A stretch of 64,000 bases of DNA from Turritopsis dohrnii (Eukaryota > Cnidaria > Hydrozoa > Anthoathecata > Oceaniidae), in the NCBI GenBank assembly GCA_027922465.2, contig BQMF02000140.1:496001-560000 (forward strand). Reading direction: 5' to 3'. The notes beneath the pieces are model-generated. The model ran no database searches and was not told where the DNA came from. It saw nothing but the letters and a program-made list of their open reading frames with translations. Below, piece after piece: positions 1-64,000 of the stretch. How positions within the stretch are numbered: position 1 is the first letter of the stretch; each line of letters starts with the position of its first letter. The translations under genes and the position numbers were made by a program.

Positions 1-500
1 AGTGTTTGTTTTTTTGTTTTTTAATGGTCAAAATCTTCTTAATCGTGGTCATTTTTTCGTTAGACCATTGATAATTGACGATTAGTATAATAGCACGCAG
101 CGTGACGTCAGTTATTTTTATCTTATCACGGGGGAACCATTGCATTGCATCCCCAATCGAACGCGACGTTTTTGGGGAAATATCTCGAGAACCAATATGG
201 ATAACTGACGTTTTTTAGGGTCGGTGACACGGGTGACGGGGTGACGCAACATTTGGGCCTAAATTTTATTTGGTACTGCGGATATGACGTCATTAAAATT
301 TTGATCAACGATATCTCTGTAACGGTTGGTCGTAGCGAAACGATCCCATACACTTTTTTGATCAGTTTTTCGAGCTCTACAACATGGGAACACTTTTCAG
401 TCGCGATTTTGTGATTTAATTTTTGGTCATCTATTTTCGACACATCCTTTTCGAAATTATAGCCGTAAAAAACTTTTACGCGAGATATGTTTGTTTTTTT
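1..500. repeat. 551-bp satellite unit, outlying copy 1
   Basis: This is a copy of the unit tandemly repeated at 2,481-6,886, cut by the window edge. It keeps the landmark string around 189-205 (endings like CTGACGTTTTTTAGGGTC) and two TGACGTCA octamers (103-110 and 285-292). It ends with the GTAAAAAACTTTTAC palindrome that closes most units. Two open frames on the minus strand are shared with the other copies, but I regard them as incidental. The start of the unit may continue upstream of the window. Confidence 0.85.
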
Positions 501-2480
501 GTTTTTTTAATGGTCAAAATCTTCTTAATCGTGGTCATATAGCGGCAGTCCGGCCAGTGAAGAAACTCTTCCACTGCAATCCAACGATCATTTGTTTTGA
601 CACGTGATCGTCTTTTCGCCGTTTTCATTGGTTGCCGAAATCGGAAAAACTATAGCGACAATGTTCGTTGATAAGAAATCCATTTTCATTAATCCTTTGA
701 CGAACGAACAGGTCTGTACGAAGGTATTATTATAAAACGTTTATTGTTTAACTTTTTGCTTTTCTTTTGTTGTTTTTCTATTTTAGATTAATAAAAGAAC
801 GTAAGTAAATGTATTGACGTATTATTTATGTATGTATTATGTAAAATCATACTGAAATGTTTTTTATGTGGAAAACGAAAACGAACGAGTATACATCCAG
901 CACATGTTTCAACGTTTTACTTTGTTTTAGTTTTCGTTTACTTTGTTTTAGTTATCAGATATGGCTATACAGAAAAAAGTGCAGTGAAGAAATACAGAAA
1001 AAATCAATTTTCATTAATCGTTTGACGAACAAACAACAGGTCTGTATGTGAAGGTATTATTATAAAACGTTTATTGCTTAACTTTTACTGCTATTATTCT
1101 ATTTTAGATTAATAAAAGAACAGGTAAGTTATGTATGTATTTAAATGTTTGTTTACGTTTTAGTTATGGCTATACAGAAGAAAGTGCAGTGAAGAAATCC
1201 AGAAAAAAATGATGTTCCTTTACACAGTAACGAATGGTTTTCATTTTAATTTAGTTTTGAAAGATTAATTAATTGAGTTTTGAAAAGATATATGAGTCAA
1301 AATAATTCTATCATTTAGTATGTATCTTCGCTGGATGAAAACTGGATGCTGGATGAAAAGGAACGCGGAACGAACGAAATTTGTTTTGGTAACGCGCGCT
1401 GTAATTTATTTATTTACAAATCAATTAAAAATGGTTCTCATGGCTGTGGAAATGGGGGGAACGTCAACCATGTCTGCCTTTTATTAGATCTTCCTGTACA
1501 ATTTAAGATGCTTGGTACTTTGTCTATCTGCCTGTCTTCCAGCCAACTTTATGTCTTTTGTTTTTGTTTGCTTCAATATGGTTGCAATGAATGTGATTAT
1601 TTTAGCTGTTCTTCAACTGAAATATTTTCTTTTTTTATTAGGTCAGAAAAGAAAAAGTGTATATAACCATTAAAGAAATGAAGCACATGGTTAAATTATG
1701 AAGTTGAGAAGGTTCTGTACAATGAAACTGTCCTACAAAAAAGAAGCATTATTGGATGGATTTTTCTTCAGTTTATATTTTATCAAGTTTATGCATTATT
1801 TTGTGTTATGGTGGTAATCATTTACGTACTATGCCTGGTGTATAAATTTGGCATTATGTTTTTATTTGTTACTTTTTATCTTCTGGGTAAATTTGTGTTT
1901 TTAGTTATTGTTTTTAGGATATGCGTACTTGAATTTCTTTTTTGTTTTTTGTTTCTTTTTGTTATGTTTTTTATTTTCGGTATTACAATTGAAATATTAT
2001 TCTTTTAGGCAATAATAAAAAAGCATAAAGAAATGAAACTCATGGTTTTAATCATGATGTTGATGGTTTTGGGAAGAACAGACTAAATATATATAATTTC
2101 AAAATCCATTAATGATTACAGTCCAGAAGTAACTTTGGAACAAAAGAAAAAGTTGGAAGGTATCAATTTGTTTTGAATTAACATTTTGTAATGTTTGGTT
2201 TTGTATGTCTGGGTAAACAGTTCTGTGTTATATATTGACATTTTTTTACATTAAAGTTACTTCTCTTCTGCGTATAAATATATATTCTGATGTTGCTATT
2301 TGTTTCTGTTTTTAATGTTTTTAATGTTCTGAATGTAATAACAAATTAATGCCTGTAAAAAACTTTTACACAAGTGAAATTCTGCGACAGAACGCATACT
2401 GAACATGGGTGGCAAGCGACGCCGCCTTGGCGGCTAGTCTACTTATACTAATTCGCGTGCGTGTGTAACACATTTAACTT
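501..2480. repeat. Spacer module B, copy 1 (micro-exon-like blocks)
   Basis: This T-rich spacer separates 551-bp units and recurs at 6,887-8,850 and 9,591-12,170. Its right part (about 1,795-2,440) closely matches about 8,200-8,850 and 11,410-12,060. It contains short blocks bounded by good splice signals. For example, ATTAATAAAAGAAC at 787-800 is preceded by TTTTAG and followed by GTAAGT, and a second version lies at 1,108-1,123, also followed by GTAAGT. A block near 2,010-2,080 follows TTCTTTTAG and recurs in the other spacers. Long Phe-rich ORFs such as 1,808-2,008 are a product of T-richness. No protein gene is recognised. Confidence 0.65.
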
Positions 2481-5400
2481 AGAGAGTGTTGGTTTTTTCT
2501 CAAATTTACGGTCAAAATCTTCTTAATCGTGGTCATTTTTTCGTTAGACCATTGATAATATTGACGATTAGTATAATAGCACGCGGCGTGACGTCAGTTA
2601 TTTTTGTCGTATCACGGGGGAGCCATTGCATTGCATCCCCAATCGAACGCGGCGTTTTTGGGGAAATATCTCGAGAACCAATAGCGATAACTGACGTTTT
2701 TTAGGGTCGGCAACACGGGTGATGGGGTGACGCAACATTTGGGCCTAAATTTTATTTGGTACTGCGGATATGACGTCATCAAAACCTTTGATCGACGATA
2801 TCTCCGCAACGGTTGGTCGTAGCGAAACGATCCCATACATTTTTTTGCTCAGTTTTTCAAGCTCTACAACATGGGCACACTTTCCATTTCCAATTCGGTA
2901 ATTAAAATTTTCGTCACGGGGTACACACACGGGAACGCGTCGTATTTCTGCAGATTCCTTTCGAAATTAAAGTCGTAAAAAACTTTTACGCGAGATACTA
3001 GTCTTATTATAATAATCCGCGTTGTGCATCCCACTTTTATTTTAGAGAGTGATATATTTGTTTAATTTTTACGGTCATCGTCCTCTTATGTGCGCGTAAA
3101 ACCACGTAGAGGCGAGAGACACTTTTTCACGATCATTCCAAAAGCACGTGGCATCATTTGACGTCAGTTTTTTTTATGATCACGGGGAATCACTGCATTG
3201 CATCCCCAATCGAACGCGACGTTTTTGGGGAAATATCTCGAGAACCAATAGGGATAACTGACGTTTTTTAGGGTCCGCGATATGGGTGATGGAGTGACGC
3301 ATCATTTGGGCCTAAATTTTATTTGGTACTGCGGATATGACGTCATCAAAATCTTTGATCGAGGATATCTCTGCAATGGTTGGTCGTAGCGAAACGATCC
3401 CATACACTTTTTTGATCCGTTTTTCGAGCTCTACAACATGGGTACACTTTTGAGTTGCGATTCCATGATTTATTTTTTCGTCACGGGGTACGTACACGGG
3501 AATGGTGGATTTGACCTAATGTTTTCGAAGTTAAGTTCGGTAAAAAGGTTTTACCCGGGATACTAGTCTATATATACTAATCCGCGTTGTGCATCCCACT
3601 TTTATTTTAGAGAGTGTTTGTTTTTTTGTTTTTTAATGGTCAAAATCTTCTTAATCGTGGTCATATAGCGGCAGTTCGACCACGCAAGACACATTCACGA
3701 TTAGTATAATAGCACGGGGCATTTGACGTCAGATCTTTTTATGATCACGGGGAACCATTGCATTGCATCCCCAATCGAACGCGACGTTTTTGGGGAAATA
3801 TCTCGAGAACCAATAGGGATAACTGACGTTTTTTAGGGTCGGTGCCACGGGTGATGGAGTGACGCAACATTTGGACCTAAATTTTATTTGGTACTGCGGA
3901 TATGACGTCATTAAAATCTTTGATCGACGATATCTCTGCAACGGTTGATCGTAGCGAAACGATCCCATACACTTTTTTGATCAGTTTTTCAAGCTCTACA
4001 ACATGGAAACACTTTCCAGTCCCGATTTCGTAATTGAAATTTTCGTCACGGGGTTTTTGCACATCCATTTGGAAATTAAAGCCGTAAAAAGCTTTTACGC
4101 GAGATACTAGTCTACTTATACTAATTCACGTGTGTGCATCCCACTTTTATTTTAGACAGTGGTGTGTTTTTTTCAAATTTACGGTCAAAATCTTCTTAAT
4201 CGTGGTCATTTTTTCGTTAGACCATTGATAATTGACGATTAGTATAATAGCACGCGGCGTGACGTCAGTTTTTTTTACCTTATCACGGGGGATTCATTGC
4301 ATTGCATCCCCAATCGAACGCGACGTTTTTGGGGAAATATGTCGAGAACCAATAGGGATAACTGACGTTTTTTAGGGTTGGTGGCACGGGTGATGCGGTG
4401 ACGCAACGTTTGGGCCTAAATTTTATTTGGTACTGTGGCTATGACGTCATCACAATCTTTGATCGATGATATCTCTTTAACTGTTTGTCGTAGCGAAACA
4501 ATCCCATACATTTTTTTGATCAGTTTTTCGAGCTCTACGACATGGGTACACTTTTAAGTCACGAATCTGTAATTAAAATTTTCGTCACGGGGTACACACA
4601 CATGAGAACGCAGGATTTGACACATTGTTTTCGCTGTTAAACCCGTAAAAAACTTTTACGCTGGATACTAGTCTATATATACTAATCCGCGTTGTGCATC
4701 CCACTTTTATTTTAGAGAGTGTTGTGTTTTTTCTAAATTTACGGTCAAAATCTTCTTAATCGTGGTCATTTTTTCGTTAGACCATTGACAATTGACGATT
4801 AGTATAATAGCACGCGGCGTGACGTCAGTTATTTTTATCTTATCTTATTGCATTGCATCCCCAATCGAACGCGACGTTTTTGGGGAAATATCTCGAGAAC
4901 CAATAGGAATAACTGACGTTTTTGAGGGTCGGCGATACGGGTGACGGGGTGACGCAACACTTGGGCCTAAATTTTATTTGGTGCTGCGGATATGACGTCA
5001 TTAAAATCTTTGATCGGCGATATCTCCGTAACGGTTGGTCGTAGCGAAACGATCCCATACATTTTTTTGATCAGTTTTTCAAGCTCTACAGCTTGGGTAC
5101 ACTTTCCTTTTCCAATTCCGTAATTAAAATTTTCGTCACGGGGTACACACACGGGAACGCGTCGTATCTCTGCAGATTCTTTTCTAAATTAAAGTCGTAA
5201 AAATTTTTTTCCGCAATCGTGCATCCCACTTTTATTTTAGAGAGTGTTGTGTTTTTTCTAAATTTACGGTCAAAATCTTCTTAATCGTGGTCATTTTTTC
5301 GTTAGACCATTGATAATTGACGATTAGTATAATAGCACGCGGCGTGACGTCAGTTATTATTATCTTATCACGGGGGAACCATTGCATTGCATCCCCAATC

Positions 5401-6886
5401 GAACGCGACGTTTTTGGGGAAATATCTCGAGAACCAATAGGGATAACTGACGTTTTATAGGGTCGGCGATACGGGTGATGGGGTGACGCAACATTTGGGC
5501 CTAAATTTTATTTGGTACTGCGGATATGACGTCATTGAAATCTTTGATCAACGATATCTCTGCAACGGTTGATCGTAGCGAAACGATCCCATACACTTTT
5601 TTGATCAGCTTTTCGAGCTCTACCACATGGGAACACTTTCCAGTCACGATTTTGTGATTTAATTTTTCGTCACCTATTTTCGACACATCCTTTTCGAAAT
5701 TAAAGCCGTAAAAAACTTTTACGCGAGATACTAGTCTATATATACTAATTCGCGTTGTGCATCCCACTTTTATTTTAGAGAGTGTTTGTTTTTTTGTTTT
5801 TTAATGGTCAAAATCTTCTTAATCGTGGTCATATAGCGGCAGTTCGACCACGCAAGACACATTCACGATTAGTATAATAGCACGGGGCATTTGACGTCAG
5901 ATCTTTTTATGATCACGGGGAACCATTGCATTGCATCCCCAATCGAACGCGACGTTTTTGGGGAAATATCTCGAGAACCAATAGGGATAACTGACGTTTT
6001 TTAGGGTCGGTGCCACGGGTGATGGAGTGACGCAACATTTGGACCTAAATTTTATTTGGTACTGCGGATATGACGTCATTAAAATCTTTGATCGACGATA
6101 TCTCTGCAACGGTTGATCGTAGCGAAACGATCCCATACACTTTTTTGATCAGTTTTTCAAGCTCTACAACATGGAAACACTTTCCAGTCCCGATTTCGTA
6201 ATTGAAATTTTCGTCACGGGGTTTTTGCACATCCATTTGGAAATTAAAGCCGTAAAAAGCTTTTACGCGAGATACTAGTCTTATTATAATAATCCGCGCT
6301 GTGCATACCACTTTTATTTTAGAGAGTGATATATTTGTTTAATTTTTACGGTCATCGTCCTCTTATGTGCGCGTAAAACCACGTTGAGGCGAGAGACACT
6401 TTTTTCACGATCATTCCAAAAGCACGTGGCATCATTTGACGTCAGTTTTTTTATGATCACGGGAAATCATTGCATTGCATACCCAATCGAACGCAACGTT
6501 TTTGGGGAAATATCTCGAGAACCAATAGGGATAACTGACGTTTTTTAGGGTTCGCGATACGGGCGATGTGGTGACGCAACATTTGGGCCTAAATTTTATT
6601 TGGTACTGCGGATATGACGTCATCAAAATCTTCGATTGATGATATCTCTCCAACGGTTGGTCTTAGCGAAATGATCCCATACATTTTTTTGATCAGTTTT
6701 TCAAGCTCTACAACATGGATACATTTTCCAGTCCCGATTCCGTTATTGAAATTTTCGTCACAGGGTACGTACACGGGAATGGTGGATTTGACCTAATGTT
6801 TTCGAAGTTAAGTTCGGTAAAAAGTTTTTACCCGGGATACTAGTCTTATTATACTAATTCGCGATTGTGTGTCACACTTTTATTTT
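2481..6886. repeat. Tandem array of eight ~551-bp satellite units
   Basis: Head-to-tail units begin with AGAGAGTG at about 2,481, 3,044, 3,609, 4,154 (as AGACAGTG), 4,714, 5,239, 5,777 and 6,321, with the next module at 6,887. Spacings run from about 525 to 566 bp. The units share a GC-richer core (TTTGGGGAAATATCTCGAGA), two TGACGTCA sites, and usually a closing palindrome GTAAAAAACTTTTAC followed by GATACTAGTCT. Minus-strand frames of 61-88 codons recur in most copies in two overlapping frames. Differences between copies are scattered without an obvious coding bias, so I treat this as satellite DNA. The units at about 3,609 and 5,777 are nearly identical to each other over several hundred bases, which suggests recent gene conversion or block duplication. 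Confidence 0.9.
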
Positions 6887-8850
6887 AGAGAGTGATATAT
6901 TTGTTTTTTTTTCACGGTCAAATCCTTCTTATTTTTTCCCTTTTCGTCGTAAAGCCACGCGGAGGCGATAGACACTTTTTTTGATTTTCCGCGATTAGTA
7001 TATGCTCCTCCGTTTTGTTATTTTTGGTTTGCGCAGTGGAAATCAGCCGAAAAACGTCTTTGGAGGAGTGCGAGCAATGCAATGTTAATCGTTCGAAATT
7101 TGTCAACGATCATTTCGTGAGCAAGAAACTTCGCGAAGAAGACGTGTTTCTTTTTGTATACGAATATTTTAATTTAAATTTGATTGTTTTAGGTAGTTTC
7201 TGCGAAAAAACGTATTGTGAAGATTGAACTAACAAGTGTGGAAGCAAATCGACGAAAGAACTGAAAAAAATTTAAGTTTCGGGATCGTTTTCTTTTCGGG
7301 TTTATCAAGTAGAGTACATTATTGTTTACAGTGCAGAATGTACAAGAATCTTTTACTTATTTACTAACTTTACTTATTATAATACCTTTCCTTTTTTGTT
7401 TCTAGAACTTAAAAACGGATGCCTGCAGAAAGATCTTTACTCAGGTAAAATGCTTTTGTTTTTTTATCGTTTTCGTTGAGCTACCACTTCGTAGAGATTT
7501 AATTAAGAAGTGGACATAAATATACGAAAAACTGATTGTTTTCTTCGTTAGCATATCAGTACAGAAAGACGAAAAAGAAAGAAAAACTTTACGGGGCGAA
7601 TAACTTGGATGTGGTGGAGCATCGTTGTTATTGTTAACAACAGCATGCTTAGCAAAGGTGATGTTACTTATTATTATTCTGTATTATTATATTGTTCTGT
7701 TATTTACAAAAACAAAAATGGTTCCAGAGTTGTGACCATGAGGCAAGCGTAAGCTGTTGCTGTTGAAAGGCTCTTTGGCTGTAGCTACATCATACATGAT
7801 CTTTATAGATTTTATTCATTTAAGCGTATTTTTACTTTTTAAATGTGATTATAGTGTCTTCTTCTGCATGGTTTATTCATTTAGATTTGTTTCTTTTTCA
7901 CAAGAAAGAAAGTAAAAACAAATAAACGTCATTTAGGAAAGTATCATCTTTATATTATGAGTTTGGGAATACTTGGGTATTTAGTTTGATCATGTTCTTC
8001 TTCGTCATCCAGCTAATAATTATTCACTGTTTTTTCATGTGTAATGTATCTCTGTCTGACTTTCCGACTATTATCAGCATCATAATTTGAATTTGTTTTT
8101 GATAATGCTCCCAGTGGATGTATATACCTGTATTTGTTTATGCGACATTCTAATTCATGGAATTTTTCTTATTTTTTTATTTTTTCATGTTAATGCATTA
8201 TTTTGTGTTATGGTAATCGTTTACGTACTATGCCTGGGTAATTAACTTTGGCATTATGATTTTATTTATTTGTGACTTCTGGGGTGTAAATTTTTGTTCT
8301 TAGTTATTGTTTTTAGGATAAATGCGTACTTGAATTTAATTTTTTTTTTCTTTTTTTTTGTTGTTGTTTATTTCAATATTCTTATAGCATGATTAGGTTT
8401 TCGGTATTACAATTGAAATATTATGCTTTTAGGTAATAATAAAAAAAGCATAAAGAAATGAAACTCATGGTTTTAATCATGACGTTGATGGTTTTGGGAA
8501 GAACAGACTAAATATCATTTCAAAAATTCATTAATGGTTGCAGTCCAGTAGTAACTTTGGAACAAAAGAAAAAGTTGGAAGGTATCAATTTGTTTTGAAT
8601 TAACATTTTGTAATGTTTGGTTTCGTATGTCTGGGTAAACAGTTCTGTGTTATATATTGCCATTTTTTTTTTACATTAAAGTTACTTTTCTTCTGCGTAT
8701 AAATATATTATTCTGAGCCATGTTGCTATTTGTTTCTGTTTTTAATCTTCTGAATGTAAGAAATGAATTAAAACATTAATGCCTGTAGAAACTTTTACAC
8801 GAGTTAAATTTCGCAACACAACGCATACTGAACATGGGTGGCGAGCAACA
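6887..8850. repeat. Spacer module B, copy 2
   Basis: The left part (6,887-7,190) is almost identical to 9,591-9,895, and the right part (8,200-8,850) matches the other spacers. A block at about 7,030-7,190 begins after TTGCGCAG and is open on the plus strand (7,015-7,227), with a protein-like composition including Glu-Glu-Cys-Glu-Gln-Cys. It is followed by TTTTAG, so it could be an exon of a repeated transcript. It matches no family I know. The 3' part repeats the TTTTAG-bounded block containing CATGGTTTTAATCATGA. Confidence 0.65.
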
Positions 8851-9590
8851 CCGCCTGGGATGTTTTTGAGTTGCGATTCTATGATTTATTTTTTCGTCAC
8901 GGGGTACGTACACGGGAATGGTGGATTTGACCTAATGTTTTCGAAGTTAAGTTCGGTAAAAAGTTTTTACCCGGGATACTAGTCTACTTATACTAATCCG
9001 CAATCGTGCATACCACTTTTATTTTAGAGAGTGTTTTGTTTTTGTTTTTTTAATGGTCAAAATCTTCTTAATCGTGGTCATTTTTTCGTTAGACCATTGA
9101 TAATTGACGATTAGTATAATTAGCACGCGGCGTGACGTCAGGTTCATTTTAGCATATCACGGGGAATCCTTGCATTGCATCCCCAATCGAACGCGACGTT
9201 TTTGGGGAAATATCTCGAGAACCAATAGGGATAACTGACGTTTTATAGGGTCTGCGATACGGGTGATGGGGTGACGCATCATTTGGGCCTAAATTTTATT
9301 TGGTACTGCGGATATGACGTCATCGAAATCTTTGATCAGCGATATCTCTCTAAGGGTTGGTCGTAGCGAAACGATCCCATACATTTTTTTGATCAGTTTT
9401 TCGAGCTCTACAACATGGTTATATTTCCGGTTTCCAATTCCTAAATTAAAATTTTCATCACGGGGATTGTTCACGGGAAAGGCGATTTTGACCCATCCTT
9501 TTCGAAGTTAAGTTCGGTAAAAAGTTTTTACCCGGGATACTAGTCTTATTATACTAATTCGCGATTGTGTGTCACACTTTTATTTTAGAG
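8851..9590. repeat. 551-bp satellite unit, outlying copy between spacers
   Basis: A tail fragment of a unit (8,851-9,025) is followed by one complete unit that begins with AGAGAGTG at about 9,026. Both TGACGTCA sites are present (about 9,136 and 9,316). The unit ends with the same GATACTAGTCT motif and then enters spacer module B, exactly as the main array does at 6,887. This repeats the higher-order order of unit(s) then spacer. Confidence 0.85.
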
Positions 9591-12170
9591 AGTGACATAT
9601 TTGGTTTTTTTTCACGGTCAAATCCTTCTTATTTTTTCCCTTTTTGTCGTAAAACCACGCAGCGGCGACAGACACTTTTTTTGATTTTCCGCGATTAGTA
9701 TATGCTCCTCCGTTTTGTTATTTTTGGTTTGCGCAGTGGAAATCAGCCGAAAAACGTCTTTGGAGGAGTGCGAGCAATGCAATGTTAATCGTTCGAAATT
9801 TGTCAACGATCATTTCGTGAGCAAGAAACTTCGCGAAGAAGACGTGTTTCTTTTTGTATACGAATATTTTAATTTAAATTTGATTGTTTTAGGCAGCAAA
9901 TCGACGAAAGAACTGACGAAGAAACACAGGTATTGTTATTATTATAAAACGTTTTATCATCGTGTTTATTGCTAAAGAACACGGGTTAGTTGTTTGTTTA
10001 CAATGAAAAATCATATTTAGATATACAGAAGAAGTGCAGTGAAGTTTTTAAAAATTAGCTGCAGAAAGATCGAACGAACAAAAGGTATTATTATAAAACT
10101 GTTATTTTTGATTAATAGAAGAACAAGTTAGTATTTAAATGTATTTAAATGTTTGTTTACGTTTTAGTTATCAATTTATTGTTAAACTTTTATTGTTATT
10201 GTATTTTAGATTTTATTTTAGATTAATAAAAGAACAGGTATAACCACATGCTTAGGTGAGTTTTTAAACAGATGTTGTTTTTTATATATAGGTTTTTTCA
10301 GAGGAAAACGAAACGAAGAAGTCTATTTTTATTTTACGAGCTGTTTACGTATTTCTTTTTATAGTTATCAAATAGTTATGGGAGTGCAGCAGTAGAGTAG
10401 TGTAGATGAAGTTGAAGTTGTTTAAAAATGGCTGCAGAAAGGATGCTGTTTATTTACATTGGTGAAGAAAATGGTTTTACTTCTTTTCGGAGAGAAATTG
10501 TTTGGAAAAGATATAAAGTAATATACGTAAGTACATGAGTCAAACGGATTTAGTAAATACAGCGTTAAAAGAGAGTAAAAACAGAGTTAAAACGATCAAA
10601 TCATTAAGATGCATGTCCCTCGAGCAGTTAATGATTTGTTTTGGTAACGAAGTTGCTGTTCCTTATTTTATTTAATTCAAAATGGCTCCACAGTTATGAA
10701 GTTACGAAGAAAGCATTTTTATGACTTTCACTGTATAAAAATGGTAGTGGAATTGCAGTAGTAAGCAAGGAGAAAGTGTATGTTTACAATAGGAAAGTAT
10801 CCTGGAAAGTAAATCGAGTGTTATTAATTTGTTTACAGGTATGAAATATAGAAAGTAAAGAGTTTAGAAGTTGATAATGGCTACTACAGATCATGATCAA
10901 TATTGTTTACTAACATGATTATGATGATGTGAATTGGTATTGAGAGGTAAAGTTAAAATAGTATCTATTTAGTTAAACACAGTTAGTATTAGTGGATACA
11001 TAAAGGATAAGAGGAATGTTTACTGTTGTGTTTTGAATTTTCCAGCAGAGAGGAGCTTTGAACCGGAAATAAAAAATGGCTCCACGAATGTTTTCATATG
11101 TTAAAAATTTTTCAGCTATACTAATTCTGTCATTACGTTTGTGTTTTTAATTATTATTTTTAAGGTTAATACATTTTCAAAGTTTCTTTTACTTTGTTTT
11201 GTTTTTCTTTAGATTTCGTCATAGCATGATTAGGTTTTTTGTATATGTTTTTTTAATGTTTTGATCTGTTAAAATAGAAATGAAGCACATGATGGGTTAT
11301 AATGTCGAGAGGGTTACTTAAGATTTACTTACTTAATGACTGTGCAATGAAACTATCTTACAAAAAATAAGTGTTGTTGGCTGTATTTTTCTTAAGTTTA
11401 TATTTTATCCCGTTTATGCATATTTTGTGTTATGGTAATCGTTTACGTACTATGCCTAGGTATATAACTTTGAATTTATGATTTTATTTGTGACTTTTTA
11501 TCTTTTGTGTAAATTTTTCTTCTTAGTTATTGTTTTTAGGATAAATACGTACTTGAATTTCCTTTTTTTTTTTTGTTTCTTTTTTTTTTTTTTTCAGTAT
11601 TACAATTGAAACATTATTCTTTTAGGCAATAATAAAAAAAGCATGAAGAAATGAAACTCATGGTTTTAATCATGATGTTGATGGTTTTGGGAAGAACTAA
11701 CTATATCATTTCAAAAATTCATTAATGGTTGCAGTCCAGAAGTAACTTTTGAACAAAAGAAAAAGTTGGAAGGTATCATTTTTGTAATGTTATTCAATGT
11801 TTGGCTTTGTATGTCTTAGTAAACAGTTCTGTGTTATATATTGCATATTTTTACATTAAAGTTACTTCTCTTCTGCGTATGAATATATATTCTGAGCCAT
11901 GTTGCTATTTGTTTCTGTTTTAAATTTTCTGAATGTAAGAAATGAATTAAAAAATTAATGCCTGAAAAGAAACTTTTCCAAGAGTTAAATTCTGCGACAC
12001 AACGCATACTGAACATGGGTGGCGAGCGACGCCTCCTGGGATGTTTTTGAGTTGCGATTCTATGATTTATTTTTTCGTCACAGGGTACGTACACGGGAAT
12101 GGTGGATTTGACCTAATGTTTTCGAAGTTAAGTTCGGTAAAAAGTTTTTACCCGGGATACTAGTCTATAT
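9591..12170. repeat. Spacer module B, copy 3 (longest)
   Basis: The module starts as a near-duplicate of 6,887-7,190, then diverges into an extra ~1.5 kb (9,900-11,400) with many short direct repeats. A third micro-exon-like block lies at 10,222-10,237, preceded by TTTTAG and followed by GTATAA. It then rejoins the common 3' part at about 11,410-12,060. A satellite-unit tail ending in GATACTAGTCT closes it at about 12,165. No gene is recognised. Confidence 0.6.
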
Positions 12171-13125
12171 ACTAATACGCGCTGTGCATACCACTTTTTT
12201 CACGCTTTCACTCTCTAAAATTTCGGGTCGTTTTTGCGGTCACGTATTCATAATGGAGTGTCAGACCACGGCGGTTAATATTTTTCTACGATTAGTATAG
12301 GGGAAAACATTGCATTGCATTTAATCGTTTCAAATATTTTATGTTTGATTATTCGCGAGATCAAGAAACAATAGACAACAACGAAAGTATTGCGCGAAGA
12401 TTTATTAATGTTTTTAGGGTAAGTACGCTTTAGAACTTTTTTGTTTTGTTTTGTTTTTTTCTTATAGTATTAATAGGGTTTCTGCGTCATTACTTTTCAA
12501 ATAATACGCGATTGAAATGAATATCATGGTTTTTAATCATGACGGTCTGGGTTCGTAAAGAAAATCGCAATTGTTTTTAATTCACATTTCGACACTTTTA
12601 CGACTTTCGCGTTTGGCTTTTATTTACGTTGGGGTGTGGATTCCATGAACAGTTACAGCGATTTTAATTTTTTTGTTGTTTACCTGTACGCACAATTTAT
12701 TTTTGCTACTGCATATATCGTATCGTGAAAGATTTATTATGAATATTTTGATGTGTTTCAGATCTTCTGATTAAAAAGTTTTTCTGTTCATAACTCCAGT
12801 GTTGAACTAAATATGCTTTAGCCGGAATATCCTAGAGATTTTTAATTAAAAGAGTGAAGAGTTTTTCTGTTTTAACGTTAGATATTTTTAATCATGGGGA
12901 ACCATTGCATTACATCTTCAATTTATACAATTTATGTAAAAAGTGAAAAAAGTGGACGCACAGCGCGTATTTTTTTTGATGAATGAAAACCCGTGTTCTA
13001 CACGCTGTTCAAAACGAGATACTACATTCTAACTTTATCATACTAAAATTCATTATACTAAGCCTTTCTCTCTGTTCACCTCACATCGATTAATACCTGT
13101 AAAAAATTTTTACACGGGTTACTAG
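12171..13125. other. Degenerate margin of the first repeat system
   Basis: The first ~150 bp still resemble the satellite unit: the CACTTTT...CTCTCTAAA region, GATTAGTATA, and CATTGCATTGCAT. Similarity then fades. A diverged form of the closing palindrome followed by GGTTACTAGT at about 13,090-13,128 abuts the first unit of the second array. I see no gene here. Confidence 0.5.
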
Positions 13126-15396
13126 TGTCAACTATTCCTTTCAGTAGAGCTTATATTATACACCTTTAGAGTCTTTTCAAGCAAATTACTTGCACACAAT
13201 GAATGTAGTGTGAGTTAAGATATTTAAAGCATAGAAAAAATGTAAGTTTGGAACTTAGAGGATTTGACTGACTATTTCCCATCGACAAAAATTGGTCTAG
13301 GTTTGGACAGTAAAAAAAAAAACAAGATGCCCTACCGGGCAGAAGTATTCCTGCAGATGAATGGAAGACTTTCTGGAGGTTTTTCAGAAAGAACTGATAT
13401 TAGTTCACGCTTTAAAAAGATATGCGTAATGCAGAATCATGTTGCGGTATTTTACATTTTACCTTTTAACAACGATAACAATTAAACTTTGTTGTCGCGT
13501 ATAAAACTTCAGTCTTGCTTCAATTTAGAGATTTTTTAAAAAAGATTTTAATTCAAGAAGTAATTAAGTAATAACAGGGTTTGTCGCGTCAAGAAAAGTC
13601 TGTGCTTAAGAAGTAATAACTTAGAATGTATTTTAATTACATTCCCGAGAGCCTTTTCAGAAAGAAATGAGTGTTAGTTCACGCTTTAAAACCATATGCA
13701 TAATGCGGAATGATGTTTGCAGTATTTTACATTTTACCTTTTAGCTACGATAACTATTAAACTTTGTTGTTTCATATAAAACTTAAGTCTTGCATCAATT
13801 TAGAGATTTTTTAAAAAGATTTCCATTCGAAGTTGCACTCCCTAAAGCATCTTCAAGAAGCAATTAACTAATTAAAAGATTATCGCGTTAAGAATAATCT
13901 GTGCTTTAAAAGGTGAATGTTTGTTCACGGTTTAAAACAATATGCATAATGTGGTATGATGTTCTTTGTGTTTTACAGTTTATCTTGTAGCTGTGAAAGA
14001 AGTAATATTTGTTATTTCATATAAACTGCACTGTTTTGCATCATTTAGAGATTTTTTCAAAAACTTTTTTATTCATAGTTATATTCCCTAAAGCATCTTC
14101 AAAAAGTAATTAAGTAATGAAAACTTTGTCACATTAAGTTTTGAATGGAAAATCTGTGGCGTAAATAGTAATAACTTCGAATTCATTTAATTACATTCCC
14201 GAGAGCATCATAAAAGTTAAGAGACTTTGAAAAATTATGCCGGAGATCAAGCTTAAAAAGGAACAGCGTCAGTTTAAAAATCCATTAGAGAACACTCTTC
14301 CGTGGACGTTTCAAAATACTCTTTTTAAAACTATACAGTATGAAAATCTTTATGTTGTTTGTACCTGAACTTCATAATAAAAACTTTTACTTGGCCTTGC
14401 GAAATAATAAAAATATCTGTGTTTCCTTTTTATCGTCAGCTTGATAGTATACAAATTTTAGAATCATACAATATTTTAAATTCGACTAGTCAATAAAAAA
14501 AGTGGTCATCTATTGATTAATAAAATGGGTATAAGCTGATTAGGAAGATGAGCTGTGCTTCAAAATTCCAGAGCTTTATAAAAACAGGAGAGCTTACCTA
14601 GGAACATGAAATAGAAAATTGTATTATATTTAGAAAAAGACTAGTAGAAACCTTACGCATTTTTTTAAATCGATGTAAGCATACCGTTTTTGTAGTCGTT
14701 CATATCTGATTTGAAGCATCAAAAACTGCTTATTTATCACGAATAACTACTAAGAGTATTAGTTTCACGTAGATTATCAGTTTGGATCATAAATGTTCTT
14801 GATTCTTTTAAGTTTGACAGCCGTATAACCTCTTCTATATCCATGTATTCAACCAAGAAATTTTCTCAGATCTACGCGTGCTTCTTCGCTTCCATTTTTA
14901 AAACAACTACGGAAAACGTAAGAACGTTGCATAAGACTCACATGAAACAACATTTCTACCTTGGCATCTGCGATTTAGCCATATGTTAATTATTCCTTTC
15001 ACTAGAGCTTATATTTTACACTTTTAGAGTCTTTTCAAGCAAAGTACTTGTATACAATGAATATAGTGTGAGTTTAGACTGTTAAATCATAAAAAGAATG
15101 TAAGTTGGGAACATTAATTATTTGAGTGGCTATTTCCCATCGACAAAAATTGTTCTAGGTTTTGACAGTGAAAAAAAAAGAAAAAAAAAAAAAAAAAAAC
15201 AAGATGCCCTACCGGGCAGAAGTATTCCTGCGGATGACAGGAAGACGTTCTGGAGCCTTTTCAGAAAGAAATTAGTGTTAGTTCACGCTTTAAAACCATA
15301 TGCATAATGCGGAATGATGTTTGCAGTATTTTACATTTTACCTTTTAGCTATGATAACTATTAAACTTTGTTGTTTCATATAAAACTTCAGTCTTA

Positions 15397-15835
15397 AGCG
15401 GGGTTTACACTATCAGATTCTGTCTGACAGATTCTGTCGATTCGACAGAATCTGATAGTGTAAACAGAAAATCGAAAGTTTTTTTTGTCGAAAGATTCAC
15501 CTTTCGACAGAATCTGAAAAGTTGAATTTTTTCAACTTTTCAGATTCTGTCGAAAGTAAATCACCCAATGAAATTACAGTTTCGGCTCATTAAATATTAA
15601 TGATGTGAAGTTTCTAGGAATTTACAAGCACGCACGTTTTATAAAAGACGTGTTGAGTTTTATAATAATAGCAATAGCTGCAGCAACACATTTTTTCTTG
15701 AAAGGCGCCATTCCAGAAATAAATATTTTCGACATAAAAATGCAAATGTAAACGCAAAAATCTGTCATGAATAATTAATGAGAAAAATCGTTCGACAGAA
15801 TCTGTCAGACAGAATCTGATAGTGTAAACCCCGTT
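15397..15835. mobile_element. MITE with CGGGGTTTACAC ends, TTA duplication
   Basis: Terminal inverted repeats read CGGGGTTTACACTATCAG on the left and its complement on the right. Subterminal repeats of CAGATTCTGTC occur in both orientations. TTA flanks both ends (15,394-15,396 and 15,836-15,838). Other units of the array lack the insertion at this position, which confirms the boundaries. The TTA duplication suggests a PIF/Harbinger-like source, which is inference. No ORF is present. Confidence 0.85.
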
Positions 15836-17239
15836 TTACATCAATTTAGAGATTTTTTTAAAAAGATTTCCATTCGAAGTTGCACTCCCTAAATTCATCT
15901 TCAAGAAGCAATTAACTAATTAAAAGATTGTCGCGTTAAGAATAATCTGTGTTTTAAAAGGTGTATGTTTGTTCACGGTTTAAAACAATATGCATAATGT
16001 GGTATGATGTTCTTTGTGTTTTACAGTTTATCATGTAGCTGTGAAAGAAGTAATATTTGTTATTTCATATAAACTGCACTGTTTTGCATCATTTAAAGAT
16101 TTTTTCAAAAAGTTTTTTATTCATAGTTATATTCCCTAAAGCATCTTCAAAACGTAATTAAGTAATGAAAACTTTGTCACATTAAGTTTTGAAGGGAAAA
16201 TCTGTGGCGTAAATAGTAACAACTTCGAATTCATTTAATTACATTCCCGAGAGCATCATAAAAGTTAAGAGACTTTGAAAAATTTTGCCGGAGATCAAGC
16301 TTAAAAAGGAACACCGTCAGTTTAAAAATCCATTAGAGAACACTCTTCCGTGGACGTTTCAAAATACTCCTTTTAAAACTATACAGTATGAAAATCTTTA
16401 TGTTGTTTGTACCTGAACTTCATAATAAAATCTTTTACTTGGCCATGCGAAATAATAAAAATATCTGTGTTTCCTTTTTATCGTCAGCTTGATAGTATAC
16501 AAATTTTAGAATCATACAATATTTTAAATTCGACTAGTCAATTAAAAAAGTGGTCATCTATTGATTAATAAAATGGGTATAAGCTGATGAGGAAGATGAG
16601 CTGTGCTTCAAGATTCCAGAGCTTTATAAAAACAGGGTAGCTTACCTAGGAACATGAAATAGAAAATTGTATTATATTTAGAAAAAGACTAATAGAAACC
16701 TTACGCATTTTTTTAAATCGGTGTAAGCATACCGTTTTTGTAGTCGTTCATATCTGATTTGAAGCATCAAGAACTGCTTATTTGTCAAGAATGACTACTA
16801 AGAATATTAGTTTCACGTAGATTATCAACTTGGATCATAAATGTTCTTGATTCTTTTAAGTTTTACAGCCGTACTACAACCTCTTCTATATCCATATATT
16901 CAATAAAGAAACTTTCACAGATCTACGCATGCTTCTTCGCTTCCATTTTTAAAACAACTACGGAAAACTTAAGAACGTTGCATAAGACTCACATGAAACA
17001 ACATTTCTACCTGGCATCTGCGATTTAGCCATATGTTAATTATTCCTTTCACTAGAGCTTATATTTTACACTTTTAGAGTCTTTTCAAGCAAAGTACTTG
17101 TATACAATGAATATAGTGTGAGTTTAGACTGTTAAATCATAAAAAGAATGTAAGTTGGGAACATTAATGATTTGAGTGGCTATTTCCCATCGACAAAAAT
17201 TGGTCTAGGTTTGGACAGTGAAAAAAAAAAAAAAAAAAA

Positions 17240-17760
17240 AAACACGAACGGTTTCAAAGTATTCCCTGCTTACGCAGAAATACAATTATTTGCCTACCTT
17301 TCGAAGGAGTTGATACTTAGCAGTGATCACCAAACAGTTTTAATGTGTGCCTATGCTACAAATTGCATCATTAATAGTCGTCAGATGACATCTTCATTTA
17401 TTTTACCCTGCAACCACGAGGAGGCAGACACAAGGGTATTTTTACACGTTAATGATATGTCACTATAAGGCCATAGTAAGATCACCGTCCGCACCGCAGA
17501 GTTCTGGTGATAGCAGTCTTCATATTTGCTTGATTAAAAGAACAAATTGAAGAACTGTGGATCGATTTCAGAACGGGAAAGCATCGCCAGTTCTTCCCAA
17601 TATACGTCATTTTCGCCAATTTAGAGCAGTCAGAAGCTCTAGGGCTTCCATTTTTCCATGCATTTACAGGGTGTGATCAAGTATCGTATTTATCAAACGT
17701 TTCAAAGGGTTCAGCTTGGAAGACTTGGGATTTATTTGATGACATCACCCCTGTCTTTTT
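17240..17760 (+). pseudogene. Captured fragment of a HEEADTR/TGCD-type repeat protein, copy 1
   Basis: Downstream of the poly-A hinge, the plus strand encodes a degraded peptide with CNHEEADTRVFLHV followed, after stops and frame changes, by LWIDF and FHAFTGCDQVSYL. I recall this motif series from uncharacterised proteins abundant in cnidarian and mollusc repeats, whose function I do not know. Reading is broken by a stop after NDMSL (17,466-17,468) and by a missing base near 17,505 relative to copy 2. Confidence 0.5.
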
Positions 17761-18869
17761 CTAAATATAATACAATTTTCTATTTCATGTTCCTAGGTAA
17801 GCTAAGTAATAAAAAGTTTGTCGCGTCAAGAAAAGTCTGTGCTTAAGAAGTAATAACTTCGAATTCATTTAATTACATTCCCGAGAGCATCATAAAAGTT
17901 AAGAGACTTTGAAAAATTTTGCCGGAGATCAAGCTTAAAAAGGAACACTGTCAGTTTAGAAATCCATTAGAGAACACTCTTCCGTGGACGTTTCAAAATA
18001 CTCCTTTTAAAACTATACAGTATGAAAATCTTTATGTTGTTTGTACCTGAACTTCATAATAAAAACTTTTACTTGGCCTTGGGAAATAATAAAAATATCT
18101 GTGTTTCCTTTTTATCGTCAGCTTGATAGTATACAAATTTTAGAATCATACAATATTTTAAATTCGACTAGTCAATTAAAAAAGTGGTCATCTATTGATT
18201 AATAAAATGGGTATAAGCTGATGAGGAAGATAAGCTGTGCTTCAAGATTCCAGAGCTTTATAAAAACAGGGTAGCTTATCTAGGAACATGAATTAAAAAA
18301 TTGTATTACATTTAAAAAGACTAATAGAAACCTTACGCATTAAATCGATATAAACACACCCTATTGGTAGTCGTTCATATCTGTTTTGAAGCATCAAGAA
18401 CTGCTTATTTGTCAAGAATGACTACTAAGAATATTAGTTTCACGTAGATTATCAGCTTGGATCATAAATGTTCTTGATTCTTTTAAGTTTTACAGCCGTA
18501 CTACAACCTCTTCTATATCCATATATTCAATAAAGAAACTTTTACAGATCTACGCATGCTTCTTCGCTTCCATTTTTAAAACAACTACGGAAAACTTAAG
18601 AACGTTGCATAAGACTCACATGAAACAACATTTCTACCTGGCATCTGCGATTTAGCCATATGTTAATTATTCCTTTTACTAGAGCTTATATTTTACACTT
18701 TTAGAGTCTTTTCAAGCAAAGTACTTGTATACAATGAATATAGTGTGAGTTTAGACTGTTAAATCATAAAAAGAATGTAAGTTGGGAACATTAATGATTT
18801 GAGTGGCTATTTCCCATCGACAAAAATTGGTCTAGGTTTGGACAGTGAAAAAAAAAAAAAAAAAAAAAC

Positions 18870-19440
18870 ACGAACGGTTTCAAAGTATTCCTTGCTTACG
18901 CAGGAATACAAAAAAAAACAAAAAAAACACGAACGGTTTCAAAGTATTCCTTGCTTACGCAGAAATACAATTATTTGCCTACCTTTCGAAGGAGTTGATA
19001 CTTAGCAGTGATCACCAAACAGTTTTAATGTGTGCCTATGCTACAAATTGCATCATTAATAGTCGTCAGATGACATCTTCATTTATTTTACCCTGCAACC
19101 ACGAGGAGGCAGACACAAGGGTATTTTTACACGTTAATGATATGTCACTATAAGGCCATAGTAAGATCACCGTCCGCACCGCAGATGTTCTGGTGATAGC
19201 AGTCTTCATATTTGCTTGATTAAAAGAACAAATTGAAGAACTGTGGATCGATTTCAGAACGGGAAAGCATCGCCAGTTCTTCCCAATATACGTCATTTTC
19301 GCCAATTTAGAGCAGTCAGAAGCTCTAGGGCTTCCATTTTTCCATGCATTTACAGGGTGTGATCAAGTATCGTATTTATCAAACGTTTCAAAGGGTTCAG
19401 CTTGGAAGACTTGAGATTTATTTGATGACATCACCCCTGT
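18870..19440 (+). pseudogene. Captured fragment of the same protein, copy 2, with duplicated leader
   Basis: This is nearly identical to 17,240-17,760 but preceded by two copies of the CACGAACGG module (about 18,869 and 18,930). It retains a base missing near 17,505 in copy 1. The same stop follows NDMSL, so neither copy is functional. Its location in the array shows the fragment was amplified with the repeat unit. Confidence 0.5.
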
Positions 19441-20822
19441 CTTTTTCTAAATATAATACAATTTTCTATTTCATGTTCCTAGGTAAGCTAAGTAATAAAA
19501 AGTTTGTCGCGTCAAGAAAAGTCTGTGCTTAAGAAGTAATAACTTCGAATTCATTTAATTACATTCCCGAGAGCATCATAAAAGTTAAGAGACTTTGAAA
19601 AATTTTGCCGGAGATCAAGCTTAAAAAGGAACACTGTCAGTTTAGAAATCCATTAGAGAACACTCTTCCGTGGACGTTTCAAAATACTCCTTTTAAAACT
19701 ATACAGTATGAAAATCTTTATGTTGTTTGTACCTGAACTTCATAATAAAAACTTTTACTTGGCCTTGCGAAATAATAAAAATATCTGTGTTTCCTTTTTA
19801 TCGTCAGCTTGATAGTATACAAATTTTAGAATCATACAATATTTTAAATTCGACTAGTCAATTAAAAAAGTGGTCATCTATTGATAAATAAAATGGGTAT
19901 AAGCTGATGAGGAAGATAAGCTGTGCTTCAAGATTCCAGAGCTTTATAAAAACAGGGTAGCTTATCTAGGAACATGAATTAAAAAATTGTATTACATTTA
20001 GAAAGACTAATAGAAACCTTACGCATTAAATCGATATAAACACACCCTATTGGTAGTCGTTCATATCTGTTTTGAAGCATCAAGAACTGCTTATTTGTCA
20101 AGAATGACTACTAAGAATATTAGTTTCACGTAGATTATCAGCTTGGATCATAAATGTTCTTGATTCTTTTAAGTTTTACAGCCGTACTACAACCTCTTCT
20201 ATATCCATATATTCAATAAAGAAACTTTCACAGATCTACGCATGCTTCTTCGCTTCCATTTTTAAAACAACTACGGAAAACTTAAGAACGTTGCATAAGA
20301 CTCACATGAAACAACATTTCTACCTGGCATCTGCAATTTAGCCATATGTTAATTATTCCTTTCACTAGAGCTTATATTTTACACTTTTAGAGTCTTTTCA
20401 AGCAAAGTACTTGTATACAATGAATATAGTGTGAGTTTAGACTGTTAAATCATAAAAAGAATGTAAGTTGGGAACATTAATGATTTGAGTGGCTATTTCC
20501 CATCGACAAAAATTGGTCTAGGTTTGGACAGTGAAAAAAAAAAAAAAACAAACAAGATGCCTTACCGGGCAGAAGTATTCCTGCAGATGACTGGAAGACT
20601 TTCTAGAAAGATTTCAGAAAGAACTGATATTAGTTCACGCTTTAAAAAGATATGCATAATGCAGAATGATGTTGCGGTATTTTACATTTTACCTTTTAAC
20701 AACGATAACAATTAAACTTTGTTGTCTCATATAAAACTTCAGTCTTGCTTCAATTTAGAGATTTTTTAAAAAAGATTTTAATTCAAAGTTGTATTCCCTA
20801 AAGAATCTTCAAGAAGTAATTA

Positions 20823-21613
20823 CGGTAGCAGCGTATTAAAACACCCGCGGACTCCAACTCCTACTACTCCTCCTCCTACTCCGGCCGAAATGGCAATTAG
20901 TCTGTGATTTAGAGACTGCGAGACTCTACTAATAACGCAATGTAAGTTTTAATGAAGGAACGCAGCCTTCGAATTTTGGAAGCTTTTCTGTAACAAACAT
21001 TTAAAAGTAGATTGCGTTTTGTTTCAAAAGTACATAATCTGATATTTTGTAGCTTAATCCATGAAAGAATGAATTCTTATCAAATAGCCCTACATAAAAA
21101 TGGGACTTTTAGTTCATTACGCTAACTGAAAATACTTGATATGTTGCTTTTCTTGACGGTAAAGCTTATCAGTTCAAAATTTCATATTACCTCAGTTGTT
21201 AGCTAACTATACACTATATGTTTCTGTATTAAGGCTTTCAAAGATCTAGTTCGAAAAGGCAGTTATTTGTTTGAATTCATTTTTGGTTTCATGAAATTAT
21301 AATTAAAAACATATTTTTTTTTTTCGAAACGCGTGTTTTTTTCCTACACATAGTCTTACAAAACATTTTCTTATAAAAAAATCATATACAGCTCATATCA
21401 CGCATGTATAATTCTTTTGTCTTTAATAAATTTATTTCTGGTGGTTTATGATTAGACCCTTTTTACACTAACTAATAATTTTAACAAATTTATCTTTTAT
21501 GCCTGTTTTCCACCAGTAAAATATAAAAAAACACAAGCCTCAAAGAACTTTGTAGTAACTTTTCATAACTTTAAGTAAAATTGCTGCTACCGTTTTGCGC
21601 CATCTGGCTCTTG
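20823..21613 (+). mobile_element. Non-autonomous element with CGGTAGCAGC / GCTGCTACCG ends, copy 1
   Basis: TTA flanks the element (20,820-20,822 and 21,614-21,616), and neighbouring units show the empty site. The left end CGGTAGCAGC is inverted near the right end, but the right end extends a further ~21 bp to CATCTGGCTCTTG, so the termini are asymmetric. It contains a short CTACTCC-type microsatellite at the left. A second copy lies in opposite orientation at 41,167-41,996. No coding capacity is seen. Confidence 0.85.
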
Positions 21614-24001
21614 TTAAGTAATAAAAAGCTTGTCACGTCAAGAAAAGTCTGTGCTTAAGAAGTAATAACTTTGAATTCATTTAATTACATTCCCGAGAGC
21701 ATCATAAAAGTTAAGAGACTTTGAAAAATTTTGCCGGAGATCAAGCTTAAAAAGGAACACCGTCAGTTTAAAAATCCATTAGAGAACACTCTTCCGTGAA
21801 CGTTTCAAAATACTCCTTTTAAAACTATACAGTATGAAAATCTTTATGTTGTTTGTACCTGAACTTCATAATAAAAACTTTTACTTGGCCATGCGAAATA
21901 ATAAAAATATCTGTGTTTCCTTTTTATCGTCAGCTTGATAGTATACAAATTTTAGAATCATACAATATTTTAAATTCGACTAGTCAATTAAAAAAGCGGT
22001 CATCAAATGATAAATAAAATAGGTAGAAGTTGATGAGGAAGATGAGCTGTGCTTCAAGATTCCAGAGCTTTATAAAAACAGGGTAGCTTATCTAGGAACA
22101 TGAATTAAAAAGTTGTATTATATTTAGAAAGACTAATAGAAACCTTACGCATTAAATCGATATAAACATACCCTATTGGTAGTCGTTCATATCTGTTTTG
22201 AAGCATCAAGAACTGCTTATTTATCAAGAATGACTACTAAGAATATTAGTTTCACGTAGATTATCAGTTTGGATCATAAATGTTCTTGATTCTTTTAAGT
22301 TTTACAGCCGTACTACAACCTCTTCTATATCCATATATTCAACAAAGAAACTTTCACCGACCTAGGCATGCTTCTTCGCTTCCATTTTTAAAACAACTAC
22401 GGAAAACGTAAGAACGTTGCATAAGACTCACATGAAACAACATTTCTACCTTGGCATCTGCGATTTAGCCATATGTTAATTATTCCTTTCACTAGAGCTT
22501 ATATTTTACACTTTTAGAGTCTTTTCAAGCAAAGTACTTGTATACAATGAATATAGTGTGAGTTTAGACTGTTAAATCATAAAAAGAATGTAAGTTGGGA
22601 ACATTAATGATTTGAGTGGCTATTTCCCATCGACAAAAATTGGTCTAGGTTTGGACAGTGAAAAAAAAAAAACAAGATGCCCTACCGGGCAGAAGTATTC
22701 CTGCAGATGACTGTAAGACTTTCTAGAAAGATTTCAGAAAGAAGTGATATTAGTTCACGCTTTAAAAAGATATGCATAATGCAGAATGATGTTGCGGTAT
22801 TTTACATTTTACCTTTTAACAACGATAACAATTAAACTTTGTTGTCTCATATAAAACTTCAGTCTTGCTTCAATTTAGAGATTTTTTAAAAAAGACTTTA
22901 ATTCAAAGTTGTATTCCCTAAAGAATCTTCAAGAAGTAATTAAGTAATAAAAAGAAAAGTCTGTGCTTAAAAAGTAATAACTTCGAATTCATTTAATTAC
23001 ATTCCCGAGAGCATCATAAAAGTTAAGAGACTTTGAAAAATTTTGCCGGAGATCAAGCTTAAAAAGGAACACCGTCAGTTTAAAAATCCATTAGAGAACA
23101 CTCTTCCGTGGACGTTTCAAAATACTCCTTTTAAAACTATACAGTATGAAAATCTTTATGTTGTTTGTACCTGAACTTCATAATAAAAAACTTTTACTTG
23201 GCCTTGCGAAATAATAAAAATATCTGTGTTTCCTTTTTATCGTCAGCTTGATAGTATACAAATTTTAGAATCATACAATATTTTAAATTCGACTAGTCAA
23301 TTAAAAAAGTGGTCATCTATTGATTAACAAAATGGGTATAAGCTGATGAGGAAGATGAGCTGTGCTTCAGGATTCCAGAGCTTTATAAAAACAGGACAGC
23401 TTACCTAGGAACATGAAATAGAAAATTGTATTATATTTAGAAAAAGACTAATAGAAACCTTACGCATTTTTTTAAATCGATGTAAGCATACCGTTTTTGT
23501 AGTCGTTCATATCTGATTTGAAGCATCAAAAACTGCTTATTTATCACGAATACCTACTAAGAGTATTAGTTTCACGTAGATTATCAGTTTGGATCATAAA
23601 TGTTCTTGATTCTTTTAAGTTTGACAGCCGTATAACCTCTTCTATATCCATATATTCAACCAAGAAATTTTCTCAGATCTACGCGTGCTTCTTCGCTTCC
23701 ATTTTTAAAACAACTACGGAAAACGTAAGAACGTTGCATAAGACTCACGTGAAAAACATTTCTACCTTGGCATCTGCGATTTAGCCATATGTCAACTGTT
23801 CCTTTCAGTAGAGCTTATATTATACACCTTTAGAGTCTTTTCAAGCAAATTACTTGCACACAATGAATGTAGTGTGAGTTAAGATATTTAAAGCATAGAA
23901 AAAATTTAAGTTTGGAACTTAGAGGATTTGACTGACTATTTCCCATCGACAAAAATTGGTCTAGGTTTGGACAGTGAAAAAAAAAAAAAAAACAAAAAAA
24001 A

Positions 24002-24205
24002 CACGAACGGTTTCAAAGTATTCCTTGCTTACGCAGGAATACAAAAAACAAAAAAAACACGAACGGTTTCAAAGTATTCCTTGCTTACGCAGGAATACAA
24101 AAAAAAAACACGAACGGTTTCAAAGTATTCCTTGCTTACGCAGGAATACAAAAACAAAAAAAACACGAACGGTTTCAAAGTATTCCTTGCTTACGCAGGA
24201 ATACA
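24002..24205. repeat. Minisatellite, four ~54-bp copies with internal hairpin
   Basis: Copies of the CACGAACGGTTTCAAAGTAT module start at 24,002, 24,058, 24,109 and 24,164 and are separated by A-rich linkers. Each contains GTATTCCT...AGGAATAC, a perfect 8-bp stem around a 9-nt loop. The same module occurs once near 17,240 and twice near 18,870, so its copy number differs between units of the larger array. Confidence 0.85.
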
Positions 24206-24588
24206 ACAAGATGCAAAAATTTCTTCATGTTTTGTTAAAATAGCAGCCATGATAGGTAAACAATTATAGTTTAAGCAGTAATTTAAAAATTTAAAATTAT
24301 ATTTACATGAAGTTTTTCGTTCAAATTTTCATTCGTGTAAATAATCATTTTTCAGTTTTTAAATTGTTTCAATTATCTTGTTTTCTTCATGTTTGATGCA
24401 GTTTGGCAAAAGCTTGAAGGATTTTCATCAAACATAAATATTTGGGGTACAATTTCATATGTTATTTATCAATTCATTTTGAACAGGAACAAGATGCCCT
24501 TTTGACAGAAAGATTTCTGCAAAATCTGTTGAAGCATGAAAAATGAAATATGTTATGACATTTATGAAATTCGACAGAAAATGTTGCA

Positions 24589-24661
24589 TGATCTAAGTGG
24601 GCTCGAACCACCGACCTTTCGGTTAACAGCCGAGTGCACTAGCCAACTGCACCAAGGTACC
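24589..24661 (-). tRNA. tRNA-Asn-derived pseudogene or SINE head (anticodon GTT)
   Basis: The minus strand has a D arm with TTGGCTA loop, an anticodon arm CGG-CTGTTAA-CCG, and a perfect B box GGTTCGAGCCC. The anticodon GTT indicates Asn origin. The acceptor stem is almost entirely mispaired (only about two of seven pairs form) and the first anticodon-stem pair is C-A. It is therefore a pseudogene, possibly the tRNA part of a SINE, not a working tRNA. Confidence 0.7.
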
Positions 24662-24929
24662 ACATGTGCATTTGTATTGTATTATACCCATTTTTTCACT
24701 CTTCTGTTTACAAAACGTTGAGAACTTCTTTTTAGTTAGAAAAGGATGATCACAGTCCAAGATAATTATTAGTTTCTTCTATAAATATTCTTCTATAAAA
24801 TTTCTAATGAATATAAATCTTAAAATATGTTTTATGTCTTAAAATATACAGAGAAACTTTGTAAATCTTTCGCTGACATGCAATGCATGGTGCTTTGGTA
24901 TCATGTAAATGCACGCACAAGATTTCAAA

Positions 24930-25020
24930 AACCGCTAGGTTTGGCCAGTAAGAAAAAAAACGAGAAAAAAAAAAACGAAAGTCAGTTGTAATAAATTTCT
25001 TGCTTCCGCAGAAATCTAAT
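24930..25020. repeat. Diverged outlying piece of the second array
   Basis: This segment has CTAGGTTTGGCCAGTAAG, then A-runs, then TTTCTTGCTTCCGCAGAAAT. The same order of elements occurs at the poly-A hinge of the array units. An AACAAGATGCCCT piece at about 24,487 matches the alternative module. Both are old, separated relics beyond the array edge. Confidence 0.5.
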
Positions 25021-26640
25021 GAATGAAAATGAATGGAGATTTACTTTAAATGGAAATAGAGCTCAAGAAAAACTTGTTCTTACTTTCATATTATCTTAAA
25101 GAGCACTCAAAAATATAAAAAACAAGGTATTATTTTGTCTTCAAGAATTTTCTAAACACAGTTTTCTTGTTTTTCAATTTTTGTGACGCCACTAACGCAG
25201 CTGTGCTTCAACGGGTGTTTCTACATGTTCTAACAGAAGAACTTGATGTGTTATTGACATCATGAAAGCACTCTCTCTTTCAACACAGTGATTATTTATG
25301 CTCTTACAAAATCTTCTTATCAACCTTGAAGTAAGCCAATTTCACTTTTTTCTTTGTTATTCATTTCTTTGTAATTGTTCTTGCATTTAAAAAATTTTTT
25401 TTCCAAACCTCCATTTCCATTTAAACCAAGTCCAACAAGTTGGTTATGCACTTCTCAAACACCTTTGAAAAATTGGTTTACTAGGCAAAATAAATTACTG
25501 ATTTCTGTCCTGGCTCATCTTGTTAATGATCAATGCAAAATGCTGTTAGATTGCATCTACTTAGCTTTAAAAATCCTAACTTGAATCGCCCTAATGCGAT
25601 TAGAAGATAAAACAACCTTTTGAAAATCCATCGCAAGAATATGCAAAGCATCAGCGGATTCAATGAACACAGAACAGATCGTTGTTAAATCCACCGAATT
25701 CCAAATATACACAATGCACTAAACAGATAAAAAGATGAAGATAACAGGTAGAAAATCTCATATAAATAAAATTTAAAGGAAGGAAAGACGTGAAGCATAA
25801 CAATAAACAAAAAACAAAAGCACCTTCTCTCTATCCTTTTTCCTTTGAGCAGATGCGATAGTGATACTGTCACTATGCACACACAAACTACAACAGGAAA
25901 ACAATAATTAACAGCCACATCACAGTGATAAAAGTAAGCAAAACAAAGAAACAAACAAAGAAACAAACAAACCAGATAACAAATGATTGGTTCTCTTGAG
26001 GAGATTTCCTCCTAGAAAACTGCTGATTTTATTTTTCTCATTGCTTTTATAACAGTTCACTGTTTACTTTTAGAATATCCAGTGGACAAATTTGTCGAAT
26101 TCAATACAAAGGGGTATACAATTTGATAGGAATAATTATACAGACTATTTAACAAAATGCTCTTCATAAGAGACAATTCATACCTAGTGATCTTGTGTGA
26201 ATGCTTTCGATAAAACCTTTTGATGATGATTATTGGGGTAGGGGTGGATCTAGCCTAAACCTTCTTATTTTGCTCGACGGTTGAATTCTCACACGAATTT
26301 TTCAACTTTAAATTTTCTGGTCAAACTCTTATAAATTCACTCGATCCATTTTACCCAGGCCCTTTTTTTTCAAAAAATTTGACGCGGTCGAGTCAAACGG
26401 TCCAATCCGGTTTGCCCTCGGCTACACTCACTCGTCCCCAGTCTCTTCGTAGACCAATCACTACAGTGCGCATGTTCGACACTATTGTTCTCTAGCCCGA
26501 GTATTGTTTGTTACGACCAATCGGCAACGAGCTGACGTACAATGTTTATTTACTTTAGGTTATTTGCCGCGAGTCGATTGAAAAGTGTTAACAGCTGTCA
26601 ATCGATCAACACGAGCCGCAGCTCAGCTGCATACCACGTG
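25021..26640. other. Intergenic A+T-rich DNA, no gene recognised
   Basis: I find no convincing coding region. The hydrophobic minus-strand ORF at 25,685-25,966 lies over T-rich complement and matches nothing known to me. A short CAAA(G/C)AAA run sits near 25,945-25,970. The sequence turns more G+C-rich from about 26,390, just before the LINE. Confidence 0.5.
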
Positions 26641-26652
26641 ACACCTACAACT

Positions 26653-29398
26653 TCAGAAACCTGGTTAAAGAATGATAAAAATATGATTGACTATGTTCAA
26701 ATTCCAGGATATCAACTTGAATATAAAAACCGGGAAAACAGGAGAGGAGGCGGTATCGGAATTTATATCAGAGAATCAATCAAAGAATACAAAGTACGGA
26801 AAGATATCAATCGAATAGCTACAGACATTGAGCATCTCTGGATAGAGGTAAAGGGTAAGAATAGAAATCATTCGTATCTGCTCGACACAGTATACCAGCC
26901 AAACTCAGACATCGCTTCAAAAGAAATATGGCTGCAAACATTTGAGAGCATCCTGTCGCACATAAACAACATTTGGGACGGTCCTGTAATAATATGCGGT
27001 GATACAAACATAGATACCCTTTCTGAATCCTCAATCCGACAGTAATATATAGATCTATTGAACGTCTTTAACCTGACCAACGTTGTTACAAAACCTACAA
27101 GGCACGGAAAGAGCCTCATTTATCACCTAATAACAAACATACCAGGAAAAGTCACATTGACCGATGTCATCCCATGCAATACTGTCAGCGACCATGATTG
27201 CTCTTTTATGAATATAAACATAAAGACGACAAAATTTCAACCTCGACAAAAATCCATTAGAGACTACAAAAGTTTCAACTTTAGTGACTTTACATCAGAT
27301 TTTGCGCAGTTACCATTCAGCACCATCTACGCACTTGAAGATCCTAACGAACAATTAAGCGTTTTCAACTCCCTCATCCTGGAGTGCCTGAATGTGCATG
27401 CTCCTATCAAAACATGTAAAATGACTCGTCCACCTGCTCCATGGATGCGAGATCTCAAAATCACAACTCTACAAAAGGAGACTAAACAACATCGAGTAAA
27501 GGCCCGTCGAACTGGAAATGATGAAGAATGGAAGGAATACAGATCAACCAAAAGCAAACTAAAAATGGCGATAAAATCCACCAAGTCTCAGTTTTACAAA
27601 AAAGCATTCTCCTCTCGCAGACCAAAAGAGGTTTGGCAAACGATTCACCGAATTTTAAAACCAAATGATAAACCAATCACAGAATGTCCGGATGCCCTCA
27701 ACAAACACTATAACGGCGTCGCTGAAAGACTTACCGCCTCAAAACGCACCAACACAGAGGACCTGAAAGCGATGATCAACAAACTACCCCATCGGAATGA
27801 GAGTGCTTTCAAACTACAACATACAAGTTACAATGACGTAAGAAATGCACTCAATTCCATCAGAAGGGACTGTTCAACCGGCCATGATTCTATCCCGATA
27901 AACTTATTGAAACCTGTTAGTGAGTTTATAATCTCTCCACTGACCTTTATCATCAACAATTTTATTTTGTCCGAAACATTCCCACAATATTGGAAAGTCG
28001 CAAGGATCAGTCCTGTTCCAAAAGTTAACATCCCCTCCTCACCGAATGACTATCGGCCTATATCAGTTTTACCAGTGTTATCAAAAGTTTATGAGAAGGT
28101 AGTTCTTCAGCAACTGGTGTTTCATATCGACAATTTAATGTTATACAAGTCAACGCAACATGGGTTTCGAAGATCACACTCAACTACAAGCTGTCTGATG
28201 AAACTGAAAGATGACATCACAAACGCCATGAACAAAGGCGAAATAACAATTTCAGTTTTTGCTGATTACTCCAAAGCGTTCGATACGATAGACTTTAAGA
28301 GTCTTTTAATGAAGCTTTCAAACCTCAATCTTGACAAATCCTTTCTACACTGGATGGCAAATTATTTATCAGACCGCCAGCACTATGTTCAAATTGACAA
28401 CAGAAAGTCTTCGATGTTGACTGTTGTTTTTGGAGTACGGCAAGGATCCATTCTCGGTCCTGTCATCTTTAATTTATATGTATCAGACCTCTCAGAGCAA
28501 GTGAAATACACAAAAACATTACAATATGCTGATGACACCAAAATATATATTCACTCAAAACCAGATGAACTTGAAGCTAAAATTATCGAACTCTCACGAG
28601 ATATAGAAAACATCCGTAATTGGTCACATGATTCCAATCTTGTCTTCAACGAAAAGAAAACAAAAACAATGCTTTTCTACAAAAACCAGCTGTACAGACA
28701 TCACAAAAAGGAACTTGATTCAGTTGCTATCAAATGTGGTGGTATTACTCTCGGAAGAACGGAATCAATGAAAGTTCTCGGAATTACTTTCAATGAACAC
28801 CTGGACTCGACAAGCCACATCAATAAAGTGGCAATCGAATGCTTCTCTACATTGCGAACGCTTAAATTATTAAAACGACTTCTTCCATTCAAGATACGGA
28901 AAGAACTTGTTCAAACGCTAATATTGTCAAAGCTTGACTATGGAAATATCGTCTTTAATCCGATACCTAAAGCCCTTCAATCACGGTTGCAAAACGTTAT
29001 GAACGCTGCCGCCACGGTTGCAAAAAGTTATGAACGCTGCCGCCGGATTTGTATGGAACAGATATTCGAAAGTACACGACTGCATAAAACTCTCATGGCT
29101 CCCTATTGAGGAGCGTCTCGAATATTCTGCCGCTGTTGCGAGCTTTAAAGCTGTTTTTGAAATAGTTCCTGCAAACATGCAACTACAACTTGCAAAGGAT
29201 ACAAGGGCTCTCAGAAGTAATCGTAAAAATATCGGCCCTATGATTCAAAGAAGCAATGTCATCAATTCCTACAGTAATACCGTCGCTCAAACTTTTAACA
29301 GTTTGCCGAAACCAATTCGTGAATCAGAAAGTTGGCACAGTTTTAAAACGAAAACGTTTACATACCTAATGGACAAAGCAATTGCACGTACTTTATAG
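26653..29398 (+). pseudogene. LINE ORF2 remnant: endonuclease and reverse transcriptase
   Basis: The endonuclease shows SETWL, GGGIGIYI, CGDTNID and SDHD. The position where the family usually has a conserved Asp-His reads Tyr-His (LIYHLITN), which would damage the active site. An in-frame TAA at 27,043-27,045 splits the frame, which resumes in the same register. Reverse transcriptase motifs are intact: YRPISVLPVLSKVYE, FADYSKAFDTID, GVRQGSILGP and YADDTKI. A 31-bp tandem duplication at 28,982-29,043 shifts the frame, and the C-terminal part continues to 29,398 in the next frame. The element is not autonomous. Confidence 0.85.
28982..29043 (+). repeat. 31-bp tandem duplication causing frameshift
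   Basis: CACGGTTGCAAAA...GCTGCCGC occurs twice in succession (28,982-29,012 and 29,013-29,043) with one mismatch. Because 31 is not a multiple of three, it moves the reverse transcriptase frame by one. The downstream frame matches the expected C-terminal continuation, so this is the inactivating event there. Confidence 0.9.
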
Positions 29399-29414
29399 AT
29401 ATTTTTATATATAT

Positions 29415-29452
<38 letters not shown>

Positions 29453-29559
29453 GTAAATACATTTAACATACACCACATACAAATTTCTAGGAGAAGAACC
29501 ATGTAGCAAAAAATGGAGCTAGAAATAAATCGGTTATTATTATAATTATTATTATTATT

Positions 29560-29824
29560 ACTTGTACACTTCGTTCGACGAGCGCCATTCGCTAGTCGCC
29601 AGGCTACCATTGTCGGTCGCTCCCAGCCTATCACAAGCCGTGGGAAACTCGCCTCAGGCCACGCGCAAATGACTATCGGCTAACGGTTACGTGGCAAAAG
29701 GTTTAAGACGTTACACTTACCTGTAGGTCTTACACATATGAATGACGTATATTGTTGGATATGGATATATTGACAATGACATGTCAGCGTTGCATTTATA
29801 AGAAAAAATAACAGTTGCATAACT
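29560..29824. other. Short spacer between LINE and small-ORF island
   Basis: G+C content rises at 29,575-29,700 (CGAGCGCCATTCGCTAGTCG and following), with no ORF or recognised repeat. It is the junction between the LINE tail and the island of co-oriented minus-strand ORFs. Confidence 0.4.
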
Positions 29825-30412
29825 TTATTTAAATCGTTGTATTAATGCATTTGCCTTCGTAGAATAAATATTACACGCACAATGTTTCAGCTCTTTACAA
29901 CAATACCCACACGCAAAGACGCACGTGCAGTTTAATGGACAATTACATAGAAACTGACGCTCATCTCCACATACTACTTCTCGACATTGCCCGCATATGA
30001 AACAGTACGTAAACGTTTCCAAATCCTCGTTGTCTATTCCGTCTTTGTTGTGGAATTGTACGAAATACCAAATTCGGTTTTTCTTATGCAAGCTTTTCAT
30101 TTTCATAACCTTTTCGTCGCATTCCAAGCACCCATACACGTGTGTACATGCCGCGTCACAACACTCTGTCTTATCAGGTGTTTCTAATTTATTCAAAAAA
30201 GTGTCTTTTTTACAATCGACACACATGAACGAGCATTCGCAAAACATTTTATAACATCCCACGCAGTAATAATTGTTATTTTGATATTGATACGAAATTT
30301 GTTTACACTGTCCACACCAAATTTGTTCCTTACCAAAAACTACAGTATTATGTTGTAATTTTCTTTTCAACCACACGTGATGTTGACTCATTGTTTGTTT
30401 TTTAAAATCCAT
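29825..30412 (-). CDS. Cys-rich multi-zinc-ribbon protein, 195 aa (island ORF F)
   Basis: An intact ATG-to-stop frame has many Cys pairs: CGQC, CVGC, CVDC, CLEC, CGQC, then CNC, CTC and CGYCC toward the C-terminus. This suggests several zinc-binding knuckles. The product has no signal peptide or membrane segment and ends with a basic tail. The start overlaps the end of the upstream ORF E by 11 nt, a compact intronless arrangement. I recognise no family. Possibilities are a viral or virus-derived protein, or an uncharacterised mobile-element protein. Confidence 0.55.
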   Translation of the reverse strand: MDFKKQTMSQHHVWLKRKLQHNTVVFGKEQIWCGQCKQISYQYQNNNYYCVGCYKMFCECSFMCVDCKKDTFLNKLETPDKTECCDAACTHVYGCLECDEKVMKMKSLHKKNRIWYFVQFHNKDGIDNEDLETFTYCFICGQCREVVCGDERQFLCNCPLNCTCVFACGYCCKELKHCACNIYSTKANALIQRFK

Positions 30413-30866
30413 ATAATTGTATTTCGTCTAGTAAATGATTGACATATGCTATGTTATTATATTTATTCATCGGTGAAAAAAGTAGTTTAAAACGTATTTC
30501 GTTTTTTACAGTGTTTGCACAGTAACCTCCTCCTCTGTAATGATAAACAAATTTACTGTTGCAATAAGAACAGTAACACGCTGCACACAGTATTTCTTCT
30601 TCTAAGCAATCATCTGATAACGCTTCATTGCAAACGTGACACACTTTTTTACCCTGTTCGTTAACATAGAAACTGCATTCGTATCGTTGACGTTTCAACT
30701 CTTTTTCTTTTTCATCATCTTCATCAACAACAACAAATTTATTCACATTATTTTTCATTATTTCATTTTCAAAATTATTCACATCATCATTATCTTCATA
30801 GTTTTCTTTTTTCGATTCATCATCAACAACAACAACATTATCAATTTTATTCACATTATTTCCCAT
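30402..30866 (-). CDS. Acidic, Asn-rich protein with C-terminal zinc-binding motifs, 154 aa (island ORF E)
   Basis: I chose the ATG at 30,866 because the longer open frame begins at a non-ATG codon. The N-terminal ~70 residues are low-complexity Asp/Glu/Asn/Val. A basic KELKRQR stretch follows, then CHVC, CAAC and CSYC pairs. The stop overlaps the start of ORF F by 11 nt. The design of an acidic tail plus zinc ribbon, repeated in its neighbours, is distinctive, but I cannot assign a function. Confidence 0.5.
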   Translation of the reverse strand: MGNNVNKIDNVVVVDDESKKENYEDNDDVNNFENEIMKNNVNKFVVVDEDDEKEKELKRQRYECSFYVNEQGKKVCHVCNEALSDDCLEEEILCAACYCSYCNSKFVYHYRGGGYCANTVKNEIRFKLLFSPMNKYNNIAYVNHLLDEIQLYGF

Positions 30867-30966
30867 ATTATTATTGTATAAACAGAGAAAAAAGTGAGAC
30901 AATATAATAATAAGAAGAATTATTTATTTATGAATTGGTCACAATTGTTACATTCATTATCACTAT

Positions 30967-31200
30967 TTAAGAATTCTTGACATTATTTACACAAAAAACA
31001 GCATGACCATTACACATACGACACCGTACATAACCGTCACGATCTGTCCACCAACGTTGGTTGTAGATATGGTTGACTATTTCTTCAAATCGCGTAACAA
31101 ACTCGAGAACCTGCTCATAATTTTCGTCATTGACTAGTTGCGACTGTTGTTGTTGAATTTGTTGTTGAAGTTGTCTTTTTTTCCGCTGATGCTGATTCAT
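30967..31200 (-). CDS. Small Gln-rich protein with CRMC motif, 77 aa (island ORF D)
   Basis: ATG at 31,200 is followed by a basic then Gln-rich stretch (KKRQLQQQIQQQQSQ, likely coiled coil). The C-terminus has a CRMC pair and a later single Cys. It lies 51 nt after ORF C and 100 nt before ORF E, all on one strand. It is unrecognised and short, so confidence rests on the shared theme and spacing. Confidence 0.4.
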   Translation of the reverse strand: MNQHQRKKRQLQQQIQQQQSQLVNDENYEQVLEFVTRFEEIVNHIYNQRWWTDRDGYVRCRMCNGHAVFCVNNVKNS

Positions 31201-31251
31201 TTTTGTTGTTATGAGGTTTCGTTAAATACTGAATGTGCATGTGTACTGTTT

Positions 31252-31586
31252 TCACCAAGTCGTTACTTTATAGTCGAGGTATTTGTTCAACCTGAACCAT
31301 TTTATTTGTTTTAAAATATCTCGACTGATCATAATGTATTGGTTGACGTTGTCGTTCCATTGACACACTTTACATAAGTATAATTTGTTACTATTAGTAA
31401 TTCTTGTTAAAGCATAACTATCGCAAGAATATTGTAAGATTTTTGGTTTTAAAATATCGTGACACGTGTTACAAATGAATACACATCATACACTCTAATC
31501 ATTAACAATGTTTTGAAAAATTTATGATATAAACTCATGTGATACCAGTCGTCGTCATCGTCATTCATTTTTTTCCAATCTCCCAT
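31252..31586 (-). pseudogene. Zinc-ribbon ORF C, broken by a frameshift
   Basis: The ATG at 31,586-31,584 shares its first base with the TAA of ORF B (TAATG). The first ~30 codons are Asp-rich (MGDWKKMNDDDDD). Near 31,480-31,495 the frame must shift to continue into a stretch with CNTC and CKVC pairs that ends at TGA 31,252-31,254. The total of 335 nt is not a multiple of three, consistent with a single indel. The four-Cys layout resembles a zinc ribbon. Family unknown. Confidence 0.45.
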
Positions 31587-31842
31587 TATTTTTCGTGTTT
31601 GTTGACGCTTATTATTGCTGGTTCTTTAAAACACATTCGTTTTACAAACTCCAAAATGTATTTCAATTCTTTCGTTATTCTGTAACGTTGCAGTTTGTCG
31701 ACCAGTTCTTCTATACTAGCAAATGGATATTTCGTTTGTATGATTGTAAACAAAACGGTGACTTTCTTTACTCCTTTTTCCGAGTGGTTGACAATTTCGC
31801 ACGTGGTTCGTGGTAGTTGGTATTATTAAAATTTTTATACAT
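31586..31842 (-). pseudogene. ORF B, small broken ORF
   Basis: The ATG at 31,842-31,840 overlaps the stop of ORF A by 8 nt. The opening frame stops within ~24 codons, but a neighbouring frame is open for about 75 codons to TAA 31,586-31,588 (ending VNKHEK). The 257-nt span requires one frameshift. The open part is helical-looking (KYPFASIEELVDKLQRY) and I cannot assign it. The overlap geometry on both sides supports it having been a gene. Confidence 0.4.
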
Positions 31843-32242
31843 TTTTTTCACTCTCCTCCGCACTTGTTGTTTTATCATCATTGTCGCTATCGTCAAATTC
31901 AAAATCAATATTCGTATTGTTATTGATAGGTTGAGCTAAAAATTCCCCTTTTATGTTAAAGTCGTCGACAAATAGTTGACAGCGTGAATCGTTCCGCGAC
32001 CTTGCCCTGTCACTACCAGCGTCGTATAGTATTCGTAAGATTTTCTTAAATGTTTCAGCACTGAACTTTACATCGTCAACATACTTCGCCGTATTTAACG
32101 GGTTAAATATTTCGTAGTACATCATTAATTGAAGAATTACGTAAGGCCGCGAATACACACACAGGAAAAACAAATAATTGGATTTCTCTGTTAGAAACAC
32201 TTGTATTTCATTTTCATAATAAAACTTGAACTTGTGTTTCAT
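31835..32242 (-). CDS. Unrecognised 135-aa protein (island ORF A)
   Basis: An intact frame starts at ATG 32,242. The N-terminus is Lys/Tyr/Phe-rich, a middle part contains KYVDDVKFSAETFKKILRIL, and the C-terminus is strongly acidic (EFDDSDNDD). A 26-nt stretch (32,126-32,151) is an exact inverted match to part of the palindrome at 32,321-32,445. Either the ORF includes a piece of that repeat, or the repeat picked up this piece. It is the first of six co-oriented ORFs. Function unknown. Confidence 0.45.
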   Translation of the reverse strand: MKHKFKFYYENEIQVFLTEKSNYLFFLCVYSRPYVILQLMMYYEIFNPLNTAKYVDDVKFSAETFKKILRILYDAGSDRARSRNDSRCQLFVDDFNIKGEFLAQPINNNTNIDFEFDDSDNDDKTTSAEESEKNV

Positions 32243-32320
32243 TTACTTGTACTTCGGACCTGTAATAAAGAAAACAGAGAAAATATGTTATTCTTATTGA
32301 ACTGGGCTGGAGGGTGGGAC

Positions 32321-32445
32321 AATATTAGACCGTACTTCGATTTTATTCATAAAATCTGAATTACATTGCGGCCGCTTCGCGGCCTTACGTAATTCTTCAA
32401 TTTTATTTCATAAAATCTCCGTACTCTCTAATATTGGGTAATCGA
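32321..32445. mobile_element. Short imperfect palindrome, foldback or MITE-like
   Basis: The ends CAATATTAG and CTAATATTG are inverted, and the arms pair through ATTTTATTTCATAAAATCT-type sequence. The centre is a tight GGCCGC-TTC-GCGGCC hairpin. No clear target duplication was found. The right inner arm matches 32,126-32,151 exactly in reverse. It may be a stand-alone foldback element or part of a DIRS terminus. Confidence 0.6.
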
Positions 32446-32525
32446 GACTAATCTCGTTCATAATGGAACTCAGCCTCCAACGCGTCCTCAGTTCAAAGCC
32501 TCAGTTATCTTATTTATCTACTAAT

Positions 32526-33197
32526 TCAACTATTTTTCTTTAAAACAGCTGAATGGAAATCAATCTCATCCTTTTTTATCGGTTTATTGTAGTGTCTTTG
32601 CCACGTTGTGCTATTGGACCATTGACCTCTTTTAAGAATAGTTTCCAATAACAACCCTACAACACTTGCCTTTGATGTTGCTGCTGATCGACATGAATGG
32701 GCTGTAAATTTTGATGTGTCAATACCTGCTAACCTTAGTATGCGTTTTACCCATCCCGCAATAGTAGATTTCACAACCTCTTTGTGTGGTCGGAGATGAC
32801 TTAATAATAGTTGAGTTTGACCTTGCTTCCGCCATCCAGCGGTCCTTTTCAGGTAGTTGTCTAAGGTTGAAACCACACATAAATTATTCCGTTCCTTAAA
32901 TTCAAAAAACTCTAACATAGGTGGACTTTTCCCTTTTCTCCAGCTCTTAGTGAGTTTGGAAAAATAACACTGATAAGATGTAAGGGTTCTTACCATATAT
33001 CTTGTATCTAAGAAAACAATCTCATGGCATCTACCTGCCGATGTCAAGAACAACAAGATTGTCAATTTCAAATTCAACATTCGATCAGATAGTTCTGAAT
33101 CTGGTGTAAGTGTCTGTATGTAAACTAACACTTGCTCTACATCCCATATAAATGCATGTTTTGGTTTTGGAAGGTTAAGATTAAATACACCTGACAT
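32526..33197 (-). pseudogene. DIRS-like tyrosine recombinase, catalytic part
   Basis: This open frame of 223 codons has the recombinase signature: an Arg in SAGRCHEI, HSCR (His-x-x-Arg), GQWSNSTTW and a terminal Tyr in RHYNKP. The N-terminal SAM-like half (SNANYESSWRKWTSWC to HRSAISAFHEK) lies upstream at about 33,290-33,480 in the 33,271-33,876 frame. It is separated by stops caused by a 21-bp and an 11-bp duplication at 33,217-33,278. The catalytic block looks intact, but the gene is broken. Confidence 0.8.
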
Positions 33198-33270
33198 CAG
33201 TTCGCAAACTTTTAAATGTTGACCAACTGGTTTATTATGTTGACCAACTGGTTTATCATTTACTTTTCAT

Positions 33271-34253
33271 TTACTTTTCATGAAATGCTGAGATTGCTGA
33301 ACGGTGAGAATTCACAGTAGAGTACTCATAATTGAGTTCAAAAAGGTGGGCCAAGTAATCAAGGACATAATTCACATTACACGAAAATGGATTAACTTTC
33401 TGTTCACAACACCAGCTAGTCCACTTTCGCCAGGACGATTCGTAATTTGCATTTGAACCTTTTCGTCTGGCATTAATGATAAGTCCGGCAGCCCTCTCTG
33501 AAATTCCCTCACTAGCCATGGTATCCCTGAAATACTCCATGCCACTAGCCTTAGGGTGCAATTCTGCACCAATGGATGAACCTGACCTTGTGGGTTTGTG
33601 AATAGCCTTGGATTCTGGGGTAACAGAATTGGTTTCTTTACACTCAGACCTAGAAGTTGGCTGTACCATGGTTGTGTTTGCCAATCTGGGGTTATTAAGA
33701 TCATGTGAATTTTTTCCTCTCTCACTTTTCGTGTCACCCTCTCTATCAAAGAGAAAGGGGGAAATGCGTAAGGGTATAGGTTTCTCCAGGTCTGTTGGAA
33801 TGCATCTGTTGCTTTGCTCAATGGGTCTGGTTTCCAGGCCATGTATGCTGGTATTTGGTGACATGCCTTGACGCAAAAAGATCTATGTCCGGGGTTCCTA
33901 ATATTTGACACACATTTCGGAATATCTGAGGTAAAAGCAGCCATCCGCCTGAGTCCTGGAAGTGCCTTGAAGCCTGATCTGCCTTCACATTGAGAACTCC
34001 AGGAAGGTGTTCGGCAGTAATTGTGATCTCTTTGTCTAAAAGCAGACTCCATATTTCCTTTGTTATTTTCATCAATTGCAAATTCCGTGTCCCACCCATT
34101 TTTATCAGATAACTTAGGGCTGTCATGTTGTCCATTTGAATATGGACATATTTTAAAAGGAGAGCTAATTGTACTGCTTTCAACTCCAGAATATTTATGT
34201 GTTGGGATGATTCTACTTGATTCCACTGCCCTCCTATCGATCTGCCCTGGCAA
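33271..34253 (-). pseudogene. DIRS-like RNase H and connecting region, frameshifted
   Basis: One frame (33,818-34,183) carries an RNase H-like pattern: MDNMTALSYL, AEHLPGVLNVKAD, and DIDLFASR. The homologous continuation (YMAWKPDPLSKATDAF, AFPPFSL) is in another frame, so a frameshift lies near 33,840. A further shift near 33,480 leads into the recombinase N-terminus. These motifs are characteristic of DIRS/Ngaro-type Pol proteins. Confidence 0.75.
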
Positions 34254-34256
34254 TAG

Positions 34257-34301
<45 letters not shown>

Positions 34302-34308
34302 CCCCCCC
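34257..34308. repeat. Poly-C tract, 42 C, then T, then 9 C
   Basis: This long homopolymer marks the truncated edge of the DIRS remnant. The proline-rich ORFs across it are artefacts. Its true length is uncertain in any assembly. Confidence 0.85.
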
Positions 34309-34431
34309 GAAAAATAATGCGAAAAATAATCGAGGGGGTTGTTTATATATATACGCTCATTTGGCGGAATTATATAAGAAAAACACGTGCAATCGAAAAC
34401 TTTCAGAGAACTTAGACATTGAGACTCGTAA

Positions 34432-34749
34432 AAGTTTGGACAAATACAAACCTTTGCATATCATCTAAAAGCAAATAGGAGTGCCAAATGCGCATCACCA
34501 CGCTGTAAAAAGATTATATCAAAAGGTACAGAATGTTTCGTAGTGGATGGTGCCTTAACCGTTCCTTATGCAAGCAACCGCTCTGTTGAACAGAAATTCT
34601 ATTTCTGTGTTAAAGAATTCTGCTTCAAAAACGTTCCTTCCTGGTCAGACATTGCAATTCCAAGTACTTTCGTATCTTTGGGAAATGTTACTGTAGAGGA
34701 CTGTGAACGAATTGCAAAAGAATGCAATTTAACGTATCAATCACAATAG
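34432..34749 (+). pseudogene. Exon-like fragment with zinc-binding Cys pairs
   Basis: The frame is open for about 105 codons to TAG 34,747-34,749 with no good ATG at its start. It encodes KCASPRCKK, a later Cys, and FYFCVKEFC, giving two C-x4-C pairs. Composition is protein-like, and it may be a terminal exon of a host or transposon gene. I do not recognise the family. It converges on the minus-strand exon at 34,799-35,202. Confidence 0.35.
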
Positions 34750-34798
34750 CTTTTATATAGTTACTCTTAGGTTGGTCAACTTTGTTACCGCTCTTTTT

Positions 34799-35202
34799 TT
34801 ATACGTAGTTCTTTGAGTAAACCATCCCTTCACATTTTTTGCAAACCCATTCCTCCAGAGGCGTAGTTAGGGTTAGTCAAAAAAACCTGGAGGAGTTCAA
34901 CATTATGATATTTCTTTTCAGTCTTAAGTGCCGATAAGGTTACTTGCACGCTTTCCTTTTCTATCCTAAATGACTTAACTCTTCTCCACAAATTTTGACT
35001 GACCTCTGGCTACGCCTCTGTCCTCTTCAGTTTTATCTTTCAAATCGTCGAGTTGCAGGGCTCTTCCAAGTATTATGTCTTTTTTCCTTGGACATGCTGC
35101 ACGAGGCTTTTTGCATGATTCGATGACGTTATTGTGCACTGTTTCAAGTTCTTTAATCACGGCATCGTTTAAAGAATTATTTTGTTGTGTTGCAATATCT
35201 TC
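34799..35202 (-). pseudogene. Terminal exon interrupted by a small MITE
   Basis: The exon starts after a strong acceptor (TTTTGCTACAG at about 35,213-35,203) and reads EDIATQQNNSLNDAVIKEL and onward to KTEE. It is then cut by the insertion at 34,856-35,020. Removing the insertion plus one 5-bp duplicate restores an unbroken frame into EWVCKKCEGMVYSKNYV and a stop at 34,799-34,801. The W-C-x2-C ending recalls the end of a PHD or zinc ribbon. The gene itself is not recognised, and upstream exons were not found with confidence. Confidence 0.5.
34856..35020. mobile_element. hAT-like MITE with CAGAGGCGTAG ends, 5-bp duplication
   Basis: Terminal inverted repeats CAGAGGCGTAG / CTACGCCTCTG are flanked by TCCTC on both sides (34,851-34,855 and 35,021-35,025). 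The CAGxGGCGTAG start is common among animal hAT families, and some hAT groups give 5-bp duplications. Its exact removal repairs the surrounding exon frame, which independently supports the boundaries. Confidence 0.85.
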
Positions 35203-35211
35203 CTGTAGCAA

Positions 35212-36480
35212 AACATAAGTATTAAAATATTACAGCACAAGCGAATAACTATTTCATTAACTAAACTTCATGGGATTTCATGAAAACAGTTCGCAAAGGT
35301 TATTTCAGAATTGATAAAGAAATATCCTAAAAAGTATCACTTTGCCTGTTCAAAAGAAACAAGAAATGCTGCGCATGTGAACAAATCACGTTTCCTGCTT
35401 GAGAGGGTTACATAAAGTTAGGTCTCTTTTAAAAATGAACATGAAGGAAGATGCAGCAAACAAAATTCATAAAATACAACACAAAGCGATTTATTCAACA
35501 CATGTCAGTCAAATTCGGAGATAAGCCGTTGAAAAAGAAAGGGAAGAAACCTCCTCGAGGAAGTCCTGGGAACGACTCGCTGTTTAATCAAGTCAAGCGG
35601 CCCGAGGAGAGCCCCATGATGAAAAATGTTAGTTTACTGGTTCAGCACATCACAGGCTTATGTAAAATAAACCTAAAGGCTTATAGAATTTTTTTGGAAT
35701 TTAACGAATACTAAAATTTGATTGGTTCATTTTTCTATCCACATTTCTATTCAGAACACAAATAGAAAAAGTAGAACTCATTTCAACCTTTTCTAAAATA
35801 TCCGAACATTCATGTTTCCTGATTGATAACCGGATTTCCCGAAAAATGTCGTAGCTCTTCTCGACAAAGTTTGTTGCCTAGACCTTACAGTTCTTGTTGG
35901 GATGGTGACATCAGGCATTTATGAGACTTTTCACGGGTTATTAAGGTGATCAGAAAAAAGAAGTAATTTTTTTGTTCCGATGTCGATACAAAACAGAATA
36001 TTTATTCACTTTTCCTACTAACTACATGATGAAAACACCATGATGTTTGTTACATACACATCAATCACTCCGTCACTGTTTCTGCCAATATCAGGCTTCA
36101 TCAGCATGCCTAGGTTCGCATATAGAACCAGACATGGACAGCAACATCACATTGATTTACACTTGAACATATATATATAGGCAAAAAGAAATAGCATGTC
36201 TAAAGCGAATTAAACAAAGTTAAAACAATTTCCATACATGTGTTAACTAAAATGATATACCTTTCATGCCTTCATACTGATACAACATTGAAGAAAGTCA
36301 TTATTGATAAATGAGCTTTTATGGCAGCTCACAACCCCCATCGCACAAATCCTACCATGCATTTGAAAAAATGACGACAAACACATTAACATAAGTGTTG
36401 AAATTCAATTAAAAATGAGTAATGAATAACTTTGTATCCATAGATAAAAGGAAAATAAGAAAAGCTGAAATTAAAAAAAA
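35212..36480. other. Intergenic, no recognised gene
   Basis: A plus-strand frame at 35,451-35,714 (basic, with KKKGKKPPRGSPGND) might be an exon but has no family signature. On the minus strand, 36,079-36,104 resembles part of a hammerhead ribozyme core but lacks convincing stems I and III. The rest appears unstructured. Confidence 0.4.
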
Positions 36481-36483
36481 CAA

Positions 36484-36620
36484 CCCAAAATCGCGAAATT
36501 AAGTACCCACAAAAAATGTCCGAAACCAAAAATTGCGAAAGTAAATACCCGCGAAAAGTACAAATTTTACAATCGCGAAATTAAGTACCCGCGAAATTTA
36601 ATACCTTTAAGGTAATTGTT
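36484..36620. repeat. CGCGAAATTAA-type repeat fragment
   Basis: Three or four copies of (C)GCGAAA(T)TTAAGTACCCGCGAAA-like sequence end at ACCTTTAAGGTA (about 36,602-36,613). It belongs to the same family style as the elements at 38,607-39,182 and 61,964-62,409. Only the right end is recognisable. Confidence 0.5.
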
Positions 36621-36750
36621 TATATTTTTACTTATTTTATTGAACCAACTTTTCTATCTTTGCTTCTTGACGTGTGATAAATGAAAGAGACTTATTGATG
36701 ACAAGATTTTTTTACTATCTACTGGTGCCTTTTCATGATTTTAATTCTAA

Positions 36751-37470
36751 AGGCCCCATTACACGAAAGAATAAACACGAAGAATAAGGCGATATTTTGG
36801 GCGCACCTGTTATTTTTTATATACGAATAAAACTTGGGAGTTTCCACTTTCTTTGTTTCAATATTCTTCACATCGTGAATTCATTTGAACTGATTCAAAT
36901 GAATTCACCACGAGAAGAATATTGAAACAATAGGAAAGCATGTGAGTTAATTGTGTTTTGAAATTTAAAGGGAATTTAAAGAGATGTAAACGAAAAACGA
37001 AGAAAAAGTAGTGATTTATGTGACTGCTGAGGAGAAATTTTAGGCAGACTCATATGGTTTTATTTAAAAAATGGATTCATGGTAAGCAACAACGGGGCAA
37101 CAATTGAGCAAGAAAAGTTGTTCCAACGCGATTATCCAATTCATCACTAAGTGTTAAGCCAAAGTAATAGTAGCACAAGTGGCAATTATTACTTCTTCTT
37201 CTTCTTCTTCATACATCATTGCAAACTCAACTCTTGTAAACACATAACGTACTGCGCGCTCTTTTTTTTTGATATTTGATTTGATTTTTTTAATATTCTT
37301 TGAAATTCTCTCGTGTATTTTTTTCAAGAATTATAAAAGAATAATCAACACTGAATTTCTCAAACGTGTTATTCTTATTAAATTCCTACGTGTAGATTTT
37401 GAAAGAATAAGAAAAAAATAACAAAATATCGTCTTATTCTTCACGATTATTCTTTCGTGTAATGGGGCCT
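36751..37470. mobile_element. 720-bp MITE, AGGCCCCATTACACGAAAG ends, TAA duplication
   Basis: Inverted terminal repeats of about 49 bp have roughly four mismatches, with TAA flanking both sides (36,748-36,750 and 37,471-37,473). A further palindrome of about 78 bp (36,853-36,930) lies inside. The 3-bp TAA duplication suggests a PIF/Harbinger-like source. It has no coding capacity and abuts the antisense Helentron remnant. Confidence 0.85.
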
Positions 37471-37473
37471 TAA

Positions 37474-39470
37474 GTACAGGCACTTGAGCTGTGCTTTCAC
37501 ATTGAAAAAGTTGATTCTTATTTTTGAGTGTCACATTAGGAAATTTATCAGCAAAGAGAACACAAGGTAAATAAAATCCACCACCAGCATTAGGTGAAAA
37601 AGAAAGCCACTTAAAATTGCTTATCTGATCAATGCGGAAACAGTGGCCATTATGTAAGAATCTATGACTTTTACCAGTAATAAAGTGGAAATAGAAGAAA
37701 TGTAGAACTGGATAATTTCCAAATTTTTCAAATAAGGCTAATTCTTCATAATGCTTCTGTCAACAGAGAACTAGGTCGCTGACCTTCCCCAGGGGTAATC
37801 TTAATTTCTTCAATTGCGGAGAAACTATTATACAACATTGTTTCCTGTGTTTTTAATCTGAACAAATCTAGTGGATTTTTATCTTCTTCAAGGTTATCTT
37901 GGTTAACTTGTTCTTCACGCAAATCTTAAGTGGAAATCTCAGACAAATCTAGGAAATCATTAGGAATGTTATCATGATGAATTTTATGTCAAATGGATTG
38001 TGTTCCTGAAAATATTGAAGACCTGAATAAATAGATTCTGGAGAGACAGACGCAAAATAAACATGTCCATAGAAAGCTAACTTTCTTTTCAGTTTTATGA
38101 TAACTAAACGTCAGCTCCACATGGAAATACATTGGTCACAGAAGTATCAAAGGATACATTGCAAATACAACTTTTCAGTTTCAGAAATTGACCTTTCAGC
38201 GTAATTGTAATATAATTGCTTTAATTGAAGAAATAGTATCTTGTATCGCATAAATGGCGATAATTGGATGTTATACTGTGTTTCATTAAAATAGGTTCAA
38301 ACATATCTTTTATAAATGCATTTAGTTCACTTAAAAAATAAATTCAAGTAATGTTGCCATTTGAAGCAGATGAACAGTCAGAATCACCAACTACTTTACT
38401 GTGTAAATCAAATAAATATATATATTGAATGTTTTCAATATCCCAGAGAAGTGCAGAACTGTAACCTGCACAAGTAAAAATAGCACCGGTACCCATATCA
38501 TTGGCTGTGAGATTTTTTTGAGTTTGAAAAAGGTCAATTTCTTCTAAAAAAAGATGATTTACCATACTTAGAAAAGCAACTTGACTAAATGGGGTTCAAT
38601 GAATATACTTTAAAGTCAGAAATTTTTTCGGGAAGAAATTTTCGCGAATTTCGCGAATGGACTCTCAATTCGCGAAATTAAATGCCCGCGAAAAAATCTT
38701 TTTGGGACATTCGCGAAATTAAATTCCCGCAGAAAAAATTATTTTGTGCTGATACGCGAAAATTTTCAAAAATCTTTAAAAATGTTGAAATCTGTTTAAA
38801 AATTGCATTTACAGTTCTTTCGCGCCTAATATTTGCATGCAAGTTCACCATACTGTACCGGAACGTATTTGAAACACAGTACAGTCGCAATCATTATCTT
38901 TTGTAATGTCGAACGTTTTTGTCGGTCCCTTGGGGGTTCGAGATAACGAGCGTCGAAGATTGTAACAAATTAGCTTTCTTTGTTCATAAAAATATCATAA
39001 CAAATACCAAGTGCATACGTCGTAAAAAGAAGAAATAAAATCTAGTCTAACATTTTTTGGTGAAAGATTTTTCACCAATTCACGAAAATTAATTCTCGCA
39101 AAAAAATATTTTTGGCCAATTCGCGAAAATTAATTCCCGCGAAATACAAAAAATTTCGCGAATGAATTTCTGACTTTAAAGTATTACAAGGAATATTTGA
39201 TCAACTGCTACTAGGGGCCCTGCTGTTTGGCTTGCAACAATTAAAGAGTGCATCACCTGATTCAATACATAGTGTAAATCCCAAGATGTCCATAATAATA
39301 CTTTCTTGATAGCACTGTAACATATTGTAAGCCATTTTCGGTACATTGAAAACCTGCTGTTTCACCAAATTTTGGATCATGTATATATAAGTGAAAAGGT
39401 TCTTGAACTACTTTAGAAAAATTTGGTCCTGGGTTACTTTCAATTCCATATATATACTACATTAATTTTA
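37474..39470 (-). pseudogene. Decayed antisense Helentron N-terminal region
   Basis: Read on the minus strand, this matches the N-terminal third of the 43,928-50,185 protein. It contains GIESNPGP (39,424-39,447), then DPKFGETAGFQC, GTGAIFTCAGYSSALL and YLFDLHSK, then weaker DUF6570-like sequence (for example near 38,100-38,160) down to the MITE at 37,470. Stops and shifts are frequent, and another MITE (38,607-39,182) is inserted in the protease domain. No helicase part remains here. Confidence 0.8.
38607..39182. mobile_element. MITE with ACTTTAAAGTCAGAAA ends and CGCGAAATTAA repeats
   Basis: Perfect 16-bp inverted ends are flanked by AT dinucleotides. The interior has repeated (T)TCGCGAAATTAAAT(G/T)CCCGC blocks near both ends in inverted arrangement. 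An AT duplication would fit an ISL2EU-type source, which is inference. It interrupts the decayed Helentron copy. Confidence 0.8.
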
Positions 39471-39480
39471 AAGCAGCTAA

Positions 39481-39857
39481 GGGGCTGTTCATATGTTAAC
39501 CGGGCTGGCTCACTTGAATGAGATGAAATTCACCCAGCGTTTATATGGCTTTTCTCATCCCACTTAACCGGGCTGGAGAATGTTTTTAAATCACGTAGAC
39601 AATAATTCGAATTTCGACGCGTGCGCACTTGTCTAAAATCTATCCCACTAAGCCGGGCTGGTCTGTTCATATGAACAAATTTCATCTCACCTAGGTGAGA
39701 TCCCGGTCAAATGAAATGAGATCTCACTTAAGTGAGCCAGCCCGCTTTTCATATGAACACAATTTATTTTTATAAAGATTTCTTAATAACAGTGAGATCT
39801 CTGCTAAGTGAGCTAGCCCGGTTAACCGGGCCAGCTCACCTCCATATGAACAGCCCC
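39481..39857. mobile_element. 377-bp MITE, GGGGCTGTTCATATG ends, TAA duplication
   Basis: 15-bp perfect inverted ends are followed by subterminal CCGGTTAACCGG-type palindromes and repeated (A/G)GTGAGCCAGCCCG motifs in both orientations. TAA lies on both sides (39,478-39,480 and 39,858-39,860). It has no ORF and sits just upstream of the 2A-like end of the decayed Helentron copy. Confidence 0.85.
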
Positions 39858-39860
39858 TAA

Positions 39861-41163
39861 ATGCAAATTTGAGCAGAATATAGCAACATATATAATAATA
39901 CTATACCAGAAGAAACATAAGGCATGGAATTCAAAATAGAGAGATGATGTAAATAATAATTGAGCAGTGCTGAATTGTGCTGGATAATCTTATTGAGTAA
40001 TTTTAAGTTTACATGAACAAAAATATGAGCAATGAAATGGAACAAAAACGTCATTCAAAGAAAATAACTGTATTATACATCCTACACACATTCACGTCCG
40101 CTTCAAAGAATATGGCAGTGCACATTGATCTGAACGGTAAAACAGGCTAAAAAATGTCCACACAAAACCTTTGCATTCCAAACACCTCGCGTATAACGCG
40201 ATTTGAATGAAGTCCTTCCAAGATTCTATACCCTTACCCTTGATGGAACTTTGGCCATTAATGGTGAGGCGCACAACAGATAGATCCCACATGTTCTGAA
40301 CCCGTTTATGAGTTTTATGGGGGGCCACTGAAAAAGATTTTCCATCTCTTGAATTCATTGTCCACGTCCACATTGTTCACATCTTTTCAACTGAGTAGCT
40401 ATGGGAATTGATGGAATGTATGCAATGTGCACTTTTAAATCTTTGCACAAAACCCTTTACTGCACTGCACAGTCATCAATTCTCTCCATCATTGCGTTCT
40501 TTACATCTCAGCTCACGACACACGCACGGTAAGACCCGCCAGTAAGTAAGGTGCACTGGGTTGGACGGAAAGGTGTTTTAGGGGGTGATATTGCTTAGTG
40601 AAAATCCTCTTGGAGAAATAAATTTTGCACAGTCAATCATCAATCATCTCCTTCAGTTTGTTTCACTATATAGCTTCCTCCCACACACCTCAAAGTACGA
40701 CCCACGCATTAGTAACTTTTATAAACACGCTTGAAAGAGCGAAAAGATGGCTGGGTGAAAGGTGGATATCACTTCGTGGAAACCTAAAAAATCCTAATTG
40801 GTATTTTAAAAATAAACGTGCGCAGCTGTACGAAGTTGTTTAACTCGTGTTGGGATTTGAAGAGCTCAAAGGCAATTTACATTCGGCATTTGTAAAAATG
40901 TAAAGATTTTTTTTTGTAGAGTGAAGTATTGATTACATCTTGATTCAGATATGCGATGTTGCTGTTTTGAAATTTCTAATTATTTGTTGAATGTTGTGGT
41001 CTGGATAATGGTGCTGTTGAATCTTGCCCACAGAGTTGAATCTCGCCTCAACTCATGGTATCGGGATAAATTATTTTTACAGCTTTTAATCAAAACTGCT
41101 GCTCAACATATTGCAAATATCTTTTCATCCAGAAGGCCTGACACACAACCTTATTAGTATCCG
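39861..41163. other. Intergenic; two diverged similar segments at 40,430-40,850
   Basis: No gene is recognised. About 40,460-40,610 and 40,630-40,790 look like an old tandem duplication. Both run from a CAGTCA...ATCA...CTCC stretch through CACACxC, AAG(T)ACGACCC-like and GGTG(G)ATAT motifs to GTGxAAA. The ORF at 40,092-40,373 (minus) has no family signature. Confidence 0.35.
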
Positions 41164-41166
41164 TAA

Positions 41167-41918
41167 CAAGAGCCAGATGGCGCAAAACGGTAGCAGCAAG
41201 TTTACTTTTCACGCAAATGCTTTCGAAATTTTACTTTAAGTACTAAAAACTTCTTTACTGGATGTTTTCTAAGATATCTCACTGGTGGAAAACAGGCATT
41301 AACGATAAATTCGATGAAAATGATTAATTAGTGTAAATAGGGTCTAACCAAAAACACCAGCAACAATTTATTTAAAGACAAAAGAATTATACATGTGTGA
41401 GCTGTGTGTTTTTTTTATAAGAAATTTTTTCGTAAGAGCTTATGTAGAAAAAAAAAAGTTTGTTTATAATAATAATAATTTCTGACGAAACCAAAATTGA
41501 ATTCCAACAAATAAACTGCCTTTTTGAACTAGATCTTTGAAAACTTTAATAAACAAACATAGTGTAGTAGCTAACAAACCAAACGAGGTAATAAGAAATT
41601 TTGAACTAATAAGCTTTACTAACAAGAAAAGCAGCATATCAAGTATATATTTTCAGTTAGCGTAATGAACTAAAAGTCCCATTTTTATGTACGCCTATTT
41701 GATTAGAATTCGAATGAATTCTAATTTCGTGGATTAAGTTATAAAATATCAGGTTATGTACTTTTAAAATAAAAGGTAATCTACTTTTAAATGTTCGATA
41801 TGAAAAAGCTTCCAAATTACGAAGGCTGCGTTCCTTCATTAGAATTTACATTGCGTTTTTGATAGAGTCCCGCAGACTCTAAATCGCAGACTAATTGCCA
41901 TTTCGGCCGGAGGAGGAG

Positions 41919-41955
<37 letters not shown>

Positions 41956-41996
41956 CCACGGGTGTTTTAATACGGTATTCGCTTTCGCTGCTAACG
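41167..41996 (-). mobile_element. Second copy of the CGGTAGCAGC element, inverted
   Basis: This is the reverse-orientation relative of 20,823-21,613. It begins CAAGAGCCAGATGGCGC, then GGTAGCAGC, and ends in GCTGCTAACG, with TAA on both sides (41,164-41,166 and 41,997-41,999). It carries an expanded GTA microsatellite (about 41,921-41,954). The two copies are clearly alignable throughout, and neither encodes a protein. Confidence 0.85.
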
Positions 41997-42016
41997 TAAT
42001 AAAATTTCCCATTTTA

Positions 42017-42170
42017 GTATTCTCCAGCTCAGGATGACATCAGAGCTGAGGGAAGACAGAACACAGGAAAAATTATTGGAATGTTTGACCATAGTGTTTG
42101 TTTTCCCTCAGAAATACAGCAAATTATTGGCTAATAGTCAAGTCACATGACATCCCGACCGGGAGAATAC
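42017..42170. mobile_element. Small foldback element with GTATTCTCC ends
   Basis: GTATTCTCC...GGATG.CAT at the left is repeated in inverted form at the right (ATG(A)CATCCCGACCGGGAGAATAC). No target duplication is evident. It lies just upstream of the Helentron 5' region and may be unrelated to it. Confidence 0.5.
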
Positions 42171-42669
42171 ACAAAAAGGAAATTTCTTAAGGAAGACAGA
42201 GAAGATATTAAACATTTGACCAAGACTATACCACATTCACCTGGAAGATAAATGAAATCTTGTACATAAAACGGGAGTACATTATCATAATAAAACACAA
42301 AGCTATAGCCAAGATTGTCATCATTATTTCATTGCCCCCGCAGCGAGCGAGGAGGCATAGTTGTTTCACGAGATAGGGAAAGTCAGTTTTCGATTTTGTT
42401 CATCATCTTCATCTTCCAACATCCATGATGCTTTGCGAGTTTTAAGAATTTAGCAGCGACATTCCGTAATCGAGCACGCCGACAACAACAAGAAGAAGAC
42501 GAAGATAATAAAGGTATTACTTTTTTTTCTAAACTGCTACTTCAGATATGAGCTCTGAACCGTTATCTGAAGGTCCACGAAATGTGGAGGATTTTTGTGT
42601 GTCGCAGATAAGAATAATTGTGAGACTTCGGAAGAAGTAAATTATGAGACTTCAAGTGGTGAAGTAGTA
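42171..42669 (+). other. 5' region of the Helentron, possible upstream exon and frame
   Basis: This region precedes the protease ORF. An ATG at 42,548 opens a short frame (MSSEPLSEGPRNVEDF) that is one base out of register with the long ORF, ending at 42,640. This could be a real N-terminus separated by a frameshift or splice. A pyrimidine-rich CTTCAG at 42,539-42,544 could be an acceptor. The left terminus of the element was not determined. Confidence 0.4.
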
Positions 42670-43722
42670 ATGGAGGTAGCAGCTGATTGTTCAGCAGGTC
42701 GTAAAGAGATTTCCAGATACATTAGCAGGCCACTTCAAAATGCTTTCAGTAGTCAAATACATTTTAGAAATGCTTGCAGACAACAACCATCAAAATATTC
42801 GTGTGCTATCGATTGTTTTCTTGAAATTAGCTATGTTATTTTATATGACCATTTGAAGAATATTTCGAGGACTGAATTCTTTGACTTAGTTTATGAAGCT
42901 TCAAGCTTTTATGAAATGATAATCAGTTCCTCTGAGGATTTTATGATCACCAGTAACTATGATTATGAGTTGAACTTAGCTGGTATTCGCCAACCAGTAT
43001 GGGATTTTTTGGTACAAAATTGCCCGTCATTTGTTAGCCGAGATTGTGAAGCTCAGTTTTCAGAAATCTTTTCCAGCTGTATTTTCAACTTATTAACAGT
43101 TGATGAGAAAACTCTTTTTCAATCAAGATACACTCTAAAGGCATATTGTAGTAGTTGTAACATAGATTTTACTACTAAATTGCCATCTATGGTAAATTTT
43201 ATGTCTGAACTTGATTTAGCAAATCTAGAAAATTTAAATGATTGGCCAAACTTATTGCATCCACTGGCACGTAATAGATTTTTGCAGTGTAGGTGTGAGA
43301 GGCTTTGCGAAGCAGTTATTGAAAATGTTGTTCTTCCAAAAATTTGTTTAATAGAATTTAGTATAAATTCCATTTTTGAGAATGAATTTCAAGAACAAGT
43401 AATGATACAGAACCATTTGTTTTTGCTTACAGGACTAGTACGACATCAGAACCAACATTTTACATGTGCTGTAGTAAATGATTTGGGGAAATGGATTTAT
43501 TTAGATGATATGTCTGATAATGTGTCATATTATTCTAGCTTGAATGAACTTTGCATTATTAAGGAACATGGTTGGTTTTTCTTTATTTATGTAAGAGAAC
43601 ATGATATTGCTGCTTTGTCAAACTTAGATGTCCATTTCAGTATTGATGAGTCTCTAATTCAAATCGCGATACGCGAGGTGTTTGGAATGCAAACCGATCG
43701 TCGTCGTGAAGCCAAAAAATAG
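42670..43722 (+). CDS. USP-like cysteine protease of the Helentron
   Basis: I took the first in-frame ATG (42,670); the open frame extends back to 42,595 without ATG. The Cys-box PSKYSCAIDCFLE and the His-box HFTCAVVNDLGKWIYLDDM fit the ubiquitin-specific protease (C19-like) fold. CSSC and a later C-x-C (CRC) between them may bind zinc as in many such proteases. It probably cleaves ubiquitin-like conjugates or a polyprotein; the substrate is unknown. Related proteases are known beside RepHel genes in animal Helentrons. It is separated by ~200 nt and a frame change from the RepHel ORF. About 350 residues, no internal stops. Confidence 0.75.
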   Translation: MEVAADCSAGRKEISRYISRPLQNAFSSQIHFRNACRQQPSKYSCAIDCFLEISYVILYDHLKNISRTEFFDLVYEASSFYEMIISSSEDFMITSNYDYELNLAGIRQPVWDFLVQNCPSFVSRDCEAQFSEIFSSCIFNLLTVDEKTLFQSRYTLKAYCSSCNIDFTTKLPSMVNFMSELDLANLENLNDWPNLLHPLARNRFLQCRCERLCEAVIENVVLPKICLIEFSINSIFENEFQEQVMIQNHLFLLTGLVRHQNQHFTCAVVNDLGKWIYLDDMSDNVSYYSSLNELCIIKEHGWFFFIYVREHDIAALSNLDVHFSIDESLIQIAIREVFGMQTDRRREAKK

Positions 43723-43927
43723 CCTTTATGCCATTGCACCTACAAATCACAGTCTAAGATATTTACGCACGCATGCGAACCTTCGGCAATCAACTGTTTG
43801 AAAATAAACTGCAGAAAAAGTGCTTCTGAAAAATAGTAAGTTTCTATCGATTTTATCTGTTACCATAATTTATTTTATTAAATTGCTCAGACATTACCCA
43901 GCATTACCCAGCTATACTCAACTTATT

Positions 43928-46900
43928 ATGTTGTTAGTAGACTACTTAGTTAACATTATTTTTTCCTGCTACTCTAATTTACATTTCTCAATATTAAAAC
44001 TGTTATTATTAGTTATGTTTGGTATTGAAAGTAATCCAGGTCCAACCTATTCCAAAGCAGTAAAAGGATCTTTTCATCAGGGGGATCCAAAGTTTGGCGA
44101 TACAGCAGGTTTTCAATGTACTGGTAATTCTTACGTTGCAATATGCTTTAGTGTTATTAAGAAGGTATCTCGATGGAAATCGTGGGATTTAGACTACATT
44201 TTAATTCAAGGTGATGCATTATTTAAATCATTACAAGCAACAGGACCTCTAGCAGTTGATGAAATGCCTTGTAACATATTCCTTGAAAGTCAGGTAGTCC
44301 ATGTTAATTTTCTGAGTACACAAAGTGGTCTTTTTTCAAATGATACAGACCTTTTCCAAAATCACAAAACTCTCTCAACCGATGAAATTGGAACAGGTGC
44401 TATATTTACTTGTGTGGGATATAGTTTTGCTCTAATATGGCATAAGAATTTAGTGTATTTCTTTGATTCGCACAGTAGAATTATTCATGGAACCTACTAT
44501 TCTTCTGACTCAGATGGTACTTCTACATTACTGGAATTTTCTTCATTGCAAAAACTGAATAATTTTATAAGAGATATTTTTGAAGCTATTACTAATCCTG
44601 AAACACAGTATGACATACAATATATTAGTGTTTATGTGTCCCAAGATGCTATTTCTTTAATTACAAAAAGTTTGCGTCGCAAAAGGAGATCAGAAACCCA
44701 AATAATAAATTGTACCAAAACTAATGGCCTAGAAAGTCACAAATTGATGTTACAAAGGCGCAGAGAAAGTTATTCTGAATTTATTGGAAGCTTTGAGCAT
44801 GAAACACTGAAACGCAAACGCAGAGAAAGTTATTCAGAATTTAGTGGAAGCCTTGAACATGAAACACTCAAATGCAAACGCAGAGAAAATCACTCAAAAA
44901 CAGTTGGAAGTCCTCAGCATGCTAAACATTGTAGGCGATGTACAGCATATCGAAAAAGGAAATCATTAACAAATGGTATTACATCTCTACAAAGAATCTC
45001 TAGATTTGCTGAACTGGTCAAGCAAGGACCAATTTGTGTGTGCATTATTTGTAACCGATCACTGTATGCTAGGTCTGTCCGTAAGTTCTGTATAAATAAT
45101 TATCAAAATACCGACTTAGTCATTCACGAAGTCCCAAAAAAAGAAAGAGAAATTTGCCAAACTTGCCATAAATGTTTAAAGAAAGGCCAGATGCCTGCTC
45201 AAGCTGTTTCTAATAAATTGGAAGTACCTTATGTGCCAACTAATCTGAAAAATTTGAACAGACTAGAACGTGTTCTGATATCAAGAAGGATTTTATTCAA
45301 AAAGATAACAATCATGCCCAAAGGAGGCTTTCCAAAATTGAAAGGTTGCATTTGTAATGTACCTATTGATACTAGTGATATCACTGATGTGCTACCACGT
45401 GGTGCTGATAGTAATGGTTTAGTAATAGTAAAATTGAAAAGAAAGTTAGCTTTCCGCGGTCATGTTTATTTTGAGGCTATTTCTCCGGAGTCTATTTTTT
45501 TAGCTCTTAATTATTTAAAAGATCATAACCCATTATATTATGATATTGAATTTTCTTATAACAATATTCCGAGTGATTTGCTAGATTTATCAGAGAGTTC
45601 AACTGAAATTATGCATGACGAGCCACCTAACAACCTAGAAAACCTAGAGGAAGATGAAAATCCATTGGACATGTTTAGGTTAAATACACAAGAAACAATG
45701 TTAATCACTAATTTTCCATCTTCTGAAGAAATAAGTATAGCCCCTGGTGAGGGTCAGCAACCAAATTCTTTGTTGACAGATAATCATTGTGAAGAATTAG
45801 CTTTTCCATATTTATTTCCACAAGGCAAATTTGGATATAATGTTGATCGTGAAGTGAGATTATCACCAACCAAGTATTTCAATCAACGTTTATTAAACTA
45901 CACACAGCGTTTTGCATCCGATTCTGACTATATATTTTATGCATTATCAGTTATACAGCAAAAGCAACTCATAAGTCAAATAAACATTGCTATGAAAAAA
46001 GTTTGTTCAAGTCAGTTGACAGCTGGTATGTTATCCAACAATTTTTCTGAGACTGTAAAATCTATTGTATCAAAGGATAATGGCTATCAGTTCATGAGCA
46101 CTATTAAAGGAACCCCAGCTTACTGGAAAAAATTTCTATTTGAAGTTTTAGCTATGGTGAAACAGCTTGGTTTACCCACTTTTTTCATGACTTTAAGTTG
46201 TGCAGATTTGCGCTGGAATGAGCTTATTTCTATAATAGCTGAGTTGCAATGTGAAAATCTAACTGATGATAACATAAATGATATGGATTTTTTTGAACGT
46301 TGCAGATACTTAAATCTTAATCCTGTTTTACTCGCTAGGCATTTCCAGTACAGAGTAGAAACTTTCTTTCAAACTATATTAGTCAATGGTCCTCTGGGTA
46401 AAGTTCATTATCATGCAATCAGAGTAGAATTTCAAGTAAGGGGTAGTCCACATATTCATTCATTTTTATGGGTTGTTGATGCACCTGTTTTAACTGAGGA
46501 AACTACTGATGAATACATTGCTTTTGTTGATAGTATTGTAAAAGTGAATGTACCAGATATAGTTACTGAAAAACAGCAGTTTGATTTGGTACGTACTTAC
46601 CAAATTCATTCACATTCCAGGTCATGTCGAAAGTATAAGAACCAGGTTTGTCGATATCACTTTGGAAAATTTTTTACTGATCGAACAATTGTTAGTAAGC
46701 CTTTGCCAAAAGAAATGCCTGAAACCCAAAGACAAGTAATATTGCAAGAAAGAGAAGTAATTCTTTCAACTGTGAAAGATTATATAGACTTATACTTGAA
46801 TCCCAAGAAACGAAATATTCTTGATCCATCGAAAGAAAATTTTGAAAGTATTCCAAGTATTTCAGAAATTTTAGAACACTTACAAATATCACAAGTAGAA

Positions 46901-49900
46901 TACTATGAGGCACTAAGCATTTCTAGTGATTCAGACTTCCAAATACATTTGAAACGACCACCCAATTCCTGTTTTGTAAATAATTATTTTGATGAAGGAT
47001 TGCAAGCCTGGAAAGCAAATATAGATATTCAACCTGTTTTCAATCAGTACAAGGCTGTAACCTATATGTGTGCATATTTTTCTAAAGCAGAAGATGAAAC
47101 CTCGCAGGCAATGAGGCAAGCTGCGAAGGAAGCAGTTAATTCTAACAAAACCCATTTTGAGCAAATGAAAGCAATAGCTAAGGCATATACTACAAAACGA
47201 GAATGCTCAATTCAAGAAGCTGTTTATTTACTTATGCCAGAGTTGTGGTTAAGAAAAACATTTCCAGGTGTAGTCTTTGCTAATAATAATCTTCCTGAAA
47301 AACGGTACAGAGTTTGTAGAAGTAAGAAAGAAATAGATGAACTACCTGAAGACAGTAATGACATATTTCAGCACAATATGATTGACCGTTACATTGACAG
47401 ACCTAATTTATCATTCCAAAATGGTAAATACAGAGTCCTTGATAGTATTTGTTTTGCACAATTTCTTTCCCATTACTATATTGCAAAAAGGAAAGTAGTT
47501 GATGAAACTGAAAATGATTATCAACCTGAGATTTTGAATGATGAATTAATGGACTTAAATCATATTGATTGTAGCTATCCCAAAGTAATCCCATTAATGT
47601 CCTCAAAAGAAAAACTTCAGTGTAGAAAAGTTAAAGCAGTTTTACGGTATCATGTACCTAACAGAAATAAATATCCAGAAGAATATGCCCATCACTTGTT
47701 GTTCATGTTTTTTCCATTTCGAAATGAAGATTCATTAAAGTCTGTGAATAATTCCTATGTTGAAAAGCTTCAAGAGTCTGGTGTTATGGATGTAATCAAC
47801 GAAAATAAACAGATTTTTGAACCATTTAGTGAGTTAGTAGATACTTCTTTGCTAAACTTGCATGCTAGTCTCCAAGACAACACAGATGCTTATTTGCAAC
47901 AAGAAAATTTTTCAGTACAGCAGGAATTACTTGATACAGTCAATGAAATAGTAGATGATGATCCCTCTGAGGATGCTGTGGTATTTGATGAACCAGGCAA
48001 TATGTCTATTACAGCTCCAATATTAATATCTGATGATGATTTGAATTACAAGATCAGATCTTTAAATACAGACCAAAGAAAAATTTTTGATGTCATTTAT
48101 AGTTGGGCAAAGAGCAAAGTTAAAAACTTAAACACATTGTCTCCAATTGATATGGTTCCCTTGCATATTTTTTTAACAGGCAATGCTGGATGTGGTAAGT
48201 CTTTCCTTACCGGAATCATCTATCATTCTTTGTCTAAAGTGTTTTCCTATAGAAGTTGTGATGTTGAAAAACCCAAAGTTTTACTTATGGCTCCAACTGG
48301 TGTAGCTGCTATAAATATAGATGCAACTACTATCCATACAGCACTTGGAATTCCAGTTGGCAATTTTGGTAAAAATCTACCTTCATTGAGTGATAAGAAA
48401 AGGTCCTGTTTGCGTGCTAAGTACTCAGATTTGAAAGTTATCATTATTGATGAAATATCAATGGTTTCAAATTATATGCTTCTGCACATTCATATAAGAT
48501 TGTCAGAAATTTTTGGTTGTTCAATTGAAACTCCTTTTGCTGGCTTAACTGTGATTGTTGTGGGAGACTTTTTTCAATTACCTCCTATTGGAGCAAAGCC
48601 TGTTTATGCAGATTACCGAAATACATGGGAAAACTTAGATCATCTTTGGAAGTTATTTAAGATTGCTGAGTTAACACAAGTGATGAGACAACAGGGTAAT
48701 AATATGTTCATTGACTTACTTAACCATGTTCGTACAGCTCAGTTACAACCAGAAGATATTCTTATCTTGAAAAGTCGATTTATATCTTCCGAAACTCAAA
48801 ATTATCCTGAAAATGCAATTCATATTTTTGCAGAAAATGTTCCTGTGACAGATAGAAATTTATCAAGGCTTGAAAGTGTTCTTAAACCCTTGTATCAAAT
48901 ACCTGCAATTGATATTTTGCCGAAAACTGCACCTGCCAAAAAGGTACACGAAATTTTGAATGGAAAGCAGTCTGATACTGGTGGCCTAGCTGGTATTTTG
49001 TATTTGAAAGTAGATGCTCGAGTAATGCTAACAGTTAATATCAGTATTCAGGATAGATTAATTAATGGTCAAATTGGTACTGTAAGACACATTCTTAGTA
49101 AAAATGGAAATGTATCTAAGATCTACATTAAATTTGATGATCCAAGAGCAGGTATAAAACAAATGAATGCCGATCCATTTGCTAGGCAACATTTTGTTGT
49201 TCCAATTGAAAAGGTAGAAGCTTCTATCCCAATAAGAAAAGGTAAAGAGTCATCCTCAGTGATTAAGCGAACTCAATTTCCACTAACATTAAGTTATGCA
49301 TGTACATGTCATAAAGTTCAAGGATTGAGTCTTGACGAGGCTGTTATAAGTTTTGACCTAGTAAAGCAAAGAAGTTTTAATTATGGACAAATGTATGTAG
49401 CTCTTAGCAGGGTAAGATCACTAGAAGGACTGTATCTCATTGGAACTTTTGACCCAAGTGCTATTAAAGCTGATCCTAGAGCATCTGCTGAATATCATCG
49501 TATGCGTAAAGAATGCCCCCTTGTAGTTGCTGATTCACAAAACGAATGCGAAAACAAACTTGTTATCAGTTTATTAAATATTAGATCATTTAGAAAACAT
49601 GTATCAGATGTTTCTTTGTGCCATGATTTAGCATTATCAGATATTTTATGCTTCACAGAAACACAAATGCTACCTCATCAAATTTCACAAAATGAAGATG
49701 AACAGTTTTTAAGTCAGTTTGAAATTCACCATAATGCTTGTAGTGATAAATTTCAAAGTTTAGCTTTTTGCTTTAAAAAAACCATAGATGTTCTGGAGTA
49801 TTATTTTGGGACTGGTACAGCCATTTATACATTTTGTAAGCAATCATTTTCGAATAGACCAATAAAACTATTATTGCTGTATAGGAAGAATTCTACAAAT

Positions 49901-50185
49901 TTAAATTTGTTTTTCACCAATCTGGCAAACCTTTTAGCACTTGAGCAACTTGATATAATTCTAGGGGATTTCAATATTGATGCACTTCATGCTAATGTAG
50001 CTTTGAATCAAATTATGTCTAATTATTCACAACTGGTAGTAAAAGCTACTCACTTGTCTGGGTCATTGTTAGATCATGTGTATGTACATAACAATATACT
50101 GTCATTATTTAGTGTTTCTACTCAGGTATTTTCAATTTATTTTAGTGACCATGATGCTGTAACGTTACAAATCATGCAAAAATAG
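43928..50185 (+). CDS. Helentron polyprotein: 2A-like, protease, HUH Rep, PIF1 helicase, AP-like nuclease
   Basis: Rolling-circle transposase of about 2,085 residues, counted from ATG 43,928; the frame is open from 43,820. The order is a hydrophobic leader ending in 2A-like GIESNPGP (32-39), then a cysteine protease resembling herpesvirus tegument deubiquitinases (Cys64 in FQCTGNS; Asp180-x-His182 in FFDSHSR). Next are three ~20-residue basic repeats (about 277-336) and a DUF6570-like zinc region. The HUH Rep has GSPHIH (842/844) and YMCAYFSK (Tyr1046/1050). The helicase shows GNAGCGKS (1418-1425), IIDEIS (Asp1508), VVGDFFQLPP and YVALSRVR. The C-terminal AP-endonuclease-like domain has FTET (Glu1911), GDFN (Asp2014) and SDHD (2073-2076). 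All recognised catalytic residues are present, and no stop interrupts the frame. Confidence 0.9.
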   Translation: MLLVDYLVNIIFSCYSNLHFSILKLLLLVMFGIESNPGPTYSKAVKGSFHQGDPKFGDTAGFQCTGNSYVAICFSVIKKVSRWKSWDLDYILIQGDALFKSLQATGPLAVDEMPCNIFLESQVVHVNFLSTQSGLFSNDTDLFQNHKTLSTDEIGTGAIFTCVGYSFALIWHKNLVYFFDSHSRIIHGTYYSSDSDGTSTLLEFSSLQKLNNFIRDIFEAITNPETQYDIQYISVYVSQDAISLITKSLRRKRRSETQIINCTKTNGLESHKLMLQRRRESYSEFIGSFEHETLKRKRRESYSEFSGSLEHETLKCKRRENHSKTVGSPQHAKHCRRCTAYRKRKSLTNGITSLQRISRFAELVKQGPICVCIICNRSLYARSVRKFCINNYQNTDLVIHEVPKKEREICQTCHKCLKKGQMPAQAVSNKLEVPYVPTNLKNLNRLERVLISRRILFKKITIMPKGGFPKLKGCICNVPIDTSDITDVLPRGADSNGLVIVKLKRKLAFRGHVYFEAISPESIFLALNYLKDHNPLYYDIEFSYNNIPSDLLDLSESSTEIMHDEPPNNLENLEEDENPLDMFRLNTQETMLITNFPSSEEISIAPGEGQQPNSLLTDNHCEELAFPYLFPQGKFGYNVDREVRLSPTKYFNQRLLNYTQRFASDSDYIFYALSVIQQKQLISQINIAMKKVCSSQLTAGMLSNNFSETVKSIVSKDNGYQFMSTIKGTPAYWKKFLFEVLAMVKQLGLPTFFMTLSCADLRWNELISIIAELQCENLTDDNINDMDFFERCRYLNLNPVLLARHFQYRVETFFQTILVNGPLGKVHYHAIRVEFQVRGSPHIHSFLWVVDAPVLTEETTDEYIAFVDSIVKVNVPDIVTEKQQFDLVRTYQIHSHSRSCRKYKNQVCRYHFGKFFTDRTIVSKPLPKEMPETQRQVILQEREVILSTVKDYIDLYLNPKKRNILDPSKENFESIPSISEILEHLQISQVEYYEALSISSDSDFQIHLKRPPNSCFVNNYFDEGLQAWKANIDIQPVFNQYKAVTYMCAYFSKAEDETSQAMRQAAKEAVNSNKTHFEQMKAIAKAYTTKRECSIQEAVYLLMPELWLRKTFPGVVFANNNLPEKRYRVCRSKKEIDELPEDSNDIFQHNMIDRYIDRPNLSFQNGKYRVLDSICFAQFLSHYYIAKRKVVDETENDYQPEILNDELMDLNHIDCSYPKVIPLMSSKEKLQCRKVKAVLRYHVPNRNKYPEEYAHHLLFMFFPFRNEDSLKSVNNSYVEKLQESGVMDVINENKQIFEPFSELVDTSLLNLHASLQDNTDAYLQQENFSVQQELLDTVNEIVDDDPSEDAVVFDEPGNMSITAPILISDDDLNYKIRSLNTDQRKIFDVIYSWAKSKVKNLNTLSPIDMVPLHIFLTGNAGCGKSFLTGIIYHSLSKVFSYRSCDVEKPKVLLMAPTGVAAINIDATTIHTALGIPVGNFGKNLPSLSDKKRSCLRAKYSDLKVIIIDEISMVSNYMLLHIHIRLSEIFGCSIETPFAGLTVIVVGDFFQLPPIGAKPVYADYRNTWENLDHLWKLFKIAELTQVMRQQGNNMFIDLLNHVRTAQLQPEDILILKSRFISSETQNYPENAIHIFAENVPVTDRNLSRLESVLKPLYQIPAIDILPKTAPAKKVHEILNGKQSDTGGLAGILYLKVDARVMLTVNISIQDRLINGQIGTVRHILSKNGNVSKIYIKFDDPRAGIKQMNADPFARQHFVVPIEKVEASIPIRKGKESSSVIKRTQFPLTLSYACTCHKVQGLSLDEAVISFDLVKQRSFNYGQMYVALSRVRSLEGLYLIGTFDPSAIKADPRASAEYHRMRKECPLVVADSQNECENKLVISLLNIRSFRKHVSDVSLCHDLALSDILCFTETQMLPHQISQNEDEQFLSQFEIHHNACSDKFQSLAFCFKKTIDVLEYYFGTGTAIYTFCKQSFSNRPIKLLLLYRKNSTNLNLFFTNLANLLALEQLDIILGDFNIDALHANVALNQIMSNYSQLVVKATHLSGSLLDHVYVHNNILSLFSVSTQVFSIYFSDHDAVTLQIMQK
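44021..44044 (+). other. 2A-like ribosome-skipping motif GIESNPGP
   Basis: The motif follows a hydrophobic stretch (LLLLVMF) near the N-terminus of the Helentron protein. The canonical core is DxExNPGP; here the Asp is Gly. Hydrophobic signal-like 2A sequences are known at N-termini of some animal LINE and immune-receptor proteins. The identical eight residues occur in the decayed antisense copy (39,424-39,447), so the Gly variant is a family trait. If active, it would release a 38-residue peptide. Confidence 0.65.
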
Positions 50186-51546
50186 ATTATACATATTTGA
50201 ATGAGTTATTGACAGTACTCTTGTTTGTTACCTGTTGTCGAAGTACTTGTTATAATTGTATGGTATTTTGTAAGGCTGGTTTACTCACTTTTACCCTGCC
50301 TTTACTCAACATTTTATACGTTTTTGCTTTACTTGAAACCTTTTATCATGTTTTACCTACTAGCATTTCAATCTAATCAAAGAAAAACAAGAAAAGGCTT
50401 AAAAAAGAATGATCATCGAACATGTTGAAGGTAGCCATCTTTCATCTTCCTTTCTTTCTATTGACAAGGCTTGCATATTATTTAATCCCCATGTTGATGG
50501 TTGCATGCGTTTTTAAGACTTGTTTTGTTTAATTTGTTTTTTTTTAATAGTTTCTTCCAACTGGCGAACAACAGATGTGATCACGCAAATATAAAAGATG
50601 CGTCATTCTTCAGTAATTCATCAAAGAAGATTAACAGAAGAGAAGGAAAAAATGAATAATTTTGGTCAACATCCTATAATGTTGTTGGTTGTTCTGGCGT
50701 GATAGTTGCCGCATTTAACATAAATTTCATTATTAAAATCATCGCGGTGTCGCAGTTTAAATTTGTGGTTCTAATTCAGGTACTTATTAAAGTACTGTCA
50801 ATCACGGTCCGTTTCTTTTTTTGGTCATTATTAATTATAACTTATTTCTAGGATTGATGCACGGTTAACAGCAACGTTCCTACTGAACATATTTCAGACA
50901 TATTTCGAACAATATTTCAGCTTAAAAATCATGTTTCCACGCAGAAGTCAATATTGTTGACGTTGGCATTTCTAAAGTTACGTATGCCGATGAGATTTTA
51001 ACGTCGTTATAATTCCATTTATTGTAGAGATTTGTATTTTTTTCATAGTACTATTTATAGTAGAAATTTGTATTACAGTAGTTTCATAATACTAAATATC
51101 ACCAAAAACCAAGAATTGTTATTGATTTACCATAAGGGAGGAAATTTTTGCGGAAAGAAAATTAGACTAAGAAAATTTGCCAAAAATCTCTGTGTTTGTA
51201 TGTATTTCTTCGATTTCTTTAGCGCTGGCGTACTGCTGACCTCTTGTCTTATTTTCCCCTGGATTGTATTGAAATGATTAGCAACCGTCCAGGTTTTATA
51301 AAAATCAGTTTATACACTGAAACTCTTGCATGAAAGAGGCGAGTGCTTTCCGACTGTATTTAACGATTATTAGAGCGTTTCCGTTTTCGCTCTCCATTTT
51401 ATGACAATTTTATGGATCATATGAAATGGTGTTCAGTAATGGAAATAACGGTCAGTGATCGGGTGAAAACAGACGGGAAAATGAAAAACGGATTAGAAGA
51501 CTTCCAGATTTAAGGATTTAAGGTCTTTTTTAGAATCATAAGAAAA
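50186..51546. other. 3' flank of the Helentron, no gene recognised
   Basis: A+T-rich with short ORFs only, such as the hydrophobic 50,225-50,428. I could not locate a convincing Helentron 3' terminus or hairpin, so the element's right end is undefined. Confidence 0.4.
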
Positions 51547-52183
51547 AAAATTACGTCAACCATTGCCTCGTTTTCAACATTATAAGCATAGTCATTTCTG
51601 ATAGGAAACGATAATTGAGAAACTTCGTTTATTTTGTTACTCTCGTGTGCCAATTAAACGGGGGGGGGGGGGGATCAAAATAAATGGGGTGGGTTGGAAA
51701 ATTTCCAAAAACGTAATAAGCGGGGGGGTCTTATTTTCCGGGGGGGTTGGAAAATGTAAAAGACATCGATTTTCAATGAAATAAGAAGATTTGTGTTCTT
51801 AACGTGTTAATGTTAATAATAACTATATACTATCATACATGGAACTATGTTTTGTATACAAAAAAGTGATAGGGAAACTTTTAAGCAAAATCCTTCCAGT
51901 TTTAAAAAACCTGAAGATTACTACTAGTAACAGTTATATACAAGAAGCTATTTTTTTCTTTTCTCTTTTTCTAAACGATAAAATAAGTATCACATGAAAA
52001 GTCTTTGTTACTGTAATACATAACTTCAGCACAAGAAAATGAGTGTTAAGAAAAGTATAAGAAACTGAGTTACTAGTAAACACAAAAACATCAGTTACAC
52101 ACATGTCTATCGGTGAAAATAAATAAACGAAGGGGTCTAAATAAGGTCCGGGGGGGTTGGAAAAAAATCGAAAAATTAACAAG

Positions 52184-52214
<31 letters not shown>

Positions 52215-52328
52215 CGTTTATTTGGCACACGAGAGTAACAAAATAAACGAAGTTTTTCAATTATCGTTTCCTATCAGAAATGACTATGCTTATAATGTTG
52301 AAAACGAGGCAATGGTTGACGTAATTTT
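51547..52328. mobile_element. Foldback element, 114-bp arms around G-tracts
   Basis: The arms 51,547-51,660 and 52,215-52,328 are inverted copies with about two mismatches. The inner edges begin with runs of G (13 at 51,661; 30 at 52,185-52,214), and further GGGGGGG runs lie inside, including two direct copies of CCGGGGGGGTTGGAAAA. No coding region is evident, and ORFs across the arms are by-products. Arm identity suggests recent origin or ongoing correction. Confidence 0.8.
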
Positions 52329-52741
52329 CGAAAAGTTCTGTTATGCGGTGAATGTACGGAAGCCGAAAAGCACCAAGGTAATATTACACAGTATAATATC
52401 ACATCGTTTGCTCAACGAAATTTAAAAATAAGCACAGAATATAAACTCTTCTCGTGCAGAATTTTATCACACTGATTAGATGTCAAATGAACAGAAGTTT
52501 GCAAATGCTAACATAACTATTGTCAAATTTTGAAAGCCTCTTTAACACTTGTACCACAAAAAAATGTATACTTTTTGTATAACAAAGTTCATTACATTTT
52601 AGACCGTTATGCCAAATGGTGGTCTCATGTCAGTATGGCAATTTAACAAAAAACAGAACAATGAAAGAACAAAAGAAGAAATATATAATAAAATGTTCAA
52701 CTATAATGAAAGACCTTATAATGAAAATACGGTATATAACT

Positions 52742-54126
52742 TCACAGTTTGATTATGGTTATAACTTTCTTATCAACTATGCTGTACTTGATAAAAATCT
52801 GACTTGACAACATATCTTTCACCACTTGAAGAATTTCATCATTCTTGAAAGTTTTCTTTAATTGCTGAAGAGGAGCCAAGACTTCTGTTTTTAAAAGTGT
52901 TTCGCTGTCTCTAACTGTAAATATAACATCTTCAACCTTTTTACAATCATCAACAGCAACCATACTATTGCATGAAGAACAGACAGATACACCTACTTTA
53001 TCATTGTTATCAATTGCAAGTTCTTTGTTACAATTTATGCAGTAAAGTTTACATGTCAGTGAGTCCATGCTCACAGAAACAATCTTTCCAGTAATCTCAT
53101 TGTTTACGACATCATTAAGTGCCAAGTCTTTCACCTCAATTTGACATTCGTCTTCAATAATCTCTGTTAAATGAGTTGTTTTTAACAGCCTTTGGGTCGA
53201 ATATTTTGAAATTCGCATGTTGTTGAACATATATGTTGTATTTTCACGAACACTGTTGATGTGCTCACCAAATATAGTGATAGGAATTTCATCTTCTAAA
53301 TCTTTTATACAGGCCTTCCGCAAGCGTATATTTATTCCATCCTTAATGATCTCTTCAATAGCAGATATTTTATAAATAAAACCTCTGACATTAATGACTT
53401 CAAACAAATGGCATTCGTTATTTATCTCTGCAATAGTTGTATACTTTACTCCAAATTCTTTTCTTGCAAAATCCAACTTAGTAACTTTAATTGATGAATA
53501 ATCACCGATTAATATTTCATCTTTGGGATTGCTACGAAATCCTTTGATTTCACAACCTTCAGAAGATTCACTTAAGTTACTAAGAAGCTTGTGCTTTTCA
53601 GGAGAAAAGCAAATTGCACGTCGTTTTTTCTCTGCAGTTTGTAAACTGAACTCAAAATATTTTCTTTTTTTGTCCTTACTAGGTGATATGGATGACACAT
53701 GACTAACAAATCCACAAGTATATTCTATAATTAAAAAAAGTAAAGAAAGTTAAGTCCAAGTTAAAATCCATCCATTATCTTAATGTAACCTTATATTTTT
53801 GATATGATGCCCCCTATCTCCTTCATAAACACACAGACACAAGTAGCTATTACATTTAATATACATCATCATATGTTAAAGCTAGCTTATTTCTATAAAG
53901 TACAGTGATAACATTATTTTTGCAAGCTTCATCTGTTTGACCTGTGTAATGCTTCGATACATTTTTATGAATTTCCCATATTACTTGGTAAAAATTTTGT
54001 AAGAATTACAAATTTAGGGGAAGTTCTGATGGCTTTTGTTTATTACAACAAAATGTAATCAAAATTCTGTACAATATAAGGACGAATGACAAAATTACCT
54101 TCTTTTCGCTGTTCTTCCGTAGCCAT
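52742..54126 (-). CDS. RPA-like single-strand DNA-binding protein (Helitron-associated), two exons
   Basis: Exon 1 is 54,099-54,126 (MATEEQRKE), with a GT donor at 54,098-54,097. Exon 2 begins at 53,724 after an AG acceptor. Joining them keeps frame and gives 336 residues. The N-terminus (SPSKDKKRKYFEFSLQTAEKK...CFSP) and later regions look like OB folds, and a CINC...CSSC zinc ribbon follows at about residues 235-260. RPA-like proteins accompany many Helitrons and would bind the displaced strand. It is transcribed away from the deleted Helitron gene at 54,831. It has no stops or shifts, in contrast to that partner. The family call is moderate. Confidence 0.75.
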
Positions 54127-54830
54127 GCTTGCACACTTCTTACACGCAGCTGTCAAAATTTAAAGCATGGTACATTCAATAAATATACACTATGGTTTCT
54201 AGCCAATTATATTATCTGAATCTGCTACACTTTGTATGAATGAATACAATATTTAAAAGTCAGTGATTTGTTTAAAATTGTATTTTTTGATATTAGTACT
54301 GGAATTAAAGCAAAGTTGACAATCTGCTTTTCACCACCTTGCCCTTACCGCCCACAGTCCGTGTGTTGGTCGCACGCACGCGGAGGCCGTGTCGTTTCGT
54401 CTTCTTCTTCGTCTCTCTCTCCAGGATAAACTATAGAGAAGTAACGCTTCCTTGTCGCGCTTTTTCCGCTCGCGGCGGGGGTTTATTCTACTTACTGAAT
54501 TGGGAACTAATTTTTTTGTGAATAATTTATTTTCGCGAGAACTACTTTTCCACGAAGTAAAAGTCAAACTGCTGATGATGCATTAGTTTATAATATTGTG
54601 CTTGTCCGTCCGGAGACTACTTATATGAGTTTTAATTGACTTTTTGGTAGAAATTGTTGTATGGAATATACAAGAGTATACTTAAAATGTCTACTCTTGC
54701 ATTTTTTTGCTTGAACCCCGCGATTTGTTAATGCAAAGCATTTCTTGTTGATATTGAAAAGAACAAAAAAGACCTATGTAGTGGCAAATTTGCTGATAAT
54801 ACTTTGAAGGATTACCCTTTACGTAGTAAA
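54127..54830. promoter_or_regulatory. Divergent intergenic region with G+C-rich core
   Basis: The region separates the RPA-like gene (minus) from the Helitron gene (plus). The 54,340-54,490 part is distinctly G+C- and CpG-rich (CGCACGCACGCGGAGGCCG, CGCTCGCGGCGGGGG), unlike its surroundings, so it could act as a two-way promoter. That role is inference; no TATA or initiator was assigned. Confidence 0.4.
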
Positions 54831-57041
54831 ATGAATATGTCGCTTGAAAAACGACAGAATTATGATAGGAAATATTATGAGAAACATCAGAAGAGACGTA
54901 AAATGCAGTCTCATGATAATTTTGAAAAGAATGGAGCTGAACGAAAAAATCAGTTAAAAGAAAATTATCAAAAGAAGGCACTTGAAAGGAAAAAGAAGTC
55001 TAAAGAAAATTATCAAAACAAGGCACTTGAAAGGAAAAGGAAGTTTAAAGAAAATTACCAAAAAAACCGGGAGAAACGAAAGGAGAAGTTCAAGGAATAT
55101 TATGAGATGAAAAAAGAAGTGATTAAGTCTAGACGTCGTCAACGTTATCAGTCTAAAAAGAAAGGCCAACGGAACAACGGTAATGAAAATGTAGCTCAAT
55201 TTCTAAATGCACAAAGTGAAACACTGAACAAAAAATTCCATAAGAGCCTAGAAATGACTATAATTCAATGCAATACTTGCGCAGAAGCTTGGCCTTTGCC
55301 AAGTTTATCCAAAAAGTTAATTGACACTAAGTATGAATGTATACGGTGTAAGAAAGAAAAAACTTTACCAAAGAAATTTAGTCGAGAAAATAATATGGTT
55401 CCTAGCCCAGTCCCACTTCAGCTTAAAGGTCTGACTCAGGTTGAAGAAATGCTTATTGCTCGAGCGTTTCCTGTCATTCAAGTGTATACAAAGCCTAATG
55501 GTGGACAGAAAGCATTATAAAGGACATGTTATTACTCTTCCTCAAGATGTACAGCATGTAGCTAATATTTTGCCAAGATATCCAAGTGATATTCCTATAA
55601 TTGTGTTTAAATTTGAAGGTAAAGATAATAATTCTAAAGAGCTAAAGGTACGGAGACAAAAAGTACTTGATGCTTTATTGTGGCTCACTGGTAAAAATGA
55701 GAATGGTGAACCTAATAACTTTTTATATAAAGATGTGATTATTGATATGAATAGATTTGATTGTTTACCAGAAAATGATTTCCTTGATTTACCAATGAAT
55801 GTTGATTTTCTTGATAAGAACAATGATTTTGATGATGAGAATGAGGCAGAAATTCCAGATTTTGGATCAGAAAATGACGAGGATGAAAAAGTATATGATG
55901 AAAATTCAGAGATGGGAAGTTTTATTCCTACGAAAGTTAAATCTAAGGTTGAAAAAGAAATTCTTAATGATTCTGTATTGAAACCAGAAACTTGGAGAGT
56001 AGATAGTGTTGCTCTGAATGAATTCAGAACAGAATATATAGCTGGTATGGCTTTTCCTACATTATTTCCTGATGGGAAAGGAGATTCCACTAATATGAGC
56101 ACTGTTAGAGCTATAGCAAAAAGTGATACTGAAGCTTTTTCTGAAAAGATAAAACATTTGATAAAGTTTGCAGAAAGAATTGATGGTAAATGGGTTTATA
56201 GATTTGCAGCCCATCCAAGATTTGCCTTTTGGGCTTATAATATGCTTTATCGTAGACGTTTGCTTGGACAGGGTAGTTTTTATTTGAAACGAAACCCTGG
56301 TGATGCTAATTTAACTATTGATGAGCTACAAGATATGGTAAGAAACGGAAGTCATGCAGTTTTAGTTAAGAAATTAATGCGCTATGCTAGAAATGTGACA
56401 GGTACAAATGCATATTGGAGTAATGCTATAGACAACCATGAAGCGTTAATGAGTCTTGGTGTACCTGTGGCACAGATAAATGCAAGGCGCAATAATAAAA
56501 CAGCAGCAAAATTGCCTTCTGATGATATGGGTGGACTTGAAAATAAGGTATTTTTAGCTAAAGGATGCCATGTAATGTTGACAAGAAATTTATGGACCAG
56601 CAGGGGGCTATGTAATGGTTCTATGGGTGTATTTCAAGAGGGTGATGCACCTCCTAATTTACCTATTGCAGTGATAGTGAAATTTGATTGTTATTCTGGA
56701 CCAAGTATAAAGATGAGCTCTGTTGTGTTCCTATTATCCCTGTTACGAGCATATCTGATTTACATGGTTCAACTTGTGAGAGACAACAACTACCACTTAG
56801 ACTATCAATCCATAAATCTCAAGGACTTACTTTAGATAAAGCTTGGATTGATTTAGGTAATACAGAAAAATTTATTGGTTTGGCGTATGTGGCCATCTCT
56901 AGAGTAAGAAAACTGGAAGATTTGATTATTGAACCAATGACATTGGAGAGGTTGCAGGATATAAAGAAGAAGAAAAATTATCAGTATCGAATTGCTGAAG
57001 AAGAAAGATTGGAACAGTCAGCTTTCAAAACAATTTCATAG
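54831..57041 (+). pseudogene. Internally deleted Helitron RepHel gene
   Basis: The ATG at 54,831 opens a Lys/Glu-rich repeat region ([19 protein letters not shown] units), then Cys pairs CNTC and CIRC and a DUF6570-like stretch. An extra T at 55,515-55,516 shifts frame, after which PQDVQHVANILPRYPSDIP continues. The Helitron_like_N start (RNVTGTNAYWSNA) runs straight, near 56,425, into the PIF1 C-terminal region (HEALMSLGVPVAQINAR, GCHVMLTRNLW). The HUH motif, Walker A and Walker B are therefore deleted. A second shift near 56,706 precedes the final helicase motifs (IHKSQGLTLDKA, AYVAISRVR). It is non-autonomous and distinct from the Helentron family. Confidence 0.85.
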
Positions 57042-59027
57042 CTTTTGCTTAAATACTTTTGGTTATTCCAGTTTCGCTATGGCTTAGATTATCTCAGAAA
57101 GTTGAATGAGTAAATTAAACTGTATAGTGACTTGTAATGTTATAAATTTTGTATTTTTTAAGTAGTATTTTTGTTTTCTTAATAGTCTGTATTTTTTTAA
57201 TTTGAAGATTTTATCAATGAACAATGAACTCTGGCTGAATGGATGACGGAAAAAACCATCACTGGACAGTACAAGTATACAAATATAACTACAAATATAA
57301 TGGCGATTTTGATTTCGAGTTGTTGAATATATTGGAAAGAACCGCCTAAAAATCAGCCATCGCATCATCTGTTACACTGATGGACTTCACTTTGTAAGTA
57401 AGCTAGAGAATCGATAGATTCTTTGTCTCGCAATTATATTATTTAATCCTGAGGAATGTAAGATAATTGTACTCGAAAGCTATCAAAACTATTCAAGCCT
57501 TGCGTAATTAGTGTCTTTTATTCTACTCTCAGTCATCACCTATGTTGATTTTTTTTAAAGATTGAACTTCAATCATCTCTTTAGATGAATATACGATATC
57601 ACAACAAGCCATGAAAGCATACGGAAATCTAATCAGCATCTCAAGAATAAAATCATTTTCAAGATGCTGTAGTCATCACTCCATGTCACTTTACCAGTTC
57701 AATCGTACGAATTAATATTTCTGCTTCCTGCTTTTCCAACGACGATAGACAAACAACTACAAATAGAATGAAATAGTAGTGGTACTTATATACTTTAAAT
57801 ATTCATGTGTACCCATTCGTGTTTCGGGTACATCTTATTTTTCCGAAATGGTGCCGATTAGTTTAACGTCAGAGAATGTTTGAAGCCAAGACTCCTACAT
57901 ATTGTTATTTTTTTAATAAGCTCCTTGTGAGAATTGAAATATAATGAAGATATAAAGATGCTGTGAATGTTTATTAATTCAAAAGTTTCCGGAAGCGTCC
58001 TTCGGGAAAAAGTCCAAAATTCAAAGTCTGATTATAGTCAAACAATGTGAAGCGGGCCTGGAGCGCTTGATGGATGGCGCATCTGTTTTTGTCACCTCCG
58101 CCATGCTCCTTTTCGTTTTAAACACTTTAGAACTAGTAGGAGAGTGTCTTTTCAGTAATGTATTCAAGTGTCATTTCAGTAATCTTTCAAATTATAATGG
58201 TTATTGTGCACAGTTTTTTGTAGCCATTAAATCTTTCTTGATTTCAATAATAGTCTGAAGCCTGTCTGTTGTAAGGCCTGCACAATGGATTGTCTATTGC
58301 GGGGGCATTCATAGCGAAAGCTACTAGCTAGTTATAATCTTGAGTGCAAAAAGAATTAATTGAAAACAATGTACCTTCAACAAATGTTATTTCTTTGCTC
58401 CAAGGTAAAATTGGATACTAATAATGAATTTCGGAAATGAATAATCTATTTTCAACAACCTGTGACTTCATGATTCAACACCATGAATTTCATCTCCGAT
58501 TTTTTATCTTTTATACTGTTAACCAGGGTTACTTTGGTAGTTTTTGGACTTTAATTGCAGTTTTCTTGAGAAGTCAGTTATCAATTTCAAAACCACTGAT
58601 AAAAAATAGGGGGAAGGGGTGCCTAAAACTGAGCCACTTGGTGGAATTTTGAATTCACAAACTTATGTGCTAAATATAGCTGTCTTTAAAAGTGGCCAAA
58701 GTAACCTCCATCCGGGGTTACATTGGCCTAGATTTTATAATGCTATATTGAACAATCTTAGGATGAAGTTAAAAAGCTTTATCGCTGCGTTTGAATATAT
58801 CTGAACTTTTATTTAATTATGTATGTATGTATGTATGTTCATATGTATATGATCCAATTTGTAAAAGATAGGACGTGTTCTATTTCTTCATATACATATG
58901 ATCATATAATTCTATTGTTTTCTATTGAAATCAAGTAATTGACCAATCAGAATGCGTTCATAACTGTACAGAAGTGATGTAGAAAAACATAAACAAATTT
59001 TCGTATCACAAAAAAAAAAAAAAAATT
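57042..59027. other. Intergenic, no gene recognised
   Basis: This holds scattered short ORFs without family signatures. A (GTAT)n microsatellite lies at about 58,819-58,838, followed by an inverted CATATGTATATGATC / CATATACATATGATC pair (to about 58,911). A string at 57,442-57,476 superficially resembles a hammerhead core but its stem does not pair. A poly-A run (59,011-59,025) ends just before the ISL2EU-like element. Confidence 0.4.
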
Positions 59028-59407
59028 AGACCTTTTTAAACGTGACGTCATTTGTTTATATAAATGCGGACCTAATGTACCATGGCAGGAACAAAAATAT
59101 TCCCGCTGAAGAAGAGTTAAAGCGTTTTCGGTTTTATGACTAGGCTTTTCGAAATGTTTCCTTCGTCCCTTGATACTTCATCATTGCTACCGCTACCATT
59201 TCGGAAACTTTTAATGTTTTTGTCGAAATATAAGCCAATGACATTTGAATAAATGTTTTCCCGCGTGATAGTGATAGCGGCAATAATTCAGTAATTCTCT
59301 TGACAATGAATTTGCCGACACCGAAAAGGAACAAACTATTTTGATAAATTCTTATAAAAATAACAACACGTTCGGGAGAAATATCATACGGATTAGTATT
59401 ACGAACC

Positions 59408-59545
59408 ATGTGGACGTCTGCGGACTATTTTGCGAGCTTAGAGAATGAAGATAAAAAGCAATATCAAGACAAATTAAAACTATCGGATGGAACTCAACTC
59501 CCTGATCCGTTTTCATTGTTGGATGGTTGGAAGTTTGATGAATGA
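59408..59545 (+). pseudogene. N-terminal stub of the ISL2EU accessory (YqaJ-type) protein
   Basis: ATG 59,408 opens 45 codons (SADYFASLENEDKKQYQDKL ... LPDPFSLLDGWKFDE) that I recognise as the start of the accessory protein often carrying SWIM/YqaJ domains in animal repeats. The frame then runs into an ATGA microsatellite of an inserted retroelement tail and stops. The exonuclease domain itself is absent. Confidence 0.6.
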
Positions 59546-59777
59546 ATGAATGAATAATATTTATTTGTCAACAAAAGGAATTCCAAGATGCTAAGAAAAA
59601 ATACAATTTGACTGGAGACCATCCCAATAGACTTATCTAAACAGAGGGGGTGGCCACCAAAATAAATAATACAAATACATTAACATAAGTTAAACAAAAA
59701 AAAACCATACACTAAAATGCAAGAAAAAACAAACAAATAAACAAACAAAAAAACAAAAATAAAAAAATTAATAAAAA
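59546..59777 (-). mobile_element. Inserted 3' tail of a LINE or SINE, reverse orientation
   Basis: Read on the minus strand it ends with TTGACAAATAAATATTATT followed by (CATT)n, a tail typical of non-LTR retrotransposons in invertebrates. Only the A/T-rich 3' untranslated part is present. It lies exactly where the accessory gene loses homology. Confidence 0.6.
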
Positions 59778-59841
59778 ATTGCTCTATTGTTATTTATTCA
59801 TTTGGACACACCCTTCAAAAAAAAATCCAAGTCCAAAAAAT

Positions 59842-60129
59842 TACTTTTTAATTAAAGTAGACTATGATCCACAATTATGTAACTCAATGAGGGATAAATT
59901 TGAGAAAATGTTCAAAAATGTTATACTACCCGAACTTATTACAAGAAGCATGGATCCAAATAATGAACTAACTGAAAAGCTTTATTGTATCTGCAACAGA
60001 CCATCATTTCCTCCTATGATTGCTTGTGATGGGAGAGATTGTAAAATCGAATGGTTCCATTACACTTGTGCAAAAATCGTTAAAGCACCCAAAGGAAAAT
60101 GGTTATGTGAAGACTGTAAATATAAATAA
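59842..60129 (+). pseudogene. C-terminal PHD-finger part of the ISL2EU accessory protein
   Basis: The frame resumes as NYFLIKVDYDPQLCNSMRDK and carries a full C4HC3 PHD finger: YCIC, a Cys pair around CDGRDC, WFHYTC and WLCEDC, then a stop. In related proteins this finger lies after the YqaJ exonuclease. With the middle missing it is unlikely to be expressed usefully. PHD fingers usually read histone tails; the role here is inference. Confidence 0.7.
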
Positions 60130-60229
60130 AAGGAACATTTTTGTATATAACACTTGTAAATAACAAACAAAACTATGTATATAATATATGTAAAGATACT
60201 TCCATGCTAGCTATTATAAAAAATAAACA

Positions 60230-61783
60230 CTACTGTGGAGCAACACTTTTATTTAAATTAACAAGAGCACACACACAAACCATGATGTTGTTAGTTAAAT
60301 CCACTTGAGTGATAGGTATTATATATTGTAAGATTCTGTACTTTCGTATTCTTCCAATAACACGCTCACCATGTATTCTTACATGAGCTATTTCCGGTGA
60401 TTCGTCAACTTCTTCACCACCCATTTGTGATTTTCTTTTTGTGAAGTTTGGGATTTTAAGAATTGCTCCTTTCGCTGCTACTTCATTAGCTACTGTGAAG
60501 CCTCGATCAGCAAGAATACAATCACCATGATAACTATTTCTTTGTCTGATACTCTGCCACCCCAACCATGAGATAGGAAACTCACTACCCCAGCAGGTGT
60601 TATACCAATTAAATATTTGATGGTATTGGTATTTTTGTAGTTGGACCAAGTTTGTGCCCTAGCATTTAAATTAAATGGTCGCTCGATATATATTTCTGTG
60701 CAATCAATTATACAGTTGCAATTCTTGAATTTCCTAAATGATGAAGGTAGATGTTTATTCGATGCATCTCTTTCAGGCCACCATATTAATAGTTTCAACG
60801 CATTTGACAGGGGAACAATCAATCTTCTGAAAATGATACTGACATCACTGGCCGTCAGTTGGAATCGATGTGCTATATCAGTATGCAATAAGCTAAGACA
60901 AAGCTTTACCATAACCAAAAACAACTGATCTGCATGGTCAAGTTTTGAATAAAAACGAACTTCCTCATTTTGTAATAAAGATAAAACCCATTCAAATAAT
61001 TGGGCAGACTTCAGTCCAGTAAAAAAATTAAGTACACGTTTATCATCTTTGATATTATGGTAAGAAAACTTTTTGTTTGATGTCTTCCAACATATCTTCG
61101 ATTTGCTTGTGTTTTGCAGCTAAATCTGTTCCAAAACTTTCAATTTGTTCTTCTAAGTTTGACACAACTGCGTCTCTGCAATCAAGATCTGTTTGTATGG
61201 CTTTATCAGAGATATTAGCTAGATTTAAATGCTGTTCCATCTCAATTTGCCAAGAAGGTCCTGGTTCATCAAAGACTTCTTGACTCCCAGCATTGCTAAC
61301 ATCATCACTGCTTTCACGTCTTCGCTTAAACCGCTCATACCTTTTCTGTGATTCCGCTGCATTCTTGGGTTGGTGGTACACAAAAACAGAAGGTACGTAG
61401 TCAGGGTTGTTTGGATCGTATGATTTGTCACCTGAAAATCATATCGGGTATACAATAGGTAATATATAAGTTGTCAACACACAAAAACAACAAGCACACA
61501 AGATGAAACAAAAACAGGCACAGCATAACAGTGAACAAAATTTAGCAAAGACATTTTTCAACAAAAAGTAAGTAAACTTACCGCTGATGAAATGTGCACT
61601 ACATATCCTTGCATTGTCAATTTGTTTCTCAGACCAATTCTCTCTTTTGATGGCTGCCACCCAAGCTTTCCTGCGTTTTAAACTTTTCTCGTCGTTACCG
61701 AAAGGAATACGAAAGAACTTTAGGTTTTTTTCACCTTTTCTTCTTTTGTTAGTGCATCCAACGGCACAACAAGAATCTGGCAT
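60230..61783 (-). pseudogene. THAP-DDE transposase of the ISL2EU-like element, two exons, frameshifted
   Basis: Exon 1 (61,582-61,783) encodes a THAP zinc finger (CCAVGCTNKRR, a C-x3-C; FRIPFGN; CSAHF). A GTAAGT donor follows, and exon 2 begins at 61,431 after TTTTCAG; the splice keeps frame into SYDPNNPDYVPS. A coiled coil follows. Frameshifts near 61,060 and 60,525 interrupt the gene. The DDE_4-type catalytic residues are all visible across frames: IIDCTE, ILADRGF and HGERVIGR. It ends at 60,230. Confidence 0.85.
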
Positions 61784-61963
61784 TATGATAATGATGTTTA
61801 TTAACTATATTTTAAAAATTTTCTTCACTTTTCTTCGATTGATTACACATAATATACCATCTTTCTTCTATCGAAGCCTGTCGCTATTCCTGCCATTTAA
61901 TGCGCATGCGTCACGAAAGAGTGCGAAAACGTAAACATTAAAGAGGTCTATTGCAGGGAAATA

Positions 61964-62409
61964 CCTTAAGGGAATTAATTTTCAAGGGTACAAATATTCG
62001 TGGAAGATATTTTCGCGGAACTTATTTTCGCGTTTTTTGGCCCTTTCCATGAAATTAAGTTCCGTGAAATTTAAGATTTTTAAACCGCTAAATCACTGGT
62101 TCGATTTTTAGCACCACGTGACACTCTGATCCGCTGTTTGCAGCTTCATAATTCAGTAATCGAAATTGAGTTGTGATTCAAACCGTTTCCGAAATCATAA
62201 ACATCTTGTAATCGGGAAAACAAGTATTTTTGTAAATTTTTTTATGTTATTTTGTTTGAAAAAAGGTTGGTTGATACTTTAAGCTTTAAAGTAGACAGTA
62301 TAATAGTCCTTCATGACATGCTTACCGCGAAAATAAGTTCCGCGAAACTTGCCCATTTTGACCCATACAACCGCGAAAATTTATACGCGCGAAAAAAGTT
62401 CCCTTAAGG
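61964..62409. mobile_element. MITE with CCTTAAGGG ends and CGCGAAAAT repeats
   Basis: The ends CCTTAAGGGAA / TTCCCTTAAGG are inverted and flanked by TA on both sides. Subterminal repeats of (A)TTTTCGCGGAACTTATTTTCGCG occur inverted near the right end. It begins about 14 bp beyond the ISL2EU-like element and resembles the 36,484-36,620 fragment. Confidence 0.75.
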
Positions 62410-62411
62410 TA

Positions 62412-63245
62412 ACTAGAATAGACATAGGCAAATTTATAGATATTTTGAGAAAAGAAGAATCCAGTTCGGAAATCAACAGCTTTTCTTTAAAGCTGTCACC
62501 CAACCAATCATTTAGAGTTTTAACTATGTTTAAAATTTTTATTTTTATTTCTATTTAACATAGAACACGTGTGGAACAGCATTTTATGTTGATATGTATA
62601 TATCATGAAAAACGTTTAAGCTCAAATTACGTCATTGTTTATTAGTACGCATGTGCAAACGCCTCTCTCGAGAAATAAATTTCTTTCGCGTGCGAAAAAA
62701 TGTAGTTGAACTTTGTTCAACTTTGATAATTTGTTTCGCGCGAAATGTCAGTATCAACCAATCAAAATCTGTCTTCGACTCAATGCCATATTGTTCTGAA
62801 AAAATTTCTTTGAGAAATACTTTTCAGTTCCCAAATAGTGGAAATCAACATAACGAAAATTTTCTCGAGAAATTTTTTCTCTGCGAAGATTTTTCTCGAG
62901 AAGTTTTGTAAGTGGAAATCGGCCTTTAGTAGATGCTGAGTTTAGGTCTCCGTGCAAGCCATGACTTTACCCAAGACTCTCTTCTTTTTCTGTTTGACTG
63001 TCTTTTTATTGAAATTAGCATGTTCTTTGTCATTCATGTTAATCATAAAACAGTTTTGATGAAGAAATGAAAAAAAACATATGACCGTGTAACAACATGA
63101 AGCATAGCAGGTGTTTCATATGATCATATATCATATGTCATATAAAATGTGATCATGTAAAAGAGGCTTTACTTTGATATGTGCAAATCTTTTGTCAAAA
63201 GTAGGAGACGAACAATAAAATCACAGAATGCTGAATGGAAAATGT
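62412..63245. other. Intergenic, no gene recognised
   Basis: Short ORFs only. The 62,640-62,920 part has several CTCGAGAAA and TTTCGCGCGAAA motifs in both orientations, suggesting an old inverted-repeat element without clear ends. Confidence 0.35.
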
Positions 63246-63500
63246 ACCCATGTTGCAGAGCTCGAAAAACTGAGCAATGTATGGGATCATTTCCCTACTA
63301 CTTTTGCAACTGAGATATCATAGATCAAAGATTCTGACGATGTCACAGCGCCATCCCCAAAACATTTTTCGCCCAACTTTTTTTGTCACCCCTTTACCAA
63401 TGTCACTGACCCTAAAAAGCGTCAAGATAATTTCCAAAAAATAACACGTTCAATTGGGGATGTAATGCAATCGTTCCTTCGTGGTCAGAAAAACTGACTT
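63246..63500 (-). repeat. Lone diverged inverted copy of the 551-bp satellite core
   Basis: Read on the minus strand, it follows the order of the satellite core: CATTGCATxxCC, GGGGAxxATxT, the GGGTCAGTGACA equivalent, then GATCATxTCAG-like and GAGCTCTGCAACATGGGTAC. It is far more diverged than the left-hand copies and has lost both TGACGTCA sites. It shows the unit is also dispersed, some 54 kb from the array. Confidence 0.75.
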
Positions 63501-64000
63501 AAAGCCATAGCTACTGTATAGATTTTTGTGAAGATTTATGTGGCAAATCCACGTTCTGCCTTTATGTACTTTCATATGAACCAGAACTTGATTGTTGAAT
63601 TTAGTTAAAGCAGTAGCTCTCTAAAATAAAACTGTAACACACACTCATTATGTATACTCATATATAAGATGTACATATCAATCATTATGTGCTTTTTCAA
63701 AATGCAAAATGAAATCTTGTTAACAAGTGAACCTGGTTGCTATTGTTTTTTGATCAAAATTTTGCAATTAAAGCAAATGCAAAGTAAGGGTTTCTCTGAA
63801 ACTATTAATATTGTTTCTGTATGGTTTTTTACGTTCAACATAAGAACTTGACTGTTAAGTTGAATAGAAAACTCTCTAAGATAAAATGCACAAACGCATG
63901 TAACAGATGAGTTTTGCAGATAATGTTCTTAATTTTATAAGACAGATATTCAGCAATCCCTATGTTTGTGCCTGTGTGAAGGGGCCATACGGCTGCTCTT
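63501..64000. other. Window end, no gene recognised
   Basis: A+T-rich sequence with two loosely similar stretches (about 63,560-63,660 and 63,820-63,890, both with TTGA(A/C)T...TCTCTAA(A/G)ATAAAA) that may be an old duplication. No coding signal. Confidence 0.35.

Follow-up and report, generated by a model that had tools for sequence, protein, structure and literature searches.

A candidate Gly-type 2A peptide ahead of the tegument-like deubiquitinase domain of a Turritopsis dohrnii Helentron, and its probable origin by codon loss

A complete Helentron within another Helitron-like element

The window, that is, the whole 64,000-nt stretch of the Turritopsis dohrnii genome analysed here (assembly GCA_027922465.2, contig BQMF02000140.1, positions 496,001 to 560,000 of the forward strand), carries a complete Helentron and a broken part of a related element in antisense orientation. 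Their features, in window coordinates, are as follows:

37734..39459, - strand: broken copy of a related Helentron's N-terminal part, containing an insertion
39424..39447, - strand: GIESNPGP core of the broken copy, reading YGIESNPGP
43660..54747, + strand: complete Helentron, 11.09 kb, ends placed to within 2 nt
43660..43668, + strand: 5' subterminal inverted repeat CAAATCGCG, continuing into CGCG-ATA-CGCG
43928..50185, + strand: Helentron ORF, 2085 aa
43928..44020, + strand: hydrophobic leader, 31 residues, ending in LKLLLLVMF
44021..44044, + strand: 2A-type core GIESNPGP, Gly at position 12
44039..44041 and 44042..44044, + strand: Gly and Pro codons of the predicted skip site
44069..44476, + strand: VTD (Herpes_teg_N) deubiquitinase-like domain, Pfam E 2.1e-6, above cut-off
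44117..44119, + strand: VTD Cys64, conserved in the alignment columns
44465..44473, + strand: VTD Asp180-x-His182, conserved in the alignment columns
45182..45568, + strand: DUF6570 domain, Pfam E 1.5e-15
45875..46462, + strand: Helitron_like_N (Rep) domain, Pfam E 2.3e-32
48062..48736, + strand: PIF1 helicase domain, Pfam E 5.9e-28
49631..50152, + strand: AP-type endonuclease-like C-terminal domain, Exo_endo_phos E 5.9e-4
54719..54727, + strand: 3' subterminal inverted repeat CGCGATTTG
54730..54742, + strand: 3' terminal hairpin AATGC-AAA-GCATT, 5 bp

The protein encoded at 43928-50185 begins with MLLVDYLVNIIFSCYSNLHFSILKLLLLVMFGIESNPGP (window translation) and is ordered as leader, 2A core, VTD, DUF6570, Helitron_like_N, PIF1 helicase and C-terminal endonuclease-like domain, Rep and the PIF1 helicase being joined in a single ORF, a combination by which Helentrons are recognised. 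The C-terminal Exo_endo_phos match scores 20.1 bits, under the cut-off of 24.5, and lies at the expected position. The same ATG is found in the sister copies L009, L010, L060, L061 and L062, with in-frame stops close upstream. Herpes_teg_N spans residues 48-183 and starts nine residues past the core. The placement of the 2A core ahead of a viral-like protease, as originally noted, is seen here as a core standing directly before a herpesvirus-tegument-like domain. The VTD matches PDB 8add (E 1e-8) in an alignment that pairs both the catalytic Cys and the DSH (Asp-x-His); this entry, titled 'ATP-dependent DNA helicase', is presumably the zebrafish Helitron VTD of PMC9741609. Herpes_teg_N homology, together with the catalytic Cys and Asp-x-His, indicates that the window VTD is deubiquitinase-like.

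The empty site L080 matches the window at 42468-43659 (97.9%) and at 54748-56073 (97.4%), the two blocks adjoining and sharing TT. Because L080 is uninterrupted and the flanking blocks adjoin there, the Helentron is an 11.09-kb insertion at TT that interrupts a second Helitron-like element; the DUF6570 ORFs of that element continue from 54831. Homology of the Helentron with other copies begins on the 5' side at 43644-43658. TT is present at both Helentron ends and once in L080, and a 2-nt target duplication is thus indistinguishable from terminal Ts of the Helentron; a preference of Helentrons for insertion at TT is stated in PMC4067079. The subterminal inverted repeats (CAAATCGCG/CGCGATTTG, 9 nt) and the palindromic 3' hairpin are as described for Helentrons in the same paper, although they fall short of the 12-15 bp given there for mite elements.

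The ORF at 42670-43722 was considered as a partner gene of the Helentron and rejected, as it represents the 5' part of the interrupted Helitron-like element. None of 27 further loci, which stand for 20 distinct Helentron places, contains it, and 118 stretches of the genome match it, counting itself; the nearest matches stop at its residue 329-333, and the matching places include the empty site L080. Solved structures and Pfam yielded nothing for it. No convincing family was found for the antisense ORF at 52742-53230 (162 aa).

NPGP before the VTD across the family

It had been proposed from the window alone that the Helentron protein opens with a hydrophobic leader and that GIESNPGP closes it. 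This is what the ORF shows, with GIESNPGP at 44021-44044, a sequence of the core form (D/G/C/N)(V/I)ExNPGP. NPGP occurs only twice in the six frames of the 64-kb window, in the Helentron core and in the antisense core, while [DGCN][VI]ExNPGP has no match in 25.6 Mb of Markov-1 simulated sequence. Together with the reversed control of the genome census described below, the simulation excludes GIESNPGP as a chance match.

A protein search of the 436-Mb genome gave 23 loci (the best 23 of 3,648 candidates scored), and the 5' regions of 20 of these were fetched, with C41 left out. NPGP stands directly before the VTD in all 20 fetched copies, 18 with Asp and two with Gly at position 12, and a 21st copy, C65 (L059), carries Gly. 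Within a database sample of 32 proteins with Pfam PF04843, NPGP is present in 21, comprising 16 Asp forms, four Gly forms (P0019, P0030, P0056 and P0068) and one Asn form (P0113), and in all of these except P0030 it directly precedes the VTD domain. The other 11 proteins, several of whose records begin at the domain, are devoid of NPGP; P0009, which is sister to the Gly clade, is one of them, indicating that loss of the peptide is possible. The commonest form in the family is G-D-[VI]-E-x-NPGP, and these Helentrons as a rule carry NPGP immediately ahead of the VTD domain. A full-length protein search of the protein database returned two proteins, both lacking NPGP. Viral contigs searched with the whole protein gave one stretch matching a pattern and no relative, and the pattern [FY]G[VI]ExNPGP matched them once, inside a 20-residue frame.

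The Gly form as a clade

A maximum-likelihood tree was built from the VTD only (44 rows), with leader and core left out. The ten Gly rows of the window type form one group (98/92) that includes the database proteins P0056 and P0068, and only two Asp/Gly changes occur over the whole tree, the second being P0019; in a smaller tree three Gly rows also fall together (97/95). The larger tree has a midpoint root and, among its 41 inner branches, 15 with weak support; several rows lie on long branches and the Gly row L078 is only 39% filled. It excludes the near-duplicate copies L015, L017, L018 and L020-L027, the proteins P0002, P0004, P0023, P0025, P0030, P0032 and P0112, and the broken or double loci L062-L065, L068 and L072-L077. 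Since Asp is present in 26 of the 44 rows and in every other motif-keeping group, the exceptions being P0019 and the Asn row P0113, the Gly12 state of the clade is read as derived on this midpoint-rooted tree. The suggestion that Gly is a lineage-wide variant is thereby borne out, and the comparison of GxExNPGP with DxExNPGP in relatives, proposed as a check, recovers Gly in other members. Exact 20-residue words of P0056 and P0068, taken every 20 residues, have no match in 80 loci of this genome, where P0013 and P0014 match with one of 60 and two of 55 words, respectively.

Origin of the Gly residue

The spacing between leader and core, counted in residues from an [LFMVIR][KR] anchor, differs between the two forms. 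The anchor is present in 19 of the 26 Asp rows, all of which give eight residues (four also give five, from a second anchor), whereas the spacing is seven residues in eight of the ten Gly-clade rows; L071 allows seven or eight and P0056 has no anchor. These eight short-spaced rows represent three lineages, the window type, the L010 type and P0068. Position 11 is Gly in all 26 Asp rows and is occupied by Phe (5), His (3) or Tyr (2) in the ten Gly-clade rows, which comprise five lineages. Across the junction of leader and core, the window reads VMF-GIESNPGP, L071 LLH-GIERNPGP and the Asp-type L011 VDG-DVESNPGP. Furthermore, H-G-D occurs in the Asp rows P0014 and P0067, and H-G in the Gly rows P0068, P0056 and L071. 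Loss of the Asp12 codon would explain the shorter spacing and the missing Gly11 at once, and loss of one codon, most likely that of Asp12, is the best explanation of Gly at position 12. The family form G-D-[VI]-E-x-NPGP would have lost one codon, bringing the old Gly11 to position 12, and the shift of register would be matched by an aromatic residue or His at position 11, which may have a compensating role. An unrelated family in the same genome shows such an event at this place, L066 differing from L029 by a deletion of three nucleotides that turns SGDIETNPGP into SGVETNPGP, with 98.6% identity over the 144 nt downstream and 80% over the 147 nt upstream in an ungapped comparison.

Alternatively, Gly12 may have arisen by a point change of the Asp codon (GAT to GGT), with an independent deletion of one residue elsewhere in the leader. 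Changes of this type are likely present in P0019, which reads LLVIG-GIEQNPGP with Gly at position 11, and in L067, where TCAGGG is kept before GGT. Both, however, keep Gly11, a residue that none of the ten rows of the window clade has at this position, and the clade rows with a clear anchor are one residue short; the HGD of P0014 and P0067 against the HG of P0068, P0056 and L071 likewise speaks for a lost codon, leaving the point change improbable for the window clade. The fuller proposal, that this lineage turned an Asp12-type into an active Gly12-type 2A by codon loss, with the aromatic residue or His at position 11 replacing the Asp side chain in its role, is put forward tentatively, as a reading about as apt to fail as to hold.

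Constraint on the core and the broken antisense copy

The broken antisense copy, whose 5' block corresponds to 40170-40208, aligns with the window Helentron in blocks of 70-71% nucleotide identity and one block of 95%. It has the same eight residues at 39424-39447 in a broken frame, as had been noted, with stops close to the core, and the two cores differ by three nucleotides, all of them synonymous changes. Near the core (approximately 240 nt, ungapped columns), it is 97-98% identical to the broken copies L057, L064, L065 and L076, 93-94% to the broken L074 and L077 and 78-84% to the broken L056, L072, L073 and L075, as compared to 90% for L010 and 75% for the window copy. These identities mark it as a recent member of an already broken, amplified defective family, and its intact core therefore shows recency, not selection. 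The original prediction, in which the core had been retained through decay and divergence, is not supported at this point, and the antisense copy was rejected as proof of selection on the core.

Better evidence of constraint than this shared retention is provided by three divergent Gly copies (window, L010 and L071), in which the frame is open over the compared stretch. Over the eight codons of the core, and hence in small numbers, three synonymous and one non-synonymous changes separate the window from L010 (dN 0.06, dS 0.87), three and one separate it from L071, and five and two separate L010 from L071; all amino acid changes are I/V or fall at the free position 15. The VTD over the same pairs shows dN of 0.19-0.29 and dS of 0.9-1.9, and the leader, with dN of 0.42-0.72, evolves faster than the VTD. 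The core pattern is alike in the Asp families. The three Gly copies thus point to a core conserved at the amino acid level, with third codon positions free.

Predicted skipping and the fate of the leader

An N-terminal 2A (StopGo) peptide of the Helentron polyprotein, with Gly12 derived by codon loss, is considered a likely joint explanation of these observations. The ribosome would finish the leader and core and skip the Gly38-Pro39 bond, releasing a 38-residue hydrophobic leader, and the protein with VTD, Rep, helicase and endonuclease-like domain would be made as a separate, leader-free product starting at Pro39. Molecules that escape skipping would keep the leader and may be directed to membranes or into secretion, as described for the sea-urchin NLR proteins, in which the N-terminal leader is both 2A and signal and the P-to-A form is Golgi-localised (PMC4981915). 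The Helentron protein may accordingly be dually targeted.

Gly at the first position of the core had been regarded as unusual, which does not hold for viruses, whose octapeptides number 1,207 with Gly and 908 with Asp under the extended core (D/G/C/N)(V/I)ExNPGP (PMC12846837). Skipping has been shown for the GxExNPGP of duck hepatitis A virus 1 (PMC6249498), and Gly12 is therefore compatible with activity; as it is frequent and active in viral 2As, it was rejected as a novelty in itself. The hexapeptide of the Gly clade, LLLVMF, which is L-rich in the window, has no exact fit to the six viral motif classes in the text available from PMC12846837, in which the L-rich class with Gly12 ends in (A/G/S)G and Ser15 goes with Asp12, so that viral activity is not directly transferable to the window core, for which skipping activity is a prediction.

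The Gly clade may instead have lost skipping, with the core a leftover of the Asp type and the leader only a hydrophobic anchor or functionless. In favour of this view, rRNA is contacted by Asp12 in the complex formed with the FMDV 2A, and its replacement by alanine abolishes FMDV 2A activity in that context (PMC12846837). The sister row P0009 lacks NPGP, and there are dead Gly copies, namely L061 and L062, in which Phe replaces the catalytic Cys. The core residues are, however, fixed over the three Gly copies despite heavily changed silent sites, and fixed also in the database proteins P0056 and P0068, while all ten clade rows have Phe, Tyr or His at position 11 and Gly-type 2As are active in viruses (PMC12846837, PMC6249498). 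Loss of skipping is consequently deemed unlikely.

Another view is that the leader is a signal or anchor by design, the membrane-bound transposase being the main product and the 2A merely tuning the ratio, in keeping with the hydrophobic stretch ahead of the core in the copies measured. A DNA transposase, however, has to enter the nucleus. Over its last 45 residues, the window leader reaches at most 1.5 in 17-residue hydropathy, while the other measured leaders, the near-copy L009 apart, reach 2.0-2.6, and with the lowest value measured, membrane targeting is least certain for the window leader. The sea-urchin NLR 2As do act as signal sequences when skipping fails (PMC4981915), and skipping is reduced by some ER-translocated proteins (PMC2978324), both of which favour this view, but the wild-type sea-urchin leader is approximately 80% skipped (PMC4981915). 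A leader that is an anchor by design is therefore rather doubtful, if slightly less so than the loss of skipping, and a skipped 2A leader is the preferred reading.

Relation to known systems

Elements of this kind and peptides of this kind are each known already. The VTD-Helentrons DrT1 and DrT2 of zebrafish share with the window element a tegument-like deubiquitinase before Rep and helicase, followed by an endonuclease (PMC9741609), for which the window protein has the endonuclease-like candidate at its C-terminus. The window VTD is, however, preceded by a leader with NPGP, whereas the main text of PMC9741609 is without the terms 'ribosom', 'skipping' and 'signal peptide'; transmembrane regions are drawn for some proteins in its Fig. 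1b. The sea-urchin NLR 2A-like signals (Roulston 2016, PMC4981915) share a hydrophobic leader and 2A core before a long protein, but there a D(V/I)ExNPGP core precedes host NLR proteins, while in the window Gly12 precedes a transposase polyprotein. Duck hepatitis A virus 1 (PMC6249498) and the viral classes 1, 3 and 5 (PMC12846837) share GxExNPGP; these viral Gly12 StopGo peptides lie in polyproteins, have other upstream motifs and have measured activity, while that of the window core is predicted.

It had been remarked that a 2A in a rolling-circle transposon was not something seen described, and in the literature searched, which does not extend to Rao 2025 (Cell Rep.), no paper on a 2A peptide or NPGP in Helitrons was found. 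The available text of PMC12846837 contains no word beginning 'transpos' or 'helitron' and names non-LTR retrotransposons once. What appears to be new is the combination of 2A and VTD-Helentron, a Gly form specific to one lineage and the origin of that form through one codon. If the skipping is true, rolling-circle DNA transposons would join the users of 2A, which would be linked to the Helentrons with a VTD deubiquitinase. In the viral survey, Asp-type and Gly-type motifs are offset by one residue, as between motif classes 1 and 4, with the descent between the types untraced there (PMC12846837). The presence of Asp and Gly types in homologous leaders of one family and one genome makes this question of register directly testable, and the codon-loss series, if true, would offer natural material for studying how two 2A registers are read in the exit tunnel.

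2A-type cores elsewhere in the genome

The genome is a rich source of 2A-type cores, with 767 [VI]ExNPGP sites, any residue being allowed at position 12, as compared to two in the reversed control. These comprise 682 sites with Asp or Glu, 52 with Gly and 33 with other residues, and the narrower pattern (Asp/Glu/Gly)(V/I)ExNPGP matches 734 times, against none in the reversed control; all counts are lower bounds, the patterns being without the Val codon GTG. The non-Gly sites of the narrower census are all GAT or GAC among the matches listed. Of the 52 Gly cores, 48 were assigned to the Helentron clade of the window by 23-mer or context (seven of the window type, 12 of the GVE type, 28 of the GIE type and L071) and four belong to other families. 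Context was read for 28 of the 52, namely 24 of the clade sites and the four others (the two in the window, L009, L010, L056, L057 and 22 in L059-L078), and the remaining 24 were assigned by 23-mer only.

Mobile elements that begin with a 2A core are thus frequent in this genome. 2A-like sequences have reportedly been described in APE-type non-LTR elements. The non-LTR retrotransposons are known users of 2A (PMC4981915) and share with the window element a 2A core near the start of a mobile-element ORF; those found here, which presumably move by reverse transcription, have mostly an Asp core and no VTD, in contrast to the Gly core and VTD of the window Helentron. Thirty-one ORFs at 2A cores were scanned, from L029-L058 (28 of these 30 loci, without the broken Gly copies L056 and L057) and from L066, L069 and L070, and matched Exo_endo_phos (15), PHD finger (12) and Herpes_teg_N (5), so that about half of this sample looks like non-LTR retrotransposons.

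2A sites in mobile elements of the T. dohrnii genome

Mobile elements headed by a 2A motif are abundant in the genome of T. dohrnii, since at least 767 [VI]ExNPGP sites are found in the whole 436-Mb sequence, a lower bound as the pattern leaves out the Val codon GTG, versus two for the control pattern. A Pfam scan at the 2A sites matched an endonuclease in 15 of the 31 ORFs and a PHD finger in 12 of the 31. A 2A core is also found in frame at two candidate retrovirus-like loci:

L069, C409:99778-100578, GGIEQNPGP
L070, C697:116295-117095, GGIEQNPGP

In both loci the core follows an end that reads as RNase H-like (AIPDHLSRN or AIPDYLSRN) and precedes a protein with a hydrophobic stretch, env-like in appearance. 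No family was assigned to either locus by the Pfam scan. The occurrence of these three parts in series suggests an LTR or retrovirus-like element with the order pol-2A-env.

Seven same-strand pairs of the Gly-type cores GVESNPGP and GIESNPGP, spaced 422-428 bases apart, occur in the broken copies L064 and L065 and on five other contigs. The two cores are in different frames in both L064 and L065. The paired sites represent a compound non-autonomous element with two leader segments.

A conserved start module, MI(S/T)(L/I)EAYRA(R/K)IG, precedes the hydrophobic leader in 17 of the 32 VTD (herpesvirus-tegument-like deubiquitinase domain) proteins, including P0003, P0005, P0013, P0017 and P0068, and in the L012 type from the same genome. 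The module is absent from the window branch and present in P0068, a protein with Gly in the 2A motif.

Other elements in and around the Helentron

42468-43659 and 54748-56835, second Helitron-like element, split by the Helentron insertion
52742-53230 (-), 162-aa ORF within the Helentron, with paired Cys motifs
39480-39860, short element with inverted ends GGGGCTGTTCATATG, identified by eye

The second Helitron-like element codes for a Cys-rich N-terminal protein part (NACRQQPSKYSCAIDCFLE...), which has no match in Pfam or PDB, has 118 matching stretches across the genome (its own included) and, in the uninterrupted copy L080, lies in frame with the DUF6570 part. The 162-aa ORF, for which the Pfam scan gave no convincing match, might encode a diverged accessory protein. 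The short element sits, as judged by eye, within the leader of the broken antisense Helentron copy, and is likely accompanied by a TAA duplication.
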